64,000 bases of DNA from Mucilaginibacter geliditolerans (lineage in GTDB: Bacteria > Bacteroidota > Bacteroidia > Sphingobacteriales > Sphingobacteriaceae). The stretch is from contig NZ_JACHBY010000001.1 in NCBI RefSeq assembly GCF_014200495.1, positions 868,001 through 932,000 on the forward strand, in the 5' to 3' direction. Positions 1-64,000 of the stretch are shown here, piece after piece. A program made the translations under genes and the position numbers. The notes beneath the pieces are model-generated. The model was not told the DNA's origin. It was given only the letters and a program-made list of their open reading frames with translations, and ran no database searches. Positions within the stretch are counted from its first letter, which is position 1. Each line of letters begins with the position of its first letter.

Positions 1-438
1 CATACTAATAATTATAAATCGGCAGTACATTTACTGATGGGACCTGTTAAATCGCACTTAAATGAGAGTGGCCTACACATTGGTAACATAGGTGTTAAAC
101 CTGCAAACCTGGCCGGACTAATTAAACTGGTTGATTCAGGACAGATCAACAATACCGTTGCATCACATAAGTTGTTCCCTGCTCTGCTCAAGTTCCCTGA
201 TAAAACAGCGGAAACGCTGGCTGCCGAGCTGAACTTATTGATCAGTAATGATGGTGACGATGTAAGTCAGTTTATCCAGGCCGCGATTGCCAAGTTTCCG
301 GATAAGGTTAAAGAATACCAGAAAGGTAAAAAAGGCGTTTTAGGTTTGTTTATGGGCGAAATTATGAAAAGCTCAAAAGGCAAGATCGATCCGCAGAAAA
401 CAAATCAACTACTTATTAAAGAACTAGAATCTAAATAA
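1..438 (+). CDS. gatB: Asp/Glu-tRNA amidotransferase subunit B, C-terminal part
   Basis: Partial gene entering from the left edge; the reading frame is open from base 1, so the first visible Met (base 37) is internal. The visible residues contain the end of the GatB core (GPVKSHLNES) followed by the helical YqeY-like tail domain that binds tRNA, with the usual closing pattern KxNQLLIKELE. GatB transfers ammonia onto Glu-tRNA(Gln) or Asp-tRNA(Asn) after activating the misacylated amino acid. The stop codon abuts the ATG of the next gene, so the two are probably co-transcribed although their functions are not obviously related. Identification rests on the tail only, which is well conserved. Confidence 0.93.
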   Translation, partial: HTNNYKSAVHLLMGPVKSHLNESGLHIGNIGVKPANLAGLIKLVDSGQINNTVASHKLFPALLKFPDKTAETLAAELNLLISNDGDDVSQFIQAAIAKFPDKVKEYQKGKKGVLGLFMGEIMKSSKGKIDPQKTNQLLIKELESK

Positions 439-1560
439 ATGAAAAACCGTATCATATTATGCAGCATTGTATCTATCTCAATGCTGATATTTTCGTGCAA
501 GGATAATAATGCATTTACCATTTCTGGCACTGTTCAAAATCCGGCAAGCTTAAAAACTGTATTCCTGTTAGAGAGCGACAGCACCACCACAAACGTTGTT
601 GACTCAACCAAGCTAAGCGAAGATGGTAAATTTCAGTTTAAACATACCGCACCTTATGCCAACCTGTATAAACTACGTGTAGGCGGTAGTGTTTTTGACC
701 TGATAGCTAAAAACGGCGATGCCATTGACTTCAGTACCGATTTGAATGACAATAAACACAGTTACACCATCAGTGGCTCAGATGAGTCGGAAAAGATCCA
801 GGAGTTTAATAAGATAAGTAATGTTTATACCGACAAAAACACAAAACTGGCTGATGAATACCAGGCAAAATCACAGGCTTTAGGCAAACAATCAGATTCA
901 TTGATGAAAATATACCTGCCCGTATTTCAAAAAAACATAGCTGATTACAGCGTTGTTACTTTGAAATTCATGAATGATAACAAAAACTCGCTGGCTGGCT
1001 TTTACGCAGCAACATCACTTGACCCTGATAAATATGAGCAGCCGTTAATTGCTTATGCAGATCAGATAAAAGATAGTTTTAAAGATAATCCAGGTGTACA
1101 GCAGTTCATCAAACAAATGATGCTGATTAAACCAGTATCGATTGGCCAGCCTGCGCCCGAGTTTACCGTTATAGGTGTAGATAACAAGCCCATCAAGTTA
1201 TCTGATTACAAAGGAAAATATGTTATGCTTGATTTCTGGGCATCATGGTGCGGCCCGTGCAGGCAGGAAAATCCTAACGTAGTTGCGCAGTATGCAAAGT
1301 TCAAATCAAAAGGTCTTAATATCCTTGGTATATCGTTAGATACTGATAAAGATAAATGGCAACAAGCTATAACAGCAGATAATTTAACTTGGAGCCATGC
1401 ATCAGACCTTAAGAATTTTGAAGGCCCTACAGAAAGGTTATACCATATAGAAGCCATACCATCAAACTTCATAATTGACCCTCAGGGCATTATAGTTGCC
1501 AAAAATGTAAGAGGGGCTGATCTTGAAGATTTTTTAAATAAAATATTTAATAAGCCTTAA
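439..1560 (+). CDS. TlpA-type thioredoxin lipoprotein with DUF4369 domain
   Basis: Predicted periplasmic thiol-disulfide reductase anchored as a lipoprotein. A short signal peptide ends in the lipobox LIFSC, with Cys20 as the lipidated residue. Residues about 24-115 look like the beta-rich DUF4369 domain common in Bacteroidota; about 120-230 is helical; about 233-373 is a TlpA/AhpC-TSA thioredoxin fold with the redox motif WCGPC (Cys271 and Cys274) and a cis-Pro near IPSNF. Proteins of this build reduce periplasmic disulfides, for example during cytochrome c maturation; the substrate here is unknown. The start codon directly follows the gatB stop, indicating translational coupling. Confidence 0.9.
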   Translation: MKNRIILCSIVSISMLIFSCKDNNAFTISGTVQNPASLKTVFLLESDSTTTNVVDSTKLSEDGKFQFKHTAPYANLYKLRVGGSVFDLIAKNGDAIDFSTDLNDNKHSYTISGSDESEKIQEFNKISNVYTDKNTKLADEYQAKSQALGKQSDSLMKIYLPVFQKNIADYSVVTLKFMNDNKNSLAGFYAATSLDPDKYEQPLIAYADQIKDSFKDNPGVQQFIKQMMLIKPVSIGQPAPEFTVIGVDNKPIKLSDYKGKYVMLDFWASWCGPCRQENPNVVAQYAKFKSKGLNILGISLDTDKDKWQQAITADNLTWSHASDLKNFEGPTERLYHIEAIPSNFIIDPQGIIVAKNVRGADLEDFLNKIFNKP

Positions 1561-1654
1561 TTAACTGTTAAGATAAAGTAACATTTAACAATTTGTTAAT
1601 ATTAGCTTAACTATTTGCTTCTTTTCAGCGTATACTTTTATACAAAAATTAATC

Positions 1655-2344
1655 ATGAGCAACATATCGAAACAAAAAATACTTATTGTTGATGATGAAC
1701 CGGATATTTTAGAGCTGATAGAGTATAATTTAAAGAAGGAAGGCTATCAGGTTTTTCTTGCCCATAACGGACAAGAGGCTGTTACTGAGGCCAAAAGATC
1801 TCTCCCTGACCTGATAGTACTGGACATTATGATGCCTAAAATGGATGGCATCGAGGCCTGCCGCATTATGCGCACCATGCCCGAATTTAAGAATACCTTT
1901 ATGGTATTTTTAACTGCCCGCAGTGAGGAATATTCTGAAATTGCAGGTTTCAACGTTGGAGCAGACGATTATATCGCCAAACCTATAAAGCCCCGCGCTT
2001 TGGTTAGCCGTATTAACGCCATATTACGCCGCAACGCCCCTGCCGAAGATGTTACCGATAACAAACTGGAAATTGGCGACCTGGTAATTGACCGCGAGGC
2101 TTATCTTGTTTTCCAAAAAGGTGCCAAGGTGGTATTAGCCAAAAAAGAATTTGAGCTATTGTACCTGCTGGCCTCAAAACCCGGTAAAGTTTACACCCGC
2201 GAGGTGATCCTGAAAAACATCTGGGAAGACTCAGTAGTAGTTACCAACCGTACCATTGATGTACACATCCGTAAAGTGAGAGAAAAACTAGGTGACGATA
2301 TTATATCAACCGTAAAAGGTGTTGGGTATAAATTCGGAGCATAA
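1655..2344 (+). CDS. OmpR/PhoB-family response regulator
   Basis: Two-domain DNA-binding response regulator. Residues 7-125 form a receiver domain with the acidic pair in IVDDEP, the phosphoacceptor Asp57 in VLDIMMP, the switch Thr in FLTAR and the Lys in IAKPIKP. Residues about 138-229 form the winged-helix output domain, including the recognition-helix region TNRTIDVHIRKVREKLG and the closing VKGVGYKF. The length of 229 is normal. No histidine kinase gene lies next to it, so it is an orphan or works with a distant kinase; resemblance to PhoB/RprY-type regulators does not settle the signal. A strong terminator follows. Confidence 0.93.
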   Translation: MSNISKQKILIVDDEPDILELIEYNLKKEGYQVFLAHNGQEAVTEAKRSLPDLIVLDIMMPKMDGIEACRIMRTMPEFKNTFMVFLTARSEEYSEIAGFNVGADDYIAKPIKPRALVSRINAILRRNAPAEDVTDNKLEIGDLVIDREAYLVFQKGAKVVLAKKEFELLYLLASKPGKVYTREVILKNIWEDSVVVTNRTIDVHIRKVREKLGDDIISTVKGVGYKFGA

Positions 2345-2363
2345 AACCTCACAATAAAAAATA

Positions 2364-2401
2364 ACAAACAGGGTCAGTAATAATTTACTGACCCTGTTTG
2401 T
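2364..2401 (+). terminator. Rho-independent-type hairpin after the response regulator
   Basis: A perfect 17-bp inverted repeat (arms 2364-2380 and 2385-2401) with a TAAT loop lies 20 bases after the stop codon. A-rich on the left and T-rich on the right, it could end transcription from the response regulator. Confidence 0.8.
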
Positions 2402-2424
2402 ATTATATCCACCTGGATATAACC

Positions 2425-2515
2425 AAGCGTCATTGCTGTAAGGAACGAAGCAATCCCCGATCAGCATGACCGCTCTGTATAGTTTGGGATTGCTTCGTTC
2501 CTCGCAATGACGCTT
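2425..2515. repeat. Palindromic element, family A (copy 1)
   Basis: Imperfect palindrome running from AAGCGTCATTGC to its complement GCAATGACGCTT, with inner arms GAACGAAGCAATCCC and GGGATTGCTTCGTTC. It is nearly identical to the copy at 6401-6488 (about five differences). It sits between two convergent genes. Confidence 0.88.
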
Positions 2516-2536
2516 GCATAAAAAATTGAATATGTC

Positions 2537-2971
2537 TTACTTGGCAACCACAGCTTTTTTAGCGGCAGTTGCCTTAGCGGTAACAACCTTTTTAGCGCTT
2601 GTTGCTTTAGCCGCAACTTTCTTTTTGGCATCAGTAGCTGATTTTTTAGCAGCAGCTGTTTCGGTTTTAGCTTTAGCAGTTACTTCTTTTGCTTTAGTAT
2701 CAGCCTTCGCTTTTACATCTGAAGCAGCACTTTTCGCTTTGGTTGCTGTAGCTGACGCTTTATGCACAACGCTTGCCTTAGCTATTGTAGCTTTATGTGT
2801 TGCGGTAGCTTTTTTAGCGGTTACTTTATCTTTAAGATGGTCTATTGTATCGCCTGCTTTGTCTTTTAATTCCTCGGCGTTATCCTTGGTATCATCCCAA
2901 AGGCTCTCAATCGTTTCTTTAACCTTTTCAAAAAATCCTTTTTCTTCAGGTTTAGTGCTGTTATCACTCAT
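2537..2971 (-). CDS. Lys/Ala-rich histone-like protein
   Basis: A 144-residue, highly basic protein. Residues 1-50 are mixed and acidic with helix-forming heptads (VKETIESLWDDTKDNAEELK); residues 50-144 are almost only Ala, Lys, Thr and Val, with recurring AKK, KAT and AKA units that resemble the tail of histone H1 or LEA/apolipoprotein-like helices. No enzyme motif is present. Possible roles are nucleoid compaction or stress protection; this is by composition only. The complementary strand also has a long open frame (2514-3008), which is a by-product of the repetitive codons. The minus strand was chosen because it has a charged, soluble N-terminus and a good ATG. Confidence 0.78.
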   Translation of the reverse strand: MSDNSTKPEEKGFFEKVKETIESLWDDTKDNAEELKDKAGDTIDHLKDKVTAKKATATHKATIAKASVVHKASATATKAKSAASDVKAKADTKAKEVTAKAKTETAAAKKSATDAKKKVAAKATSAKKVVTAKATAAKKAVVAK

Positions 2972-3052
2972 GTTTTTTACAGTTAGTTGTATGTTAATAT
3001 TTCATTAAAATACAATTACTATACCAATGCTACCTCAGCCTGATTTCCTGTT

Positions 3053-3760
3053 TTAGAAGTTAGGTTTAAGCACATATTTATCATAAAAGCGGAAAATATG
3101 TTCTGTAGCCTCTTCGGCGGTGTCTACCAAACGATACAAATTCAAATCTTCCGGGCTGATATTATGCTCATGTTCCAGCATATTTTTCTCCACCCAATCA
3201 AACAACCCCTTCCAGTAGTCAATCCCCACAAATACAATCGGAAAACGGGCTATCTTACCGGTTTGTATCAACGTCATGGCCTCGAATGATTCATCCATGG
3301 TACCAAAACCGCCCGGCAATACAATAAAACCCTGTGAGTATTTCATGAACATTACTTTGCGCACAAAAAAATAATCAAACTCCATTATCTTATCCCTGTC
3401 GAGATATTTATTATGGAACTGCTCAAATGGCAATTCAATGTTCAGCCCTACCGACTTCCCTCCTGCCTCAAATGCACCTTTATTAGCAGCCTCCATAATC
3501 CCCGGCCCGCCGCCCGATATTACGCCGTAGCCGCGTTCTGATAGCAAACGGGCGCATTCTTCGGATATCTGGTAATACTTACTGTCGTTTTTTGTCCGTG
3601 CCGACCCGAATATGGATACACAAGGGCCTATTTTAGCCAGTTTATCAAAACCATCAACAAACTCGGCCATAATTTTAAATATCTGCCAGGAGTCGGTCAC
3701 TTTAATTTCCTGCCAGTTTTTATTTTCAAACGCGCGTCTTATTTTATCATCATTTGTCAT
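3053..3760 (-). CDS. LOG-family nucleotide phosphoribohydrolase-like protein
   Basis: Member of the LOG (TIGR00730) family, Rossmann-like proteins often mislabelled lysine decarboxylase. Diagnostic motifs are present: FGSAR near residue 50, GGGPGIMEAANKGA, and the signature PGGFGTMDE with catalytic Arg/Glu. Members cleave ribose-5-phosphate from cytokinin riboside monophosphates or other NMPs, releasing the free base. The 235-residue length is that of the longer bacterial type, with an N-terminal helical extension. No cytokinin genes adjoin it, so a general nucleotide-salvage role is as likely as hormone synthesis. It lies downstream of the symporter gene in the same direction, with 26 bases between. 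Confidence 0.88.
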   Translation of the reverse strand: MTNDDKIRRAFENKNWQEIKVTDSWQIFKIMAEFVDGFDKLAKIGPCVSIFGSARTKNDSKYYQISEECARLLSERGYGVISGGGPGIMEAANKGAFEAGGKSVGLNIELPFEQFHNKYLDRDKIMEFDYFFVRKVMFMKYSQGFIVLPGGFGTMDESFEAMTLIQTGKIARFPIVFVGIDYWKGLFDWVEKNMLEHEHNISPEDLNLYRLVDTAEEATEHIFRFYDKYVLKPNF

Positions 3761-3786
3761 AAATTATATAGATAGAGTAAAAAGTA

Positions 3787-5274
3787 TTAAGCACTAATTG
3801 GTGTTTTTGTTTTCGATGCAGAAGTGATCAGTAACCCGGCAAATGTAATCAATCCGTTCACGATGATCAGTTCATTGTCGAAAACATAACCGCCCAGCAG
3901 CACCTTTGATGAGGTGCTCAGAAAATAGCAAACCGCTGGTGATATCAAACAAATAAAAGGCACCAGCTTATCCCTGACCTGCCTGTTTTTCATAAACAAA
4001 CCAAAGCTGTACAGGCCCAGCAGCGGACCATAGGTATAAGATGCCACTTTGAAGATAGCTGTTACAACAGCATCATTATTAATGGCATTAAAAGCGATAA
4101 TGGTCAGCAGCATCAACACAGAAAAGCCAATATGCACAAAATGCCTGGTGTTTACATTCTTTTTACTGTTGATGGCTTCACGCTTATTAAAACCTAAAAA
4201 ATCAACACAAAAAGAAGTTGTGAGTGCGGTTAATGCGGAATCAGTAGTGGCAAAGGTTGCAGCCGTTAAACCAAGCATAAAAACCATAGCAGGCACTATA
4301 CCTAAGTATTGCAGAGCGATAGTTGGATACAAATAGTCCGTTTTGGCAACCTTGATGCCGTTATGCGCAGCATAGATATACAGCAATGCCCCTACGCTTA
4401 AAAAGAAGATATTGATCACCACAAAAACAGCGGTAAAACTGAACATATTCTTTTTCGCTTCGTGGATATTGGATAAGCTCAGATTTTTCTGCATCAGGTC
4501 CTGATCGAGCCCTACCATGGCTATGGTGATAAACATACCGCCTAAAAATGCCTTAACAAAATGGAACTTGCTGCTCAGGAAATCGCTAAAGAAAAACACT
4601 TTGGAGTAACTGCTATTCTTAACCGCGTCAAATGCCTCGAATATGTTTAGATGCAGGCTGCGGCAAATGAATATGATCGACAGGAAGACCGATGATACCA
4701 GGAACAACGTCTGCAAACTATCGGTAATAATAATGGTTTTAAGGCCACCTTTAAACGTATACGACCATATAAGCAGCAAGCATATCAGCACCGTTACGGC
4801 AAATGGCACATGATAGCTATCGAATATGAATTTTTGCAATACTATAACCACCAGGTATAGCCGGAAACCTGAGCCTATTATCCTGCTGATAAGGAAAATT
4901 CCAGCGGCAGTTTTATAGCTCCAGGTACCTAAAGCGGTTTCGATATAGCTATAAATGGATGTTAATTTAAGTCGATAATAAAGCGGTAACAACACAGTGG
5001 CTACGATGATAAAGCCCGCGGCATTACCCAATACAAACTGGAAATACTCAAACTGATCGCCGGTTGGGGCACCTACTTTGCCAGGGACGGAGATAAACGT
5101 AACTCCACTTAAAGCTGTACCGATCATCCCAAATGCAACCAGGTACCATTTTGAATTGCGGTTTGCCACAAAAAAGGTGTCGTTATCAGTTGATTTACGC
5201 GAGGTTAGATACGAGATAACCAGCAATACCAAAAAGTAACCGATAATGAAAGATAGGAGTATTGCGGGAGACAT
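3787..5274 (-). CDS. Sodium:solute symporter (SSS family)
   Basis: A 495-residue integral membrane protein with about 13 hydrophobic segments, beginning with an N-terminal helix that starts at residue 3. The SSS signatures are visible: the region around WYLVAFGMIGTALSGVTF (TM1-2), GGMFITIAMVGLDQDLMQKNL, and LGLTAATFATTDSALTALTTS, which contains the Ser/Thr cluster forming the second sodium site. The family imports sugars, amino acids, proline, pantothenate or sialic acid with Na+; the substrate cannot be read from sequence. It probably forms a two-gene unit with the LOG gene just downstream. Confidence 0.9.
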   Translation of the reverse strand: MSPAILLSFIIGYFLVLLVISYLTSRKSTDNDTFFVANRNSKWYLVAFGMIGTALSGVTFISVPGKVGAPTGDQFEYFQFVLGNAAGFIIVATVLLPLYYRLKLTSIYSYIETALGTWSYKTAAGIFLISRIIGSGFRLYLVVIVLQKFIFDSYHVPFAVTVLICLLLIWSYTFKGGLKTIIITDSLQTLFLVSSVFLSIIFICRSLHLNIFEAFDAVKNSSYSKVFFFSDFLSSKFHFVKAFLGGMFITIAMVGLDQDLMQKNLSLSNIHEAKKNMFSFTAVFVVINIFFLSVGALLYIYAAHNGIKVAKTDYLYPTIALQYLGIVPAMVFMLGLTAATFATTDSALTALTTSFCVDFLGFNKREAINSKKNVNTRHFVHIGFSVLMLLTIIAFNAINNDAVVTAIFKVASYTYGPLLGLYSFGLFMKNRQVRDKLVPFICLISPAVCYFLSTSSKVLLGGYVFDNELIIVNGLITFAGLLITSASKTKTPISA

Positions 5275-5363
5275 GTTTTTAGTATTTAGTAGCTGGTATC
5301 AAGTAGCAAGATAGTAATAATCCGTTATGACAATAAATTTGTAACAGAAATTTAATCTAACCT

Positions 5364-5440
5364 GTCATTCTGAGCGATAGCGAAGAACCTGCACTGTTGT
5401 TTGCCACGTGCTAAGATTCTTCGCTATCGCTCAGAATGAC
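5364..5440. repeat. Palindromic element, family B (copy 1)
   Basis: Imperfect palindrome with outer arms GTCATTCTGAGCGATAGCGA and its complement ending CAGAATGAC. A second copy is at 8197-8277; a degenerate trace is seen near 29350-29450. Confidence 0.85.
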
Positions 5441-5492
5441 AATTACGTTTTTAATACACCAAACCATTCCCCTAACTTTACGTTCAATAATT

Positions 5493-5873
5493 ATGAAAAT
5501 CAACAGGCTCGATCATTTAGTTTTAACTGTAAAAGATATAGATGCTACTTGTACATTTTACCGGGATATTTTAGAAATGGAGATCGAAACATTTCAGCAA
5601 AACAGGAAAGCGTTGAAATTCGGCATACAAAAGATCAACCTGCACCAGTACGGGCATGAGATTGATCCAAAGGCTATCAATCCTACTCCCGGCTCTGGTG
5701 ATCTTTGTTTTATTGCTGATACGCCGGTTGCTGAGGTTATAGAAACACTCAAAAATAAAGGCATTGCCATTGAAACAGGTCCTGTGGAACGGACAGGCGC
5801 TACCGGTCGGCTTATATCAGTGTATTTAAGAGATCCCGACCAAAATCTTGTGGAAATAAGTAATTATATTTAG
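5493..5873 (+). CDS. VOC-family (glyoxalase/dioxygenase fold) protein
   Basis: A 126-residue single-unit vicinal oxygen chelate protein. It starts with the usual INRLDHLVLTVKDID, whose His8 is a likely metal ligand, continues with TCTFYRDILEM, and ends in the second motif VYLRDPDQNLVEISNY, whose Glu is the C-terminal metal ligand. The His and Glu of the family are kept, so it may be an active metalloenzyme, but the substrate (methylglyoxal adduct, fosfomycin or other) is not deducible. The start at ATG 5493 gives the standard N-terminus; the longer open frame upstream runs out of a palindromic repeat. It ends 4 bases before the next gene. Confidence 0.88.
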   Translation: MKINRLDHLVLTVKDIDATCTFYRDILEMEIETFQQNRKALKFGIQKINLHQYGHEIDPKAINPTPGSGDLCFIADTPVAEVIETLKNKGIAIETGPVERTGATGRLISVYLRDPDQNLVEISNYI

Positions 5874-5877
5874 CTTG

Positions 5878-6390
5878 ATGAACAAAAACTTTTTTGAGTT
5901 AGATAAGTCGGTTTATTTATCACACATTTTATACCTGATAAAAGTAATTTTAGGTGTTATCATCTGTTACATCCTCTACAAGTCTATTCCTGAATATCCC
6001 TTTTATTGGTCGCTGGTTTCGGTTGTAATAGCAACCTCCCTCGATAGAAGCACCGACCAGGCTTATGACCGTATAAAAGCAAATATTTTGGGTTGTATTG
6101 TAGGCGCAAGTCTATACCCTATTCAATTGCCTGAATTACTGGTTATGTGTATAGGGGTTACTATAATAGTGTTTTTGGCTATCGGCTTTAAAATAACCAG
6201 CACTTTAAGGAGCGCGCTTGCTGCGCTTATCATTATATTATTACAGGCAGAAACAACTAAACATTGGTATATAGCGCTGGAACGTGTGGTATGTGTTGTG
6301 ACTGGCTGTGTGGTGGCTTTGCTGCTTACGCTATTCTTTAATAAAATATGGCCGAAGGCAATGCATGTGAAGATGACGAAGGAAGTATGA
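5878..6390 (+). CDS. Small FUSC/aromatic-acid-exporter-like membrane protein
   Basis: A 170-residue membrane protein with about six hydrophobic segments (residues about 15-35, 43-53, 66-80, 88-106, 112-124 and 137-154), matching the N-terminal membrane half of FUSC/ArAE transporters, including the typical WSLVSVVIATSLDRSTDQAYDRI and a conserved G-x-x-x-G stretch after it. It lacks the second, cytoplasmic half found in full-length exporters, so it may dimerise. ATG 5878 was chosen over a TTG three bases earlier. It lies 4 bases after the VOC gene, suggesting a two-gene operon; a detoxification link is possible but only inferred. Confidence 0.75.
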   Translation: MNKNFFELDKSVYLSHILYLIKVILGVIICYILYKSIPEYPFYWSLVSVVIATSLDRSTDQAYDRIKANILGCIVGASLYPIQLPELLVMCIGVTIIVFLAIGFKITSTLRSALAALIIILLQAETTKHWYIALERVVCVVTGCVVALLLTLFFNKIWPKAMHVKMTKEV

Positions 6391-6400
6391 GCCTATCTTA

Positions 6401-6488
6401 AAGCGTCATTGCTGTAAGGAACGAAGCAACCCCCGATCAGCAGAGCCGCTCTGTATGGTTTGGGATTGCTTCGTTCCTCGCAATGACG
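6401..6488. repeat. Palindromic element, family A (copy 2)
   Basis: Near-identical to the element at 2425-2515, in the same orientation, placed between the convergent FUSC-like gene and guaB. Both arms carry the GAACGAAGCAA core. Confidence 0.88.
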
Positions 6489-6508
6489 AGTTGAATATAG
6501 CTAAAGAA

Positions 6509-7978
6509 TTACCTTGTATAATTAGGCGCCTCCTTAGTTATTGTAATATCATGAGGATGTGATTCACGGATACCTGAAGCGGTGATCCTCACGAATTTTG
6601 CTTTTTGCAATGTCTCGATATCCTTAGCACCGCAATAACCCATACTGGCACGTAAACCACCTACATATTGGTAAACAACCTCAGCTAAAGTGCCTTTATA
6701 CGGCACACGACCCACAATACCTTCGGGAACCAATTTCTTGATATCATCCTCAACATCCTGAAAATAACGATCTTTTGATCCTGATTCCATTGCTTCTATA
6801 GAACCCATACCACGGTATGATTTAAAACGGCGACCTTCATAAATGATGCTTTCGCCCGGTGATTCTTCAACACCTGCGAATAGCGAGCCTGCCATTATGG
6901 AGCCTGCACCGGCTGCGATAGCTTTAGCAATATCGCCGGTGTGTTTAATACCACCATCGGCAATTACAGGTACGCCTGTGCCTTTTAATGCTTCGGCACA
7001 CTCATAAACCGCATATAATTGCGGTACACCTACACCAGCAATAATACGGGTGGTACAAATAGAACCCGGACCGATACCAACTTTAACGCCATCAGCGCCT
7101 GCATTGGCTAAAGCTAATGCAGCTTCACCGGTTGCTACGTTACCTGCTATAACCTGCAGATCAGGGTAAGCGGCTTTTACTTCTTTTAATTTATTGATAA
7201 CACCTAAAGAGTGACCGTGAGCAGTATCAATTGCGATAACGTCCACTCCTGCTTTATATAAAGCTGCTACACGCTCCATCGTATCGGCAGTAACACCCAC
7301 TGCTGCGCCTACACGCAGGCGGCCATGCTCATCTTTACAGGCATTAGGGAAATTTTTTATTTTTTGAATATCCTTAAAAGTGATGAGGCCGATCAGTTTG
7401 TTATCAGCATCAACAACAGGAAGTTTTTCTATTTTATGATTTTGCAGTATGGCTTCGGCCTGCACCATATCAGTACCTTTTGGGGCGGTGATCAGGTTGA
7501 CTTTGGTCATCACCTCACTTGCCGGGCGACTTGGATCTTTCTCAAAACGAAGGTCACGATTGGTTAAAATACCTTTCAATCTGCCGTCAGCATCAACAAC
7601 CGGTATACCGCCTATACGATATTCCTTCATGATCTTGAAGGCATCACCTAACAGCGCATCTTCATGCAACGTAACCGGATCCTGGATCATGCCACTTTCA
7701 GAGCGTTTTACTTTACGCACCTCATCAGCCTGGCGCTGTATGCTCATATTTTTGTGCAGCATACCTAAGCCACCTGCCTGTGCCATAGCAATTGCTAAAG
7801 CCGCCTCGGTAACAGTATCCATCGCAGCTGAAACCAGCGGAACATTAAGCTTTATTTTTTTTGTTAAATAAGAACTTGTATCAACCTCGCGGGGCAATAC
7901 TTCTGAATAAGCGGGAAGTAGAAGGACGTCGTCGTAAGTTAAACCTTCGGCAACAAATTTAGAGGGGTTTGACTGCAT
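6509..7978 (-). CDS. guaB: IMP dehydrogenase
   Basis: Oxidises IMP to XMP with NAD+, the committed step of GMP synthesis. The 489-residue protein has the full bacterial layout: N-terminal TIM-barrel strand ([19 protein letters not shown]), a two-CBS Bateman module about residues 95-205, then the rest of the barrel. The catalytic loop [11 protein letters not shown] carries the active Cys, and the phosphate-binding GGI and Met-Ala-Gly-Ser motifs ([16 protein letters not shown]) and the mobile-flap region are present. It stands alone, with a clear TAnnTTTG box about 35 bases upstream of the ATG. Confidence 0.97.
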
Positions 7979-8012
7979 AGCAAATAATTATTTGTAGGTA
8001 TTATTTGCCGGA

Positions 8013-8020
8013 CAAAGGTA
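8013..8020 (-). promoter_or_regulatory. -7 promoter box of guaB
   Basis: On the minus strand the sequence is TACCTTTG, an exact match to the Bacteroidota -7 motif TAnnTTTG, 34 bases before the guaB ATG. No clear TTG at -33 is seen. Confidence 0.65.
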
Positions 8021-8029
8021 GCAATTTAT

Positions 8030-8049
8030 TTCGGATTCCGGAATCCGAA
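8030..8049. repeat. Perfect 20-bp palindrome upstream of guaB
   Basis: TTCGGATTCC followed by its exact complement, then a further CCGAATTTCGG palindrome. The TTCCGAAATC-type unit recurs inside prmC. It lies 10 bases beyond the guaB -7 box and may also overlap its -33 region. Confidence 0.7.
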
Positions 8050-8111
8050 TTTCGGAATTGTTTGGATTGAGGATTTATTGATTTGAATATGACAATTGGG
8101 ATTGCTGGTGA

Positions 8112-8174
8112 CCAGTTGCAAACTGGCTGAGCATGGAGTTGAGCATATGTAGGCTTCAGTTGTAAACTGAAGCC
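8112..8174. repeat. Two short hairpins between guaB and an M16 gene
   Basis: CCAGTTGCAAACTGG (8112-8126) and GGCTTCAG-TTGTAAA-CTGAAGCC (8152-8174) are separate inverted repeats. With the family B element after them and the palindrome before them, they fill the 311-bp gap 7979-8289; no gene is apparent there. Confidence 0.65.
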
Positions 8175-8196
8175 AGTGAAGAGGGTCTAAAAAACT

Positions 8197-8277
8197 GTCA
8201 TTCTGAGCGATAGCGAAGAACCTATCCGCATTCAATCGTCTGCGCGTAATAGATGCTTCGCTATCGCTCAGAATGAC
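8197..8277. repeat. Palindromic element, family B (copy 2)
   Basis: Same arms as 5364-5440 (GTCATTCTGAGCGATAGCGA and complement) with an unrelated loop. It lies just after the stop of the M16 gene on the minus strand. Confidence 0.85.
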
Positions 8278-8289
8278 AATTCATTAAAC

Positions 8290-9564
8290 CTAATACTTCC
8301 CTACTATCACTTTATAAAACCCATCAAAGTTCAAATATTGATCAGCCAGTTTTATTAAGTCTTCAGATGTAATTGCTCTTATAGTTTCGGTGTAGCGATC
8401 ATAATAATCATAATCCAAACCGGAGAAATACAGGTTTTTGAACTTATCAGCATGAGAGAAAACATTCTCCAGACTGCCTAATAAAGAGCCCAGCATGTAG
8501 TTACGTACTAAGGCCAGTTCTTCTCCGGGGATGAGTTCGGTTTTAAGGATGTTGATCTCTTTTTCAATTTCAGTTACTGCTGATTTGCATACATCTGCCC
8601 CTACCTCGGTAGCGATGAAAAAAGCACCGGCGTGTTTTAATGAGCTCATGCCCGAGCCAATTCCGTAGGTATAACCTTTATCCTCGCGGATATTTGCCAT
8701 CAACCTTGAGCCAAAATAACCACCCAAAACAGTGTTCAACACCTGTACCGATGGGAAATCAGGATGTGTGCGGTTAATGAATGGCATACCCATGCGGATA
8801 GCTGATTGCAACGCGTCCGGCTTTTCCGTAAAATAGAAGTGTTCGGCAGATGCCTTTAATTCCGGCTGGGTAGTATCAGCTTTTTTATCTGCATTTGTCC
8901 AGGAATCGCCAAAAGTATCTTTCAACAGTTCAATAGTTTCCTGATCAATTTTTCCGGCAATGATGATGGTACAATTTGATGGCTGATACATTTGCTTGTA
9001 ATGCGCCAGCAGATCGTCACGGTGCAGTGTTTTGTAATCATCGGCAATACCTGCATAACCGTAAATGGTATCGCCATATATGGCCTTGTTAAAGGTACGC
9101 CTGGCAACTACATCATTTTTTTGCAGGCTTACCTGTAGCTTTTGCTGCTGGTTACGTACAAAAGTTTCCAGTTCTTTTTCAGGAAAAATAGAATTGATGA
9201 GGATATCCTTTATAACCGGCAAGGTATTTTGCAGGTGCTTATTTAAGCTGTATAAAGTCACCTCGGAGTTGTCATAACCGTACTCTGCCTGTAAAAAAGC
9301 TCCATAAAAATCTATGGTATCTGCAATTTGCGCACCGGTCATGGTTTTGGTGCCATCGTTCAACATGGTGTTAACTGCCAAATTTAACAGCGGACTAGCC
9401 GGATCGAAACGCAGGTTGCCAAATATCCACTCAATACGCACCAACTCCTGATCGCCGGAGTTAAAGCAATAAATATTACAGCCATTACTAAGCTTGGTAT
9501 GCTCGGGCTTTATTAAATTAATATGATCGATGGCCTGGTAAGCAGGCGCTTCTTTTCTGTTCAT
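8290..9564 (-). CDS. M16 (pitrilysin-type) family protein lacking the zinc motif
   Basis: A 424-residue two-domain M16 homologue. The N-terminal domain begins in the usual way (LSNGCNIYCFNSGDQELVRIEW) but has no HxxEH at the position where active members bind zinc, so it is the non-catalytic partner type. The C-terminal domain keeps the conserved RxxxxY-type element (SRLMANIREDKGYTYGIGSG), which in processing peptidases helps bind substrate. It follows the active M16 gene by 64 bases on the same strand, as in two-subunit M16B peptidases. The pair probably forms a heterodimer; cytoplasmic or periplasmic location is unclear because no signal peptide is seen. Confidence 0.88.
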   Translation of the reverse strand: MNRKEAPAYQAIDHINLIKPEHTKLSNGCNIYCFNSGDQELVRIEWIFGNLRFDPASPLLNLAVNTMLNDGTKTMTGAQIADTIDFYGAFLQAEYGYDNSEVTLYSLNKHLQNTLPVIKDILINSIFPEKELETFVRNQQQKLQVSLQKNDVVARRTFNKAIYGDTIYGYAGIADDYKTLHRDDLLAHYKQMYQPSNCTIIIAGKIDQETIELLKDTFGDSWTNADKKADTTQPELKASAEHFYFTEKPDALQSAIRMGMPFINRTHPDFPSVQVLNTVLGGYFGSRLMANIREDKGYTYGIGSGMSSLKHAGAFFIATEVGADVCKSAVTEIEKEINILKTELIPGEELALVRNYMLGSLLGSLENVFSHADKFKNLYFSGLDYDYYDRYTETIRAITSEDLIKLADQYLNFDGFYKVIVGKY

Positions 9565-9575
9565 TTGTGTTTTTT

Positions 9576-9676
9576 AGTCCGAAAGTCGGCAAGACCGAAA
9601 GTCCGGAAGTTTTCTTTTACCAGTTATTCTAAACAGATATACTTTCGGACTTTCCGACTTCCGGACTTTCCGACTT
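9576..9676. repeat. Inverted GTCCGAAAGTCGG repeat between and into the M16 genes
   Basis: Units related to AGTCCGAAAGTC occur at 9576-9610 and, in opposite orientation, at 9651-9676. The second block lies inside the 3' end of the active M16 gene and supplies its last residues. Confidence 0.75.
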
Positions 9677-10909
9677 ATCTGCCAAATAGATCAGTGTTGA
9701 TGAATTATCTTTTCTGAATAATTTATTAGCCTGTTGCTTTATATCAGCTGCGGTTACTTCAAGGTATTTTTCAGTTTCATGGTTCAGCTCGTCCGCATCG
9801 CCTAAAAGCTCGTAATAGGCCAGGTTCATAGCTTTATCCAGCAATGACATTTCAGAGAATATCATGGTTGATTCCGTCTTGTTCTTAACTTTGGTCAGTT
9901 CATCGGCAGGTACTTCGGTAGTCTTTAGTATTTCCAATTGCTCCCATATGGCGGCTTCGGCTTGTTCAATACTTACATTTTCCAATGGTTTACCCTCAAA
10001 TACAAACATGCCGGTATCCAAACTGCCGCTCATATAGGCATGCACATCACTAAATACCTGGTTCTCCTTAACTAAGCTCTTATACAAACGTGATGATTGC
10101 CCGCGCGAAAGTATATCCGACAGCAACTCACTGGTATGATAGGAATCATCTAAACGCCCTTCCATCTGGAAAGCGATATAAACATCATTCAGTGGCACTT
10201 TAGCGGTAACCGTTTCGCGGCGCTCATCATGCTGTTCAGGCTCCTGCGGCAAATCGCGATAATATTTTTCACCTGCCGGGATCGGCCCGAACCATTTTTC
10301 GGATAATTGTTTAACCTGCTCCAGGTTTACATCTCCCCCTACTACCATAATAGCATTTTGGGGATTGTAGTGTTTTTTAAAGAATGCTTTTACATCCTCT
10401 ATCCGTGCATCCTCAATGTGCTTTATCTCTTTGCCAATAGTTGCCCAGCGATACGGGTGTTTTTTATAAACCAATGGGCGTAGCTTTAACCAAACATCGC
10501 CATAAGGCTGGTTTAGGTAGCGTTGCTTAAACTCCTCTATCACCACATTGCGCTGCACATCCAGGCTCTTTTTATTAAAGGCAAGGCTCAGCATACGGTC
10601 GCTTTCCAGCCAGAAAGCGGTTTCAATATTATTTGAAGGCAGGGTGATATAATAGTTGGTGATATCATTGCTGGTGAAGGCATTATTCTCACCGCCTACC
10701 CTTTGTAGTGGTTCATCATAGCTGGGAATATTTATTGAGCCGCCAAACATCAGGTGCTCAAACAAGTGGGCAAAACCGGTTTGTTCGGGATTTTCGTCGC
10801 GCGCGCCAACATCATAAAGTATGTTAACTACCGCCATTGGTGTTGTATGATCCTCATGAACAATGACACGCAGGCCATTATCGAGTGTGAAACGATTGAA
10901 TTTAACCAT
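9629..10909 (-). CDS. M16 family zinc peptidase, catalytic subunit
   Basis: A 426-residue M16B peptidase with the inverted zinc motif HLFEH (His48, Glu51, His52) and the distal Glu expected about 75 residues later (ESTMIF/EEFKQRY region). The N-terminus FTLDNGLRVIVHEDHTTPMAVVNILYDVGARDE is standard for the family, which fixes the start at ATG 10909; the open frame continues 48 codons further upstream only because it crosses a repeat. The last dozen residues (SESPEVGKSESIS) are encoded by a repeated DNA element and are unlikely to be ancestral. It is transcribed before the inactive partner. Confidence 0.92.
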   Translation of the reverse strand: MVKFNRFTLDNGLRVIVHEDHTTPMAVVNILYDVGARDENPEQTGFAHLFEHLMFGGSINIPSYDEPLQRVGGENNAFTSNDITNYYITLPSNNIETAFWLESDRMLSLAFNKKSLDVQRNVVIEEFKQRYLNQPYGDVWLKLRPLVYKKHPYRWATIGKEIKHIEDARIEDVKAFFKKHYNPQNAIMVVGGDVNLEQVKQLSEKWFGPIPAGEKYYRDLPQEPEQHDERRETVTAKVPLNDVYIAFQMEGRLDDSYHTSELLSDILSRGQSSRLYKSLVKENQVFSDVHAYMSGSLDTGMFVFEGKPLENVSIEQAEAAIWEQLEILKTTEVPADELTKVKNKTESTMIFSEMSLLDKAMNLAYYELLGDADELNHETEKYLEVTAADIKQQANKLFRKDNSSTLIYLADKSESPEVGKSESISV

Positions 10910-10959
10910 GTAGTAATATTCCGTTAAAACGGTTGACAAATGTATAATTTTTTTGATTT

Positions 10960-11095
10960 GATGATAGACAATTTGAAGATTTGACAATTTGAGGATCACA
11001 GGTAATTTGAAGATTCGTTGATTTGAGGATTTGAAGATATTATTGATTTTCACTAATTTTCAAATTCTCAAATCTTCAAATTGTCAAATCAAATC
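10960..11095. repeat. Tandem AATTTGAAGATTTGA-type repeat tract
   Basis: Degenerate units of AATTTGAAGATT / GATTTGAGGATTTG on one side and the complementary CAAATTCTCAAATCTTCAAA on the other form an imperfect palindrome between the divergent M16 gene and the next gene. The tract runs up to the start of the downstream gene. Confidence 0.7.
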
Positions 11096-11644
11096 GTGAC
11101 ACAGGCCGAACTCATACAGCAATTATCAGCCACTTTTGGAAAAACCAAGGTGAATAAGCTTGCTGTGATCCTGAAGGAACGGAAGTTTGCCTTGCGCGAT
11201 CTGATTGATACTACCTTTAATACTAATAAAACTATAGCCTTTCGGGCCGCCTGGTTATTGGAAAATGTTTTCCTGGATGATCCGGGCTTTTATCTGACCG
11301 ATTTAGACTATTTGCTTACGCGATTTAAAGACGTTATCTACCCCAGTTGTCAAAGACATTACGCCAAGATCATGATGCACCTAACGTCGCCCAAAGCACC
11401 AGTACAAATAAAGGAGCAAATACAATTATCCGGCATGGAAGCGGTAATTGAGCAATGTTTCGACTGGATGATTAACCCCAAAGTGCTGATCGCCGTAAAA
11501 GTACATACTGCTGAAACTCTATTTAACCTGCGCGACCGTTATCCATGGATAGCAGAAGAACTGGCAAATCAGTTGCAGTTTTTGATGAAGAATGGTAGTG
11601 CTGCTATACAAGTAAGAGGGAGAAAGTTATTGGCAAAATTATAG
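11096..11644 (+). CDS. Conserved all-helical protein, function unknown
   Basis: About 182 residues, predicted almost entirely helical, with HEAT-like pairs (IAFRAAWLLENVFLD, HYAKIMMHL, VLIAVKVHTAETLFNLRDRYP). It has no signal peptide or membrane segment. HEAT-type proteins mediate protein binding, but no specific role is recognised. The start is uncertain: GTG 11096 begins just after a repeat tract, while a TTG at 11081 lies within the repeat. The gene is followed by a palindromic element and is not obviously in an operon. Confidence 0.72.
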   Translation: MTQAELIQQLSATFGKTKVNKLAVILKERKFALRDLIDTTFNTNKTIAFRAAWLLENVFLDDPGFYLTDLDYLLTRFKDVIYPSCQRHYAKIMMHLTSPKAPVQIKEQIQLSGMEAVIEQCFDWMINPKVLIAVKVHTAETLFNLRDRYPWIAEELANQLQFLMKNGSAAIQVRGRKLLAKL

Positions 11645-11656
11645 TCCATCATAACG

Positions 11657-11746
11657 ACATGTCATTGCGAGGAGGAACGACGAAGCAACCTCGTCGCGTT
11701 GATGTGCAAGCGACGAGATTGCCGCGCTACGCTCGCAATGACATGT
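11657..11746. repeat. Palindromic element, family A variant (copy 3)
   Basis: ACATGTCATTGCGAG and its complement bound an imperfect palindrome with inner GACGAAGCAACCTCGTCGC. The element at 34841-34923 is the same variant in the opposite orientation. Confidence 0.87.
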
Positions 11747-11756
11747 TTTTTATAAT

Positions 11757-12110
11757 TTAATTTTTATCCTCAGTAGGCTTATCATCCCTGTGCAAATTAT
11801 CACTCACCTGCCCGTGGTTTAGCTTGGCGTGTATGGCCGATGAACTGTTATTGGCGTAAGTACCATAAGCATTAATCAATACGCCCTTTATGTGGTATTT
11901 ATCAGATGTTACAGCGTAAACTATCGACATATCATCAGGATTGCTTGGCCCTTCAAAACGGTAAAATTCATCTATCTGAAAGTCCTCAGCGGTCATATGG
12001 ATATTTTTTTCTTTATCGCCAATCGTATCTCCCTCAAGGCTCAGATTTTCGGTATAGCCCCTTTTCATCAGGTCGTTCGTAGCTTCTACTAAATTGTTAT
12101 ATGTTATCAT
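11757..12110 (-). CDS. Small acidic protein of an uncharacterised Bacteroidota family
   Basis: A 117-residue soluble protein. The core TYNNLVEATNDLMKRGY, then FQIDEFYRFEGPSNPDDMSIVYAVTSDKYHIKGVLINAYGTY, matches a small family that I recall being labelled phosphoribosylpyrophosphate synthetase in databases. It has neither the length (about 310 residues) nor the PRPP-binding loop of that enzyme, so the label should not be trusted. The tail after residue 95 is polar and probably disordered. Function unknown. It is monocistronic, transcribed toward a family A element. Confidence 0.78.
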   Translation of the reverse strand: MITYNNLVEATNDLMKRGYTENLSLEGDTIGDKEKNIHMTAEDFQIDEFYRFEGPSNPDDMSIVYAVTSDKYHIKGVLINAYGTYANNSSSAIHAKLNHGQVSDNLHRDDKPTEDKN

Positions 12111-12410
12111 GGTGATGGTATGTTTAGTAACGATTCGTTATATTTTATAATTATAACCCGTCATTAAAACTATTGTTTGTTTTGAATCATCCCGTACATA
12201 TTGAGATGCCGTTCACTGCTTTGCAAATACAGAAAATTGTTATTTATGGCACTGTAAATGAGCTGATTTATTTTCTATAAATGCCGTTTATTTCTAATAT
12301 TTTCGCACATCTATATTTAAATGATTTTCTCCCTAATAGAATCATTATAAAATTGGATCATATCTTAATTATTAAGGCTATTGACAAAAATCAAACCCGC
12401 TCATCCAAAC
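12111..12410. other. A+T-rich intergenic region, no gene seen
   Basis: A 300-bp gap between divergent genes. It holds a small palindrome TAACGATTCGTTA (12128-12140) and long A/T runs, but no convincing RNA gene or short coding frame. It must contain the promoters of both neighbours. Confidence 0.5.
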
Positions 12411-14015
12411 ATGAAGTTTTTTACCCTTGCTTTCTCTTTTTTATTGCCCCTCAGCATTACAAGCTATGCACAAAATGGTGTTCCTGATAATTACCCCACA
12501 GCAACAATTTATATAGTTGATGCACAAAACGGACAGGAAGTTTTAGCTAATAGCGATACCGCGATCTTATTTAAAAATGCGCTTATTGGCCTGGTAACCA
12601 ATACTATTATCGTACAAAAACAATACAAGCATGTAATGGGCCATAACGCCTATGTCATCACACAAACCGACCCATCAAACGGAAACGAATATCAATTGCA
12701 GGAAACTACCAAAGTATTCGGAACCGTTGTACCTGTTTATACCTTTGTATACAATGTAGATCAGAACAAGCTATATTTTAATAATACGCATGGTAACGGG
12801 GGTGACCAGAACCTTGAAGCGCAATGGATATCGCAAGATAATATGGCTAATCTTGACAGATGCCAGCAGTTTGGCTGGTTCAATAACCTGAGTGCCCCGC
12901 CTGATAATACTCAACAACAAGTGGACGACACCACACCTGTAGATACAACAGTAACCGCCACAGTACCACCACCGGCTTTGCCTACCTACGATCAGCCTGA
13001 ATGCCCGCAGGATGGCTATTTATGGCAACCCGGCTATTGGGCATACAGTATTGATGCCAGGGGATATTACTGGGTTCCGGGAGTATGGGTAGCACCGCCA
13101 TCAGAAGGGCTTTTGTGGACACCTGCTTACTGGTCGTTCAATGGCTTTGGTTATTATTACCATTCCGGATATTGGGGTACTAGTGTAGGCTATTATGGCG
13201 GCATTTATTATGGCTATGGTTACGGTGGCCATGGCTATTATGGTGGTGAATGGCAAGGCGGCCGTTACCGCTACAATACTGCGGTGGTAAGGGTTAGTGT
13301 AAGTGTACGCAACACTTATGTAAACAATACTGTAATTGTAAACCAAACAACCCGCAATAGTAGTAGCTTTAACGGCAGAGGCGGTGTTGTAGCCAAGCCT
13401 TTGCCCCAGGAATTACAGGTAGCTCGTCAGCCGCGTATACAGCAAACCCCTGACCAGATCAGGAACCAGCGCGCAGCAAGGAACGACAAAAATCAGTTTG
13501 CTTCACCAGCCAATGGCAATAAGCCAATGAATTTCGCAGCGCCAAGAGCACCTGAAAAAAGCGTGACCGCCGCACCTAATCAAAGGCCAAATACTAACCC
13601 TGCGGGTAATAATGGCAATCAAAGACAAGGTTACAACAACCAAAATGCAAGACCAGCCGCGGGTAATACAAATACCACTAACCAAAGCCCGGGCACGAAT
13701 AACGTAACTCCAAAGCCTGCCTACAATAACCAAAATACAAGACCGGCTACTAATACGGTTAACCAAAATCCGGGTACTAACACAGCTCCAAGGCCAACCT
13801 ATAATAACCCGAACGCTAGAACAGGAGCTGGCAACACGCCTAACCAAAACTCAGGTATGAGCATACCCAAAGGTACTGGTAGTGTAACACCGTCCTCAAA
13901 TAATGGGCATGGCGGAACATATCAAAATCAGCCGTATGGCGGCCAAAGAAGAGTTCCTGCAACCAAGCCACAGCCTAAGCCTCAAACAGGAAATGAGAAG
14001 CAGGATAAAAAATAG
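12411..14015 (+). CDS. Secreted YXWGXW-repeat protein with Asn/Pro-rich tail
   Basis: A 534-residue exported protein. A signal peptide covers residues about 1-20 (MKFFTLAFSFLL to SYAQ). Residues 21-165 form a domain unique to this type, with a DUF3300-like beginning; residues about 195-250 carry aromatic repeats of the YxW-x-PGxW type (LWQPGYWAY, YYWVPGVWV, LLWTPAYWSF), followed by a Gly/Tyr-rich stretch. Residues about 350-534 are Asn, Gln, Pro and Thr rich and contain three imperfect repeats starting YNN(Q/P)N. Such proteins are believed to be cell-surface or envelope proteins; no function is proven. ATG 12411 was chosen because it places the signal peptide at the N-terminus. A terminator follows. 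Confidence 0.85.
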   Translation: MKFFTLAFSFLLPLSITSYAQNGVPDNYPTATIYIVDAQNGQEVLANSDTAILFKNALIGLVTNTIIVQKQYKHVMGHNAYVITQTDPSNGNEYQLQETTKVFGTVVPVYTFVYNVDQNKLYFNNTHGNGGDQNLEAQWISQDNMANLDRCQQFGWFNNLSAPPDNTQQQVDDTTPVDTTVTATVPPPALPTYDQPECPQDGYLWQPGYWAYSIDARGYYWVPGVWVAPPSEGLLWTPAYWSFNGFGYYYHSGYWGTSVGYYGGIYYGYGYGGHGYYGGEWQGGRYRYNTAVVRVSVSVRNTYVNNTVIVNQTTRNSSSFNGRGGVVAKPLPQELQVARQPRIQQTPDQIRNQRAARNDKNQFASPANGNKPMNFAAPRAPEKSVTAAPNQRPNTNPAGNNGNQRQGYNNQNARPAAGNTNTTNQSPGTNNVTPKPAYNNQNTRPATNTVNQNPGTNTAPRPTYNNPNARTGAGNTPNQNSGMSIPKGTGSVTPSSNNGHGGTYQNQPYGGQRRVPATKPQPKPQTGNEKQDKK

Positions 14016-14040
14016 ATCTGTTAACGATTGATATTAACGC

Positions 14041-14075
14041 AAAAGAGCCGCCTTTATAAGGACGGCTCTTTTTAT
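14041..14075. terminator. Bidirectional-type terminator hairpin
   Basis: AAAAGAGCCG pairs with CGGCTCTTTT around a short loop, ending in a T-run. It lies between the convergent YXWGXW gene and clpB and could serve both. Confidence 0.8.
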
Positions 14076-14121
14076 ATATAATGGATTTAATTATACTGAT
14101 TAATTAAACCTAATCAACCAC

Positions 14122-16737
14122 TCACTTAATCAACTCAATCAATTCAGGTGAGTTCAAAAACACAAAGTTATTATCAAACATATCCAGCTTTATCCTGCTA
14201 TCTCTGTCAATCTTACCGGCGAGGATCTGTTTTGAAAGCTCGTTCAAAATCTTCTTTTGGATAACCCTTTTCAATGGCCTAGCGCCTAATTGCGGGTCAT
14301 AACCCAGTTGTGCCAGCCAATCCAATGCTTCTTCTGATGCATCAAGCGTAATGCCCATTTCAGCCAAAGTTTGCTGTACATGCTTGAATTGCAGTTTCAC
14401 AATATCACCTATTTCATCACGGGTAAGCGGTGTAAACATGATGATCTCATCAATCCTGTTCAAAAACTCGGGACGGATGGTTTTTCTCAACAACTCGAAC
14501 AGCTCATTTTTAGTTTTGGCGATGATAGCGTCGCGGTTCTCATCTTCAAGGTTCTCAAAATTCTCCTGTATAATGTGTGAGCCGATGTTGGAGGTCATGA
14601 TGATGATGGTATTCTTAAAGTTCACCACACGGCCCTTATTATCAGTTAAACGGCCATCATCCAACACCTGTAACAGGATATTGAATACATCTGGATGGGC
14701 CTTCTCTATCTCATCCAGTAATATCACGCTATATGGCCTTCTGCGAACGGCTTCTGTTAATTGTCCGCCTTCATCATAGCCCACATAGCCCGGAGGCGCT
14801 CCTATCAATCTTGAAACGGCATGGCGTTCCTGGTATTCGCTCATATCTATCCTCACCATAGCCTGCTCATCATTAAACAGGTATTCGGCTAAGGCCTTAG
14901 CCAGCTCGGTTTTACCAACACCGGTAGTACCTAAAAATATGAATGAGCCAATTGGCTTGCGCTTATCCTGCAAACCGGCACGACTCCGCCTGATAGCATC
15001 ACTTATTGCTTCAATAGCTTCCTCCTGTCCTGCTACACGTTTGTGCAGCTCATCTTCCAGATTCAGCAATTTTTCACGTTCGCTTTGGATCATTTTTGAA
15101 ACTGGGATACCTGTCCACCGTGAAACTACACCTGCGATATCATCGGCGGTAACTTCTTCCTTCAGCATACGGCTATCGGCCTGGTTTTCAAGCAACGCGG
15201 CTTTTAATTGCTCCACTTCTCCCTGTGCCTTAACAATGGTTCCGTAGCGCAATTCAGCTACCTTGCCATAATCCCCGGCACGTTCGGCCTGATCGGCTTC
15301 CAGTTTGTAGTTCTCTATCTGTTCAACTTTTAGGTTGATGCCATCTACCAGGTCTTTTTCACCTTGCCATTTGGCACGTAATGAATCACGTTCTGACGAC
15401 AGGTTAGCGATCTCTTCGCTTAATGACTTAACCTTAACTGTATCTTTTTCGCGTTTAATGGCTTCACGCTCAATTTCCAGCTGCATTATACGGCGTTCAA
15501 GTTCATCAACAGCTTCCGGTACGGAATCCATTTCCAAACGCAGTTTACTGGCAGCCTCATCCATTAAATCGATAGCCTTGTCCGGTAAAAACCTGTCGGC
15601 AATATAACGCTGCGACATTTCAACGGCGGCTATAATAGCTTCGTCTTTTATCCGCACTTTATGGTGGGCCTCATAGCGCTCCTTTAATCCACGCAGAATG
15701 GAAATAGCATCCTGTGTATCCGGCTCATCAACCAGCACCATCTGGAAACGGCGCTCTAAAGCCTTATCCTTTTCAAAATATTTTTGATATTCGTTCAGGG
15801 TGGTTGCACCAATGGCCCTTAATTCGCCACGGGCAAGGGCCGGCTTTAATATGTTGGCAGCATCCATAGCACCATCGCCGCCACCTGCGCCAACAAGGGT
15901 GTGGATCTCATCAATAAATAATATGATCTCGCCATCAGCCTGTATCACTTCTTTTATAACTGACTTCAGGCGTTCCTCAAACTCTCCCTTATATTTGGCG
16001 CCTGCTATCAGCGCACCCATATCCAGCGAATAAACAGTCTTTGATTTTAAACTTTCAGGCACATCGCCTTTAATGATCCTGAAGGCGATACCTTCGGCAA
16101 TGGCAGTTTTACCAACACCTGGCTCACCAACCAAAATAGGATTATTTTTTGTACGGCGTGATAAGATCTGTATCACCCGCCTGATCTCCTCATCACGACC
16201 AATAACCGGGTCTAATTTGCCTGATTCGGCATATTCATTCAGGTTACGGGCATATTTATTTAAGGCGTTATAAGTGGCTTCGGCATTTTGATCAGTTACC
16301 TTGCTATCACCGCGTAAGCTGATGATAGCTTTTTTAAGGTCCTTTTCATTTACACCAAAATCCTTTAAGGCGCTGCTGGTTTTATCATTACCAGCTAAAA
16401 TGCCCAGCAGGATATGTTCCACCGATACAAATTCATCTTTAAATTCTTTTAAATATGACTGTGCTTTCTGTAAAACAGAGTTGGCAGATGACGACAAATA
16501 CACATCGCTGCCGCTAACTTTAGGGAATGATGCTATTTGCTGGTCGAGTATGTCGTTTAAACGGTTAAGATTAACGTTTAATTTTTTTAATAAGTAGGAT
16601 ATAACGTTATCATCAACCAATAACAAGCCTTTGAGCAAATGCGCCGGCTCTATGGCCTGCTGCTGATTGCCGCTTGTAATTTCGGAAGCCTTTTGCACCG
16701 CTTCCTGTGCTTTTATGGTAAAGTTGTTAAAATTCAT
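14122..16737 (-). CDS. clpB: ATP-dependent disaggregase ClpB
   Basis: Hsp100 chaperone that extracts polypeptides from aggregates with DnaK. The 871-residue length is standard. An N-terminal Clp_N repeat domain (1-145) is followed by the first AAA+ module with Walker A GEPGVGKT and Walker B ILFIDEIH, the coiled-coil middle domain (about 400-530) that distinguishes ClpB from ClpA/ClpC, and the second AAA+ module with GTTGVGKT and VILLDEIEKAHPDV. The C-terminal D2-small domain ends normally. No CIRCE-like operator was noticed upstream. It is a single-gene unit. Confidence 0.97.
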   Translation of the reverse strand: MNFNNFTIKAQEAVQKASEITSGNQQQAIEPAHLLKGLLLVDDNVISYLLKKLNVNLNRLNDILDQQIASFPKVSGSDVYLSSSANSVLQKAQSYLKEFKDEFVSVEHILLGILAGNDKTSSALKDFGVNEKDLKKAIISLRGDSKVTDQNAEATYNALNKYARNLNEYAESGKLDPVIGRDEEIRRVIQILSRRTKNNPILVGEPGVGKTAIAEGIAFRIIKGDVPESLKSKTVYSLDMGALIAGAKYKGEFEERLKSVIKEVIQADGEIILFIDEIHTLVGAGGGDGAMDAANILKPALARGELRAIGATTLNEYQKYFEKDKALERRFQMVLVDEPDTQDAISILRGLKERYEAHHKVRIKDEAIIAAVEMSQRYIADRFLPDKAIDLMDEAASKLRLEMDSVPEAVDELERRIMQLEIEREAIKREKDTVKVKSLSEEIANLSSERDSLRAKWQGEKDLVDGINLKVEQIENYKLEADQAERAGDYGKVAELRYGTIVKAQGEVEQLKAALLENQADSRMLKEEVTADDIAGVVSRWTGIPVSKMIQSEREKLLNLEDELHKRVAGQEEAIEAISDAIRRSRAGLQDKRKPIGSFIFLGTTGVGKTELAKALAEYLFNDEQAMVRIDMSEYQERHAVSRLIGAPPGYVGYDEGGQLTEAVRRRPYSVILLDEIEKAHPDVFNILLQVLDDGRLTDNKGRVVNFKNTIIIMTSNIGSHIIQENFENLEDENRDAIIAKTKNELFELLRKTIRPEFLNRIDEIIMFTPLTRDEIGDIVKLQFKHVQQTLAEMGITLDASEEALDWLAQLGYDPQLGARPLKRVIQKKILNELSKQILAGKIDRDSRIKLDMFDNNFVFLNSPELIELIK

Positions 16738-16999
16738 AATAAGTACTGTTCAAAAAACCGACCAATGCACCAACTCTGAAAAATTGGCATTTAAAAATTA
16801 TTTCACCTGCCCTTTTGTCGTCATTAGCGATTGATGATCAATGGTTAATTTACACATAACATCGTGATTAAACCCTCAATAGCGCAAGTCTTGTGCGCAG
16901 CCCTTGCGCACGGCTGACTTGTGCTCTTTTTCATCCAGTCACAAGTCCCCCCAACCACAATTCACCCCACAAGACTTGCGCCAAGAATATGACCAATAA
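16738..16999. repeat. Intergenic region with GCGCAAGTCTTGTGCG repeats
   Basis: Between clpB and the SMP-30 gene. Units of GCGCAAGTCTTGTGC-type occur in both orientations from about 16883 to 16985, closing with ACAAGACTTGCGCC. No gene is evident in this gap. Confidence 0.6.
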
Positions 17000-17896
17000 C
17001 TACTCCACTCCCTTTACATTCATTTTTATGGAATAGAACGCGGTAGATGCGGTTATAAATAACACATCCTTATCCTTCCCTCCAAAGCATAAATTACTTG
17101 TCCAGGGCTCATCAATTGCTATGTGGCCAATCTTTTCACCCTGTGGATTATAAATAGTTACGCCTTTGCCGGTCAGGTATATATTACCTTTTTCATCTAA
17201 AGTCATCCCATCCGATCCCTGGTTTACAGCCAGTGTTTTATTGCTTAAAGTGCCATCGGCATTAATGGTGAACTTGTAGGTCTTGTTTGCGCCGATATCG
17301 GCAACATACAGGTACTTGCCGTCGGGCGTGCCTACAATACCATTAGGCTTTTTAAGGGTCGCGTCAACCGCAACAGGTTGTTTGCTGTTTTTGGGCAGAT
17401 AGTAAACTTTTTCGCCATCCAGGTCGGATGTTTTTCTTGTCCAGTAATCACGCTGGTAGTAAGGGTCGGTCATGTAGATACCGCCTTTAGCATCTATCCA
17501 AATATCATTTGGGCCGTTCATCAGCTTACCGCTCAGATCGGTCACTAAAACCTTTATTTTCTTTTTAGGGCTGATAGACCATAACCGGTCATGTTCATCG
17601 GCACAGGTAACCAAATTGCCTTTATTGTCAAAATACATTCCGTTTGATCGGCCCGCGCTATCTAAAAACAACGACAGTTTGCCATTTGTATCATACTCCC
17701 AGATCTTATTATTAGGCTGATCGGTAAAAAAAACATCACCTTTTTTATTTACAGATACGCCCTCGGTAAAGCTGAATTGTTTAGCTATTAAATGCGCTTT
17801 TGTGGTAGTATCATATAAAGCAATGTTTTGTGCTGATACGGAGCAGGTTGAAAGGGCTAATAACGCCGCTATTAATAATTTATAGTTGACTTTCAT
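17000..17896 (-). CDS. Exported SMP-30/gluconolactonase-family protein
   Basis: A 298-residue secreted protein with a signal peptide ending near SVSAQ (residue 23). The rest is a six-bladed propeller typical of SMP-30/LRE proteins: FTEGVSVNKKGDVFFTD, NGMYFDNKGNLVTC, MNGPNDIWIDAKGGIYMTDPYY, KPNGIVGTPDGKYLYVAD and GSDGMTLDEKGNIYLT. The Glu, Asn and Asp residues that hold the divalent metal are present, so lactone hydrolysis is plausible (for example gluconolactone), but substrate is inferred from the family only. It is divergent from the GH3 gene, so the two may share a regulatory region and act on plant-derived carbohydrates. Confidence 0.87.
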   Translation of the reverse strand: MKVNYKLLIAALLALSTCSVSAQNIALYDTTTKAHLIAKQFSFTEGVSVNKKGDVFFTDQPNNKIWEYDTNGKLSLFLDSAGRSNGMYFDNKGNLVTCADEHDRLWSISPKKKIKVLVTDLSGKLMNGPNDIWIDAKGGIYMTDPYYQRDYWTRKTSDLDGEKVYYLPKNSKQPVAVDATLKKPNGIVGTPDGKYLYVADIGANKTYKFTINADGTLSNKTLAVNQGSDGMTLDEKGNIYLTGKGVTIYNPQGEKIGHIAIDEPWTSNLCFGGKDKDVLFITASTAFYSIKMNVKGVE

Positions 17897-18008
17897 TTTT
17901 CAGTGTAGACGGCTGTGAATTATTCTGCTAAAGTAAATGCTAATTAAAGATTAATGTACTATACAAATAAATATTTTCTAACTAAGTTTAACCTTCTTAA
18001 AACCATCA

Positions 18009-20174
18009 ATGAAAATACAATCGACTTTTTTTACCTGCTTACTGGCTACTATTACCTTCGGAACTGCCTCAGCCCAGGACAAATTAATTTATAAAGATGC
18101 TACTCAACCTATGGAAGTCCGGGCCAAGGACCTGGTATCCCATTTAACATTAAAGGAGAAGGTAGCACTGCTGGGCTATAATAGCCAGGCAGTTCCGAGA
18201 TTAGGCATACCTGCCTATAATTGGTGGAATGAAGCCCTACACGGTGTTGCCCGTGCAGGTGAAGCCACTATATTTCCGCAGGCTATAGGTATGGCGGCAA
18301 CCTTTAATAATGACTTGTTGAAGCAGGTATCAACAGCAATATCAACCGAAGCAAGGGCAAAATATAACCTGGCCATAGCACAGGATCATCATATACAATA
18401 CATGGGGCTAACTTTTTGGACACCCAATATAAATATTTTCAGAGATCCCCGTTGGGGCCGCGGACAGGAAACATATGGCGAGGACCCTTATTTAACGGCA
18501 ACCATGGGTTCAGCGTTTGTTAGGGGTTTACAGGGCGATGATCCTAAATACCTGAAAGTATCAGCTACAGCCAAACACTTCGCTGTACACAGCGGCCCGG
18601 AAGCCACACGCGATTATTTTGATGCCCACGTTGATGAAAAGGACCTGCGCGAAACTTATCTGTACGCCTTCCATGCTTTGGTGGTTAATGCTAAGGTAAA
18701 CTCAGTAATGTCGGCCTATAACCGGATAAACGGTGTGCCGAATTCCATCAACAAAACCCTACTCACTGATATTTTAAGGAAAGAATGGGGCTTTAAGGGC
18801 CATGTAGTAACAGATTGCGGCGCACTAAATGATGTTTACGAAACTCATAAGACCCTGAAAGGTCCGGTTGAAACCGCAGCAGCAGCCATAAAAGCAGGTA
18901 TTAACCTTGATTGTTCTACAGTTTTGCAGCAGGATATTATTGAAGCTATCAACCAAAAACTATTAACAGAAAAGGAGGTTGACCAGGCGCTTACTACCCT
19001 ATTACTTACCGAATTTAAACTTGGCTTTTATGACGACCAGAATGCTATACCTTACCATAGCTATGGTGCAGATAGTGTACACAATGAGGCACATATAGCC
19101 CTTGCCCGGAAAGTTGCACAACAAGGTATGGTGTTGCTTAAAAATGACAACAATATTTTACCACTAAATAAAAGCAAGTATTCCAGCATTATGGTGGTTG
19201 GCCCAAATGCGGCAGCATACGACCCTATGGTAGCCAATTATCACGGCGTTAGTGATAAAGTTGTAAATTTTGTTGAAGGTATAACTGCAGCAGTTGGCCC
19301 CGGCACCAGTGTTGATTATGACCTGGGCTGTAACTATACTGATACTACCCACTTTGGCGGCACATGGGCGGCAGGTAATGCCGATGTAACTATAGCAGTT
19401 ATGGGCTTATCTCCTGTTTTGGAGGGTGAGGCGGGTGATGCATTTCTATCCGCATCAGGTGGTGATAAAAAGGATTTGAGTTTACCTGCGAGTGAAATAG
19501 CCTATATGAAACAGTTGCGTAAGGTTGATCATAAACCCATTATTGCCGTTATTACAGCAGGAAGTGATGTTGATATAGATACCATTGCTCCTTATGCAGA
19601 TGCCATCATTTTGGCCTGGTATCCCGGTGAGCAAGGTGGCAATGCGCTGGCTGATATAGTGTTTGGTAAGGTATCCCCGTCAGGACACTTGCCACTTACT
19701 TTCTATAAATCGATAGCTAATGTACCTGCCTATTCAAATTACAATATGACAGGCCACACCTACCGTTATTATAACGGCCCGGTGCAATATCCGTTCGGTT
19801 TTGGGTTGAGCTATACCTCGTTTGCTTATACTTTGCAGGATGGCTTGAAAACCAATTACAGATCCACTGATACACTAACCACCACAGTAAAAATTAAAAA
19901 TACCGGCACTGTTGATGGTGATGAAGTATTGCAGGCCTATATTGAATACCCACAAATTGAGCGTATGCCTTTTAAAGAACTGAAATCATTTAAACGCATT
20001 TCGGTAACTAAAGGTGATGAGCAATCCGTCACCATAAAAATCCCGGTAAGTGAGCTGCAAAAATGGGACCTGGCAACGCATAAATGGAAGATCTACCCGG
20101 GTAGTTACAAACTGGTATTAGGCAGTAATTCGCAGGATAGTAAACTGAGTATGGATTTTGCGGTGGCTAAATAA
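18009..20174 (+). CDS. Glycoside hydrolase family 3, beta-xylosidase/glucosidase type
   Basis: A 721-residue exported enzyme with a signal peptide ending SASAQ near residue 23. The GH3 barrel has GLTFWTPNINIFRDPRWGRG, KHFAVHSGPE and the nucleophile Asp269 in VVTDCGAL. The (alpha/beta) sandwich follows about residues 350-590, and the fibronectin-III-like domain closes the protein (620-721). There is no PA14 insert. The sequence around NWWNEALHGVARAG resembles xylan 1,4-beta-xylosidases of Bacteroidota, so xylo-oligosaccharide cleavage in the periplasm is the best guess; beta-glucosidase activity is possible. No SusC/D pair adjoins it. Confidence 0.92.
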   Translation: MKIQSTFFTCLLATITFGTASAQDKLIYKDATQPMEVRAKDLVSHLTLKEKVALLGYNSQAVPRLGIPAYNWWNEALHGVARAGEATIFPQAIGMAATFNNDLLKQVSTAISTEARAKYNLAIAQDHHIQYMGLTFWTPNINIFRDPRWGRGQETYGEDPYLTATMGSAFVRGLQGDDPKYLKVSATAKHFAVHSGPEATRDYFDAHVDEKDLRETYLYAFHALVVNAKVNSVMSAYNRINGVPNSINKTLLTDILRKEWGFKGHVVTDCGALNDVYETHKTLKGPVETAAAAIKAGINLDCSTVLQQDIIEAINQKLLTEKEVDQALTTLLLTEFKLGFYDDQNAIPYHSYGADSVHNEAHIALARKVAQQGMVLLKNDNNILPLNKSKYSSIMVVGPNAAAYDPMVANYHGVSDKVVNFVEGITAAVGPGTSVDYDLGCNYTDTTHFGGTWAAGNADVTIAVMGLSPVLEGEAGDAFLSASGGDKKDLSLPASEIAYMKQLRKVDHKPIIAVITAGSDVDIDTIAPYADAIILAWYPGEQGGNALADIVFGKVSPSGHLPLTFYKSIANVPAYSNYNMTGHTYRYYNGPVQYPFGFGLSYTSFAYTLQDGLKTNYRSTDTLTTTVKIKNTGTVDGDEVLQAYIEYPQIERMPFKELKSFKRISVTKGDEQSVTIKIPVSELQKWDLATHKWKIYPGSYKLVLGSNSQDSKLSMDFAVAK

Positions 20175-20180
20175 ACTATT

Positions 20181-20272
20181 GTCATTTCGACCAACGGGAG
20201 AAATCTTCTGCAGTTTGCAAAGAGAATATGCAGATTGAAGAAGATTTCTCCTCGTACCTCGTTCGAAATGAC
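20181..20272. repeat. Palindromic element, family C (copy 1)
   Basis: Starts GTCATTTCGA and ends with the complementary TCGAAATGAC; inner arms GAGAAATCTTCT and GAAGAAGATTTCTC. It lies between the GH3 and DUF4268 genes and reads open in the frame of the latter. Confidence 0.87.
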
Positions 20273-20288
20273 AAGAAAGAATAATAAC

Positions 20289-20750
20289 ATGTATTCCAAA
20301 GATGAAGCATCACAAATACGGCAGGCATTCTGGACGGCATTCGGGCAATATATCTCCCCACAACTATCTGCCGATGGCTTAAAGGTAAACTGGGTAAACT
20401 ACAAAACAGGCATAAAACATCTGTACTTTAAAATGGAAGCCGATAAACGATTTGCTACTATCGGCATTGTGATCACCCACCCTGATATAGGCATACAGGA
20501 ACTATTTTTTGAACAGTTTAAGGAATTAAAAACCATGTTCGGCAGTTATTTAAATGAGGATTGGATCTGGGCTTTGCATGATAAAGATGAATATGGTAAA
20601 ACCATCAGTCGCATTTACCAACAGATAGATAATGTAAGTATTTATAACCGTAATGATTGGCCGCAATTGATCTCCTTCTTCAAATCGAGAATTATCGCGC
20701 TCGATGATTTTTGGAGCGTGGCGCAGTATAGTTTTGAGAGTTTGAAGTAA
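20289..20750 (+). CDS. DUF4268 domain protein
   Basis: A 153-residue soluble protein matching DUF4268, a small family of unknown function related by fold guesses to restriction-associated and nuclease-like proteins. It has the typical opening SQIRQAFWTAFGQYISPQLSADG, the central HPDIGIQELFFEQF and the C-terminal WPQLISFFKSRIIALDDFW. No catalytic residues can be named. ATG 20289 was preferred; an open stretch upstream lies in a palindromic element and starts only with TTG. No operon is evident. Confidence 0.83.
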   Translation: MYSKDEASQIRQAFWTAFGQYISPQLSADGLKVNWVNYKTGIKHLYFKMEADKRFATIGIVITHPDIGIQELFFEQFKELKTMFGSYLNEDWIWALHDKDEYGKTISRIYQQIDNVSIYNRNDWPQLISFFKSRIIALDDFWSVAQYSFESLK

Positions 20751-20775
20751 AGATTATCCCAATTTCTCTCTTAAT

Positions 20776-20867
20776 GTCATGCTGAACTTGTTTCAGCACC
20801 CCATATGCAAGGTTTACTTCACGCTTGGTTACTTAACATGTGAGATCCCGAAATAAATTCGGGATGA
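20776..20867. repeat. Palindromic element, family D (copy 1)
   Basis: Runs from GTCATGCTGAACTTGTTTCA to TAAATTCGGGATGAC. The element at 22165-22256 is the same family in opposite orientation, so the two flank the DUF763 gene. Confidence 0.85.
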
Positions 20868-20891
20868 CTATACAAAAATAATTCCAATTTT

Positions 20892-20906
20892 GCTAACTTT
20901 GTTAGC
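20892..20906. promoter_or_regulatory. Palindromic operator candidate at the DUF763 start
   Basis: GCTAAC-TTT-GTTAGC is a perfect palindrome with 6-bp arms ending one base before the ATG. It contains TAACTTTG (20894-20901), an exact match to TAnnTTTG, so a bound protein would cover the -7 box. The Y-family polymerase gene has the same palindrome at 49571-49589. Confidence 0.65.
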
Positions 20907-22109
20907 ATGAAGCGTTCGGGAAGTGCTGATCTGCCATTACATTACGGCTATGTACCCATCTGGCTTGCAGAGCGGATGGCAAAATTGGGGCTGGCCATTG
21001 TAGAGAATATACTGATAGATTATGGTAAGGACGATCTGCTACGCCGCCTGAGCGATCCTTTCTGGTTTCAAAGTCTGGGTGCGGTAATGGGTATGGACTG
21101 GCATTCGTCGGGCATTACAACCTCTGTTATGGGCGCTTTAAAGCGGGCGGTAAATCCGCATAGTAAGGAGCTGGGCATTTACATCTGCGGCGGTAAAGGC
21201 AAATACTCCAAACAAACCCCTGACGAGCTCCTTAAAATAAGCGAAAGAACCGGCCTTGATGGCAATTACCTGGTTAAATGCAGCAAGCTTAGCGCCAAGG
21301 TTGATAACACAGCCATACAGGATGGCTTCCAATTATACACCCACAATTTTATTTTAAGCGATACCGGCAAATGGGCAGTTGTGCAACAAGGCATGAGCGA
21401 TTTGAGCAGTACAGCGCGCAGATATCATTGGTTATCGGAATCCTTAACCTCTTTTGTGGATGATCCGCATACATCTATCTACGGGCAAAATACCGGCTAC
21501 ATTTTAAATATGGCCGATAAACAAGCTGATGGCTCAAGAAACGGCGTAATGCAAATAGCCGCTGAAAACCCAGAGCGTATGCTAAAGGAGATCAGCAAAC
21601 TGGTAATGCCATCGCACCATGATGTGCGGGCAAAAGATGTCGATCTTAAAAGATTGGGCGCCGTGCTTTGGCTGGCACATGAAAAACAGCCATCAGATTT
21701 TCAGGACTTGTTATTATTACAAGGCTTAGGCCCAAGAACATTACAATCATTGGCATTGGTTAGCGAAGTAATCCATGGCACATCATCACGGTTTAAAGAC
21801 CCTGCACGATTTTCCTTTGCACATGGTGGCAAGGACGGGCATCCCTTTCCTGTACCCATAAAAGTTTATGATGAAACCATCAGCACCCTGCAAACCGCGG
21901 TTTATAAAGCTAAACTAGGCCAATCAGAAAAAGCTGAAGCTATAAAAAGACTCTCAAAAATTGCAGAAAACGCCGAGAAGGGTTTTACCCCCAATGCCAA
22001 CTTTGATAAAGTAATTGAAGAGGAACGCAGTAGCTCATGGAAATATGGCGGTAGGACAGTAATGGGTAGAGCTAAGCCACCCGTACAACAGCAATTAAAA
22101 CTATTCTAA
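20907..22109 (+). CDS. DUF763 family protein, possible DNA-repair factor
   Basis: A 400-residue soluble protein of the DUF763 family, found in archaea and some bacteria. It starts with the typical KRSGSADLPLHYG and carries MDWHSSGITTSVMGALK, STARRYHWLS and, near residue 270, LLLQGLGPRTLQSLALVSEV, which looks like a helix-hairpin-helix DNA-binding motif, then PARFSFAHGGKDGHPFPVP. The function is not established; a role in DNA metabolism is inferred from the HhH-like motif and from sharing a palindrome with a lesion-bypass polymerase gene. Flanked by inverted family D elements. The start is fixed by the conserved N-terminus. Confidence 0.85.
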   Translation: MKRSGSADLPLHYGYVPIWLAERMAKLGLAIVENILIDYGKDDLLRRLSDPFWFQSLGAVMGMDWHSSGITTSVMGALKRAVNPHSKELGIYICGGKGKYSKQTPDELLKISERTGLDGNYLVKCSKLSAKVDNTAIQDGFQLYTHNFILSDTGKWAVVQQGMSDLSSTARRYHWLSESLTSFVDDPHTSIYGQNTGYILNMADKQADGSRNGVMQIAAENPERMLKEISKLVMPSHHDVRAKDVDLKRLGAVLWLAHEKQPSDFQDLLLLQGLGPRTLQSLALVSEVIHGTSSRFKDPARFSFAHGGKDGHPFPVPIKVYDETISTLQTAVYKAKLGQSEKAEAIKRLSKIAENAEKGFTPNANFDKVIEEERSSSWKYGGRTVMGRAKPPVQQQLKLF

Positions 22110-22113
22110 AACA

Positions 22114-22148
22114 AAAATAGCGATGGGTTTAAAACCCATCGCTATTTT
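22114..22148. terminator. Terminator after the DUF763 gene
   Basis: 17-base arms AAAATAGCGATGGGTTT and complement meet around almost no loop and end in a T-run (GCTATTTTCT), 4 bases after the DUF763 stop. Confidence 0.85.
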
Positions 22149-22164
22149 CTATTCTATTCGATCC

Positions 22165-22256
22165 GTCATCCCGAACTTGTTTCGGGATCTCATGTGATTA
22201 GTAGCCAACATGAAGTAGACCTTGCATATGAGATGCCGAAATAAATTCGGCATGAC
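22165..22256. repeat. Palindromic element, family D (copy 2, inverted)
   Basis: GTCATCCCGAACTTGTTTCG to TAAATTCGGCATGAC. Its reverse complement aligns with the element at 20776-20867 along most of its length. Confidence 0.85.
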
Positions 22257-22275
22257 CATTCACTTTGTTCTATTA

Positions 22276-22806
22276 TTATTTTGCTCCGGCTAACTCTTTA
22301 GCCTTATCCAAATGCATTTGAAGCATTGGCAAATTGTCAGCAGCAAAAGTTTTTATAGTTTGATTTTTGTCGTCGCTTGCTTCTGTAAACAGGTCAACAG
22401 CTTCTTCATGATCTTTAACCATCATTTCCAGATAAGCCTTGTCAAACGCTACACCTGTTTTTTTAGCAAGGCTGTCAATCATTTCCTGGTGCTCACCGCT
22501 AACTGTATCCTTCTCAGTCATTAGTTTATCGTATTCCATCCATTTAAGCGTGCTATCAGCTTTGGTATGATCGGTTATTATCATCTGAGCAAAACTTACT
22601 ACCTGCGGATTAGTTGAGTTTTTTACAGCTAATTGTGATGCCGCTATTTCAGTCATGCCGCCTTCAAGGCCATTTTTAATAAGCGATACACCTACGTCGT
22701 CAACCAATGTTTTTTCGTTATAGTATTTTGCTTTCCAGTTATCTATACATGATTGCAGAGATAAAGCCATAGCTAATCCTAATACCGGGTAAATAAGTTT
22801 TTTCAT
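22276..22806 (-). CDS. DUF4142 (ferritin-like) lipoprotein
   Basis: A 176-residue exported lipoprotein with lipobox LQSC (Cys19) after a short signal peptide. The mature part is helical and matches DUF4142: EIAASQLAVKNSTNPQVVSFAQMIITDHTKA, then AYLEMMVKDHEEAVDLF and FAADNLPMLQMHLDKAKEL. The His/Glu-rich helices resemble a ferritin-like four-helix bundle, but no proven metal role exists. It is likely periplasm-facing on the inner or outer membrane. A single gene between a family D element and ppc. Confidence 0.87.
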   Translation of the reverse strand: MKKLIYPVLGLAMALSLQSCIDNWKAKYYNEKTLVDDVGVSLIKNGLEGGMTEIAASQLAVKNSTNPQVVSFAQMIITDHTKADSTLKWMEYDKLMTEKDTVSGEHQEMIDSLAKKTGVAFDKAYLEMMVKDHEEAVDLFTEASDDKNQTIKTFAADNLPMLQMHLDKAKELAGAK

Positions 22807-22923
22807 TTTAAAATGTTAAAGTTATATTATCGACAAAACATTAAACCGTACCGTTTAATATTTCATGCAAAACAAATCAATTTATTAATAAGAAGCCAAA
22901 AATTTGGCAAATATTTTTAGTGT

Positions 22924-25512
22924 TTATGCCAGATTTCTGCCTGCATTTACAATACCATATACGGTTCTTATAACCAGCTTATCATAAATCTCTGTCATCT
23001 CCTCATCACTCTTCTCATTATTAAGGCATTGCAGCGCATAATGCTGTACAATTACCAGTGGCAACACAATACGCTCACGTATACCTATTGAACGCCTTTC
23101 AACCGGGTATTCATCCATCAGCGCGTTACTACCTGTTAATTCTATCAGCATAGCTTTGGTAAGGTCATACTCGTCTTTCAGCATCTGCCAAAACGCACCA
23201 AACTTTTTATCTTTTTGCAGATAAGCGGTAACACGAAAATCAGACTTAGACATAGACATCATACAGTTATCCAGCATGGTTTTAAAGAAACCTGATGTTT
23301 GATATAGTTGTTTCACCTCTTCCCATTTGCCATCATTTTTCATTTTCTTTAAAGCAGTGCCTACACCATAAAAGCCGGGTATGTTCTGTTTCAACTGGCT
23401 CCATGAAGTTACAAAGCTTATGGCCCGCAGGTCTTCCAGTTTCAGTTGCGCATCGGCATTACGCTTGGTTGGGCGGCTGCTGATGTTGATACGTGAAAGC
23501 AATTTTAGCGGACTGAATTTTTCCAGGTACTCTACAAATAAAGGATCCTGTTTTAAATCCATAAACATTTTATAGCTTTCGCTGGCCATATCGGCTATTA
23601 ACGCTTTATGGTTCTTACTTAAAAGGTCGTTCTTGTTAGGATATAGTTCCGAAACAATACCTGCATTAATTAACTGCTCCATATTAAAACGGGCAGTTTC
23701 AATTGATCCGTATTGCGAGCTCACCGTTTGGCCCTGTATGGTTAACTGAATATGCTCATTGGCTATCTCGTCGCCCATTGAGGCATAAAAACGATGTGTT
23801 TTACCTCCACCACGTGCGGGTGGGCCTCCCCTGCCATCAAAAAATGCCAGATCGATGCCGTATTTCCTGGCCATAGCGGTAAGTTCAACTTTCGCATTGT
23901 ATATCGACCAGTTGGCCATCAGGTAACCACCATCTTTGGTACCATCTGAGAAGCCCAGCATAATGCTTTGGCGGTTGCCTCTATTTGCTAAGTGTTCTTT
24001 ATAAAAGGGATGAGTATACAGTCGTTCCATTATGGTTGCTGCAAGCTTAAGGTCATTAATGGTCTCAAACAATGGCATAAAATCAACGCTCAGGTTTTCC
24101 TTTTTCCAGCCACTCCATAAAAACAGGTCTATCAGCTGTAAAATATCTGATGCCTGCTGACAATTACTGATTATAAAGCGCTGACAAGCCTTCTCACCAT
24201 TAGCATGTTGAATATTTTTCATTAACCTGATAGTGTTGAGCGTATCCATGGTCAGGCTGTCCACATTATCAGGGCAGTTAAAGTCAGCCTCCTTAAAGGT
24301 GATATGCTTTATTTTTCCTTCTTCATCCAGGTCATTATAACCTGCATAAATGCTTTCTTTAATGCCATCCTGTTGTTCTATGTATTCGTATACACTACGT
24401 AATACACGGCTATCCTGCCTTATATCAAGCGTAGCGAAAAAGCAACCAAACAGGTTAACTTTCCTTATCAGGTCCTCAACTACGTTTACAAATAAGCTGT
24501 CGTGATCTTTTATTAATGTATGCCTAACAGATTGCAGCAAAATCAACAGGTCCTTTTGTACATCTTCCTGTTTTTCCTGCGGATTAAAGGCATTTTTATA
24601 TAAAAGCTTCTCAATGGTTTCTAAGGTTTTACCAAAACCCCTAAAAGTAATACGACGTTTCAACACCCTGAAATCACGGTAATAACAACGGAATACGATC
24701 TGCCTTAAAAATTTAGCTACCGCTTTGGTAGTATCTGTAGTAACGTTAGGATTACCATCCCTGTCGCCACCCGGCCAAAAACCTAATTCTAATATCTGGT
24801 GATTATCGGCAAGGTTTATATCAAACTCTTCTTCCAGTTTTGATTGTATACCCGATATGGCCTGGTAAAATATATTCTCCAGGAACCACACCAAGCTAAC
24901 CGCTTCATCAACAGGTGTTGGCGATGTTTTATTAAAGAAAGGTGTTTTACCTAACTGTTGTAACAGCTCATCGATGGTATTTATATCATTGATCTTCAGC
25001 GCCTCTATCATATCAGTCATGATACCCAAAACCGTGCCCGGATAAAACTGTGTAGGATGCGCGGTAAGTACCAGGCGTAATGAGAAATCTTTTAATTTTT
25101 CGCTGATCGCATTACGGGCCTGATCGCTGGTAGCTGCTTGCTGCAACAGGCTTTGCAATGATCCTGAATCATCTGGTCGACCAATTTTGCTGAACGATGA
25201 ATCCTCTATCGCATCAAATAATACTACCTGCCGCTCAATATATTGTATAAACCTGAACAAACGGTTGATCTGCTCACGATGATCGATATCCGGTACATAC
25301 TTTTTAAAGAATGATTCGATGATCTCCTTTGGAGATTGCTCATTAATAGCACCTTTTTCACAATGCGAACTAAAAAACGGCAGCAAAATACCGGTATCTT
25401 TAACCTGGTAAAAAGGCAGCGTTTGAAATAAACTGTTATACAACTCAAAACGGGCAACAACTTCATGGTTGAAAGCGGTTTCTCTCTGACTGAGTTTTAA
25501 CGTTGAGGACAT
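22924..25512 (-). CDS. ppc: Phosphoenolpyruvate carboxylase
   Basis: Fixes bicarbonate onto PEP to give oxaloacetate, feeding the TCA cycle. The 862-residue protein shows the catalytic LVLTAHPTQ (His of the first motif), WPGGDRDGNPNV, and the Gly-rich loop FFDGRGGPPARGGGKTH with the second conserved His region. The C-terminus ends NAGRNLA rather than the usual NTG motif, but Asn remains as the penultimate group. The length is slightly below E. coli Ppc, mostly in the N-terminal region. It is monocistronic and divergent from the large FUSC gene. Confidence 0.95.
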   Translation of the reverse strand: MSSTLKLSQRETAFNHEVVARFELYNSLFQTLPFYQVKDTGILLPFFSSHCEKGAINEQSPKEIIESFFKKYVPDIDHREQINRLFRFIQYIERQVVLFDAIEDSSFSKIGRPDDSGSLQSLLQQAATSDQARNAISEKLKDFSLRLVLTAHPTQFYPGTVLGIMTDMIEALKINDINTIDELLQQLGKTPFFNKTSPTPVDEAVSLVWFLENIFYQAISGIQSKLEEEFDINLADNHQILELGFWPGGDRDGNPNVTTDTTKAVAKFLRQIVFRCYYRDFRVLKRRITFRGFGKTLETIEKLLYKNAFNPQEKQEDVQKDLLILLQSVRHTLIKDHDSLFVNVVEDLIRKVNLFGCFFATLDIRQDSRVLRSVYEYIEQQDGIKESIYAGYNDLDEEGKIKHITFKEADFNCPDNVDSLTMDTLNTIRLMKNIQHANGEKACQRFIISNCQQASDILQLIDLFLWSGWKKENLSVDFMPLFETINDLKLAATIMERLYTHPFYKEHLANRGNRQSIMLGFSDGTKDGGYLMANWSIYNAKVELTAMARKYGIDLAFFDGRGGPPARGGGKTHRFYASMGDEIANEHIQLTIQGQTVSSQYGSIETARFNMEQLINAGIVSELYPNKNDLLSKNHKALIADMASESYKMFMDLKQDPLFVEYLEKFSPLKLLSRINISSRPTKRNADAQLKLEDLRAISFVTSWSQLKQNIPGFYGVGTALKKMKNDGKWEEVKQLYQTSGFFKTMLDNCMMSMSKSDFRVTAYLQKDKKFGAFWQMLKDEYDLTKAMLIELTGSNALMDEYPVERRSIGIRERIVLPLVIVQHYALQCLNNEKSDEEMTEIYDKLVIRTVYGIVNAGRNLA

Positions 25513-25683
25513 ACAAATAGGTTGAACATGAGTATAAAATTCCGGTGCATTTAATGAGGTCGCATTAAAGGGGTGAATTTAAATATCTAATTCTGAAAAT
25601 TAGCAATAAATTGAATATTTATTAACAATTCATCGCTATATATGTTAATATTGATTAAAAAACAGCCATCCGGTTAAATTTTT

Positions 25684-25691
25684 TAAATTTG
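25684..25691 (+). promoter_or_regulatory. -7 promoter box of the FUSC gene
   Basis: TAAATTTG matches TAnnTTTG exactly, 27 bases before the ATG at 25719. Confidence 0.6.
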
Positions 25692-25718
25692 CATTTCTAA
25701 ATCAACCAATTAGCCTCT

Positions 25719-27857
25719 ATGCAGTTCAGGGAGATAAAAAGTTTTTTTTACAGTCAGTATTTTTCTGATGGATTGCGCATAACCATAGGTGTTTTACTGC
25801 CATCATTAATATTAGCACAACTACATTATTTTGATGCAGGTGTTAGTATGTCGCTGGGTGCATTATGCATCAGTGTTGTTGATACGCCTGGCCCGGTAAT
25901 GCATAAGCGTAATGCTATGGCTATATGCAATTTGTGCGTGTTTATAGTAGCAGTAATTACAGGCTTTGCAAGATTTAATATTTACACGTTAGGGATTGAA
26001 GTTACTTTATTTTCCTTCCTGTTTTCCATGTTTACCATTTATGGCAACCGGGCAGCATCAATTGGTACCGGTGCTTTGCTGGTAATGATACTGATGATGG
26101 ATCAAGCCGCAAAACCTGCCGATGTGCTACCATCCAGCGCCATTATATTGGCCGGCGGGGTTTGGTATATGCTGTTTAGTCTTGTGTTTTTTGGTATAAG
26201 GCCTTATCGTGCCGCGCAGCAAACACTTGGCGAAAGTATTGATGAAGTGGCTAAATTTTTACGAATCAAAGCTGCCTTTTATTTACCGGATACCGATATT
26301 GATGAAAACTACCGTAAGCTGGTATCGCAGCAAATAAAGGTGAGCCAAAGCCAGGACCTGGTGAGGGAAATGCTGTTCAAGAGTCGGTTATTGGTGCGCG
26401 AATCAACCAGTGCAAGCCGTATTTTGGTGCTTACGTTTATTGACCTGGTTGATATGTATGAGAACATTATGGCTACCCATTATGATTATGCCTATCTGCG
26501 CGATAAGTTTAAACATACAGGCATATTAGCCTATGTAGCCAAGATAATTGAACATATGGCCAATGAAGTAGATAAGGCTGCGTTTATTGTTTTATCCAAC
26601 ACCAAATATAAAAACCCGGTAGATTTTACGCCTGAGCTGGAAAAGCTGAAAGCAAAGATTGATATACTGGCCCAGACTGAACCCGAAACAAGCAACATTA
26701 TCCTGAAAAAAATACTGGTTAACCTGCGTGATATGAACCAGAAGATCACCAGTATTTACAACTATTATAATTCTGATTCGGCCAACCTGCTGTTTGAGAA
26801 CCGCAGGAGAGTAGAATACTCCAGGTTTGTAACCCACCAGGATTATGCCCCGCATATATTTACTGATAATCTGTCCTTTGATTCGGCTGCGTTTAAACAT
26901 GCCCTAAGGGTAGCTTTGGTTTGTTTGATCGGGTTTATCACCGCAAAAACCATCTCACAGGGACACCATAGCTATTGGATATTGCTCACCATTATTGTTA
27001 TTTTAAAACCAGGTTTCAGCCTTTCAAAACAACGCAATTACCAGCGGCTCATTGGCACCATTTTCGGTGGTATTATTGGGATAACCCTATTAATTCTTGT
27101 ACCCGATAAAACTGTTCAGTTTTTCTGCATGGTGTTTTTCATGCTGGGCTGTTATAGTTTTTTACGGTTTAACTATGTGTTAAGCGTTTTATTTATGACC
27201 CCATATATACTTATTGTATTTAGCTTTTTAGGGGTTAACCATATCGTTCAGGAAAGGATCACCGATACTTTAATAGGTTCTGTTATTGCTTTTATAGCCA
27301 GTTACCTTATTTTTCCGGCATGGGAATATGAGCAGATACAGCAAACCCTGCGCGAGATGATTTGCGCTAATGTGAACTACCTGGTTAAAATAGCCGAAAG
27401 TTTATCAGGCAAAACGGTAGATACTACTGAATATAAACTGGCCCGGAAAGATGTTTTTGTAAAATCAGGAAACTTATCGGCCGCATTTGAGCGCATGACA
27501 TCTGAGCCAAAAAGCAAGCAAAAGAATATAAAGGAGATACACAAATTTGTAGTACTCAATCATATTCTGTCATCTTATATTGCTACGGTCGCGGCGGAAA
27601 TTATTGGTAAAACGGTAAGCAATTCACAGCCGGATATCATCAGATCCATTAAAAAAAGCCTTGCCGTTCTTAATGATACCAGCGCAAAGCTTGGCGGACA
27701 AAAAGCTGATTTTAACACCGAAAGATCAACCCCAGTTAGCCTTGATAACAAGCCGGAGCTTTTAGTGCCCGACGACAGCCTATTAAAAGAGCAATTAGGT
27801 TTTATAAACAAAATCAGTGCTGATATTGCTCGGGTGTCGGAGAATATTTTAGTTTAG
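25719..27857 (+). CDS. FUSC/YccS-family membrane protein
   Basis: A 712-residue protein with two six-helix membrane blocks (about residues 15-160 and 395-525), each followed by a cytoplasmic helical domain, the YccS/YhfK arrangement of the fusaric acid resistance superfamily. Recognisable are HYFDAGVSMSLGALCISVVDTPGP in the first block and HHSYWILLTIIVILKPGFSLSKQRNYQRLIGTIFGG in the second. Members are putative exporters of aromatic acids; the substrate is unknown. The gene runs alone from its own promoter and converges on phoH, separated only by a short repeat. Confidence 0.88.
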   Translation: MQFREIKSFFYSQYFSDGLRITIGVLLPSLILAQLHYFDAGVSMSLGALCISVVDTPGPVMHKRNAMAICNLCVFIVAVITGFARFNIYTLGIEVTLFSFLFSMFTIYGNRAASIGTGALLVMILMMDQAAKPADVLPSSAIILAGGVWYMLFSLVFFGIRPYRAAQQTLGESIDEVAKFLRIKAAFYLPDTDIDENYRKLVSQQIKVSQSQDLVREMLFKSRLLVRESTSASRILVLTFIDLVDMYENIMATHYDYAYLRDKFKHTGILAYVAKIIEHMANEVDKAAFIVLSNTKYKNPVDFTPELEKLKAKIDILAQTEPETSNIILKKILVNLRDMNQKITSIYNYYNSDSANLLFENRRRVEYSRFVTHQDYAPHIFTDNLSFDSAAFKHALRVALVCLIGFITAKTISQGHHSYWILLTIIVILKPGFSLSKQRNYQRLIGTIFGGIIGITLLILVPDKTVQFFCMVFFMLGCYSFLRFNYVLSVLFMTPYILIVFSFLGVNHIVQERITDTLIGSVIAFIASYLIFPAWEYEQIQQTLREMICANVNYLVKIAESLSGKTVDTTEYKLARKDVFVKSGNLSAAFERMTSEPKSKQKNIKEIHKFVVLNHILSSYIATVAAEIIGKTVSNSQPDIIRSIKKSLAVLNDTSAKLGGQKADFNTERSTPVSLDNKPELLVPDDSLLKEQLGFINKISADIARVSENILV

Positions 27858-27919
27858 TCTTAAGTCTGGAGACTTTAGCCAATAGTCGACTTCAGACTAA
27901 AGACTCTGGACTAAAGACT
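27857..27919. repeat. AGTCTTAAGTCTGGAGACTTT repeat between convergent genes
   Basis: Units of AGTCTAAAGTCTGGAGTC type in both orientations fill the gap and form an imperfect hairpin which may act as terminator for both neighbours. Confidence 0.65.
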
Positions 27920-29264
27920 ATAATAGTTCCGTTGCCAAATTGGCCAGCTCACTTCGCTCCCCTTTTTGTAGGGTGATGTGGGCATATAATGGGTGATCTT
28001 TAGCCTTATCAATTAAATACGATAAGCCATTACTTTCAGCATCCAAATAAGGTGTATCAATCTGGTAAATATCGCCTGTGAAAACAAACTTACTATTCTC
28101 TCCTGCCCTGCTGATAATGGTTTTTATTTCGTGCGGGGTCAAGTTCTGCGCTTCATCAACAATAAAAAATATCTTACTTAAAGTGCGCCCACGGATGAAG
28201 GCCAGTGGCGCTATGGATATTTTATCAGTGGTAACCAGCTCATCAATCTTAGCCTGCATCTTTTCATCGTCATTAAACTGATCCTTAATAAATTTAAGGT
28301 TATCCCATATTGGTGCCATGTAAGGGTCTATTTTTGACTTTATATCACCGGGCAAAAAGCCAATATCTTTATTACTTAGCGGAACGATAGGCCGGGTAAC
28401 ATAGATCTGCCTGAAATGCTTTCGCTGTTCCAACGCACCTGCCAATGCCAAAAGTGTTTTGCCTGTACCCGCATTGCCTTGTATGGTAATCAGTTTTATG
28501 TCTGGGTGTAGCAGGGCGTGAATGGCAAAAGCCTGCTCCATATTTTTAGGCGAGATATTGAAAATAGGCTGTTCAGTAACCTTTTCCAGTTGTGCGGTTT
28601 GCGAATTGTAAAATGCCGGCACTGACTGATTTTTTCCGTTTAAGATATAAAAATGGTTATTAAGGTGTTTAATATCAAAGATATCTACCGGTAAACTATC
28701 ATGCTTATTGAGTTGGGTTATGAGCTTATCGGCTACTTTGTTTAAAGTGGTTTTACCTGTATAAAGTTCATCAACGTTCTTGATCTTACCTGTCTCATAA
28801 TCCTCAGCATATAAATTAAGCGATTTTGCTTTCAGACGCAGGCATATATCTTTTGAAACCAGTACAACTTTTTTATCCGGATTTTCCTCCTGCAATACCA
28901 GGGCTGCATTTAATATACGATGGTCTGTTTTTTCAGAGCCAAAAATAGCCGCAGCATCGGCTGCAATATTTTTAGTGTCGATAATTACTTTAAAGCTGCC
29001 TTTGCTTTTCCCGTTCAGCGGTTGCCACTCGTTAACCAGGTTGTTGCTGGATATATCATCCATTAACCTGATAAAACTGCGCGCCTCAAAATTGCGGGTA
29101 TCATTGCCGCTTTTCATATTGTCAAGCTCTTCCAGCACTTGTATGGGTATGGCCACATCATGTTCCTGGAAGTTTTCAAAGGCATTATGATCGTATAGGA
29201 TAACGGAAGTATCTAATACAAATATTTTCTTCTTGTCAGTTTTTCTCGAGCCGTCCTTTTGCAT
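27918..29264 (-). CDS. PIN-PhoH fusion ATPase (YlaK/PhoH2 type)
   Basis: A 448-residue two-domain protein. Residues about 12-145 are a PIN nuclease domain starting KKIFVLDTSVILYDHNAF with acidic residues for metal. Residues about 230-445 are the PhoH ATPase with Walker A GNAGTGKT and Walker B FFIVDEAQN, plus FVFTGDIYQID. PhoH2-type PIN-PhoH proteins from other bacteria are RNA helicases with ribonuclease activity. The ending LANLATELL is normal. It lies alone, downstream of the large intergenic RNA region and on the same strand as that RNA. Confidence 0.92.
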   Translation of the reverse strand: MQKDGSRKTDKKKIFVLDTSVILYDHNAFENFQEHDVAIPIQVLEELDNMKSGNDTRNFEARSFIRLMDDISSNNLVNEWQPLNGKSKGSFKVIIDTKNIAADAAAIFGSEKTDHRILNAALVLQEENPDKKVVLVSKDICLRLKAKSLNLYAEDYETGKIKNVDELYTGKTTLNKVADKLITQLNKHDSLPVDIFDIKHLNNHFYILNGKNQSVPAFYNSQTAQLEKVTEQPIFNISPKNMEQAFAIHALLHPDIKLITIQGNAGTGKTLLALAGALEQRKHFRQIYVTRPIVPLSNKDIGFLPGDIKSKIDPYMAPIWDNLKFIKDQFNDDEKMQAKIDELVTTDKISIAPLAFIRGRTLSKIFFIVDEAQNLTPHEIKTIISRAGENSKFVFTGDIYQIDTPYLDAESNGLSYLIDKAKDHPLYAHITLQKGERSELANLATELL

Positions 29265-29460
29265 AGATGGCTAATTTAGCTTTTTTGGAACAAAAAAGAG
29301 TGATTGGTGGTTGGAGATTGGTGATTAGTTTTTAGTTTTTAATCCCGACACTGTCATTATGAGTGGCAGCGAAGAAACTGGCTGTCTCGTTATATTCGGG
29401 TGGCAATTGCTTATCGCTAGTATAATAGATCCTTCACTACGTTCAGGATGACAAGAAGGA

Positions 29461-29505
29461 TCCTGTAAATCCCTAAAATCAAAAAAATCCTGGTTTCCCT
29501 GGTTT
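29461..29505. repeat. CCTGTAAATCCCTAAAATC repeat unit
   Basis: The reverse complement of this stretch (AACCAGGATTT, GATTTTAGGGATTTACAGGA) recurs at 42053-42098, where it covers the prmC stop codon. Confidence 0.6.
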
Positions 29506-30150
29506 AAAAACGAAAACGGAAGCCCTCCTCTTGCGATTTGAACTTCCGTTTCCAAACTCCTTAGCAGCCATAGCCGCCTCGGAGCACCAAGTTTTGTGTA
29601 TCCCCTAACCGACCTGATCTCCTCATCGTTATTTTGCCTACGCTGAAGATCATTATTCCCTGCGAATGCTAATCCATCTCTGCTATGCTTAATACCGGTT
29701 TCTGTTGTTATCCCAACGGATTAAACGCTGTCAGTTTCGTTTTCACATTCAATCTGCCACCATTCTCGTGAAATGGCAGTTAGTATGTTCATCGAACGCT
29801 GAGGTTGTTATGATCCTGCGGATACGCAACTCCATCGTTATTCGTGCAACGCTTTGATACATCTTTATTCTTAGCGAATGTGATGACTCATCGTTTGCTA
29901 ACGCTGATTACTTCAAGGTCATTATTTCGGCTGCCGTTCTTCGTGAAGTTTTGCAGCACCTATAATACCTTTCTATTGCTTTCCCGGCAATTTGCTTTCG
30001 CTATTTTTCGGTAGGCAATGAGATACGTTCCCTGATCTTTAGTTCGCCCTAAGGTCCACCCGATTCAGTTTCTTTATCTCCAAGGTTGTCAAAGTACGTC
30101 GTTCTTGATATTATCAATATCGGGAGATCCACATTATTTCACAAGCATTT
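29506..30150 (-). ncRNA. Candidate large structured non-coding RNA, about 640 nt
   Basis: The stretch has no open frame of note on either strand, is purine-rich on the minus strand, and ends there in a Rho-independent terminator (29514-29551). Predicted pairings include a GATATT-GAT-AATATC hairpin (30107-30121) nested in a CCCGAT/ATCGGG helix (30059-30064 with 30119-30124), GCTGC/GCAGC (29930-29934 with 29953-29957), and CTGCC/GGCAG (29754-29758 with 29775-29779). At least four partly similar modules of about 45 bases sit inside it. A boxA-like CTTTGACAA (30086-30094) lies near the 5' end, as in long untranslated transcripts. It does not show the landmark motifs of tmRNA, RNase P RNA, SRP RNA or 6S RNA. 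The 5' end is approximate; no class is assigned. Confidence 0.6.
29514..29551 (-). terminator. Terminator of the candidate ncRNA
   Basis: On the minus strand AAACGGAAG pairs with CTTCCGTTT around a 20-base loop, followed directly by TTCGTTTTT. The T-run is on the minus-strand side, which sets the direction of the RNA. Confidence 0.75.
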
Positions 30151-30585
30151 TTTTTATTTTTTCTTAACAGGTTATTAACAGCTATCGGGTTGTTGTAAAC
30201 ATTTGGTTTATTGCTGATTTTTAGGATCTTAAATTAATTATGGTGATGAATGCGCAACTTTATTAACAGTGTTATTATCCACAAAACCTAAAAAAATCAC
30301 ATCCTTTTATCTGCCTGAAAATTCCTGAAATAAGAAAAGATTGAATTTTCCCTGTTAAAATAGCCTCTTCAAATGAATATTGAATGCGTTACAAAACCGA
30401 TGAATATACTCCTGAATTCATTGCCGTTTGCTTTAGCCAACGGGTTTAAAGCAAACATATCATGGCTTTAGCCAAACAACCATTTAGGCTAAAGCCATGA
30501 TATAGGCATTAATATCCCGTCCCATAAATGTGACTGCAATAAAAATTCAATTGTCATACTGGCCGGGCCGAGCCAACCCGGCATC
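30151..30585. other. A+T-rich region with DnaA-box-like sites and two hairpins
   Basis: Contains a perfect DnaA-box sequence TTATCCACA (30275-30283) and two TTATTAACA relatives (near 30172 and 30260) in the same orientation, long A/T runs, and, at 30427-30502, two hairpins; the larger has 16-bp perfect arms (30458-30473 and 30487-30502, TATCATGGCTTTAGCC and complement). No coding frame is seen. It must include the promoter of the RNA. Confidence 0.5.
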
Positions 30586-31533
30586 CTACTTCCGCCCTAC
30601 CACATTCAAAAGCACCGCACTGGTATGCACTATTCCCAATGTATTACCGGGTTTAACAATAAGGTAGTATTTTAAATACCCATCAATAATAGCTTTTATG
30701 GTTTTGGTAGTTGATTCCCTGTACTCCGGCATAATATAATCTACCGACCTATCGAAATACATTTGCCCTTTATCATCAACAAACGCCCAAAATGAATAAG
30801 AGAAATCTTCATAGGCCTTATTAATGGTTATGTTAAACTCAGGATTCATATACCCATCGGAATCATCAAAATTATTGGATACATCGGGCTTTATTTTCAG
30901 ATACTTAACCGTAACTCGCGGACTTCTGCTTTCCATAGTAACCGGTATACGTGCAGAAAAAGCGCTGTCGGGTATCCTATTAGCTAATTCGGCTTTCTTT
31001 TTAATGAACAGCGTGTCGTTGCGATCGGGTTTGCCCAATGTGGCAGCATTGGTTTTTAATACATTTTTTAGATAATCATTGGAGTAAAAGGTCATGTAAA
31101 CTAATGAGTGCTTCATATGCAGCGTATCACCCTGCACTTCCAGCACCTGTAGTTTCAGGCTATCCTTACTCATCTGCATCATTTTAAAATACGAGCGTGC
31201 TACGTTAAAAATGGAGTCCCCCTCCATAAATACAAAAAAGTTAATGAATTGCTTTTTCTCCGGACTATATACACTTGCCGAGTCGTTAGCCAAAAAGGTA
31301 ATTTTGTACGATGGCTCCGTTTGGAAACCATTGTTATCAAATGACATTCCGTTCTTCAAACGCCTGCGCACTTCGGTAAAAGGAATGCCATATACCGGCT
31401 TAAAAGACAGGGAATCCTTTTTCTTTTCCTCATGATGTGCTACGCGTCCCCTGTTACATGAGCTAACGATCATCGCAAAAACAAATATGATGAGCCCAAT
31501 TGGCCCTAAAAGCTTATATCTGATAAAATTCAT
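30586..31533 (-). CDS. Exported lipoprotein of unknown function
   Basis: About 315 residues. A signal peptide with lipobox (VFAMIVSSC) leads into a basic stretch and a mostly beta domain without recognised motif. Phrases such as DSASVYSPEKKQFINFFVFMEGD and SYSFWAFVDDKGQMYFD suggest a beta-sandwich. The start was placed at ATG 31533 (MNFIRYKLLG), which puts the hydrophobic segment near the N-terminus; an ATG six codons upstream is also possible. Single gene, divergent from the M3 peptidase gene 85 bases away. No function can be proposed. Confidence 0.8.
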   Translation of the reverse strand: MNFIRYKLLGPIGLIIFVFAMIVSSCNRGRVAHHEEKKKDSLSFKPVYGIPFTEVRRRLKNGMSFDNNGFQTEPSYKITFLANDSASVYSPEKKQFINFFVFMEGDSIFNVARSYFKMMQMSKDSLKLQVLEVQGDTLHMKHSLVYMTFYSNDYLKNVLKTNAATLGKPDRNDTLFIKKKAELANRIPDSAFSARIPVTMESRSPRVTVKYLKIKPDVSNNFDDSDGYMNPEFNITINKAYEDFSYSFWAFVDDKGQMYFDRSVDYIMPEYRESTTKTIKAIIDGYLKYYLIVKPGNTLGIVHTSAVLLNVVGRK

Positions 31534-31618
31534 AATCAATGCATTATGCATCCGGAAACCTCAATTTTAATATAGCGCAATATATAGGATTTTCGTAATT
31601 TCAACGTTTTAAAACATT

Positions 31619-33763
31619 ATGAAAACTCTATTTATACTACCATTAGCAGTATTCGTGGGAATTATGACCTCGTGCAAAAACAATACAGGCACATCAGCAG
31701 GCAATAGCGCTGATTCTGCCTCAACCAATCCTTTACTTACAGCAAGTACATTGCCTTTCCAGGCTCCGCCTTTTGATAAGATAAAGGACTCGGATTATGA
31801 GCCTGCGTTTGAAGAAGGCATGAAACAACAGCTGGCTGAAATGGAAAAAATAGCCAACAACTCTGATGCCCCAACATTTGAAAACACATTTGTGGCAATG
31901 GAAAAAAGCGGTGTGTTACTGCAACGGGTAAATAACATTTTTAACACGGTTACAGGCGCTAATACTGATAGTGTTTTACAGAAAATACAAGAGGAAGTAG
32001 CCCCTAAACTTGCAGCTCATCAGGATGCCATACATTTGAATGCTAAACTATTTAAACGTATTGAAGCAATATATAATAACCGCGCGCAACTTAAGCTCGA
32101 CCCCGAATCGGCCCGTTTAGTTGAATATGACTACCTGGAGTTTGTGCTGGCCGGCGCAAAACTTTCTGATAGTGATAAAGTAACCCTCAAAAAATTTAAC
32201 GGACAACTGGCTTCGCTTAGTGCTAAATATACCAATCAATTATTGGCAGCCGCCAAAGCAGGTGCGCTGGCTATAAGCGATACTACTGAGTTAGCTGGCC
32301 TTTCGCAAGGCGATAAAGACGCATTGGCGCAAAATGCAAAAGCTAAAAAGCTTGATGGTAAATACCTGATAGCTTTACAGAATACTACGCAGCAGCCTTT
32401 ATTGCAATCATTAGCAAACCGCACTACCCGTGAGAAACTATTTAATGCTTCTTATACCCGTGCAGAAAAAAGCGACTCAAATGATACCCGTAATACCATT
32501 ATCAACATAGCCAAATTACGTGCTGAAAAAGCCAAGTTATTAGGCTATCCCGACTATGCATCATGGGTTTTACAGGATCAGATGGCAAAAACACCACAGG
32601 CAGTTGACAAGTTCTTTGCGCAACTGGTACCTGCTGCCACAGCAAAAGCCAAAAGCGAGGCTGCTGACATACAAAAAGTTATCGACCAGCAAAAAGGTAG
32701 TTTTCAGCTACAACCTTACGACTGGAATTTTTATTCAGAACAGGTTCGTAAACAGAAATTCGACTTAGATGAAAACGAAATTAAACCCTATTTCGAGATC
32801 AATAATGTATTGCAGAATGGGGTGTTCTATGCAGCTAACCAGCTTTATGGCTTAACGTTTAAAGAGCGCCATGATATTCCCGTTTACCAAAAAGATGTGC
32901 GGGTATTTGATGTGATAGACAAAGACGGCTCACAAATTGGCCTGTTTTATTGCGATTATTTTAAACGCGACAATAAATCAGGCGGTGCGTGGATGAGTAA
33001 TATGGTTGATCAATCGAAGTTATTGGGCACAAAGCCTGTAATTTATAATGTTTGTAATTTCACCAAACCTGCGCCTGGTCAGCCTGCATTAATCAGTTTT
33101 GATGATGTTACTACCATGTTCCATGAATTTGGCCATGCCCTGCATGGTTTCTTTGGTGATCAGCAATATCTTACCTTATCAGGCACTAACGTAGCCCGCG
33201 ATTTTGTGGAGTTTCCGTCACAGTTTAATGAGCACTGGGCATTGTATCCGCAGGTATTACAACATTATGCTACGCATTATAAAACAGGTAAGCCTATGCC
33301 GCAAGTTCTGGTTGATAAAATAAAGAAGGCCGCTACCTTTAACCAGGGTTATTCATTAACAGAGATATTGGCTGCTGCATCATTGGATATGCAATGGCAC
33401 CAATTACCGGCCAATGCACCATTACAGGATGTGGATAAATTTGAAGCAGTATCGCTTGCCAAAACAGGTTTGAATCTATCACAGGTACCGCCGCGTTACC
33501 GCTCAAGCTATTTCTTACACATTTGGACTAATGGCTATGCAGCAGGTTATTATGCTTATTTATGGACAGAAATGCTGGATGATGATGCCTTTGCCTGGTT
33601 TAAAGAAAATGGCGGTTTAACAAGGGCAAATGGTCAGCGTTTCCGCGATATGATATTGTCCAGAGGCAATACCATTGAATACGGTAAAATGTACCGCGAT
33701 TTCAGGGGGCATGATCCAAGTATTAAAGCTATGGAACAAAAACGTGGTTTAATTGCGGAGTAA
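31619..33763 (+). CDS. dcp: M3-family peptidyl-dipeptidase lipoprotein
   Basis: A 714-residue zinc peptidase of the thimet oligopeptidase/Dcp type that removes dipeptides or cleaves short peptides. The N-terminal signal ends in MTSC (Cys19), so it is a periplasm-facing lipoprotein. The long helical domain is followed by the catalytic region with HEFGH (residues about 502-506) and the distal Glu in FVEFPSQFNEHW. The C-terminal SSYFLHIWTNGYAAGYYAYLW is typical of Dcp. It likely helps degrade peptides taken into the periplasm. It is single-cistron with a family C element after it. Confidence 0.93.
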   Translation: MKTLFILPLAVFVGIMTSCKNNTGTSAGNSADSASTNPLLTASTLPFQAPPFDKIKDSDYEPAFEEGMKQQLAEMEKIANNSDAPTFENTFVAMEKSGVLLQRVNNIFNTVTGANTDSVLQKIQEEVAPKLAAHQDAIHLNAKLFKRIEAIYNNRAQLKLDPESARLVEYDYLEFVLAGAKLSDSDKVTLKKFNGQLASLSAKYTNQLLAAAKAGALAISDTTELAGLSQGDKDALAQNAKAKKLDGKYLIALQNTTQQPLLQSLANRTTREKLFNASYTRAEKSDSNDTRNTIINIAKLRAEKAKLLGYPDYASWVLQDQMAKTPQAVDKFFAQLVPAATAKAKSEAADIQKVIDQQKGSFQLQPYDWNFYSEQVRKQKFDLDENEIKPYFEINNVLQNGVFYAANQLYGLTFKERHDIPVYQKDVRVFDVIDKDGSQIGLFYCDYFKRDNKSGGAWMSNMVDQSKLLGTKPVIYNVCNFTKPAPGQPALISFDDVTTMFHEFGHALHGFFGDQQYLTLSGTNVARDFVEFPSQFNEHWALYPQVLQHYATHYKTGKPMPQVLVDKIKKAATFNQGYSLTEILAAASLDMQWHQLPANAPLQDVDKFEAVSLAKTGLNLSQVPPRYRSSYFLHIWTNGYAAGYYAYLWTEMLDDDAFAWFKENGGLTRANGQRFRDMILSRGNTIEYGKMYRDFRGHDPSIKAMEQKRGLIAE

Positions 33764-33776
33764 TAATACCCCTCTT

Positions 33777-33862
33777 GTCATTTCGACCGTAGGGAGAAAT
33801 CTTCTGCTCATGAATTGCGAATATGCAGATCGAAGAAGATCTCTCCCTCCGGTCGAGATGAC
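33777..33862. repeat. Palindromic element, family C (copy 2)
   Basis: GTCATTTCGACC to GGTCGAGATGAC with inner GAGAAATCTTCTGC / GAAGAAGATCTCTC. It is the most degenerate copy in the window. Confidence 0.85.
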
Positions 33863-33914
33863 AATGTTTTTTACATAAGCAACCATTACACAAAAAATAC
33901 GTTATTGTATTTGT

Positions 33915-33934
33915 AGACGCAACACTTTGCGTCT
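33915..33934. repeat. AGACGCAA-CACT-TTGCGTCT hairpin
   Basis: Perfect 8-bp arms around CACT, 13 bases upstream of the di-iron protein ATG. Relatives of this sequence are common intergenic units in Bacteroidota. Confidence 0.7.
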
Positions 33935-33947
33935 CTTTATATTACCT

Positions 33948-34826
33948 ATGGATGTAAAAGAAATTGAGCGACTGATAAAAATAAGCAAGGAGCATCCGCT
34001 TATGCCCGAAACTTATATCCCATGGCATGAACAACCCAAACCCGAAGAAATATTTTTACCGGAAGTTTTAACTTCATTACAGGGGCTGGAGGTCTACAAA
34101 ACATTAACCGACACTCAAAAGCTTGAACTCGGCAGGCATGAGCTGGTACAGGTTATTGCCTCCTATGCCTGGGGAGAATGCTTATTCTGCCTTTTTATGA
34201 CGCGCCACTTGCTTACTTTACCGGCTGATAATGTGGAACATCGCTTCCTTTTGCGTGAACTGATTGAAGAATTCAGACACCAGGAGATGTTCACACAGGC
34301 CATAATGCAAATAAGTGGCAAACCCATTAAGCAATCGGGTATGCATAAATTCATAGGGCACTTTAGTAATAAATACCTCCCTGCTGATTACTTGTTTATG
34401 GGTAGTGTATCAGTTGAACTGGTAACTGATGTTTATGGTAACTATGCCCGCAAAAACCCGCAGGTTTACCAGGTTTTACGCAAGATGTTCGATCTGCATA
34501 ATATTGAGGAGGCACGTCATATCCTTTTCACTAAAAGCTTACTAAAAACATACTCCGCCAAAGCCGGATATATTAAACGCACGCTCTACAGCTATGTAAT
34601 TTTGCTTAATATTTACTTTGTACGCACCATGTATGTTAAACGAGAAATATATGAGCGCATCGGCATGGAAAACCCGGATAAGGTGTACGAGCTCGCCTCA
34701 AAAAACTTTAAACAGAAATTTGCCGATAAGTGCCTGCACGATATTATTGAGTTTGTAGATAGCTGGAAAGGCCTTAACAACGCCACCCGTTGGGCCTGGC
34801 GCTGGGTTTTAGGCGCGAAAGTGTAA
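33948..34826 (+). CDS. Di-iron oxygenase of the AurF (N-oxygenase) family
   Basis: A 292-residue helical protein with the ferritin-like di-iron ligand pattern: Glu in GRHELVQVIASYAWGE, RELIEEFRHQEMF (Glu-x-x-x-His), SVELVTDVYGN and HNIEEARH (His-x-x-x-Glu-x-x-His), matching the seven ligands of p-aminobenzoate N-oxygenase AurF (PF11583). AurF oxidises an aryl amine to nitro; related members oxidise other substrates. No biosynthetic cluster surrounds it, so the substrate is unknown. It has no signal peptide and is probably cytoplasmic. The ATG start 33948 was preferred to a TTG at 33927. A hairpin repeat lies just upstream. Confidence 0.85.
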   Translation: MDVKEIERLIKISKEHPLMPETYIPWHEQPKPEEIFLPEVLTSLQGLEVYKTLTDTQKLELGRHELVQVIASYAWGECLFCLFMTRHLLTLPADNVEHRFLLRELIEEFRHQEMFTQAIMQISGKPIKQSGMHKFIGHFSNKYLPADYLFMGSVSVELVTDVYGNYARKNPQVYQVLRKMFDLHNIEEARHILFTKSLLKTYSAKAGYIKRTLYSYVILLNIYFVRTMYVKREIYERIGMENPDKVYELASKNFKQKFADKCLHDIIEFVDSWKGLNNATRWAWRWVLGAKV

Positions 34827-34840
34827 CATTTATTAATATT

Positions 34841-34923
34841 GTCATTGCGAGCGATAGCGCGGCAACCTCGTCGCGTTCTTATGCATGCGACGAGGTTGCT
34901 TCGTCGTTCCTCCTCGCAATGAC
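34841..34923. repeat. Palindromic element, family A variant (copy 4, inverted)
   Basis: GTCATTGCGAGCGATAGCGC to CGCAATGAC with inner CCTCGTCGCG / CGACGAGG. It is the reverse of the variant at 11657-11746, and separates two convergent genes. Confidence 0.87.
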
Positions 34924-34932
34924 ATGGGTTTA

Positions 34933-35838
34933 TTATTTGTGTGTTATCGTGATTTCCACGCTCCAATCTCCCCCACTCCCAACATGATAATCCTTAGCAA
35001 AATCGCCCTGATTTAGGGCGAATGACAACTGCATCAGGCTATTGATATAAGCAAGCGGCTTGCCAACAGGTACAACGGCAAAGGTTTGGCAATAAGGCAT
35101 TGTTCCTTCGTAAACCTTTTTGTGATCGTGGAAGATGGATATTTGTAGTATATCGCCGAATTTTGGTTTGAGCTGATCAAAAAGACTGGCATCAATATTA
35201 GTCCATACATTACCATATTGCACATCGAGTATTGGGATGTCACCTTTTAATACACCATTTTTCAGTATTGCTTTTTGATATGGGATACTTACCACATTGA
35301 GCGGCAATGCAGGGCCAACCTGCTCATAGGTGATGACGCCTGCTGCCAACCGCGCTGCAGTGTAAGCATATACATCACGGCCATGAAAGGTATAAGAATC
35401 CTGCGAACCATTGCGGCGGTTAACTTTTTCGTCTATCTCGCGTAGTTCTGCAATGCCGAGTGATTCGGCTATAAGGGTTAAAGTACCATTATCCGGCGTA
35501 ACAATAAACTGGCCCGTTTTTGTTTTAAGCACCACTGATTTACGGCTTGTGCCCACTCCCGGATCAACAACCGATACAAAAACTGTCCCGGCTGGCCAGT
35601 AAGGCACTGTTTGGTACAGACGATAAGATGCCTCCCATATATTATAGTTGGGTATCTCGTGGGTAAGATCGAATAATTTAAGATCAGGGGAAACGCCCAT
35701 TGCCACGCCTTTCATCGCTGAAACAGCCCCATCTTTCAAACCAAAATCCGACTGAAAAACAACGATCTTGTTTTGAGCAACGGAGAATTGGGCAAGCAGG
35801 AGCAATAAAGCAACGCTTAAGGTAAGGCGTTTATGCAT
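34933..35838 (-). CDS. Exported SAM hydrolase (DUF62 / SAM-hydroxide adenosyltransferase)
   Basis: A 301-residue enzyme of the fluorinase-like family that attacks S-adenosylmethionine with water (or halide) to give adenosine and methionine. The hallmarks are FQSDFGLKDGAVSAMKGV, DLTHEIPNYN, VDPGVGT, PDNGTLT and FHGRDVYA, with the Asp and Arg/His that bind SAM and hydroxide. Unusually it begins with a clear signal peptide (MHKRLTLSVALLLLLAQFSVAQ), so it should work in the periplasm, away from the cytoplasmic SAM pool. It is a single gene. Hydrolase rather than halogenase activity is the family default; no loop diagnostic of fluorinase was seen. Confidence 0.87.
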   Translation of the reverse strand: MHKRLTLSVALLLLLAQFSVAQNKIVVFQSDFGLKDGAVSAMKGVAMGVSPDLKLFDLTHEIPNYNIWEASYRLYQTVPYWPAGTVFVSVVDPGVGTSRKSVVLKTKTGQFIVTPDNGTLTLIAESLGIAELREIDEKVNRRNGSQDSYTFHGRDVYAYTAARLAAGVITYEQVGPALPLNVVSIPYQKAILKNGVLKGDIPILDVQYGNVWTNIDASLFDQLKPKFGDILQISIFHDHKKVYEGTMPYCQTFAVVPVGKPLAYINSLMQLSFALNQGDFAKDYHVGSGGDWSVEITITHK

Positions 35839-35880
35839 GGTGAATATGTTTATTAATTACTATGCAATATAATCCAAAAT

Positions 35881-35973
35881 GTCATTTCGAACGACAGTGA
35901 GAAATCTTCTTCACCATGCAAAGCGAATATGCATATCGAAGAAGATTTCTCCTCGTACCTCGTTCGAAATGAC
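35881..35973. repeat. Palindromic element, family C (copy 3)
   Basis: GTCATTTCGAACGA to TCGTTCGAAATGAC with the central GAAGAAGATTTCTC arms; it separates the SAM hydrolase promoter from bioB. Confidence 0.87.
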
Positions 35974-35984
35974 AATTAGGGTAA

Positions 35985-37004
35985 TTATCCAATCACCTCA
36001 TTAATGCTCATTTCCCTGATCTCCTTGCTCTCGCCAGGGCGGCCATTCTTAAAGGCTTTACGTGGTTTTAATCCTAACAATTCAAACATTGCCATATCCT
36101 CATCAAATGATGGGTTGGGCGTGGTTAATAACTTATCTCCTGCAAATATGGAACTTGCACCGGCCATAAAGCATAATGCCTGTTCAACGGTGCTCATTTC
36201 TGTACGGCCTGCTGATAAACGTACTACGCTTTTAGGCATAATAATACGCGCGGTAGCAATCATACGTACCATATCCCAAACAGGGATCCGTGGTTGATCG
36301 GCCAGCGGTGTTCCTTTCACTGGTACCAAAGCGTTAACAGGTACCGATTCCGGATGTTGGGGCAGGTTTGATAATGTCTTCAGCATCGAGATCCTGTCTT
36401 CTACAGTTTCGCCTAAACCTATAATACCACCGCTGCAAACCGTTATTTTAGCTTTGCGCACATGTTCTAATGTCTGTAAGCGATCATCATAACTACGGGT
36501 GGTTATAATACGTTTGTAATCTTCTTCTGATGTATCCAGGTTATGGTTGTAGGCATATAAACCAGCATCTGCCAATCTTTGTGCCTGCGACTCGGTAAGC
36601 ATGCCTAATGTGCAGCATACTTCCATATCCAGCTCATTAACGGCTTTAACCATATCAATTACCTTATCAAAATCTTTGTTATCACGCACCTCGCGCCACG
36701 CAGCGCCCATACACAATCTTGAAGCACCGCCATCCTTCGCTTTTTGAGCTACGGCTATAACTTCGTGCTTAGGCATTATTGCGTGTACATCAACACCTGT
36801 ATTATAACGCGCCGCTTGCGGACAATAAGCGCAATCCTCAGGGCAACCGCCTGTTTTTATTGATATCAGCGAACTGATCTGCACTTCTGCATAATCCTTA
36901 TTTTCACGATGTATTGTTGCTGCCTTATAAATAAGGTCTAGTAGTGGGCTATGATATATTTCAGCTATCTCTTCTTTTGTCCAGTTGTTTCTTACCGCTG
37001 TCAT
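35985..37004 (-). CDS. bioB: Biotin synthase
   Basis: Radical-SAM enzyme inserting sulfur into dethiobiotin. The 339-residue protein has the CxxxCxxC [4Fe-4S]-SAM motif in [12 protein letters not shown] (Cys54, Cys58, Cys61) preceded by [11 protein letters not shown], the [12 protein letters not shown] loop (Cys of the [2Fe-2S] site and the Gly-rich loop), and SAGRTEMS with the Arg ligand. The remaining cluster Cys is in [10 protein letters not shown]. No bioD/A/F genes are near. A TAnnTTTG box lies 21 bases upstream of the start. Single gene. Confidence 0.97.
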
Positions 37005-37024
37005 GTATATTCAGTTTATAAATT

Positions 37025-37032
37025 CAAAGTTA
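37025..37032 (-). promoter_or_regulatory. -7 promoter box of bioB
   Basis: Minus-strand TAACTTTG, an exact TAnnTTTG, 20 bases before the ATG; only 8 bases separate it from the mgtE stop. Confidence 0.6.
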
Positions 37033-37040
37033 AGTAAAAG

Positions 37041-38405
37041 CTACTTTACATGTGTATGTAAAAGCAAATGTGTTGCAAACCACAAAGGCAATAAAAAGCC
37101 TGCGCAGTCTGTAAAAGTTGTAATAATGATGGATGATGCCACGGCAGGATCGATCCCTACTCTTTTAAGTATCAATGGGATAGATGCCCCTGTTAAGCCG
37201 GCAACAACCAGGTTACCTGTCATGGCTAAGAATAATACCAGACCAAGCATAATGTTGGCATCATAAAATAAGGCAATAAAAAACACGATCAACCCGTTGG
37301 CTGCTCCGTTTATCAAGCCTACTAAAAACTCTTTAAAAACGGTATTGTATGCCTGACTATCGGTCAAATCGCTTAATGAGATACGCCTTACGGTTACGGC
37401 CAATGCCTGTGTTGCCGAATTACCGCCCATACCCGCAATAATGGTCATATATGCGGCAAGTATTGGTAACTGAGCTACTGTATCATCGAAATGACGGATG
37501 ATAGATGCTGCGAGATAAGCCGTACCCAAATTGATGATCAGCCAGGGCAAACGGCTCTTAACAGCGTCTTTCCAATTACCACTTAGTTCCTCATCCTCTG
37601 ATACACCGGAAATCTTTAATATATCCTCGGTATTTTCCTGCTCCATTACGTCGATGATATCATCAACAGTAATGCGGCCGAGCAGCTTCATATGGTCATC
37701 AACAACCGGGATGGTTGTTAAGTTATATTGTGATATTAATTTGGCTACTTCTTCCTGATCGAGTTCCGCTTTTACAAATACAAAGTCGGTATTTACAATA
37801 TCCTTTACTTTTGCATTTATACGGGCCTTAACAACATCTTTTAAGGATAATATACCTATTAATGTATTCGAATCATCAACCACATACACGGTATAAAACT
37901 CCTCCATCTCTTCCGATTGGCGGATGATCTCATCCAGCGCTTCCTTTTTATCAAAGTTTAAGTTAACCTTGATAATTTCGGAGTTCATGATACCACCTGC
38001 GGTATCTTCATCATACTTTAATAACGCGCGGATGCTATCGGCATCTTCCTGATCAAGATCTTCCAGGATTTCCTGCTGTTCATCTTCATCCAGCTGCGAG
38101 ATAATATCCGTAGCGTCGTCATAATCCAGCTCTTCAACTATCTCTGAACGTTTGTCGGGATGCAGGTTTATCAATAACTCTCCCGGACGGTGTTCTTCAT
38201 CCATTTCAGAGATAACCTCTGATGCCACTTCGGTCGGCAATATGTTGATGATTTTTTCCTTGGCCTCCTGCGGAAGTTTCTCAAAAAGCAATGCAATCTC
38301 CGAAGGGTGATACTCCTTCAGAACCCTTTGTAATTCAGCGTCATCGCTTTCAAGCGCGACTTTAATGCGCTGCAGGTCAGTTTTGTCGATTTCAAAAGAT
38401 TGCAT
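37041..38405 (-). CDS. mgtE: Magnesium transporter MgtE
   Basis: A 454-residue Mg2+ channel. The cytoplasmic N domain (about 1-130) contains ELQRVLKEYHPSEIALLFEKLPQEAK; two CBS domains cover about 135-260; five membrane helices start near residue 285. The pore region has AGMGGNSATQALAVTVRRI and VVAGLTGASIPLILKRVGIDPAVASSIIITTFTD, the latter carrying the pore Asp. In this family the CBS and N domains close the channel when Mg2+ is high. It is transcribed in the direction of bioB with 36 bases between, but bioB has its own -7 box. Confidence 0.95.
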   Translation of the reverse strand: MQSFEIDKTDLQRIKVALESDDAELQRVLKEYHPSEIALLFEKLPQEAKEKIINILPTEVASEVISEMDEEHRPGELLINLHPDKRSEIVEELDYDDATDIISQLDEDEQQEILEDLDQEDADSIRALLKYDEDTAGGIMNSEIIKVNLNFDKKEALDEIIRQSEEMEEFYTVYVVDDSNTLIGILSLKDVVKARINAKVKDIVNTDFVFVKAELDQEEVAKLISQYNLTTIPVVDDHMKLLGRITVDDIIDVMEQENTEDILKISGVSEDEELSGNWKDAVKSRLPWLIINLGTAYLAASIIRHFDDTVAQLPILAAYMTIIAGMGGNSATQALAVTVRRISLSDLTDSQAYNTVFKEFLVGLINGAANGLIVFFIALFYDANIMLGLVLFLAMTGNLVVAGLTGASIPLILKRVGIDPAVASSIIITTFTDCAGFLLPLWFATHLLLHTHVK

Positions 38406-38501
38406 ACTGTGCTAAAGTAAGTATTTAAAGCTTAAAACAGGATATAAAAAAACACCGGATATATTAAAATTTCATTAAAAATAACTCTTTTAAGAGAGCC
38501 T

Positions 38502-39110
38502 TCAGATGATGAGTTTTATTACTGCTCCACTTACTTTCTCAAACCTGGCAATACTCTGATTTACCTGCATGCGCCGTATCCCAATCTTCACAATACATGT
38601 ATTATCAAATTGCTGATCTAAAACGGTAAGGTTATCCTCTTTAATAATGCGCATTACATCATTCATCTGTTGGTAATCAAACTGAATGGTGTAAATATCA
38701 TTCAGCATTTTTTCAATAACTACAGCAGTGTTCAATGCTTCCTCCGCAGCTGTGCGATAGGCATTGATCAACCCAGGCACTCCAAGCAACGTACCGCCAA
38801 AATAACGTACCACCACTACCAGTACATTAGTAATATTGCGGGAAAGCAGAGCATTTAAGATCGGCCTGCCTGCCGTGCCTGATGGCTCGCCATCATCATT
38901 AATACGAAACACAGAGCGGTCGATCCCCAGGCGCATGGCCCAGCAATGGTGGTTTGCTTTAGGATGCTCCGACCTTAATTGCGCCAGCAATGGTTTTATA
39001 TCGCTTTCAGTATGGATAGGATATACAAATGCCAGAAATTTGCTGCCGCGATCACGGAATACACCCTCGGCTGGTTTATCAATAGTGAGAAAAGTATCGT
39101 CAAAAAGCAT
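38502..39110 (-). CDS. YigZ/IMPACT-family protein
   Basis: A 202-residue protein of the UPF0029/IMPACT type. The N-terminal domain holds the family signature DRGSKFLAFVYPIH, PKANHHCWAMRLG, NDDGEPSGTAGRPIL and VVRYFGGTLLGVPGLINAYRTAA; the C-terminal domain is the small ferredoxin-like YigZ tail. In yeast the homologue affects Gcn2; in bacteria the role is unknown, possibly ribosome-related. Its ATG overlaps the stop of the EamA gene by one base, so the two are translationally coupled. Confidence 0.9.
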   Translation of the reverse strand: MLFDDTFLTIDKPAEGVFRDRGSKFLAFVYPIHTESDIKPLLAQLRSEHPKANHHCWAMRLGIDRSVFRINDDGEPSGTAGRPILNALLSRNITNVLVVVVRYFGGTLLGVPGLINAYRTAAEEALNTAVVIEKMLNDIYTIQFDYQQMNDVMRIIKEDNLTVLDQQFDNTCIVKIGIRRMQVNQSIARFEKVSGAVIKLII

Positions 39111-39979
39111 TAAAGAATATTAGAATAAGAAATAACAACTATAGCAGCAATGGCTAATGCTATACCAATTTTATTGATGACAGTTAGCTTTTCCTTAAAT
39201 ACGATTAGGCCAATTACTGAGCCTAATACAATAACGCCGATATTCATGGCAGAGAAAACGATTGATGGGTTACTTGCCAGTGCCTGGTGCGCCTTTAGGT
39301 AAAACAATATGTTACCAAAGTTTGCTATGCCCAATATCCACCCAAAGACAATATGGGGCCATGAGAATTTTGCTTTTTTTGTAGCGAAAAGATATGCTAA
39401 CCCTAACAACCCTATCACAAAGGAGATTACATAAACTAACAAAAGAGATGTTGCATACGGTACACCCTTAAACAAGGCCATTTGCTTAAATAATATATCA
39501 ATCACCCCCATGCCTAAAAAAACCACAAAAAGATAGATCCACGAATTGGCGGGTGCCCTTTGAGTTTTATATCGCTCCCTTTTCCATGGAATGGAACATA
39601 AAATTGCAGCAAAACCTAACGCGATGCCGATAATTTTTAGTGTAGTTGGTTTTTCATCAAATAACAAAAAAGCTGCTATAATGGGTATAAAAAGTGATAA
39701 TCGCTGGGCAATTTCTGTACGTACTATACCTGTAAACCTTACCGATGCGGCAATTACAACAAAAAGTGTTGGTAATAAAAACCCCAGCAATGAATAAATA
39801 TAAAATGGTGCCGATTGTAAGCTTTGTATCTGTGGTTTTAAAAATACCCAGGTAAGCAAAATGGCCATTGAATAATTCCAGGTAATAGCCTGGAAAACAT
39901 CTATCTGGTAACGCTTTGCCAACTTTAACAATATGGAAACGATTACACTACAACAAATACTTAAAAAAACGTAGAGCAT
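39110..39979 (-). CDS. EamA/DMT-family transporter
   Basis: A 289-residue membrane protein with ten hydrophobic segments in two EamA repeats (residues about 1-125 and 148-286). The first repeat includes ITWNYSMAILLTWVF and IPIIAAFLLFDEKPT, the second VFSAMNIGVIVLGSVIGLIVFKEKLT, the usual closing features of each repeat. It probably exports small metabolites or amino acids; the substrate is unknown. It is the first gene of a two-gene unit with the YigZ gene. Confidence 0.88.
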   Translation of the reverse strand: MLYVFLSICCSVIVSILLKLAKRYQIDVFQAITWNYSMAILLTWVFLKPQIQSLQSAPFYIYSLLGFLLPTLFVVIAASVRFTGIVRTEIAQRLSLFIPIIAAFLLFDEKPTTLKIIGIALGFAAILCSIPWKRERYKTQRAPANSWIYLFVVFLGMGVIDILFKQMALFKGVPYATSLLLVYVISFVIGLLGLAYLFATKKAKFSWPHIVFGWILGIANFGNILFYLKAHQALASNPSIVFSAMNIGVIVLGSVIGLIVFKEKLTVINKIGIALAIAAIVVISYSNIL

Positions 39980-39994
39980 CTTATAGGTTAATTT

Positions 39995-40085
39995 TGTTGA
40001 TTGAGTTGAATAAGCGAATGGTACAAATTAGGGGTATTGATTTTTATTAATAAACATTAAACTAAATCAACCTGATCTAACCCAA
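39995..40085. repeat. TTGATTGAGTTGAAT / AATCAACCTAATCAAC repeat
   Basis: Units of the form CAACTCAATCAACCTAATCAAC in both orientations. The same family is at 54590-54655 and, partly, at 14095-14145. Confidence 0.6.
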
Positions 40086-41144
40086 TCAACCATTCACCAA
40101 ATCATTATAAAAAATTGTTAGGCGGTCGTTCCCCGATAAAACTTCTTCGCCAATATTACCATTTATAAGCGGTGCTTTAATGCCCTGCTGTAAAATAATA
40201 TTGCCGGTAAATACCCTCGCTTCGTCCCATAGGCCGGCCGCAATAAATTTATTAAGTGTATGAGCGCCCCCTTCAATAATAACCGACTGGATATCCTGAA
40301 GGTATAATTGGTACAAAATATATTCCGGCACATACCGGCCGAAATCCTCTAAAGCAATGTATTTATTTTTACCGTCGAACTCCGTTCTTATTTCATTAAA
40401 TATCAGTGTTTCAATTGATTGATCAAATACATTTAAATCGTTACTTAATTTCAATTCACGATCAATTATCACACGCTTTGGTGATTTACCTGTACCATAA
40501 CGCACGTTTAGTTGCGGGTTGTCAATAGCTGCAGTATTTGTGCCGACCAAAATGGCGTCCTCCTCGCCCCGCCATTGGTGTACCAGTTTACGTGATTCTA
40601 TCCCGGTTATCCAAAGCTGACTGCTATCTGCCGGGGCAAAAAAACCATCTTTTGTTTGTGCCCATTTAAGTATAATATATGGTCTGTGTTTTTGCACGCG
40701 GGTAAAAAAGCGCCTGTTCAGCCACCTGCATTCCTGTTCCAAAATGCCTGTTAGCACCTCAACGCCGGCAGCTTGTAGTTTCTCTATTCCCTTACCATTC
40801 ACCTGGTCGAACGGATCGCGGCAGCCAACCACAACTTTTGGTATTTGATGCTTGATAATCAGATCAGCACAGGGAGGCGTTTTGCCGTAATGCGCACAGG
40901 GCTCGAGTGATACATAAATGGTTGCTTGCTTCAGCAATTCGGCATAATTATCAAACTTGCCGACAACCTGGTTAACCGCATTTACCTCGGCATGCGCTTC
41001 GCCATATTTTTGGTGATAACCCTCGCCTATTATACTATCGTTATGCACAATAACCGCCCCTACCATTGGGTTCGGACTTACATATCCAATACCCATTGCA
41101 GCAAGTTCAAGACAGCGGCGCATATATATTTCATGTTGGGGCAT
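40086..41144 (-). CDS. ribD: Bifunctional riboflavin deaminase-reductase RibD
   Basis: Catalyses deamination of the pyrimidine GTP-cyclohydrolase II product and reduction of its ribosyl group in riboflavin synthesis. The 352-residue protein starts with the deaminase domain (zinc motif HAEVNAV and PCAHYGKTPPCADLI), then the NADPH-dependent reductase domain from about residue 145 (RPYIILKWAQTKDGFFA, VGTNTAAIDNPQLNVR, VIIEGGAHTLNKF). Its start is very near a TAnnTTTG box, so the mRNA may have almost no leader. It is divergent from prmC. Confidence 0.95.
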   Translation of the reverse strand: MPQHEIYMRRCLELAAMGIGYVSPNPMVGAVIVHNDSIIGEGYHQKYGEAHAEVNAVNQVVGKFDNYAELLKQATIYVSLEPCAHYGKTPPCADLIIKHQIPKVVVGCRDPFDQVNGKGIEKLQAAGVEVLTGILEQECRWLNRRFFTRVQKHRPYIILKWAQTKDGFFAPADSSQLWITGIESRKLVHQWRGEEDAILVGTNTAAIDNPQLNVRYGTGKSPKRVIIDRELKLSNDLNVFDQSIETLIFNEIRTEFDGKNKYIALEDFGRYVPEYILYQLYLQDIQSVIIEGGAHTLNKFIAAGLWDEARVFTGNIILQQGIKAPLINGNIGEEVLSGNDRLTIFYNDLVNG

Positions 41145-41148
41145 GGTA

Positions 41149-41156
41149 CAAAAGTA
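41149..41156 (-). promoter_or_regulatory. -7 promoter box of ribD
   Basis: Minus-strand TACTTTTG matches TAnnTTTG and ends 4 bases before the ribD ATG, so transcription would begin at or next to the start codon. Confidence 0.6.
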
Positions 41157-41177
41157 GCTTTTATGTTACTTTGTTGC

Positions 41178-42065
41178 ATGAAAACTATTAAGGATGTATT
41201 TAGCACCTTTAAACAAAGTTTGGCAACCTTATATGATGCCAGCGAAATTGAGGCGCTCACCTTAATGATAATCAGCGAAATAACTGGCTCATCAAAAGCG
41301 ATGGTGAAGGCTTTTCCTGAACAGGAAATCACATTACAACAACAAGGCGAACTAAACGATATATTAACCCGACTGCAAACCGGTGAACCCATCCAGTATA
41401 TTTTAGGGTATACTGAATTTTACGGCTTACCTTTTAAGGTAAATCCAGCGGTCCTTATCCCACGCCCTGAAACCGAGGAACTGGTGGAATGGGCTTTAGC
41501 TTCAGTTAGCAGTTGGCAGTTGGCAGTTAACAGTCAAGAACAGTTAGCAGTAAAGAATATTTTAGATATTGGTACCGGTAGCGGCTGTATAGCCATCAGC
41601 CTGAAAAAGAATTTGCCGGCTGTACAAATCTCAGCAATTGATATTTCAACTGATGCGCTTCAAACTGCAAAACAAAATGCTGACCTGAATGAAGTTGATA
41701 TTAATTTTATCCAAGCTGATATTCTAAACATAAATTCCGAAATCGAAATTCCGAAATCAGAAATCATCATCAGCAATCCTCCTTACGTTACCTTGCATGA
41801 TAAAACCCGGATGCATACCAACGTAACCGATTTCGAGCCCCATACCGCCCTGTTTGTACCTGAAAATGACCCGCTGATATTTTATAAAGCCATTGCTGAT
41901 TTCGCCATAAATAACCTCGCATCTAACGGTCTGCTATTTTTTGAGATAAATGAAAGTTTGGGCAGGGAAACCGTTGAGATGTTGGAAAGTAAAGGATTTA
42001 AGAATGTTGAGTTGAGAAAGGATATGAGTGGCAGGGATAGAATGGTAAAGGGAACCAGGATTTAA
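41178..42065 (+). CDS. prmC: Release-factor glutamine methyltransferase PrmC
   Basis: Methylates the GGQ glutamine of RF1/RF2. The 295-residue protein has the N-terminal helical domain and a class I methyltransferase domain with ILDIGTGSGCIAISLKKNLP (SAM binding) and the catalytic NPPY in IIISNPPYV. Two stretches interrupt the usual spacing: residues about 109-125 (rich in SWQLAV-type sequence) between VEWAL and ILDIG, and about 185-194 (NSEIEIPKSE) before IIISNPPYV. Both are encoded by repeated DNA of intergenic type, kept in frame. The catalytic motifs remain intact, so the enzyme is probably functional. The start at ATG 41178 gives the standard beginning. Confidence 0.93.
   Translation: MKTIKDVFSTFKQSLATLYDASEIEALTLMIISEITGSSKAMVKAFPEQEITLQQQGELNDILTRLQTGEPIQYILGYTEFYGLPFKVNPAVLIPRPETEELVEWALASVSSWQLAVNSQEQLAVKNILDIGTGSGCIAISLKKNLPAVQISAIDISTDALQTAKQNADLNEVDINFIQADILNINSEIEIPKSEIIISNPPYVTLHDKTRMHTNVTDFEPHTALFVPENDPLIFYKAIADFAINNLASNGLLFFEINESLGRETVEMLESKGFKNVELRKDMSGRDRMVKGTRI
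41503..41551 (+). repeat. CAGTTAG/CAGTTGG 7-bp tandem repeats inside prmC
   Basis: Four successive CAGTTRR units (CAGTTAG, CAGTTGG twice, CAGTTAA), a CAGT and then a further CAGTTAGCAGT. The insertion keeps the prmC frame and lies in a loop between conserved regions. Confidence 0.85.
41732..41758 (+). repeat. Direct repeat AAATTCCGAAATC inside prmC
   Basis: Two copies of the 13-base unit (41732-41744 and 41746-41758) one base apart, a 14-bp period that would not on its own preserve the frame; the unit resembles the CCGAATTTCGGAATT palindrome upstream of guaB. Confidence 0.75.
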
Positions 42066-42098
42066 GCCGGGATTTAACGGATTTTGGGGATTTACAGG
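42053..42098 (+). repeat. AACCAGGATTTAAGCCGGGATT repeat at the prmC end
   Basis: Same family as 29461-29505 in reverse. It covers the last codons and stop of prmC, then GATTTTGGGGATTTACAGGA. Confidence 0.6.
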
Positions 42099-42113
42099 AC
42101 ACTATTCTCCAAG

Positions 42114-42881
42114 CGTCATTGCGAGGTACGAAGCAATCCCCGACTGTACAGAGCGGGATTGCATGTGTGCTTTTTCGCATGGTATCGCTCATAGCCGCTA
42201 AGGCCTATTTCTTTTGTCTTGACACAAAAGAAACAAAAAGTCAAGACAAAAAGATCCTTCCACCCACAGGCAAAACACGCAGGCCCGCGCTTTTTGTCGG
42301 GCCTTTGCCCGCTTTTGATTATGGCTCATTTAAAGCCATGATATTTGAAGACAGGGCTTTCCCGTTTCCCCGTCAGTAGAACAGCTTCGGGTGAAAGCAG
42401 GCAAAACGATGGTGGCCTTGTGCGTGGCAGGGCATAGGAAATTTTTGCAGCTTAGGGGCAGCGTGCGCACCATAGCCGCAAAAAGATTCCAGCCTAGGTT
42501 TTGCCTGCTTTGCGGGGCAATGGCCTTGTGCGGCAAAGAAGCATTTCTACTGGACTTGATTTTTTTGGTTACTTTTTGTATCAAGACCATAGGTGTTCGG
42601 AAGATTGCATTTTTGTTTTTAATTCCCTCCCCACGGGAGGGGCGCGGTTGGATGTGAAGTGGCAGGGGGGGGGTATACACCAAATAAGCTGTTAAACCCC
42701 ACCCTTCCCCGCCCCAAGGCGGGAATCGCACAAGGCCGATGCTTCTTTTTTCCATCTTCCGAACACCTATGGTATCAAGACAAAAAGTGACGTCTTAGCG
42801 ACAAGCGATTCGAAGCGATAAGTATTACGTATACCAGTTCAATCTGCACAGTCGGGGATTGCTTCGTTCCTCGCAATGACG
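42114..42881. repeat. Family A arms flanking a 690-bp non-coding cassette
   Basis: Arms of about 39 bases (42114-42152 and 42843-42881), beginning CGTCATTGCGAGG and its complement, differ at two positions within the compared 38. Ordinary family A elements are under 95 bp, so this one appears split. The left arm continues to GGGATTGC (42155-42162), and the same octamer opens the right arm (42855-42862), as if a segment had been inserted with a duplicated octamer. The interior is repeat-laden: TTTTGTCTTGAC/GTCAAGACAAAA (42212-42251), GCAGGCAAAAC/GTTTTGCCTGC (about 42397-42508), and a 20-bp perfect inverted repeat ACCATAGGTGTTCGGAAGAT (42587-42606 with 42753-42772). No credible protein gene is inside. 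Confidence 0.75.
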
Positions 42882-42896
42882 TGCGGAGACAAAAGA

Positions 42897-43796
42897 CTAA
42901 TTACGGGGATGGAACTGAATAATCGTCCCTTTTAAAAACTCCCTGTCCAGATGCGTGTAGATCTCGGTAGTAGTAATACTCTCATGTCCCAGCATCTCCT
43001 GTACAGCGCGCAGATCAGCACCACCCTCAACCAAATGCGTAGCAAATGAATGCCTGAACGTATGCGGACTTATCGTTTTCTTCAACCCAATAGTCTCCGC
43101 CAGTTGCTTTATCACCATAAAAATATAAACACGGCTCAGCCTTGTGCCGCGTCGGTTTAAAAACACCATATCCTCCTCATCTTTTTTAATGGCGGTGTGT
43201 ACCCTCACCTGCTCAATCCAAATTTTTAAAGCTTTTATAGCAGCGCCACCAATAGGTACCAAACGCTCTTTATTCCCCTTGCCTGTTACTTTTATAAATT
43301 CAATATCAAGGTACAGATTTGATAGTTTAAGCTCCGTTAGTTCGGATACACGCAGTCCGCAGCCATATAATACTTCCAATATGGCCTTGTTGCGCGCGCC
43401 ATCAGGCCGACTCAAATCAATGGCCGCTATCATTTTATTGATATCCTCATAGCTCAAGGTATCAGGCAGTTTTCGCTGTATTTTGGGTGATTCTAAGAGT
43501 TCTGAAGGATCATTTTTCATAATGTCCTCCATCAGCATATATTTATAGAATGCTTTAATGCCTGATAGTATGCGGGCTTGCGATGATGGTATCATACCCA
43601 GCTCATTTACCCAGTTTATAAACAGGCGAAGGTCAGCAAGAGTAATACTTTCCGGATTTATTTTAATGGTTTGTGCTTCACTATATTGATACAGCTTTTC
43701 TATATCACGGCTGTATGCCTCAATTGAATTTGGGGAAAGAGATTTTTCCAGTTTAAGATAGGCCTGGAAACCTTTTATTGCCGCACGCCAGTTCAA
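42897..43796 (-). CDS. xerD: Tyrosine recombinase XerD/XerC type
   Basis: A 299-residue site-specific recombinase for resolving chromosome dimers. The N-terminal SAM-like domain (AAIKGFQAYLKLEKSLSPNSIEAYSRDIEKL) precedes the catalytic domain with the pentad: Arg in GCGLRVSELTEL, Lys in GKGNKERLVPI, HTFRHSFATHL (His and Arg), His in LGHESI and Tyr in EIYTHLD. The start is a TTG (43794-43796 on the minus strand), giving MNWRAAIKG, which fits XerD homologues; no ATG or GTG alternative is found nearby. It could be XerC-like, but the downstream context (right after the palindrome cassette) does not decide. Divergent from aroQ. Confidence 0.92.
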   Translation of the reverse strand: MNWRAAIKGFQAYLKLEKSLSPNSIEAYSRDIEKLYQYSEAQTIKINPESITLADLRLFINWVNELGMIPSSQARILSGIKAFYKYMLMEDIMKNDPSELLESPKIQRKLPDTLSYEDINKMIAAIDLSRPDGARNKAILEVLYGCGLRVSELTELKLSNLYLDIEFIKVTGKGNKERLVPIGGAAIKALKIWIEQVRVHTAIKKDEEDMVFLNRRGTRLSRVYIFMVIKQLAETIGLKKTISPHTFRHSFATHLVEGGADLRAVQEMLGHESITTTEIYTHLDREFLKGTIIQFHPRN

Positions 43797-43824
43797 ATGA
43801 TTTTAGTTTTAATGTTTTATACTG

Positions 43825-43832
43825 TAAGTTTG
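43825..43832 (+). promoter_or_regulatory. -7 promoter box of aroQ
   Basis: TAAGTTTG, a perfect TAnnTTTG, ends 5 bases before the ATG at 43838, so a leaderless transcript is likely. Confidence 0.6.
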
Positions 43833-43837
43833 AACTA

Positions 43838-44257
43838 ATGAAGATACAAATTATTAACGGCCCTAATTTAAACCTATTGGGCGTTCGCGAGAAATCAATT
43901 TACGGAAACAGCAGTTTTGATACTTACCTGGAAGAATTACGCAAGCGTTACCCCGAAATACAAATTGAATATTATCAAAGTAACGTAGAAGGCGAACTGA
44001 TCAATAAACTGCATGAAATTGGTTTCAGTTTTGATGGCGTGGTAATGAATGCCGGGGCTTATACCCACACTTCGGTGGCTATTGCCGATGCTATTGCAGC
44101 TATAAACACACCTGTTATTGAGGTTCATATCTCCAACGTTTATAAACGCGAGGAGTTCAGGCACCACTCCATGCTGGCAGCCAGTTGCAGAGGTGTAATT
44201 GCCGGGTTTGGGCTCGATTCATACCGTTTGGGTTTGGAAAGCTTTTTAATTAATTAA
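43838..44257 (+). CDS. aroQ: 3-dehydroquinate dehydratase, type II
   Basis: Third step of the shikimate pathway. The 139-residue protein has the type II hallmarks: IQIINGPNLNLLGVRE at the N-terminus, the catalytic Tyr in EKSIYG, YQSNVEGELINKLHE, the GAYTHTSVAIADAI motif with the active-site residues, and EVHISNVYKREEFRHHS with the catalytic His. ATG 43838 was chosen because it produces the conserved N-terminus; the open frame extends 20 codons upstream. Single gene. Confidence 0.96.
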   Translation: MKIQIINGPNLNLLGVREKSIYGNSSFDTYLEELRKRYPEIQIEYYQSNVEGELINKLHEIGFSFDGVVMNAGAYTHTSVAIADAIAAINTPVIEVHISNVYKREEFRHHSMLAASCRGVIAGFGLDSYRLGLESFLIN

Positions 44258-44301
44258 TATTATTTAATATTATCGTATTAATTTATTACTATAATTGTTC
44301 A

Positions 44302-46866
44302 ATGCGCAAAACGATTAAATATCAGCTATTACTCATATTTTTATTTACCATTTGTGCTGCACAAAATGGTTTTACGCAGAAAGCGGGAGCACCCAGATAT
44401 TTAAGGGAAAAGCAGAGAAAAGCCATGCATTCCCGCGATTCCTTATTGCGTATAATAAACAAATCCGACACTTCGGTAAATAGCTTACTGCAACGTATTG
44501 AACAATATACAACCACTTTTAACCAGATCAGAAATAATTTAGCTGAAGGCCTTGATACCGCCGATATCGGGCAGCAATTGCCGCCATTGGTAAAAAGGCT
44601 CAGCAAAATGGATTCGCTCATCAACACACACAAATCGAGCACATTACGCTATTTGTTTGTTTTAAGGGATGTTTTAGATCGCAGTCAGGCTCAATTGGAA
44701 GGCTGGCAATCAGACCTGGATGATATTAACTCGTCATTAATACAAAATCAGACTGATCTTATAAAGTTCAGTAAAGATACCATACTCAAGGCATCTCCAA
44801 CTGATAGTGCTTTAAAGAAAACTTTTTTTATCCAAAGAAAAGCCCTTTGGTTGCTGTGGAGCAAAACAGATGCAACCAACCGCAGCTATCTTTCAAAAAT
44901 TAACCTGTTACAGGATAAAGTATCCATTGCCTATACTAATGTACTCGACGAATCCGATCATATCGACTCTAAAATAAAAACTTTTGCAGACAGGGCCTTT
45001 GCCGGTGAATTTGGCTATATATGGGAATCTACTCCAATGTATGATGGCTTTAAGTCCCCTTTAAACAGCACTTTAAAAGTTAACAAACTACTGTTTAGCC
45101 TCTTTATTAAAAACGAGACATTAACACATTTAGCAGGATTTTTATTCCTGGTGATAATTCTCAGCTGGATAATATTTAACCGCATAAAGGTTAAACGCAA
45201 TAATGAGCTTTCGGTATCAATAGCTGATAAAATAGGTTATATTTATAAAAGCCCGGTTATTTCATCATTGCTGGTTGCAACCGCGGTTGTGCCCTACTTT
45301 TATCCGCACCCACCAGTTGTGTTTACAGAGATCCTGTTCTTATTCCCCATGATATTTGTGCTGATATTTGTAAAAAGAGAGTTTCCATCCACCAAATTCA
45401 AATTCTTGCATACACTGTTTTGGCTGGCCATAATGTATGGTGTGAGCAATGTATTTATCGAAATCACCAATGTTGATAGGTTTGTAATTTTAATTTTGAG
45501 TGGAATCTCTATTACAGCCGGGCTATCGTTCTTTAAAGTGATAAAGAAAACACCCGATGACTATCTTCCATATTCAGGCGTAATAATGCAGATATTCATC
45601 GGCCTGCAAATTATATCCCTGCTGTTAAATATAACAGGACACTTCAGCCTTGCGAAAATCATTGGTGTAACATCCGTTTTCAACTTATGGTTATTAGTTA
45701 TACTCTATTTTGTTATCCAGATCATTACGCAGGCATTATTCCTACAGTTTCAAACCAAAAAAACCGGAAGCATTCTTGATTGGGTTGATTATGCAATAGT
45801 TGAGGAAAAGTTTAAAAAAGTACTCACTTTACTGACTGCTTTGATCTGGTTCTTTTTCTTGTTCCAGAATTTAAACCTTGATGATGCCGTCCGCGATTAT
45901 TTAAGTGACTTTTTAAGTCAATCGCATACTGTTGGTGGCGCTTCATTTACTTTTGAGGGCTTTGTTATTTTCATTGCGGTAATATGGTTGTCATCCATTA
46001 TATCAAAGATCATCAGCTATTTTTATGATGTTTCGTCGCTTCGTGCTACCGATATGTCGGTGCTGAAAAAGAAGAACCGTACATCCACACTGCTGATAAG
46101 GCTTGGGGTTTTTTCCGTGGGTTTCTTATTGGCAGTAGCAGCATCAGGCTTCCCGCTCGATAAGATCACTATCATTATCAGTGCCTTTGGTATTGGTATA
46201 GGCTTTGGCTTACAAAACATTGTAAATAACCTGGTATCCGGATTGATACTGGCATTTGAAAAACCTATACAGATAGGTGATATTATTGAGATAGACAGCC
46301 GTTCAGGTACCATAAAGGAAATAGGTGTACGCTCAAGCAGGTTAGCCACCAGCGATGGCGCTGAAGTAATTATCCCGAATGGCGACCTGATCTCGCACCA
46401 TGTTATTAACTGGACGCTGAGCAACAACAACCGCCGTATAGAATTAATTATAGGCGTTGCCTATGGTTCTGATATTGAAAAAGTTAAAGGCTTGCTAAAA
46501 GATATGCTGGCTAACCGTGACGACATCATGGCTGCTCCTGCCCCATCGGTTTTTTTACATAATTTAAATGAAAGCTCAGTTGATTTCCGGATGTTTTTTT
46601 GGGCTGCGGATATTAGCACCTGGCTGGAGTTAAAGAGCAGGGTTTTAAGTGATATCTACATAAAATTTGCCCAGGAAGGCATTGAAATACCATTCCCAAC
46701 CCAGGATATAAACCTTCATTTAAAAGATGAGCATATTTCAATAAACAAGTTTGAACAACTTCCGGCAGAAGATGGTGAAAAAATAAAACCCAATGAAGGG
46801 CAAAACGATAAAGCTGAGGATATAGCCCCCAACGCTAATAAAACTCCTTCGGATCCAGCGAAGTAA
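44302..46866 (+). CDS. Large MscS-family mechanosensitive channel
   Basis: A 854-residue channel related to E. coli MscK/YjeP types. A signal peptide (to about residue 25) leads to a 240-residue helical periplasmic region with LQRIEQYTTTFNQIRNN and other coiled-coil-like stretches. About ten membrane helices follow from residue 275. The pore helix and MscS signature are near residue 620-665 (FGIGIGFGLQNIVNNLVSGLILAFEKPIQIGDIIEID), and the beta domain follows. The tail after about 815 is acidic and probably disordered. It probably relieves turgor on osmotic downshock. The 3' end overlaps the convergent glycosyltransferase gene by 32 bases. Confidence 0.92.
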   Translation: MRKTIKYQLLLIFLFTICAAQNGFTQKAGAPRYLREKQRKAMHSRDSLLRIINKSDTSVNSLLQRIEQYTTTFNQIRNNLAEGLDTADIGQQLPPLVKRLSKMDSLINTHKSSTLRYLFVLRDVLDRSQAQLEGWQSDLDDINSSLIQNQTDLIKFSKDTILKASPTDSALKKTFFIQRKALWLLWSKTDATNRSYLSKINLLQDKVSIAYTNVLDESDHIDSKIKTFADRAFAGEFGYIWESTPMYDGFKSPLNSTLKVNKLLFSLFIKNETLTHLAGFLFLVIILSWIIFNRIKVKRNNELSVSIADKIGYIYKSPVISSLLVATAVVPYFYPHPPVVFTEILFLFPMIFVLIFVKREFPSTKFKFLHTLFWLAIMYGVSNVFIEITNVDRFVILILSGISITAGLSFFKVIKKTPDDYLPYSGVIMQIFIGLQIISLLLNITGHFSLAKIIGVTSVFNLWLLVILYFVIQIITQALFLQFQTKKTGSILDWVDYAIVEEKFKKVLTLLTALIWFFFLFQNLNLDDAVRDYLSDFLSQSHTVGGASFTFEGFVIFIAVIWLSSIISKIISYFYDVSSLRATDMSVLKKKNRTSTLLIRLGVFSVGFLLAVAASGFPLDKITIIISAFGIGIGFGLQNIVNNLVSGLILAFEKPIQIGDIIEIDSRSGTIKEIGVRSSRLATSDGAEVIIPNGDLISHHVINWTLSNNNRRIELIIGVAYGSDIEKVKGLLKDMLANRDDIMAAPAPSVFLHNLNESSVDFRMFFWAADISTWLELKSRVLSDIYIKFAQEGIEIPFPTQDINLHLKDEHISINKFEQLPAEDGEKIKPNEGQNDKAEDIAPNANKTPSDPAK

Positions 46867-47863
46867 AAACGTGTTTCTTTTTTATAAAAAAGGCGGATAC
46901 GATACTACCCTTGTACATGCCTTTTAGCTTTGATCCATCGTGAATTATTTTCACGTGCTCGCGTTTAAACAGGTTACTTGCGAAATTGCGGTGGGCCCGG
47001 CTTACAGCGCCCGCATCTTTGCGTTTACCTTCATTTAAAAACCGGAGCAGCGCCATCAGGTCCATCCAGTAACGCACCCATATCACAAATACAGATCGCC
47101 AGAAAGGCAAATTCTTTTTCAACAGCAACAGATTGTTCCTGAAGTTAAGATATGTTTTAAAAGGATTTTCCGTGTTCAATGTACCGCCGCCAACATGAAA
47201 TACTTCTGATTGCGCACAGTACATTATCTTATACCCCATATTTTTCAATCGCCAGCAAAGGTCAATCTCTTCCATGTGTGCAAAAAAGCGTTCATCAAAA
47301 CCCTTTGCCTCATCCCAGCATTTCTTCTTGATGAATAAAGCAGCCCCCGATGCCCAAAACACTTCACCGGATTGCTGGTATTGCCCTTTATCTTCCTCTA
47401 TCTCATAAAACATTCGCCCACGGCAAAACGGGTAACCAAAGCTATCTATAAAGCCTCCTGCTGCCCCGGCATGCTCAAAATGATCGCGTTGCAGGTATGA
47501 TTTTATCTTAGGTGCGGCGGCGGCTATTAATGGATCGCTTTCCATTAATTCAATAACGGGTGCTATCCAGCCGGGGTAAACTTCCACATCTGAGTTAAGC
47601 AGGATATAATAATCAGCTTCTACCTTTTCTAAAACACGGTTATAACCGCCGGTAAAGCCGTAATTATCATCATTTTCAATAATGGTTACGGTTGGGTATG
47701 CTGTACGGATAAATTCAACCGAACCATCTGTTGAGGCATTATCGCCCACAACAATTTCCAGGTTAGGCCATATAGAACTTACCACGTAGGGCATAAACTC
47801 GCGCAAATGTTTAACGCCGTTCCAGTTTAAAATAACAATAGCAACTTTGGGGGTAAAATTCAT
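46835..47863 (-). CDS. Family 2 glycosyltransferase
   Basis: A 342-residue GT-A enzyme, probably cytoplasmic side. It has the opening VAIVILNWNGVKHLREFMPY, the nucleotide-binding VGDNASTDGSVEFI and the metal-binding DXD-like LLNSDVEV, then EEIDLCWRLKNMGYKI, typical of rhamnosyl- and galactosyltransferase-like GT2 proteins. A C-terminal part is hydrophobic in places. The sugar donor and acceptor are unknown, but a cell-surface polysaccharide or lipid is likely. It is the second gene of a pair with the acyltransferase: its ATG abuts the preceding stop codon. Confidence 0.9.
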   Translation of the reverse strand: MNFTPKVAIVILNWNGVKHLREFMPYVVSSIWPNLEIVVGDNASTDGSVEFIRTAYPTVTIIENDDNYGFTGGYNRVLEKVEADYYILLNSDVEVYPGWIAPVIELMESDPLIAAAAPKIKSYLQRDHFEHAGAAGGFIDSFGYPFCRGRMFYEIEEDKGQYQQSGEVFWASGAALFIKKKCWDEAKGFDERFFAHMEEIDLCWRLKNMGYKIMYCAQSEVFHVGGGTLNTENPFKTYLNFRNNLLLLKKNLPFWRSVFVIWVRYWMDLMALLRFLNEGKRKDAGAVSRAHRNFASNLFKREHVKIIHDGSKLKGMYKGSIVSAFFIKKKHVFTSLDPKEFY

Positions 47864-48745
47864 TTATACAATATCCTCGGGCTTAAACTTCCATCTGCGG
47901 TGCGACCATAACCAATATTCAGGTTCTCTTTTTATCATACTTTCCAGGTACTTTACGTGTGCCTCAGTTATCTCATTCGGCGCTGTCGCTTTAGGGTTTT
48001 CCACCAGCGGCACAAAGGTATAAGTATAATAGCCTCTTTTAACACGTTTCACATCACAAAATATAACAACCGAGTTGGTTAGTTTGGCCAATTTCTCGAT
48101 ACCTAAAAATACTGCTGTAGGTTGGTTCAAAAATTCAGTAAAATAATGTGCCTCATGCTTAACCGGTGTTTGATCGGCCACTAAAACACTAAAGCTTATT
48201 TCGTTTTTATACTTCACCATAGCGCGCGCAGTATCCTTCATGGCCACCAGCGTAGCTCCAAAACGCGAGCGCATTTTAATAAAAAACTGGTCGAAATAAT
48301 CGTTGGTTAAAGGCTTATAAACAATTATTCGCCTGTTCTCCGTAAAAAAACCAAATCGCTGCCCAGCCAGTTCCCAATTGCAATAATGCCCAACGGCCCC
48401 TATGATGCTTTTTCCTTCAGCAAAATAATTATCAATAACTTCAGGGTTGGTGGGCCATACATGCTTCACAATAGTTTCTTTTGAAGCACTTATCATTTTT
48501 ATGCTTTCAACTATCAGATCGGCCAGGTACCTGAAATATTTTTTTTCGATATCGTGACGTTCTTTTTCAGTTTTTTCAGGGAAGGCATTACGCAAGTTTT
48601 CCTGCACAACTTTGCGTCTATAGCCTGTTATATAGTATATTACGACGAATAAAAAATCGGCGATGAGGTATAAAACCCAAAAGGGTAATAACGACAGCAG
48701 GTACAAAAAGAATGCACCTAACCTTGAAAGCCCTTTATTTATCAT
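47864..48745 (-). CDS. Lysophospholipid/lipid A acyltransferase (HtrB/LpxL family)
   Basis: A 293-residue membrane-anchored acyltransferase. One hydrophobic segment covers residues about 11-37; the catalytic motif HxxxxE appears as HYCNWE (around residue 118), and further motifs include VADQTP and FFCDVKRVKRGYY-type strands. Family members add the last acyl chains to lipid A or make phospholipids. It is encoded before the glycosyltransferase with no gap, so lipid A or glycolipid synthesis is a plausible joint task. A TAnnTTTG box is 23 bases upstream. Confidence 0.9.
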   Translation of the reverse strand: MINKGLSRLGAFFLYLLSLLPFWVLYLIADFLFVVIYYITGYRRKVVQENLRNAFPEKTEKERHDIEKKYFRYLADLIVESIKMISASKETIVKHVWPTNPEVIDNYFAEGKSIIGAVGHYCNWELAGQRFGFFTENRRIIVYKPLTNDYFDQFFIKMRSRFGATLVAMKDTARAMVKYKNEISFSVLVADQTPVKHEAHYFTEFLNQPTAVFLGIEKLAKLTNSVVIFCDVKRVKRGYYTYTFVPLVENPKATAPNEITEAHVKYLESMIKREPEYWLWSHRRWKFKPEDIV

Positions 48746-48767
48746 TATTTTCGCGCGATTTTATCTG

Positions 48768-48775
48768 CAAACATA
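48768..48775 (-). promoter_or_regulatory. -7 promoter box of the acyltransferase gene
   Basis: Minus-strand TATGTTTG matches TAnnTTTG, 22 bases before the ATG at 48745, in the gap to the divergent WbqC gene. Confidence 0.6.
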
Positions 48776-48784
48776 AAAAAATAT

Positions 48785-49396
48785 ATGATTGAAAGCGGTG
48801 CTGTTTTACCTATGTGTTATCTTCCGCCGGTTGAATACTTTGTTGAGCTGAATAAACACAAGCCCAACATCATGATTGAGCGTGAGGAACATTTTCCAAA
48901 ACAAACCTATCGTAACCGTACGAACATCTATTCGCCTGATGGTGTGCTGGCGCTTACCGTACCGGTTGTAAAGGGTTCAAAAAATCATACGGTAATAAAG
49001 GATGTTAAAATAAGCTACGATTTTAAATGGCAGCGCCTGCACTGGATGGGCCTGCAAGCCTGTTACCGCCGCTCTGCCTATTTCGAATTTTATGAGGATG
49101 ACTTTGCCCCGTTTTATGAAAGTAAGGAAACATTCCTTTTTGATTATAATGAGCAGTTTTTACAACTATTACTAAAACTGCTTAAAATAAAAACGGATAT
49201 CACTTATACCGATACTTATGAAGTGGCCTACCCTGCGCTCACTGATCTGCGGGATGTTATCAGTCCGAAAAAAGAACCGTTATTTACACAAAAGCCATAC
49301 TTCCAGGTTTTTGAGGAAAATCATGGTTTTATCAAAAACCTGAGCATTGTTGATCTGCTGTTTAACCAGGGTCCGCAGGCGATGAATTATTTGTAA
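48785..49396 (+). CDS. WbqC-family protein
   Basis: A 203-residue soluble protein of the WbqC family, found with surface polysaccharide genes. Typical features: CYLPPVEYFVELNKHKPNIMIEREEHFPKQTYRNRTNI near the start, LTVPVVKGSKNH, and WQRLHWMGLQACYRRSAYFEFYEDDFAPFYE, plus LLFNQGPQAMNYL at the end. It has been linked to amino-group modification or surface carbohydrate transfer in other species but no reaction is proven. Divergent from the acyltransferase and glycosyltransferase pair, which fits a shared envelope role. Confidence 0.9.
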   Translation: MIESGAVLPMCYLPPVEYFVELNKHKPNIMIEREEHFPKQTYRNRTNIYSPDGVLALTVPVVKGSKNHTVIKDVKISYDFKWQRLHWMGLQACYRRSAYFEFYEDDFAPFYESKETFLFDYNEQFLQLLLKLLKIKTDITYTDTYEVAYPALTDLRDVISPKKEPLFTQKPYFQVFEENHGFIKNLSIVDLLFNQGPQAMNYL

Positions 49397-49404
49397 CCCT
49401 CATT

Positions 49405-49528
49405 GTTATCTCGAACGTTAGCGAGAACTATCTCTTGAGCAGGTAGTGCACGGATGGTGTGAGCGAAAAAATCTTCTGCGCCTAATTCCCGCATAAAAGA
49501 TTTCTCCTCGTACCTCGTTCGAAATGAC
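49405..49528. repeat. Palindromic element, family C (copy 4, expanded)
   Basis: GTTATCTCGAACG to TCGTTCGAAATGAC. Its loop is longer than in other copies (124 bp in total) and holds an additional GAGCGAAAAAATC stretch. It lies between the WbqC gene and the operator-like palindrome of the polymerase gene. Confidence 0.8.
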
Positions 49529-49570
49529 ATGTAGTCTAGATTAATAAATCTTTCCACAACTACTTGCATT

Positions 49571-49589
49571 TTGCTAATTTTATTAGCAA
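49571..49589. promoter_or_regulatory. Palindromic operator candidate of the polymerase gene
   Basis: TTGCTAAT-TTT-ATTAGCAA, perfect 8-bp arms around TTT, 9 bases before the GTG start codon. The only two arm/spacer differences from the DUF763 palindrome are at mirror positions and keep the symmetry (C...G replaced by T...A). Confidence 0.65.
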
Positions 49590-49598
49590 TTTTGATAG

Positions 49599-50927
49599 GT
49601 GAATCAAAACTCTATCCAGGTAAAAGCCGAGCCGCGTGTGCTGTTTGTTGATATGAACAGCTTTTTCGCCCGTTGTGAACAGCAGGTGAACTTTTGGCTG
49701 CGCAACCGCCCGGTGGGTGTTTGCGTGTATACAGGCAAGTACGGCTGCGTAATATCGCTATCAACGGAGGCAAAGGAGCGCGGACTGAAGGCCGGCATGC
49801 GTCTAAATGATGTAATGGCTGTTTGTCCGGATTTTATCCCGGTTGAAAGTAACCCTGTCCGTTACCGCGAGTTCCACACCAAAATAATAAATGTATTAAA
49901 ACAGTATTGCCAGGATGTGGTGCCCAAAAGTATTGATGAAGCCATTATTAACCTTACCAATTACGACCATAGCGACCCGCTCACCATAGCCCGGAAAATC
50001 AAGCGGGAAATACTGGAAAAAGTGGGTGACTACCTGGAATGCTCCGTCGGTATCGCTCCTAATGCCTTTTTAGCCAAGCTGGCATCGGTACGGGGTAAAA
50101 AAACAGGCGGCTTAATGATGATAACCCCGCAAAATATTGACGAGATTTTAAGCGGGTTAAAGCTGGGTGATCTGCCGGGCATTGGGGGCAACATGTCGTA
50201 CCGGCTGGAACGTGCAGGCGTAAAAACCCCGCTGGAGATGCGGCATACCTCACCTGAGCGGTTAAAAGCCATTTTTAAAAGTATCGACGGCATTTACTGG
50301 CATTACCGCCTCAATTTTATTGAAACCAATATAGTGGCGCATGATTACCGTGGCATGCAGGCCATGCGACAGATCTCCGCAGAAAAGAGGAAGAATATAG
50401 AATATATCGACCAGTTATTCATGACCCTGTGCCTTACGCTTGAAAAACGAATGGTACACCATAAATTCTATTGTAAATCCATTGGTTTTACTGCCCGCTA
50501 TGAGGATGGTACCCGTTGGGATGATGGTTTTGCCATAACCCTGCCGGTACAAGATGCTGTGAACCTGATGCGGATGATTCGGCTGCGGGTGGATAAGTTT
50601 GAGAAATTAAGCGGTACAGGCCCGGTGTTTAACAATAGCATCACCCAAATGCGGGTAGCCGTCACCAATTTTGTGAATACCGGTAATATGTTTTACAGCT
50701 TGTTTGATGATATTGAAAGACAGGATACCGCACTTAAGACCATGCATGAGATTAAAAGCAAATTTGGTTCAGACAAACTGATACGTGCCATGGAAATGAC
50801 AGACAGCAAGGTAATTAAGGATGTAATAGGCTTTGGCTCGGTTAAGGATCTAACAGACCTGGATTATAAAATGCCTGTTGCGGAGTCATCTAACCCTCCA
50901 CAGGATGAAGAATATATGGAGTACTAA
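49599..50927 (+). CDS. Y-family lesion-bypass DNA polymerase
   Basis: A 442-residue translesion polymerase (DinB/UmuC family). It starts with the palm strand VLFVDMNSFFARCEQQVN (Asp18 and Phe-type steric gate), has YTGKYGCVISLSTEAKERG, the catalytic SIDEAI, LAKLASVRGKK and the HhH region GLKLGDLPGIGGNMSYRL. The C-terminal part carries a little-finger domain and an acidic tail. The sequence is closer to UmuC-like than to DinB in the finger region, so the exact class is left open. The start is GTG 49599. The family is usually damage-inducible; a palindrome shared with the DUF763 gene lies just before the start. Confidence 0.92.
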   Translation: MNQNSIQVKAEPRVLFVDMNSFFARCEQQVNFWLRNRPVGVCVYTGKYGCVISLSTEAKERGLKAGMRLNDVMAVCPDFIPVESNPVRYREFHTKIINVLKQYCQDVVPKSIDEAIINLTNYDHSDPLTIARKIKREILEKVGDYLECSVGIAPNAFLAKLASVRGKKTGGLMMITPQNIDEILSGLKLGDLPGIGGNMSYRLERAGVKTPLEMRHTSPERLKAIFKSIDGIYWHYRLNFIETNIVAHDYRGMQAMRQISAEKRKNIEYIDQLFMTLCLTLEKRMVHHKFYCKSIGFTARYEDGTRWDDGFAITLPVQDAVNLMRMIRLRVDKFEKLSGTGPVFNNSITQMRVAVTNFVNTGNMFYSLFDDIERQDTALKTMHEIKSKFGSDKLIRAMEMTDSKVIKDVIGFGSVKDLTDLDYKMPVAESSNPPQDEEYMEY

Positions 50928-50940
50928 TAACAGGTTAATC

Positions 50941-50975
50941 AAAAGCTCCCTCTTTCGGGGGTTAGAGGGGCTTTT
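50941..50975 (+). terminator. Terminator after the polymerase gene
   Basis: AAAAGCTCCCTCT pairs with AGAGGGGCTTTT around a G-rich loop, followed by TTATT. It lies 14 bases after the stop. Confidence 0.75.
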
Positions 50976-50994
50976 ATTATCCGGCTAAAAAAGC

Positions 50995-51002
50995 TATTTT
51001 TG
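50995..51002 (+). promoter_or_regulatory. -7 promoter box of lepA
   Basis: TATTTTTG matches TAnnTTTG, 7 bases before the ATG at 51010, just after the terminator of the previous gene. Confidence 0.55.
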
Positions 51003-51009
51003 CGGCTAA

Positions 51010-52797
51010 ATGGAGCACATTCGTAATTTTTGTATTATAGCGCATATCGACCACGGTAAAAGTACACTTGCCGATAGGTTATTAGAATATACCAACACCA
51101 TTACCCAACGCGAATCGCAAGCACAATTGCTTGATGATATGGACCTTGAGCGTGAACGCGGTATCACCATAAAAAGCCATGCCATACAAATGGATTATGA
51201 GCTTGACGGACAAAAATATACCCTTAACCTAATAGATACCCCCGGCCACGTAGATTTTTCATACGAGGTTTCCCGCTCTATAGCAGCCTGCGAAGGCGCA
51301 TTGCTTATTGTGGATGCTGCGCAGGGCATACAGGCGCAAACCATCTCCAACTTATATTTAGCTTTAGAGAACGACCTGGAGATTATCCCGGTACTTAATA
51401 AAATGGACCTTCCCGGCGCTATGCCCGAAGAAGTTAAAGACCAGATTGTTGAACTGATCGGCTGCAAACGCGAAGATATTTTGGCGGCATCAGGTAAAAC
51501 AGGCATGGGTGTGCATGACATTCTGCGTGCTGTTGTTGAACGTGTCCCAGCTCCGGTTGGCGACCCCAAAGCGCCATTGCAGGCATTGATATTTGATTCT
51601 GTTTTCAACTCCTTCCGTGGCATTATAGCCTACTTTAAGGTTGTTAACGGAGAGATTCGCAAAGGCGATAAAGTAAAATTTGTTGCTACTGAAAAGCAAT
51701 ATTTAGCTGATGAAGTAGGCACTTTAAGGCTACGCCCTTTTCCGAGAGATGTAATTAAAACAGGTGATGTAGGTTATATTATATCCGGTATAAAAGAAGC
51801 CAAGGAAGTAAAAGTTGGCGATACCATCACAACAGTTGAACGCCCTTGTGAAACGGGAATTCAAGGTTTTGAGGAAGTAAAACCAATGGTATTTGCCGGT
51901 ATTTACCCGGTTGATACCGAAGACTTTGAAGAGCTGCGCGAATCAATGGGTAAACTGCAGTTAAATGATGCCTCACTGGTTTTTGAACCGGAATCATCAG
52001 CTGCATTGGGCTTCGGTTTCCGTTGCGGTTTCCTGGGCATGCTGCACATGGAGATCATCCAGGAACGTTTGGAGCGTGAATTTAACATGACCGTTATTAC
52101 TACGGTTCCCAACGTATCTTACATTGCTTTTACTACCAAAGGTGAACCGGTAATCGTAAATAACCCATCAGACTTGCCCGATCCAAGTAAAATTGATTAC
52201 GTAGAAGAGCCCTATATTAAGGCTACCATTATATCAAAATCCGAATTTGTCGGGCCGATAATGTCGCTTTGCATTCAAAAGCGTGGTTTCATTAAAAATC
52301 AGTCGTACTTAACATCTGATCGTGTAGAGCTGATATTTGAAATGCCGATGGGTGAGATCGTATTTGATTTTTACGATAAGCTAAAAACCATTTCCAAAGG
52401 ATATGCATCGTTTGATTATCACCAGATAGGTTACCGCCGTTCTGATTTGGTTAGACTGGATATCCGCCTTAATGCGGAACCAGTTGATGCTTTATCATCA
52501 TTGATATTCCGTGGTAACTCTTATGATTTCGGTAAAAAGATCTGTGAAAAACTAAGGGAATTAATACCTCGCCAACAATTTGAGATCGTTATACAGGCAT
52601 CTATCGGCGCTAAAATTATAGCCCGCGAAACGGTAAAAGCCTTACGTAAGGACGTTACCGCCAAATGTTACGGTGGTGATATTTCCCGTAAGCGTAAGCT
52701 ATTGGAGAAACAAAAAAAAGGTAAAAAACGCATGCGCCAGGTAGGTAACGTAGAGATACCACAATCGGCGTTTATGGCGGTACTGAAACTTGATTAA
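51010..52797 (+). CDS. lepA: Elongation factor 4 (LepA)
   Basis: A 595-residue ribosome-bound GTPase that back-translocates or remodels stalled ribosomes. It begins [20 protein letters not shown] (P-loop), has [10 protein letters not shown] (switch I), [14 protein letters not shown] (G3), NKMDLPGA (G4) and the later SGKTGMGV (G5-like). It then has EF-G-like domains with [11 protein letters not shown], and the LepA-specific C-terminal domain ending [25 protein letters not shown]. The length is standard for the family. Confidence 0.98.
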
Positions 52798-52835
52798 TCT
52801 ATTATTATCTACTAAATCTATAATTTATCAACCTA

Positions 52836-53615
52836 ATGAGAATACAGCTTTTGAAGCCATTAACTTCAATTATTTTATTGTTAATCACCGTAAACCATCT
52901 TGAAGCTAAAACACTATTTGATAATTCATTGAATAAAACAAAAGTTAAGAAAGGGCCAACTATTATAACATCTCAAAAACCTGTCATTGACTCAGCGTTC
53001 GATTTTGTTCCTGCTGACTCGGTGATATTTTCAGATAATTTCGCTGCCAGTATGCCTAAAAACTGGAAATCAAACGGACTTGGTAAGGTAATAACATTGC
53101 CAGGTATTGATGGTAAGTGGCTGGCATTACAAAATTTTTGTTCTTATAAGTTAACCAATCCAAGCTCGTTGCCAGCTAAATTCACTTTAGAGTTTGATAT
53201 TATTGCTGCTACTGATAAAACACAGGACCTTTCGCCTGTAATATTTGGTTTTTCAAAAGATAACAGTGTAAGTCAATATCTACCTGACGCTTATAACGCT
53301 GGCAGTATAAACGCCGTCAGCATTAGATATTCCAATGGAGATGAAGTTAATATTGCCAGTAGCGCCAGAAATGTAGATGCTTCTACCAAGCTTGATTTGG
53401 TTAGTTATGCTAATCAAATTATGCATGTTTCCATTGCTGTTGATGGTGATATGGTGCGTATTTATCTTGATAAAACAAAAATAGCAAACGAGTTACTGTT
53501 TAATAAAAACAGAGTGAAGTATTTTTTCATTAGCGCTCCTATTAAAACAGACAATAACGGCAAGGTAGTTGTCAGCAATTTTAAGATAGCTACTTATAAA
53601 TCACGATCAAAGTAA
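52836..53615 (+). CDS. Secreted LamG/concanavalin-like domain protein
   Basis: A 259-residue exported protein with a signal peptide (to about residue 25, ending LEAK). From residue about 60 (SVIFSDNFAASMPKNWKSNG) it shows a jelly-roll type sandwich, with AKFTLEFDIIAA, MHVSIAVDGDMVRIYLDKTKIAN and GKVVVSNFKIA, the general outline of laminin-G/3-keto-disaccharide hydrolase-like sandwiches. It has no catalytic residues that I can name. It could bind carbohydrate on the cell surface. It lies between lepA and folD, but nothing links the three functions. Confidence 0.78.
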   Translation: MRIQLLKPLTSIILLLITVNHLEAKTLFDNSLNKTKVKKGPTIITSQKPVIDSAFDFVPADSVIFSDNFAASMPKNWKSNGLGKVITLPGIDGKWLALQNFCSYKLTNPSSLPAKFTLEFDIIAATDKTQDLSPVIFGFSKDNSVSQYLPDAYNAGSINAVSIRYSNGDEVNIASSARNVDASTKLDLVSYANQIMHVSIAVDGDMVRIYLDKTKIANELLFNKNRVKYFFISAPIKTDNNGKVVVSNFKIATYKSRSK

Positions 53616-53703
53616 ATTAGTCAAATTAACATATACTAACGTTTTACGCTTTTTACTACTATTAATTCTTTAATATAGTACATAAAAAAATATTAATACT
53701 TAT

Positions 53704-54585
53704 ATGCAATTACTTGATGGTAAATACGTATCCGAAAAACTAAAAATTGAAATAGCTACAGAAGCAGCTCAGATTTTGGCAGAAACTGGCCGCAAACCGC
53801 ATTTAGTGGCTGTACTGGTTGGTCATGATGGCGGCAGCGAAACATATGTTGCCAGCAAGATAAAGAACTGTGAAGCCGTTGGCTTTAAATCAACTTTGGT
53901 GCGTTATGAAGGTGACGTTACAGAAGAAGAACTGCTAAAGAAAGTTGAAGAACTTAATGCTGATGCTGATATCGACGGCATCATCGTACAACTTCCCCTA
54001 CCCAAACATATCGACCCTGAAAAAGTAACCGAAAAAATAGACTACCGTAAGGATGTTGATGGCTTTCACCCGGTTAATTTAGGCCGTATGCAACGCAATC
54101 TGCCATCATTTATACCTGCTACCCCTTATGGCATCACCTTAATGTTAAAGGAATATAATATTGAAACTTCAGGCAAACATTGTGTGGTGGTTGGCCGCAG
54201 TAATATTGTAGGCTCGCCAATGAGCATTTTAATGGCGCGTAATACCTACCCAGGTAACTGCACGGTAACTATTTGCCACAGTCGTACACCATCTATTAAA
54301 GACTTTACTCTACAGGCCGATATATTAATAGTTGCTATAGGTAAAAAGAATTTCATTACTGCCGATATGGTAAAACCTGGTGCTGTTATAATTGATGTGG
54401 GCATGAACAGGGAAACTTCAACTGTAACCAAATCAGGTTTTAAACTTTTTGGTGACGTTGATTTTGAGAATGTTGCCCCTAAAGCATCATGGATAACCCC
54501 GGTACCGGGTGGTGTTGGCTTAATGACCATTATTGGTTTGTTAAAAAACACTTTGGCGTCAGCTAAAAAAGAGGTTTATAAATAA
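53704..54585 (+). CDS. folD: Methylenetetrahydrofolate dehydrogenase/cyclohydrolase FolD
   Basis: Bifunctional enzyme interconverting 5,10-methylene- and 10-formyl-THF with NADP+. The 293-residue protein has the conserved [14 protein letters not shown] (catalytic Lys and Tyr region), [27 protein letters not shown], the NADP-binding [10 protein letters not shown], and [19 protein letters not shown] at the C-terminus. Together with guaB and queE it supports nucleotide metabolism. No folate riboswitch was recognised in the 88 bases upstream. Confidence 0.97.
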
Positions 54586-54587
54586 AG

Positions 54588-54655
54588 TTGTTGGTTGATT
54601 GGGTTGATTATGTGAATGGTTGATTTCTAACTGATTCAACTCAATCAACCTAATC
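54588..54655. repeat. Repeat of the ACTCAATCAACCTAATCAAC family
   Basis: GGTTGATTGGGTTGATTA and the complementary CAACTCAATCAACCTAATCAA form an imperfect hairpin between convergent folD and Rieske genes. Confidence 0.65.
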
Positions 54656-54992
54656 AACTAAACCCTTTCTTGATCTTCTCCCAAAAACCTTCCACCCCTA
54701 TATAAATACCATCTCCCCTAACCTCTACCGGGAAAACATCCACATAATCATTCTGGCCAGTACTGCCTTTTCCTGTATGTATATCGTATGAATAGCGATG
54801 CAACGGGCAGATCAGCTTGTCATCCTTACACCAACCTGCGGACAGATCACCACCGGCATGTGGGCATTTGGCGGATAAAGCAAATATTTTACCCTCATAT
54901 CCTACCAAACAAACGCTTTTACTGCCTGCTTTTACTTTTTTAATGAATGGTTTATCTGAATTTTCAATACCCGGTATCTTATACCACTTCAT
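54654..54992 (-). CDS. Small Rieske [2Fe-2S] protein
   Basis: A 112-residue soluble Rieske ferredoxin-like protein. The cluster ligands are visible as CPHAGGDLS (Cys43, His45) and CPLHRYSYD (Cys62, His65). There is no signal peptide. Similar small Rieske proteins act as electron carriers for oxygenases or nitrite reductase (NirD); the usual large subunit is not adjacent. It is encoded 4 bases after the lipoprotein gene and probably shares its transcript. Confidence 0.92.
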   Translation of the reverse strand: MKWYKIPGIENSDKPFIKKVKAGSKSVCLVGYEGKIFALSAKCPHAGGDLSAGWCKDDKLICPLHRYSYDIHTGKGSTGQNDYVDVFPVEVRGDGIYIGVEGFWEKIKKGFS

Positions 54993-54996
54993 ACCC

Positions 54997-55758
54997 TCAA
55001 AAATCTATTTTAAGGTTCATTACGTTCGGATTCTTTATCACCTCATCCATATTAGTGATCAGTGTAACATGTTTTCTATCGGCTGAGAGTACCGCCTTTG
55101 AGTTGTCTACCCTTCTTACAGGTTTGGCAAAATTTAGTACCAGTTTATAAGGCATATCAATCAGCATAGCTTTAGCCATGGCTAATGTTGATTGTGTTTT
55201 CTTTAAAAAAGCATTGAACTTTGCCTTATCAATTATCCGGTAAAACTTATGTGGGGTAACTTCATAGTTATAATAATCCTGCCCGGCTACCAGTTGCTGC
55301 GCATCAAACCCTTTTGAGCCTTTATTTTTTGTAACAGCAGTTAGTTGCCCGTTCATTGATATTTTTGAGATATGCTGCAGGTAGTATTGAAGATCGGCGG
55401 CATTTTTTGCGGTATGGATAATACTCACCTTCATTATACTTTTTTGCAGATCCATTTTAACAGCCAGTTTACTGGCTTTGGCCATATTCACCTCGTCAGA
55501 TGTTAATTTTTGCTGGGTGGTATCGGGCAGGGCGCTGTAAAAATTAAGGGAGGTATCTTTTACTATTGAAAATTGCGGAGTAGCACGTACAGAATCCGAC
55601 ATCAGGTTCATCAGCACCGATACTGCGCTGCTCATATCAAAACCGTAAACTACATTGCATGAGCCATCAGCCTTAAAGTCATAATGCTCCTCAATATCCA
55701 CACAAGAGCTGAAGCAAATCAGCACGAAAAAAATCAATATGAGCTGAATTTTTTTCAA
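54997..55758 (-). CDS. Lipoprotein of unknown function
   Basis: A 253-residue exported lipoprotein with lipobox CFSSC (Cys19). After it comes VDIEEHYDFKADGSCNVVYGFDMSS, then a mixed alpha/beta sequence without known motif, ending with ADRKHVTLITNMDEVIKNPNVMNLKIDF. The beginning resembles LppM-like or DUF-type lipoproteins that start from a short Cys-Val-Asp sequence. No function is proposed. It forms a two-gene unit with the Rieske gene (spacing 4 bases). Confidence 0.8.
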   Translation of the reverse strand: MKKIQLILIFFVLICFSSCVDIEEHYDFKADGSCNVVYGFDMSSAVSVLMNLMSDSVRATPQFSIVKDTSLNFYSALPDTTQQKLTSDEVNMAKASKLAVKMDLQKSIMKVSIIHTAKNAADLQYYLQHISKISMNGQLTAVTKNKGSKGFDAQQLVAGQDYYNYEVTPHKFYRIIDKAKFNAFLKKTQSTLAMAKAMLIDMPYKLVLNFAKPVRRVDNSKAVLSADRKHVTLITNMDEVIKNPNVMNLKIDF

Positions 55759-55823
55759 GGGGTGAATTTTAAAGTAATAGTAGTCAATTTATACGAAAAA
55801 AAGAAAAAGAAGGTTTGGGGAAA

Positions 55824-55949
55824 GGTGAAAGAATAAAGGTGAAAGCGAAAAGGCAAAAGCTATTATAGGTAATAACGGAAAGTCCTAATTTCACCTTTAC
55901 CCTTTCACCTAAATGTAACCTTTTGCCTTTCACCTTTATCCTTTCGCCT
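55824..55949. repeat. GGTGAAAGGCAAAAG inverted repeat
   Basis: Units AAGGTGAAAGAATAAAGGTGAA and their reverse CCTTTTGCCTTTCACC make an imperfect palindrome just upstream of queE; the right arm comes close to the queE promoter box at 55958. Confidence 0.65.
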
Positions 55950-55957
55950 CAAAAAGC

Positions 55958-55965
55958 TACCTTTG
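55958..55965 (+). promoter_or_regulatory. -7 promoter box of queE
   Basis: TACCTTTG matches TAnnTTTG, 9 bases before the ATG at 55975. Confidence 0.6.
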
Positions 55966-55974
55966 CAAATTATT

Positions 55975-56598
55975 ATGGCACACCAAATTCCGGATGACGG
56001 CACATTGCTTCCTTTAATGGAAGAATTTTATACGATACAGGGCGAAGGATATCATACCGGCAAAGCTGCTTATTTTATTCGCCTGGGCGGATGCGATGTG
56101 GGCTGCCATTGGTGCGATGTTAAAGAAAGCTGGGATGCCGAACTACATGCGCTTACCGCTGCCGATACCATTGCCGAAAATGCCTCGCGTTTCCCTTCAA
56201 AAGCTGTAGTAGTAACCGGTGGTGAACCATTGATCTACAACCTGGATTATTTAACCAGCCAGCTTCAGCAAAAAGGCATTAAAACTTTTATTGAAACATC
56301 TGGTGCCTATCCCCTTTCGGGCCATTGGGATTGGATCTGTTTGTCGCCTAAAAAATTCAAAGGTCCTACAACAAGTGTTGCTGCCAAGGCTGATGAACTT
56401 AAGGTGATCATATTTAATAAATCTGACTTTGAATGGGCCGAACAGCATGCCAAATTGGTATCGCCTGATTGCAAGCTGTATTTACAGCCTGAGTGGTCAA
56501 AATCAAAAGAAATGACACCGTTAATTGTTGAGTATGTGATGAATAACCCTCACTGGGAAATATCACTACAAACACACAAGTATTTGAATATTCCTTAA
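55975..56598 (+). CDS. queE: 7-carboxy-7-deazaguanine synthase
   Basis: Radical-SAM enzyme of queuosine precursor synthesis (CPH4 to CDG). The 207-residue protein has the shortened CxxxCxxC cluster motif in GGCDVGCHWCD (Cys40, Cys44, Cys47), FYTIQGEGYHTGKAAYFIRL, TGGEPLIYNLDYL and ETSGAYPL. The substrate-binding pattern of QueE is kept. Start ATG 55975 is preferred over an upstream TTG; it follows a promoter box by 9 bases. Other que genes are not in the window. Confidence 0.95.
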   Translation: MAHQIPDDGTLLPLMEEFYTIQGEGYHTGKAAYFIRLGGCDVGCHWCDVKESWDAELHALTAADTIAENASRFPSKAVVVTGGEPLIYNLDYLTSQLQQKGIKTFIETSGAYPLSGHWDWICLSPKKFKGPTTSVAAKADELKVIIFNKSDFEWAEQHAKLVSPDCKLYLQPEWSKSKEMTPLIVEYVMNNPHWEISLQTHKYLNIP

Positions 56599-56637
56599 TT
56601 AGTGTAACTTAGAGATATAATTATCCTATCCTAAGTA

Positions 56638-58539
56638 ATGAGAATTGCTACTTTATTGGTTTTTCTGTTTTTTCTGTCGGCTTTTTGCTATGCTCAGCAA
56701 GAACATTATTCAACAACTGATAGAGATGCATTAAATTATTACAAATCAGCCAACCAAAGTATTGATGACCGCGAATTTGATATAGCGATCAAACAATTAC
56801 AACAAGCAATAAAGGCTGATCAAAACTTCGTTGAAGCCCATCTGCTGCTAGCTGAGGTTTATCGCCAACAAAGGCAAAACAAGCTGGCTATTGAGCAATT
56901 CCTGGCTGTTACCGGCATTAACCCCGACTTTAGTCGTGCTATATACCTTAAACTGGGGGCTCTTGAGATTAGCGAGGCGCAATATGCGCAAGCTCAAATG
57001 AGCCTGAACAAATACCTTACCTATCCTAATATTGCCGATCAGGATTTGCGCAACGCTAAAAAGATGCTAAAGGATTGTGAGTTTAGCATTGAAGCTATAA
57101 AACATCCGGTACCGTTTAAACCTATAAACATGGGCCCGGAAATCAATACACCAAATGACGAATACCTGCCTGTAGCCACTGCTGATGAAAGCATGCTGAT
57201 ATTTACCCGTAAAATAAATAATAATGAGGATTTCTATAAAAGCATGCAGGTTGATGGTAAATGGCAAACGGCCACTTATTTAAGCAATCAGATAAATACG
57301 CCTAACTATAACGAGGGCGCACAATCCATATCGCAGGATGGCAAATTATTGTTTTTTACAGGCTGCGACCGCCCTGATGGGCTGGGTCGCTGCGATATTT
57401 ACATAGCGCAAAAAGAGGGCGACGACTGGGGTAAACCTCATGATTTGAGCCCCCCTATAAATACGCCGGGCTGGGAATCGCAGCCATCTATCAGCGCTGA
57501 TGGCCGCACGCTCTATTTTGTAAGTAACCGTAGCGGCGGTTATGGCGGTTATGACATATGGAAATCAACCATAAGCGCTAAAGGATGGAGCCAACCCGAA
57601 AACCTGGGGCCAAATATTAACACGGCTTATGATGAACAATCGCCATTTATACATGCTGATGATAGCACGCTCTATTTTTGTTCGGATGGTTGGCCCGGAT
57701 TGGGTGGTAAAGATCTTTTTGTAAGTCATTTAGGTAAAGATGGCAAATGGCAAAAACCCATAAACATGGGCTACCCCATCAATTCCAGTGGTGATGAAAA
57801 TGGCCTTACCGTTACAGCAAACGGCCGTTACGCCTACTTTGCCTCCAACAATCTAAATGGTTACGGCGGCTTCGATATTTATAAATTTGAACTACCTGCA
57901 AACGTGAGGCCACATATGGTTACCTATGTTAAAGGCATAGTAACTGATGCTAAAAACAAACGCCCCTTAGATGCGTCGGTTGAAATAATCGACCTTGAAA
58001 AAAATGAGATTGTTTATGAAGATGATAGTTCTCCCGAGCATGGCGATTTCCTGGCCACGCTGCCGCCGGGGAAGAATTATGGCTTAAACATTTCAAAAAA
58101 CGGGTATCTCTTTTACTCAGCTAACTTCTCATTGATCGGGCATGAAGCTAAAGACCCATACAATTTAACGATAAACCTGTCGCCTATTGAAATTGGCAAT
58201 TCAGTAGTATTGAACAACATATTTTTTGATACCAATAAGTTCGATATCAAACCGGATTCAAAGGCGGAACTGCAAAAACTAATCGAATTTTTAAACCAAA
58301 ACCCTAACGTTCGCATCGAGATATCAGGTCATACTGATGATGTGGGTAACGATCAGCTTAACCAGGTACTATCAGAGAACAGGGCAAAAGCGGTTTATCA
58401 GTACCTTATTTCCAGCGGCATAAAATCCCAGCGACTGGTTTACAAAGGCTATGGTAAAACACAACCCTTAGTGCCTAACACCAATGACGAAAACCGCAGT
58501 AAAAACCGCCGTACAGAATTTAAAATTATCGCCAAATAA
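56638..58539 (+). CDS. PorE-like TPR-WD40-OmpA outer-membrane protein
   Basis: A 633-residue exported protein, signal peptide to about residue 20 (SAFCYAQ). Four parts can be seen: TPR repeats about 25-150, a PD40/WD40-type propeller about 170-425 (DEYLPVATADESMLIFTRK, EGAQSISQDGKLLFFTG, QPSISADGRTLYFVSN, DEQSPFIHADDSTLYFCS, ENGLTVTANGRYAYFAS), a carboxypeptidase-regulatory-like domain about 440-515, and an OmpA C-terminal domain (NIFFDTNKFDIKPDSKAEL, EISGHTDDVGND, NRRTEF) that should bind peptidoglycan. This order is the one described for PorE of the type IX secretion system in Porphyromonas gingivalis, but paralogues with other roles exist. It lies 39 bases after queE. Confidence 0.88.
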   Translation: MRIATLLVFLFFLSAFCYAQQEHYSTTDRDALNYYKSANQSIDDREFDIAIKQLQQAIKADQNFVEAHLLLAEVYRQQRQNKLAIEQFLAVTGINPDFSRAIYLKLGALEISEAQYAQAQMSLNKYLTYPNIADQDLRNAKKMLKDCEFSIEAIKHPVPFKPINMGPEINTPNDEYLPVATADESMLIFTRKINNNEDFYKSMQVDGKWQTATYLSNQINTPNYNEGAQSISQDGKLLFFTGCDRPDGLGRCDIYIAQKEGDDWGKPHDLSPPINTPGWESQPSISADGRTLYFVSNRSGGYGGYDIWKSTISAKGWSQPENLGPNINTAYDEQSPFIHADDSTLYFCSDGWPGLGGKDLFVSHLGKDGKWQKPINMGYPINSSGDENGLTVTANGRYAYFASNNLNGYGGFDIYKFELPANVRPHMVTYVKGIVTDAKNKRPLDASVEIIDLEKNEIVYEDDSSPEHGDFLATLPPGKNYGLNISKNGYLFYSANFSLIGHEAKDPYNLTINLSPIEIGNSVVLNNIFFDTNKFDIKPDSKAELQKLIEFLNQNPNVRIEISGHTDDVGNDQLNQVLSENRAKAVYQYLISSGIKSQRLVYKGYGKTQPLVPNTNDENRSKNRRTEFKIIAK

Positions 58540-58548
58540 AAATAGACA

Positions 58549-58980
58549 TTAGCCTATCTGTGCCAGATGGTGCTTCATATGCCGCACATAATCTGCCGCA
58601 ACCCACTCAACGGTGTGAGTACTATCGCCATCGTAACTTACCTGTAAGCGGTTTGCCGGGTAGTAACCCAATACACGAATGATCTGCCTGTTTATCAATA
58701 TCCACAGATCTAATATCTCCTTGATATCAGCGCCTTGGTAATGCTGTGCGGCAACCCACTCATCCTGGGCATATTTCAGTTTAAAATCCCCCTCATAAGT
58801 ACAACGCACAAAGCGTTGCAGGTTTATTTGCGCGCTGTCGATCAGGTGCCCAACGATTTCCTTTTTCGACCATTTATCGGGTGCCGGTTTAGTCTCCCAA
58901 TCGATCGCATCCTGATCAATTTTCAGAAAATCTTCAATCGTATCTATTAAACTGTTTATGGTATCTTTCATGTTGCTCAT
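58549..58980 (-). CDS. DinB-superfamily protein (DUF664/DinB_2-like)
   Basis: A soluble helical-bundle protein of about 144 residues. Recognisable features are WSKKEIVGHLIDSAQINLQRFVR (His ligand), DEWVAAQHYQGAD and YVRHMKHHLAQIG, giving the three-His metal site common to the DinB/YfiT superfamily. The proteins are metal-binding but the reaction is mostly unknown, some being thiol transferases. It is not related to DNA polymerase IV despite the name. The start is either ATG 58980 or 58971; a TTG further up is unlikely. Confidence 0.82.
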   Translation of the reverse strand: MSNMKDTINSLIDTIEDFLKIDQDAIDWETKPAPDKWSKKEIVGHLIDSAQINLQRFVRCTYEGDFKLKYAQDEWVAAQHYQGADIKEILDLWILINRQIIRVLGYYPANRLQVSYDGDSTHTVEWVAADYVRHMKHHLAQIG

Positions 58981-59049
58981 ATTTTTTAAAGTTTGATATT
59001 TTATATTAATTATCAAAAAACAATTATCTTCAAAACTTAATCGCTGCCC

Positions 59050-60297
59050 ATGGTTCTCAATTATATCTGGATATTCTTTTTTCTCATCGCATTTATCATA
59101 GGCCTGGTAAGGCTTATCTTTTTTGGCGATACCGATATATTCAGAATGATGGCAGAAGGCACATTTGATTCAGCCAAATCATCAGTAATGGACATTGCAT
59201 TGCCACTGGTTGGTATTATGTCATTATGGTTAGGCTTTATGAAGATAGGTGAAAAAGCCGGCGCGGTGAATTTTCTTTCACGCATAGTAGGGCCATTCTT
59301 TAACAGGCTTTTCCCCGAGGTACCCAAAAATCATCCGGCTGTTGGGCAAATGATGATGAACTTTTCAGCCAACTTATTAGGATTGGACAATGCTGCAACC
59401 CCACTGGGTTTAAAGGCCATGGAAGGGCTGCAAGAATTGAATACGGATAAGGATACTGCATCCAATTCACAGATCATGTTTTTGGTGCTACACGCGTCCG
59501 GGTTAACTATCCTACCTATAGCCATTATAGCGCAGCGTGCAATATTTCACTCTAAAGATCCGACAGATATTTTCATCCCTTGTATTGTAGCAACTTATGC
59601 GGCCACACTTGCAGGTTTAATAGTAGTATCAATTAAACAAAAGATCAACCTGTTTGATAAAGTAGTTTTAAGCTGGCTATTAAGCATTACAGGGGTAATA
59701 GCATTAGTGATATGGTATTTTGCAAAATTTCTCAATCATGCACAGGTGTCTGAGGTCTCAGGAGTTTTTAGCAACCTGGTTTATTTAATTATACCGGTAA
59801 TTTTTATTTTAGGGGCCGTACGCAAAAAAATAAATGTTTTTGATGCCTTTATTGAAGGTGCAAAAGAAGGCTTTGATGTTTCAGTTAAAATAATTCCCTA
59901 CCTGGTGGGTTTACTTGTAGCTGTAAGCCTGTTCAGAACTTGTGGCGCATTAGATTATCTTGGCGATGGCTTTAAATGGGTATTCAGTCATTTTAATATG
60001 GATACCCGTTTTACTGATGTATTACCAATTGCATTTATACGCCCGTTAAGTGGTTCGGGGGCGCGGGCGCTTATGCTTGATAATTTAAAGGTTCATGGCC
60101 CCGATGGCTTTCTCGGTCATATATCAAGCGTACTATACGGCACTGCCGATACTACTTTTTATATTGTTGCCTTATATTTTGGCATTGTAAATATTAAAAA
60201 AACACGTTACACCATACCTGCTATGTTAGTAGCTGATTTTGTGGGCATAGTAACGGCTATTTATATGTCTTATTTGTTTTTTGGAAACTTACGTTAA
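59050..60297 (+). CDS. Fused SpmA/SpmB-like nucleoside-recognition (Gate) membrane protein
   Basis: A 415-residue membrane protein with two Gate-type domains, matching the spore maturation proteins SpmA (1-205) and SpmB (220-415) joined in one chain, as is common in Bacteroidota. Features are MMMNFSANLLGLDNAATPLGLKAMEGLQELN in the first and VSLFRTCGALDYLGDGFKWVF / RPLSGSGARALMLD in the second. The organism group does not make spores, so the name is historical; the role is possibly a transporter or dehydration-linked function. The stop precedes the OsmC start by 10 bases. Confidence 0.88.
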   Translation: MVLNYIWIFFFLIAFIIGLVRLIFFGDTDIFRMMAEGTFDSAKSSVMDIALPLVGIMSLWLGFMKIGEKAGAVNFLSRIVGPFFNRLFPEVPKNHPAVGQMMMNFSANLLGLDNAATPLGLKAMEGLQELNTDKDTASNSQIMFLVLHASGLTILPIAIIAQRAIFHSKDPTDIFIPCIVATYAATLAGLIVVSIKQKINLFDKVVLSWLLSITGVIALVIWYFAKFLNHAQVSEVSGVFSNLVYLIIPVIFILGAVRKKINVFDAFIEGAKEGFDVSVKIIPYLVGLLVAVSLFRTCGALDYLGDGFKWVFSHFNMDTRFTDVLPIAFIRPLSGSGARALMLDNLKVHGPDGFLGHISSVLYGTADTTFYIVALYFGIVNIKKTRYTIPAMLVADFVGIVTAIYMSYLFFGNLR

Positions 60298-60307
60298 TCG
60301 CAAAATA

Positions 60308-60724
60308 ATGCAAACAGGAGAAGAAGCCATCGCATTTACTACGGCACAAATTGGGCATACAAAATATCAAACTATTGTTAGCAGCGGCAGGCACCAAATT
60401 ATTGTTGATGAGCCTGAAACTATTGAGGGTGGCGACACCGGCATGGAACCGCATGGCTTGTTACTGGGTAGCCTGGGCAGTTGCACCGCTATTACCTTAC
60501 GTATGTACATTAACAGGAAAATGTGGCCGGTTGATGAAATTACAGTTAACCTTGAACTGTTTAAAACTGAAACCGGTGTAACTATAAAGCGTTGGCTAAA
60601 CTTTAAGGGTGAATTATCCGACATTCAAAAGAACAGGTTGCTGCAGATTGCCGATGCCTGCCCAATTCATAAAATTTTGACCGGAAGTATAGATATTGAA
60701 ACGGGTTTTAAGACTGGTGTATAA
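60308..60724 (+). CDS. OsmC-family peroxiredoxin-like protein
   Basis: A 138-residue member of the OsmC/Ohr fold. It shows GGDTGMEPHGLLLGSLGSCTAITLRMYINRK, carrying the first catalytic Cys, and DACPIHKILTG, carrying the second, the two redox Cys residues of OsmC/Ohr. It would reduce organic hydroperoxides or fatty-acid hydroperoxides with lipoyl proteins. The ATG at 60308 gives a normal beginning. Its position 10 bases after the Spm gene suggests co-transcription. Confidence 0.9.
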   Translation: MQTGEEAIAFTTAQIGHTKYQTIVSSGRHQIIVDEPETIEGGDTGMEPHGLLLGSLGSCTAITLRMYINRKMWPVDEITVNLELFKTETGVTIKRWLNFKGELSDIQKNRLLQIADACPIHKILTGSIDIETGFKTGV

Positions 60725-60727
60725 AAA

Positions 60728-60756
60728 ACAAACCGGGAGGAGTAGTCCCGGTTTGT
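60728..60756 (+). terminator. Hairpin after the OsmC gene
   Basis: ACAAACCGGGA pairs exactly with TCCCGGTTTGT around GGAGTAG. The T-run is weak, so termination is probable but not certain. The rest of the 220-bp gap (60757-60944) shows no gene. Confidence 0.7.
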
Positions 60757-60944
60757 ATCAATCACTCTAAAACAACAACCTCTAAATAAGGAAGCATTCA
60801 AATTAATTAGCTGTAGAAACAAAAAAACTATTGACTAATTAAATATGATGGTCAAATTTACCAAATAAAACACCCGGAAAATTTGAAACTAAAGCTTTTT
60901 TACTAAAGGTTGACAGTTGCATTAAAAAAGGGAACTATTGAGGT

Positions 60945-61559
60945 TCAATACTTTAATCCCTTTATAAAAATATCTATCAGCAACAGGCGTTTGGTGTGTA
61001 TTTCGTCCAAATGTTCCATACGCGGGAACTTGGCTTTTTTGTGAGATATCGCTCCAACCCTAACCCCATGCAGGGCATCAAGCAACAGGTCAACAATTTC
61101 ATCCGGGTTATCCAATGGTCTTATTCCGCCTTTTTCTATTTCAGCTTTTATAGCATTTACTAATAAAAAAGCTTCTCCCAGGCGTATCTGTTCTACTATA
61201 CTCCATATAGTATCAGGCAAATTCTGTTCATTAAGCCTGAAATAATCGAAAAAGTTATAATTTTTTACAATAAACTCATGGTGCGTATTAACCTGAAAGA
61301 TGAAAACATCCCTGAGATCATCCATGTGGTTATCTGTCAATAATTTCAGATAGTCATTAGCCAGTTTACGCATAACCGCTATATACAGTTCGCTTTTATC
61401 AGGAAAGTAATAGTAAAGCAGCGCCTTTGACATGGATATGTCGCCGGCAATCTCATTCATGGTTGTTTTTGAATAGCCGTAGTGCAAAAACCGGTGATGG
61501 GCCGCTTCTAATATCTTCTCCCGCTTAATATCCTGTTGATCGGTAGTAATTGCCCCCAT
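60945..61559 (-). CDS. TetR/AcrR-family transcriptional regulator
   Basis: A 204-residue repressor. The N-terminal HTH (KREKILEAAHHRFLHYGYSKTTMNEIAGDISMSKALLYYYFPDKSELY, residues about 13-58) is the standard TetR type; the C-terminal helical domain is the ligand-binding part and carries no recognisable specificity. The RND efflux gene and DUF4126 gene upstream on the same strand suggest a possible target, but this is context only. A perfect palindrome about 45 bases upstream of the start, next to a promoter box, is a candidate self-operator. Confidence 0.92.
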   Translation of the reverse strand: MGAITTDQQDIKREKILEAAHHRFLHYGYSKTTMNEIAGDISMSKALLYYYFPDKSELYIAVMRKLANDYLKLLTDNHMDDLRDVFIFQVNTHHEFIVKNYNFFDYFRLNEQNLPDTIWSIVEQIRLGEAFLLVNAIKAEIEKGGIRPLDNPDEIVDLLLDALHGVRVGAISHKKAKFPRMEHLDEIHTKRLLLIDIFIKGLKY

Positions 61560-61604
61560 TGAAAAATATATACTGTTTTAAATTTAAGATTCTACGTAAA
61601 ATGA

Positions 61605-61619
61605 TGATACCGGTTATCA
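61605..61619. promoter_or_regulatory. Candidate TetR operator
   Basis: TGATA-CCGGT-TATCA has perfect 5-bp arms. On the minus strand it directly follows the -7 box TAAATTTG (61618-61625), so it covers the expected transcription start. Confidence 0.5.
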
Positions 61620-61625
61620 AATTTA
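61618..61625 (-). promoter_or_regulatory. -7 promoter box of the TetR gene
   Basis: Minus-strand TAAATTTG, an exact TAnnTTTG, 58 bases before the regulator's ATG. Confidence 0.5.
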
Positions 61626-61627
61626 TG

Positions 61628-61676
61628 TAATTTATACACTTTGCATCCTTTATTTTGTTTACACAAAGTAAATTAC
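61628..61676. repeat. GTAATTTA…ACTTTG inverted repeat
   Basis: GTAATTT(ATAC)ACTTTG on the left and CAAAGTAAATTAC on the right are inverted copies with a 4-base interruption, upstream of the TetR promoter. It could be a second operator or simply part of the terminator region of the DUF4126 gene. Confidence 0.45.
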
Positions 61677-61726
61677 ATTCCAAATCTGTAAAAAATCTGT
61701 GGCATTTGGCCAATAAAATCCATTAA

Positions 61727-62212
61727 TCAGGCTGATTCGGTTAAGCCAATGCCTGCCCCTATTACCAATGCATCTTCAATAGCACCAATTAGAGGATCAA
61801 TTATACCGGTATTTTTAACGGTTGTTTTACGCAACATATAGCTTAAATACGTTGATGCAAATGCAGAGGTTGCCCCTAATAAAGCACCTGTTATAACTTT
61901 ACCACCCGTGGCCTTATTGATACTTGCCCCTGCCAAAGCTCCGGCCAGGCAGCGGAAAGCTATCCCGGCCGGCTTGATCCGGTTTGGGGTTGATGGCAGT
62001 TTATCGACTATCAGTTCGCCTATGGCCAAAATTTTCAAGGTATTGGCGACTGTTTTTGACTGCATAAAATTTAGCGGCGAATGCTCAAGATTTTTTGAAT
62101 GGTGATGACTTAGTATATGACTGGTTATTACCGGTGCAGATGATGTACGCATACCGGCCAAAGCACCGATTCCTAATATCTGCCAAAACGAATGTGAAAT
62201 TTTAAGCTTCAT
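61727..62212 (-). CDS. DUF4126 membrane protein
   Basis: A 161-residue protein with about four hydrophobic segments, the first starting near SFWQILGIGALAGMRTSSAPVITSHIL, a DUF4126 hallmark (ALAGMRT.SAP). The small Gly/Ala-rich turns (AGALAGASINKATGGKVITGALLGATSAFAS) suggest tightly packed membrane helices. Function unknown. The start at ATG 62212 was chosen for the conserved N-terminus; the frame continues upstream. It lies between the RND gene and the TetR gene, all on the minus strand, with a strong terminator isolating it from the RND gene. Confidence 0.82.
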   Translation of the reverse strand: MKLKISHSFWQILGIGALAGMRTSSAPVITSHILSHHHSKNLEHSPLNFMQSKTVANTLKILAIGELIVDKLPSTPNRIKPAGIAFRCLAGALAGASINKATGGKVITGALLGATSAFASTYLSYMLRKTTVKNTGIIDPLIGAIEDALVIGAGIGLTESA

Positions 62213-62341
62213 AAAAACCTGAATAGATAATGCACTCAACAAAGGCAATAATCATTCCCAAATGATGTGGTACACAAATTTGATGGTACTACCTACCTCA
62301 AATTTATGTTTAAAAAAGTTGGTTAATGTAGCTGATCATAA

Positions 62342-62375
62342 AAAAAGCCACCCGGAGAAATCCGGGTGGCTTTTT
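62342..62375. terminator. Terminator of the RND efflux operon
   Basis: AAAAAGCCACCCGGA and its exact complement surround a GAAA tetraloop, with flanking A and T runs on both strands. It would end transcription of the RND gene, whose stop lies 22 bases to the right. Confidence 0.9.
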
Positions 62376-62396
62376 AATTATACAATCAAAAAATAA

Positions 62397-64000
62397 TTAT
62401 ACTGTTTCCAGTTCGTGTTTTGGCTGTTGCCTTTTTTCTCTTTTCTTTCTGATGTTTTCCTTCATGTTGTAACGTATCAGGTACATACATGGCACTAATA
62501 TCAAGGTGATCAGTGTTGCAAAACCTAAACCGAAGATCATTGTCCATGATAATGGCCCCCAGAATGCTACGTTATCACCACCAAAGTAAATATGCGGTTT
62601 AAGGTGTGTAAACAATCCGGCAAAATCAATATTAAAACCTACCGCCAGTGGTATCAAACCTAATATGGCTGCACTTGCGGTAAGCAATACAGGTGTCATA
62701 CGTGTACGGGCAGCTTCAACAACGGCATCGTGTATGCTTAAGCCTTGTTCTAACAGCATATCTGAGAACTCAACCAGTAATATACCGTTTCGTACTACCA
62801 CACCCGCTAGAGCGATGATACCTACACCCGACATAACTATAGAGAACGTCATATGGAACAAACTCAAGCCCAAGAACACCCCTATTATACTAAAGAAGAT
62901 TTCACTCAAAATAATCAGTGTTTTACCTATGGAGTTAAACAGGGCCATTAATATAACCAATATCAACCCAAATGATATCAGCAATGCAGTACCAAGGAAT
63001 GCACCTGTTTCAGCCTGATCTTCCTGCGAACCACCCATTTTGATGGATACATTCTCAGGTAACTTAAAGTTTTTGATCGCCTGTGCTATCTGGGCATTTA
63101 CATCGGCCGGGGTAAATGGTTTTATAACGTTTGAACCCAAAGTTATCACCCTTCTCTGTTGTTTGTGTTTAATATTGGCATAAGTATTAGTATACCTTAC
63201 ATCAGTAAATGCTGATATAGGCACCTGCCTTATACTACCTCCCATAGCAATATCACGGAAGGTGATCTTTAAGTTACGTAACGCATCTACATCATTACGC
63301 TGATCTTCAGCTGCGCGTACATCAATTTCATAGTTATCCTCTGTAGTATTTCTGTAATCAGATGCCTTGGCACCATATATAGAAGCACCTAAAGCCTGGT
63401 TGATCTGGTTTGTTGTGATACCTTCACGATTTGCACGCTCACGGTCTACATCAAAAATGATCTCTGGTTTATCGGCCTGCACATCGGGTACCAATTGTTC
63501 AATACCAGCAATTCCTTGCTGATCCAGGTATTTTTTTAACCTGGCTGAGGTATGCACTAAGGTATCCAGGTTATCACCCGCCATTTCAATACTGATATCC
63601 TTTTGTACCGGCGGACCGCTGGCTTCTTGCGCAACGGCAATCTGCGCTCCCGGCACACCCTGCACCGAGCTACGGATCCTTTTCAGTATTTCTTTGGTAT
63701 CTTTTCCATTCCTCTTGCCAAATTCAACAAAAGCAACAGTGATCTTACCTTTATTGTAGTAAGTACCCTGATCTTCGTCTGACGGATCGGTAACACCTAC
63801 AGATACGTTTGAGATAATAGATGATACGATATCCTTATCGGGCTCAACCACTTGCGCAACCTTCTTTTCCAATTGCTGCACAACCGTATTGGTATACGTT
63901 TGATCGGTACCTATAGGCATAGTCACATATACATACACAAAGTTCGGATCAGATGATGGGAATAATTCCACGTCCAATTTACTAACTACAGAGAAACCTA
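62397..64000 (-). CDS. RND efflux transporter, C-terminal part (partial)
   Basis: The gene continues beyond the right edge: the first visible TTG (63977) is an internal Leu codon in SVVSKLDVELFPSSDPNF, and the frame remains open to 64000. The visible part is the last 534 or so residues of an inner-membrane RND pump of the AcrB/HAE1 family: porter subdomains up to about residue 300, then the second half of the membrane domain with VVVRNGILLVEFSDMLLEQGLS, the loop PVLLTASAAILGLIPLA, and the C-terminal cytoplasmic tail rich in Lys/Arg. It probably exports hydrophobic toxins with periplasmic and outer-membrane partners outside the window. Confidence 0.92.
   Translation of the reverse strand, partial: GFSVVSKLDVELFPSSDPNFVYVYVTMPIGTDQTYTNTVVQQLEKKVAQVVEPDKDIVSSIISNVSVGVTDPSDEDQGTYYNKGKITVAFVEFGKRNGKDTKEILKRIRSSVQGVPGAQIAVAQEASGPPVQKDISIEMAGDNLDTLVHTSARLKKYLDQQGIAGIEQLVPDVQADKPEIIFDVDRERANREGITTNQINQALGASIYGAKASDYRNTTEDNYEIDVRAAEDQRNDVDALRNLKITFRDIAMGGSIRQVPISAFTDVRYTNTYANIKHKQQRRVITLGSNVIKPFTPADVNAQIAQAIKNFKLPENVSIKMGGSQEDQAETGAFLGTALLISFGLILVILMALFNSIGKTLIILSEIFFSIIGVFLGLSLFHMTFSIVMSGVGIIALAGVVVRNGILLVEFSDMLLEQGLSIHDAVVEAARTRMTPVLLTASAAILGLIPLAVGFNIDFAGLFTHLKPHIYFGGDNVAFWGPLSWTMIFGLGFATLITLILVPCMYLIRYNMKENIRKKREKRQQPKHELETV

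Follow-up and report, generated by a model that had tools for sequence, protein, structure and literature searches.

Candidate SOS operators precede the DUF763 gene and a Y-family DNA polymerase gene in Mucilaginibacter geliditolerans

Introduction

DUF763 (PF05559, which we take to be the same as COG1415) is a protein family common to archaea and bacteria; of 296 Bacteroidota genomes, only 19 have it. In the literature that we searched for DUF763 or PF05559, only table listings with no function were retrieved, and COG1415 was not found. In a 64,000-nucleotide stretch of the M. geliditolerans genome (the window), a palindrome stands directly before a DUF763 gene, and a similar one stands before the gene of a Y-family DNA polymerase. 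This raises the question of which regulator, if any, reads the two sites, and of what such control would say about DUF763.

Results

Two similar palindromes in the window

Both palindromes were confirmed where the original prediction had put them, before the DUF763 and polymerase genes (Table 1). Zero bases separate GCTAACTTTGTTAGC from the DUF763 ATG at 20907, and the corresponding GCTAATTTTATTAGC (49573-49587) has the polymerase GTG 11 bases downstream, at 49599. The shared 20-mer TTTTGCTAANTTTNTTAGCA, allowing up to two mismatches, had just two matches in the window, where 0.04 were expected, and one of 100 shuffles reached two. For the bare core CTAA-N5-TTAG the window showed no excess over chance: there were 2 sites against an expectation of 1.56, and 44 of 100 shuffles reached 2. 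Across the whole 6.5-Mb genome, exact GCTAANTTTNTTAGC had three matches, compared with one for the reversed control: the two window sites and a third before a 145-aa ORF.

Table 1. Features of the two loci in the window.
Feature	Position	Strand	Remarks
LexA-type operator GCTAACTTTGTTAGC	20892..20906	.	Core CTAA-N5-TTAG at 20893-20905; abuts DUF763 start codon; motif identity from PMC8565304
-7 promoter element TAACTTTG (consensus TAHHTTTG)	20894..20901	+	Inside DUF763 operator; conserved HTTTG spacer
DUF763 gene, 400 aa, PF05559	20907..22109	+	Pfam; helix-hairpin-helix signal at about residues 262-290
C-terminal QLKLF codons	22092..22106	+	Match to sliding-clamp motif QL[S/D]LF or QxxLF
LexA-type operator TTGCTAATTTTATTAGCAA	49571..49589	.	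Core CTAA-N5-TTAG at 49574-49586, before Y-family polymerase
-7-like element CAATTTTG, one base off consensus	49587..49594	+	Downstream edge of polymerase operator
Y-family DNA polymerase, 442 aa, IMS, PF00817	49599..50927	+	Pfam

By sequence, both palindromes are instances of CTAA-N5-TTAG, the operator published in 2021 for the non-canonical LexA of Bacteroidetes, an HTH-S24 repressor (Sanchez-Osuna et al. 2021, PMC8565304). According to the text consulted of that paper, the dyad was examined in EMSA experiments with the repressor of P. actiniarum; mutations in the dyad abolished binding, and base changes in the spacer left it unaffected. In two species mitomycin induced the predicted targets, except for recA in one of them, and Sphingobacteriaceae was among the families with large regulons (PMC8565304).

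A repressor encoded elsewhere in the genome

The original prediction had remarked on the absence of LexA from the window. This is no gap, because a repressor of the published kind is encoded elsewhere in the same genome. The canonical domain LexA_DNA_bind (PF01726), positive in 10 of 14 control genomes, had no match in the genome, and two S24 proteins exceeded the Pfam cut-off. One of them (C1:177160-177924) combines HTH_3 and Peptidase_S24 domains and has the operator before its own gene. Inspection by eye, with no alignment, found ASAG, GDSM and VYKR in it, which would provide the Ala-Gly site and the Ser and Lys residues. This C1 repressor had a match in 97 of 100 genus genomes (strong in 94, weak only in three), including all 79 good ones, and the motif precedes its orthologues in 29 of the 29 loci parsed, of the 30 closest fetched. 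Sequence and conservation together support the earlier proposal that one dimeric regulator would read both window sites.

Overlap of operator, promoter and start codon

The -7 promoter element has the reported consensus TAHHTTTG, with G at -5 (PMC6847099). The proposal that such a box lies within the DUF763 palindrome was borne out in the genus, where the spacer of the site was HTTTG in 68 of 68 cases (CTTTG in 32, ATTTG in 23 and TTTTG in 13; G never came first), because the operator there overlies the -7 box. Among 46 DUF763 sites from named genomes, 44 had an HTTTG-type spacer and two ended in TCG. From this geometry, DUF763 transcription is predicted to start at about 20906, one base before the ATG, giving a leaderless mRNA. 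TTTG lies 3-5 nt before the polymerase start codon in 28 of 30 loci, and transcription of this gene is predicted to start at the GTG, again giving a leaderless mRNA. In Flavobacterium psychrophilum, leaderless mRNAs are reported to be a minority, at 5.5% (PMC9723704). Superposing operator, -7 box and start codon in this manner may be an economical arrangement for a gene that is at once leaderless and SOS-repressed.

The same spacers bear on the argument that the two window sites differ at mirror positions through compensatory change, which failed. Spacers of relatives are not mirrored: beside the DUF763 counts above, positions 1 and 5 were complementary in only 7 of 30 polymerase sites. The C-G pair of the DUF763 site arises here because G is fixed at spacer position 5 by the -7 box, and A or T stands opposite this fixed G in about half of the relatives, so that no compensatory pressure is apparent. 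Judged from these comparisons, the mirror-symmetric spacer pair is a coincidence of this genome.

Conservation of the sites in relatives

A shared operator was expected to recur before both orthologues in relatives, and within the genus it did. DUF763 is present in 74 of 100 genus genomes, and of the 75 loci from these, 73 have the motif at the start codon: 30/30 of the closest, 38/40 of those further away and 5/5 of the loci left over (four partial or broken copies). The two exceptions are L244, in which the left half-site is changed (TTAA) and TAACTTTG is retained, and L247, which has neither half-site. Close orthologues of the polymerase occur in about a third of genus genomes, and the motif preceded all 30 of the closest genus loci. 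Both window genes have CTAA-N5-TTAG in a promoter position that is conserved in relatives.

For related genera, the expectation held in part for DUF763. In a set of named genomes, consisting of the best 80 of at least 587 DUF763 loci, 46 loci had the motif at most 40 nt from the start, and 46 of the 55 CTAA-N5-TTAG sites in 853 kb of sequence from these 80 loci were at most 15 nt from the DUF763 start. The distance between motif and start ranged from 0 to 9 nt, so the motif was not merely copied along with the coding sequence. It preceded DUF763 in all 21 loci of L107-L127 (Mucilaginibacter, one Pararcticibacter and one unassigned MAG), in 16 of 18 loci labelled Pedobacter, and in several, not all, of the loci that we take, from organism names, to belong to Chitinophagaceae. 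In contrast, it was found in none of 18 loci labelled Flavobacterium, Epilithonimonas, Chryseobacterium or Flavobacteriaceae, and GGA-N5-TCC was likewise absent before DUF763 in these 18. SOS control of DUF763 would therefore be lineage-specific.

Genome-wide sites and the candidate regulon

Listing the motif across the genome, as the original prediction had suggested, showed sites before repair genes, including recA, radA, dinB and imuA-imuB. RCTAAN5TTAGY was not enriched, with 33 sites where the reversed control had 46. The extended form TTGCTAAN5TTAGCAA, with up to two mismatches, was enriched (78 against 39 for the control). As neither the bare core nor RCTAAN5TTAGY is enriched, the evidence is mainly one of position and conservation. 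TTGCTAA-N5-TTAGCAA has four perfect genomic copies, none more than about 30 nt from a start codon; the genes concerned are those of the window polymerase, a DinB, a PA0069/SplB-like radical SAM protein and the 145-aa ORF.

A rough ORF scan (ORFs of at least 100 aa) split the 33 RCTAAN5TTAGY sites into 11 inside ORFs, 11 intergenic ones without a recognised adjacent repair gene, and 11 others. The last group includes the sites of DUF763, the window polymerase, dinB, the 145-aa ORF and a SocA/Panacea gene, and one site between the HTH_3-S24 repressor gene and a divergent GIY-YIG gene. The remaining sites of this group lie before recA (45 nt), radA (57 nt), a DnaQ/GIY-YIG exonuclease (22 nt), imuA-imuB (28 nt) and the SplB-like gene (12 nt). 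Together with dinB, these are core SOS genes of the same genome that have the motif 12-57 nt before the start.

The 145-aa ORF (L003:1062-1496; G000:C6:407992-408426) is present in 28 of 100 genus genomes, and all 28 loci have the operator at the start codon. It had no match in Pfam or NCBIfam, and is probably an undescribed SOS gene.

Three further loci were observed in passing. At L105:2-2907, imuA-imuB and a divergent operon of three genes have a single operator between them, the operon encoding proteins of 90 aa and 157 aa and, at its end, a protein labelled AlkB-like by eye; by virtue of this shared operator, alkB may share a regulon with imuA-imuB. The SocA/Panacea-domain gene (L017:988-1473) is antitoxin-like and has an operator 29 nt upstream. 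In 28 of 30 RmuC loci (L014:1501-1521, L321-L350), CTAATATTTTTATC is retained ahead of the start; it differs from the operator by one base and is either a weak LexA site or another element.

The DUF763 protein and its gene context

The DUF763 protein of the window is a full-length PF05559 member, above the Pfam cut-off at 450 bits. When 70 homologues from Bacteroidetes, rhizobia and archaea were aligned, conserved motifs stood out, among them DWHSSG, GGKG, ARRYHW and DPA...HGGKDG, and Pfam HHH was detected in 46 of these 70 at a permissive cut-off (E<=1; best 6.3e-5). For this HhH-like stretch, the match to RuvA was non-significant. The predicted structure (mean pLDDT 78) matched no solved fold, and no catalytic fold was identified in it.

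QL[S/D]LF or QxxLF is a common sliding-clamp binding motif (PMC12309361). Of 80 Bacteroidetes DUF763 proteins, 78 have a C-terminal QLxLF, one of these with one extra residue, and the other two end in QLRMF and QMRLF. In the structure model, residues 386-400 have pLDDT under 50, as for a flexible tail, which would make the pentapeptide accessible. All 34 loci without the operator have QLxLF, so that recruitment to the clamp would predate SOS control or extend beyond it. The motif, itself short, was absent from all seven non-Bacteroidetes DUF763 proteins checked.

Among the 80 Bacteroidetes loci, a gene of the Fpg/Nei family was found within 3 kb of DUF763 in eight, and one of the endonuclease V family in four, directly after DUF763 in L158 and L183 (one representative of each family was identified by Pfam). 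The most frequent neighbour was the DUF4142 family (16 of 80), and the commonest neighbours were not repair genes. On a Rhodopseudomonas plasmid typed as conjugative (L208:5387-7257), alkB lies directly upstream of DUF763 with a one-base overlap. DUF763 had no directly adjoining repair gene in five other stretches of annotated alphaproteobacterial plasmids, and on several such plasmids its neighbours were transporters and unrelated genes. With DUF4142 the commonest neighbour and five plasmid stretches lacking an adjacent repair gene, gene context lends weak support. Of 15 alphaproteobacterial plasmid loci, four (L209, L212, L213 and L214) carry GAAC-N7-GAAC 53-70 nt upstream of DUF763; this motif is the LexA box of alphaproteobacteria in reverse.

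Discussion

We read both palindromes as SOS operators of the HTH_3-S24 repressor, with DUF763 and the polymerase induced by damage and DUF763 recruited to the clamp for repair or tolerance, and give this reading a probability of about 0.87. Shown here are the two sites and how far they are conserved, a repressor gene that has S24 residues and is preceded by its own site, the other members of the regulon, and the clamp motif; binding and mitomycin induction come from work on other species (PMC8565304). Induction in this organism, the start sites, clamp binding and the role of DUF763 are what we infer. As far as sequence and conservation reach, they support the DNA-damage regulon of DUF763 and translesion polymerase that the original prediction had suggested.

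In the mechanism that we propose, a dimer of the HTH_3-S24 repressor, a non-canonical LexA, would bind CTAA-N5-TTAG at both genes, covering the -7 box at DUF763 and sitting just upstream of the -7-like box at the polymerase; RNA polymerase would thereby be blocked. DNA damage would activate RecA and lead the repressor to cleave itself at its Ala-Gly bond, upon which DUF763 and the polymerase would be induced as leaderless mRNAs. The DUF763 protein, through its HhH region and QLKLF, might then join the sliding clamp at damaged forks and help in repair or tolerance.

The DUF763 palindrome could instead be only a conserved -7 element and the start-codon context of a leaderless gene, bound by no repressor and resembling the polymerase site partly by chance. 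The invariable HTTTG spacer in the genus fits the -7 consensus, L244 lost a half-site and kept its -7 box, and RCTAAN5TTAGY is unenriched genome-wide. However, the consensus needs neither the C before TAA nor the TTAG after TTTG, and 73 of 75 genus loci keep both; the polymerase, repressor and 145-aa ORF sites share the dyad despite varied spacers, and it is identical to the one used in EMSA of the repressor from P. actiniarum (PMC8565304). We therefore judge this account very improbable. That another dimeric regulator reads both sites, for example the second S24 protein at C12:8287, also seems highly unlikely given that the C1 repressor has the same dyad before its own start in every parsed genus locus and a match, nearly always strong, in almost all genus genomes, even though there are two S24 proteins above the cut-off and paralogy in the repressor group has been reported (PMC8565304).

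A further alternative accepts SOS control and concerns the protein, which may be no repair factor at all, its QLxLF and HhH signal being incidental and its role lying, for example, in nucleotide or RNA metabolism. The lack of an identified catalytic fold, the non-repair genes that are its commonest neighbours in the 80 Bacteroidetes loci, and the transporters and unrelated genes adjoining it on several annotated alphaproteobacterial plasmids would agree with this, but the near-universal QLxLF ending (78/80), the HhH signal and some repair-gene neighbours speak against it. We hold it to be unlikely, while giving it appreciable weight.

Returning to the reading of both palindromes as SOS operators, the operator and the repressor class are already known (PMC8565304), and it is DUF763 and the 145-aa orphan as SOS genes that appear to be new. 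The words DUF763, COG1415 and RmuC are absent from the main text of that paper, and a prior listing in its supplements is possible. The operator is the first regulatory lead on DUF763 found in the literature searched, and the value of the finding is as a functional lead for this family: SOS operator, clamp motif, HhH signal and some repair-gene neighbours are separate lines that point the same way. On this basis we propose DUF763 as a clamp-recruited DNA-repair factor. The fuller picture, to which we give even odds, is of a repair factor tethered to the clamp by QLxLF in Bacteroidetes, SOS-induced in Sphingobacteriaceae and some Chitinophagaceae, and forming with the 145-aa orphan an undescribed arm of the Bacteroidetes SOS response.

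Compared with PolC-like clients carrying a C-terminal QL[S/D]LF (PMC12309361), DUF763 has the same pentapeptide pattern at its extreme C terminus; unlike these, it has no polymerase or other known client domain, and its binding to the clamp is predicted. A difference from the published regulon is that operator, -7 box and start codon overlap at DUF763, an arrangement undescribed in the text of PMC8565304 that was consulted. The genome and the published regulon have in common the dyad, the spacer length and an HTH-S24 repressor preceded by its own site, as well as the targets recA, dinB, imuA-imuB, an splB-like gene and a DnaQ/GIY-YIG exonuclease (PMC8565304).
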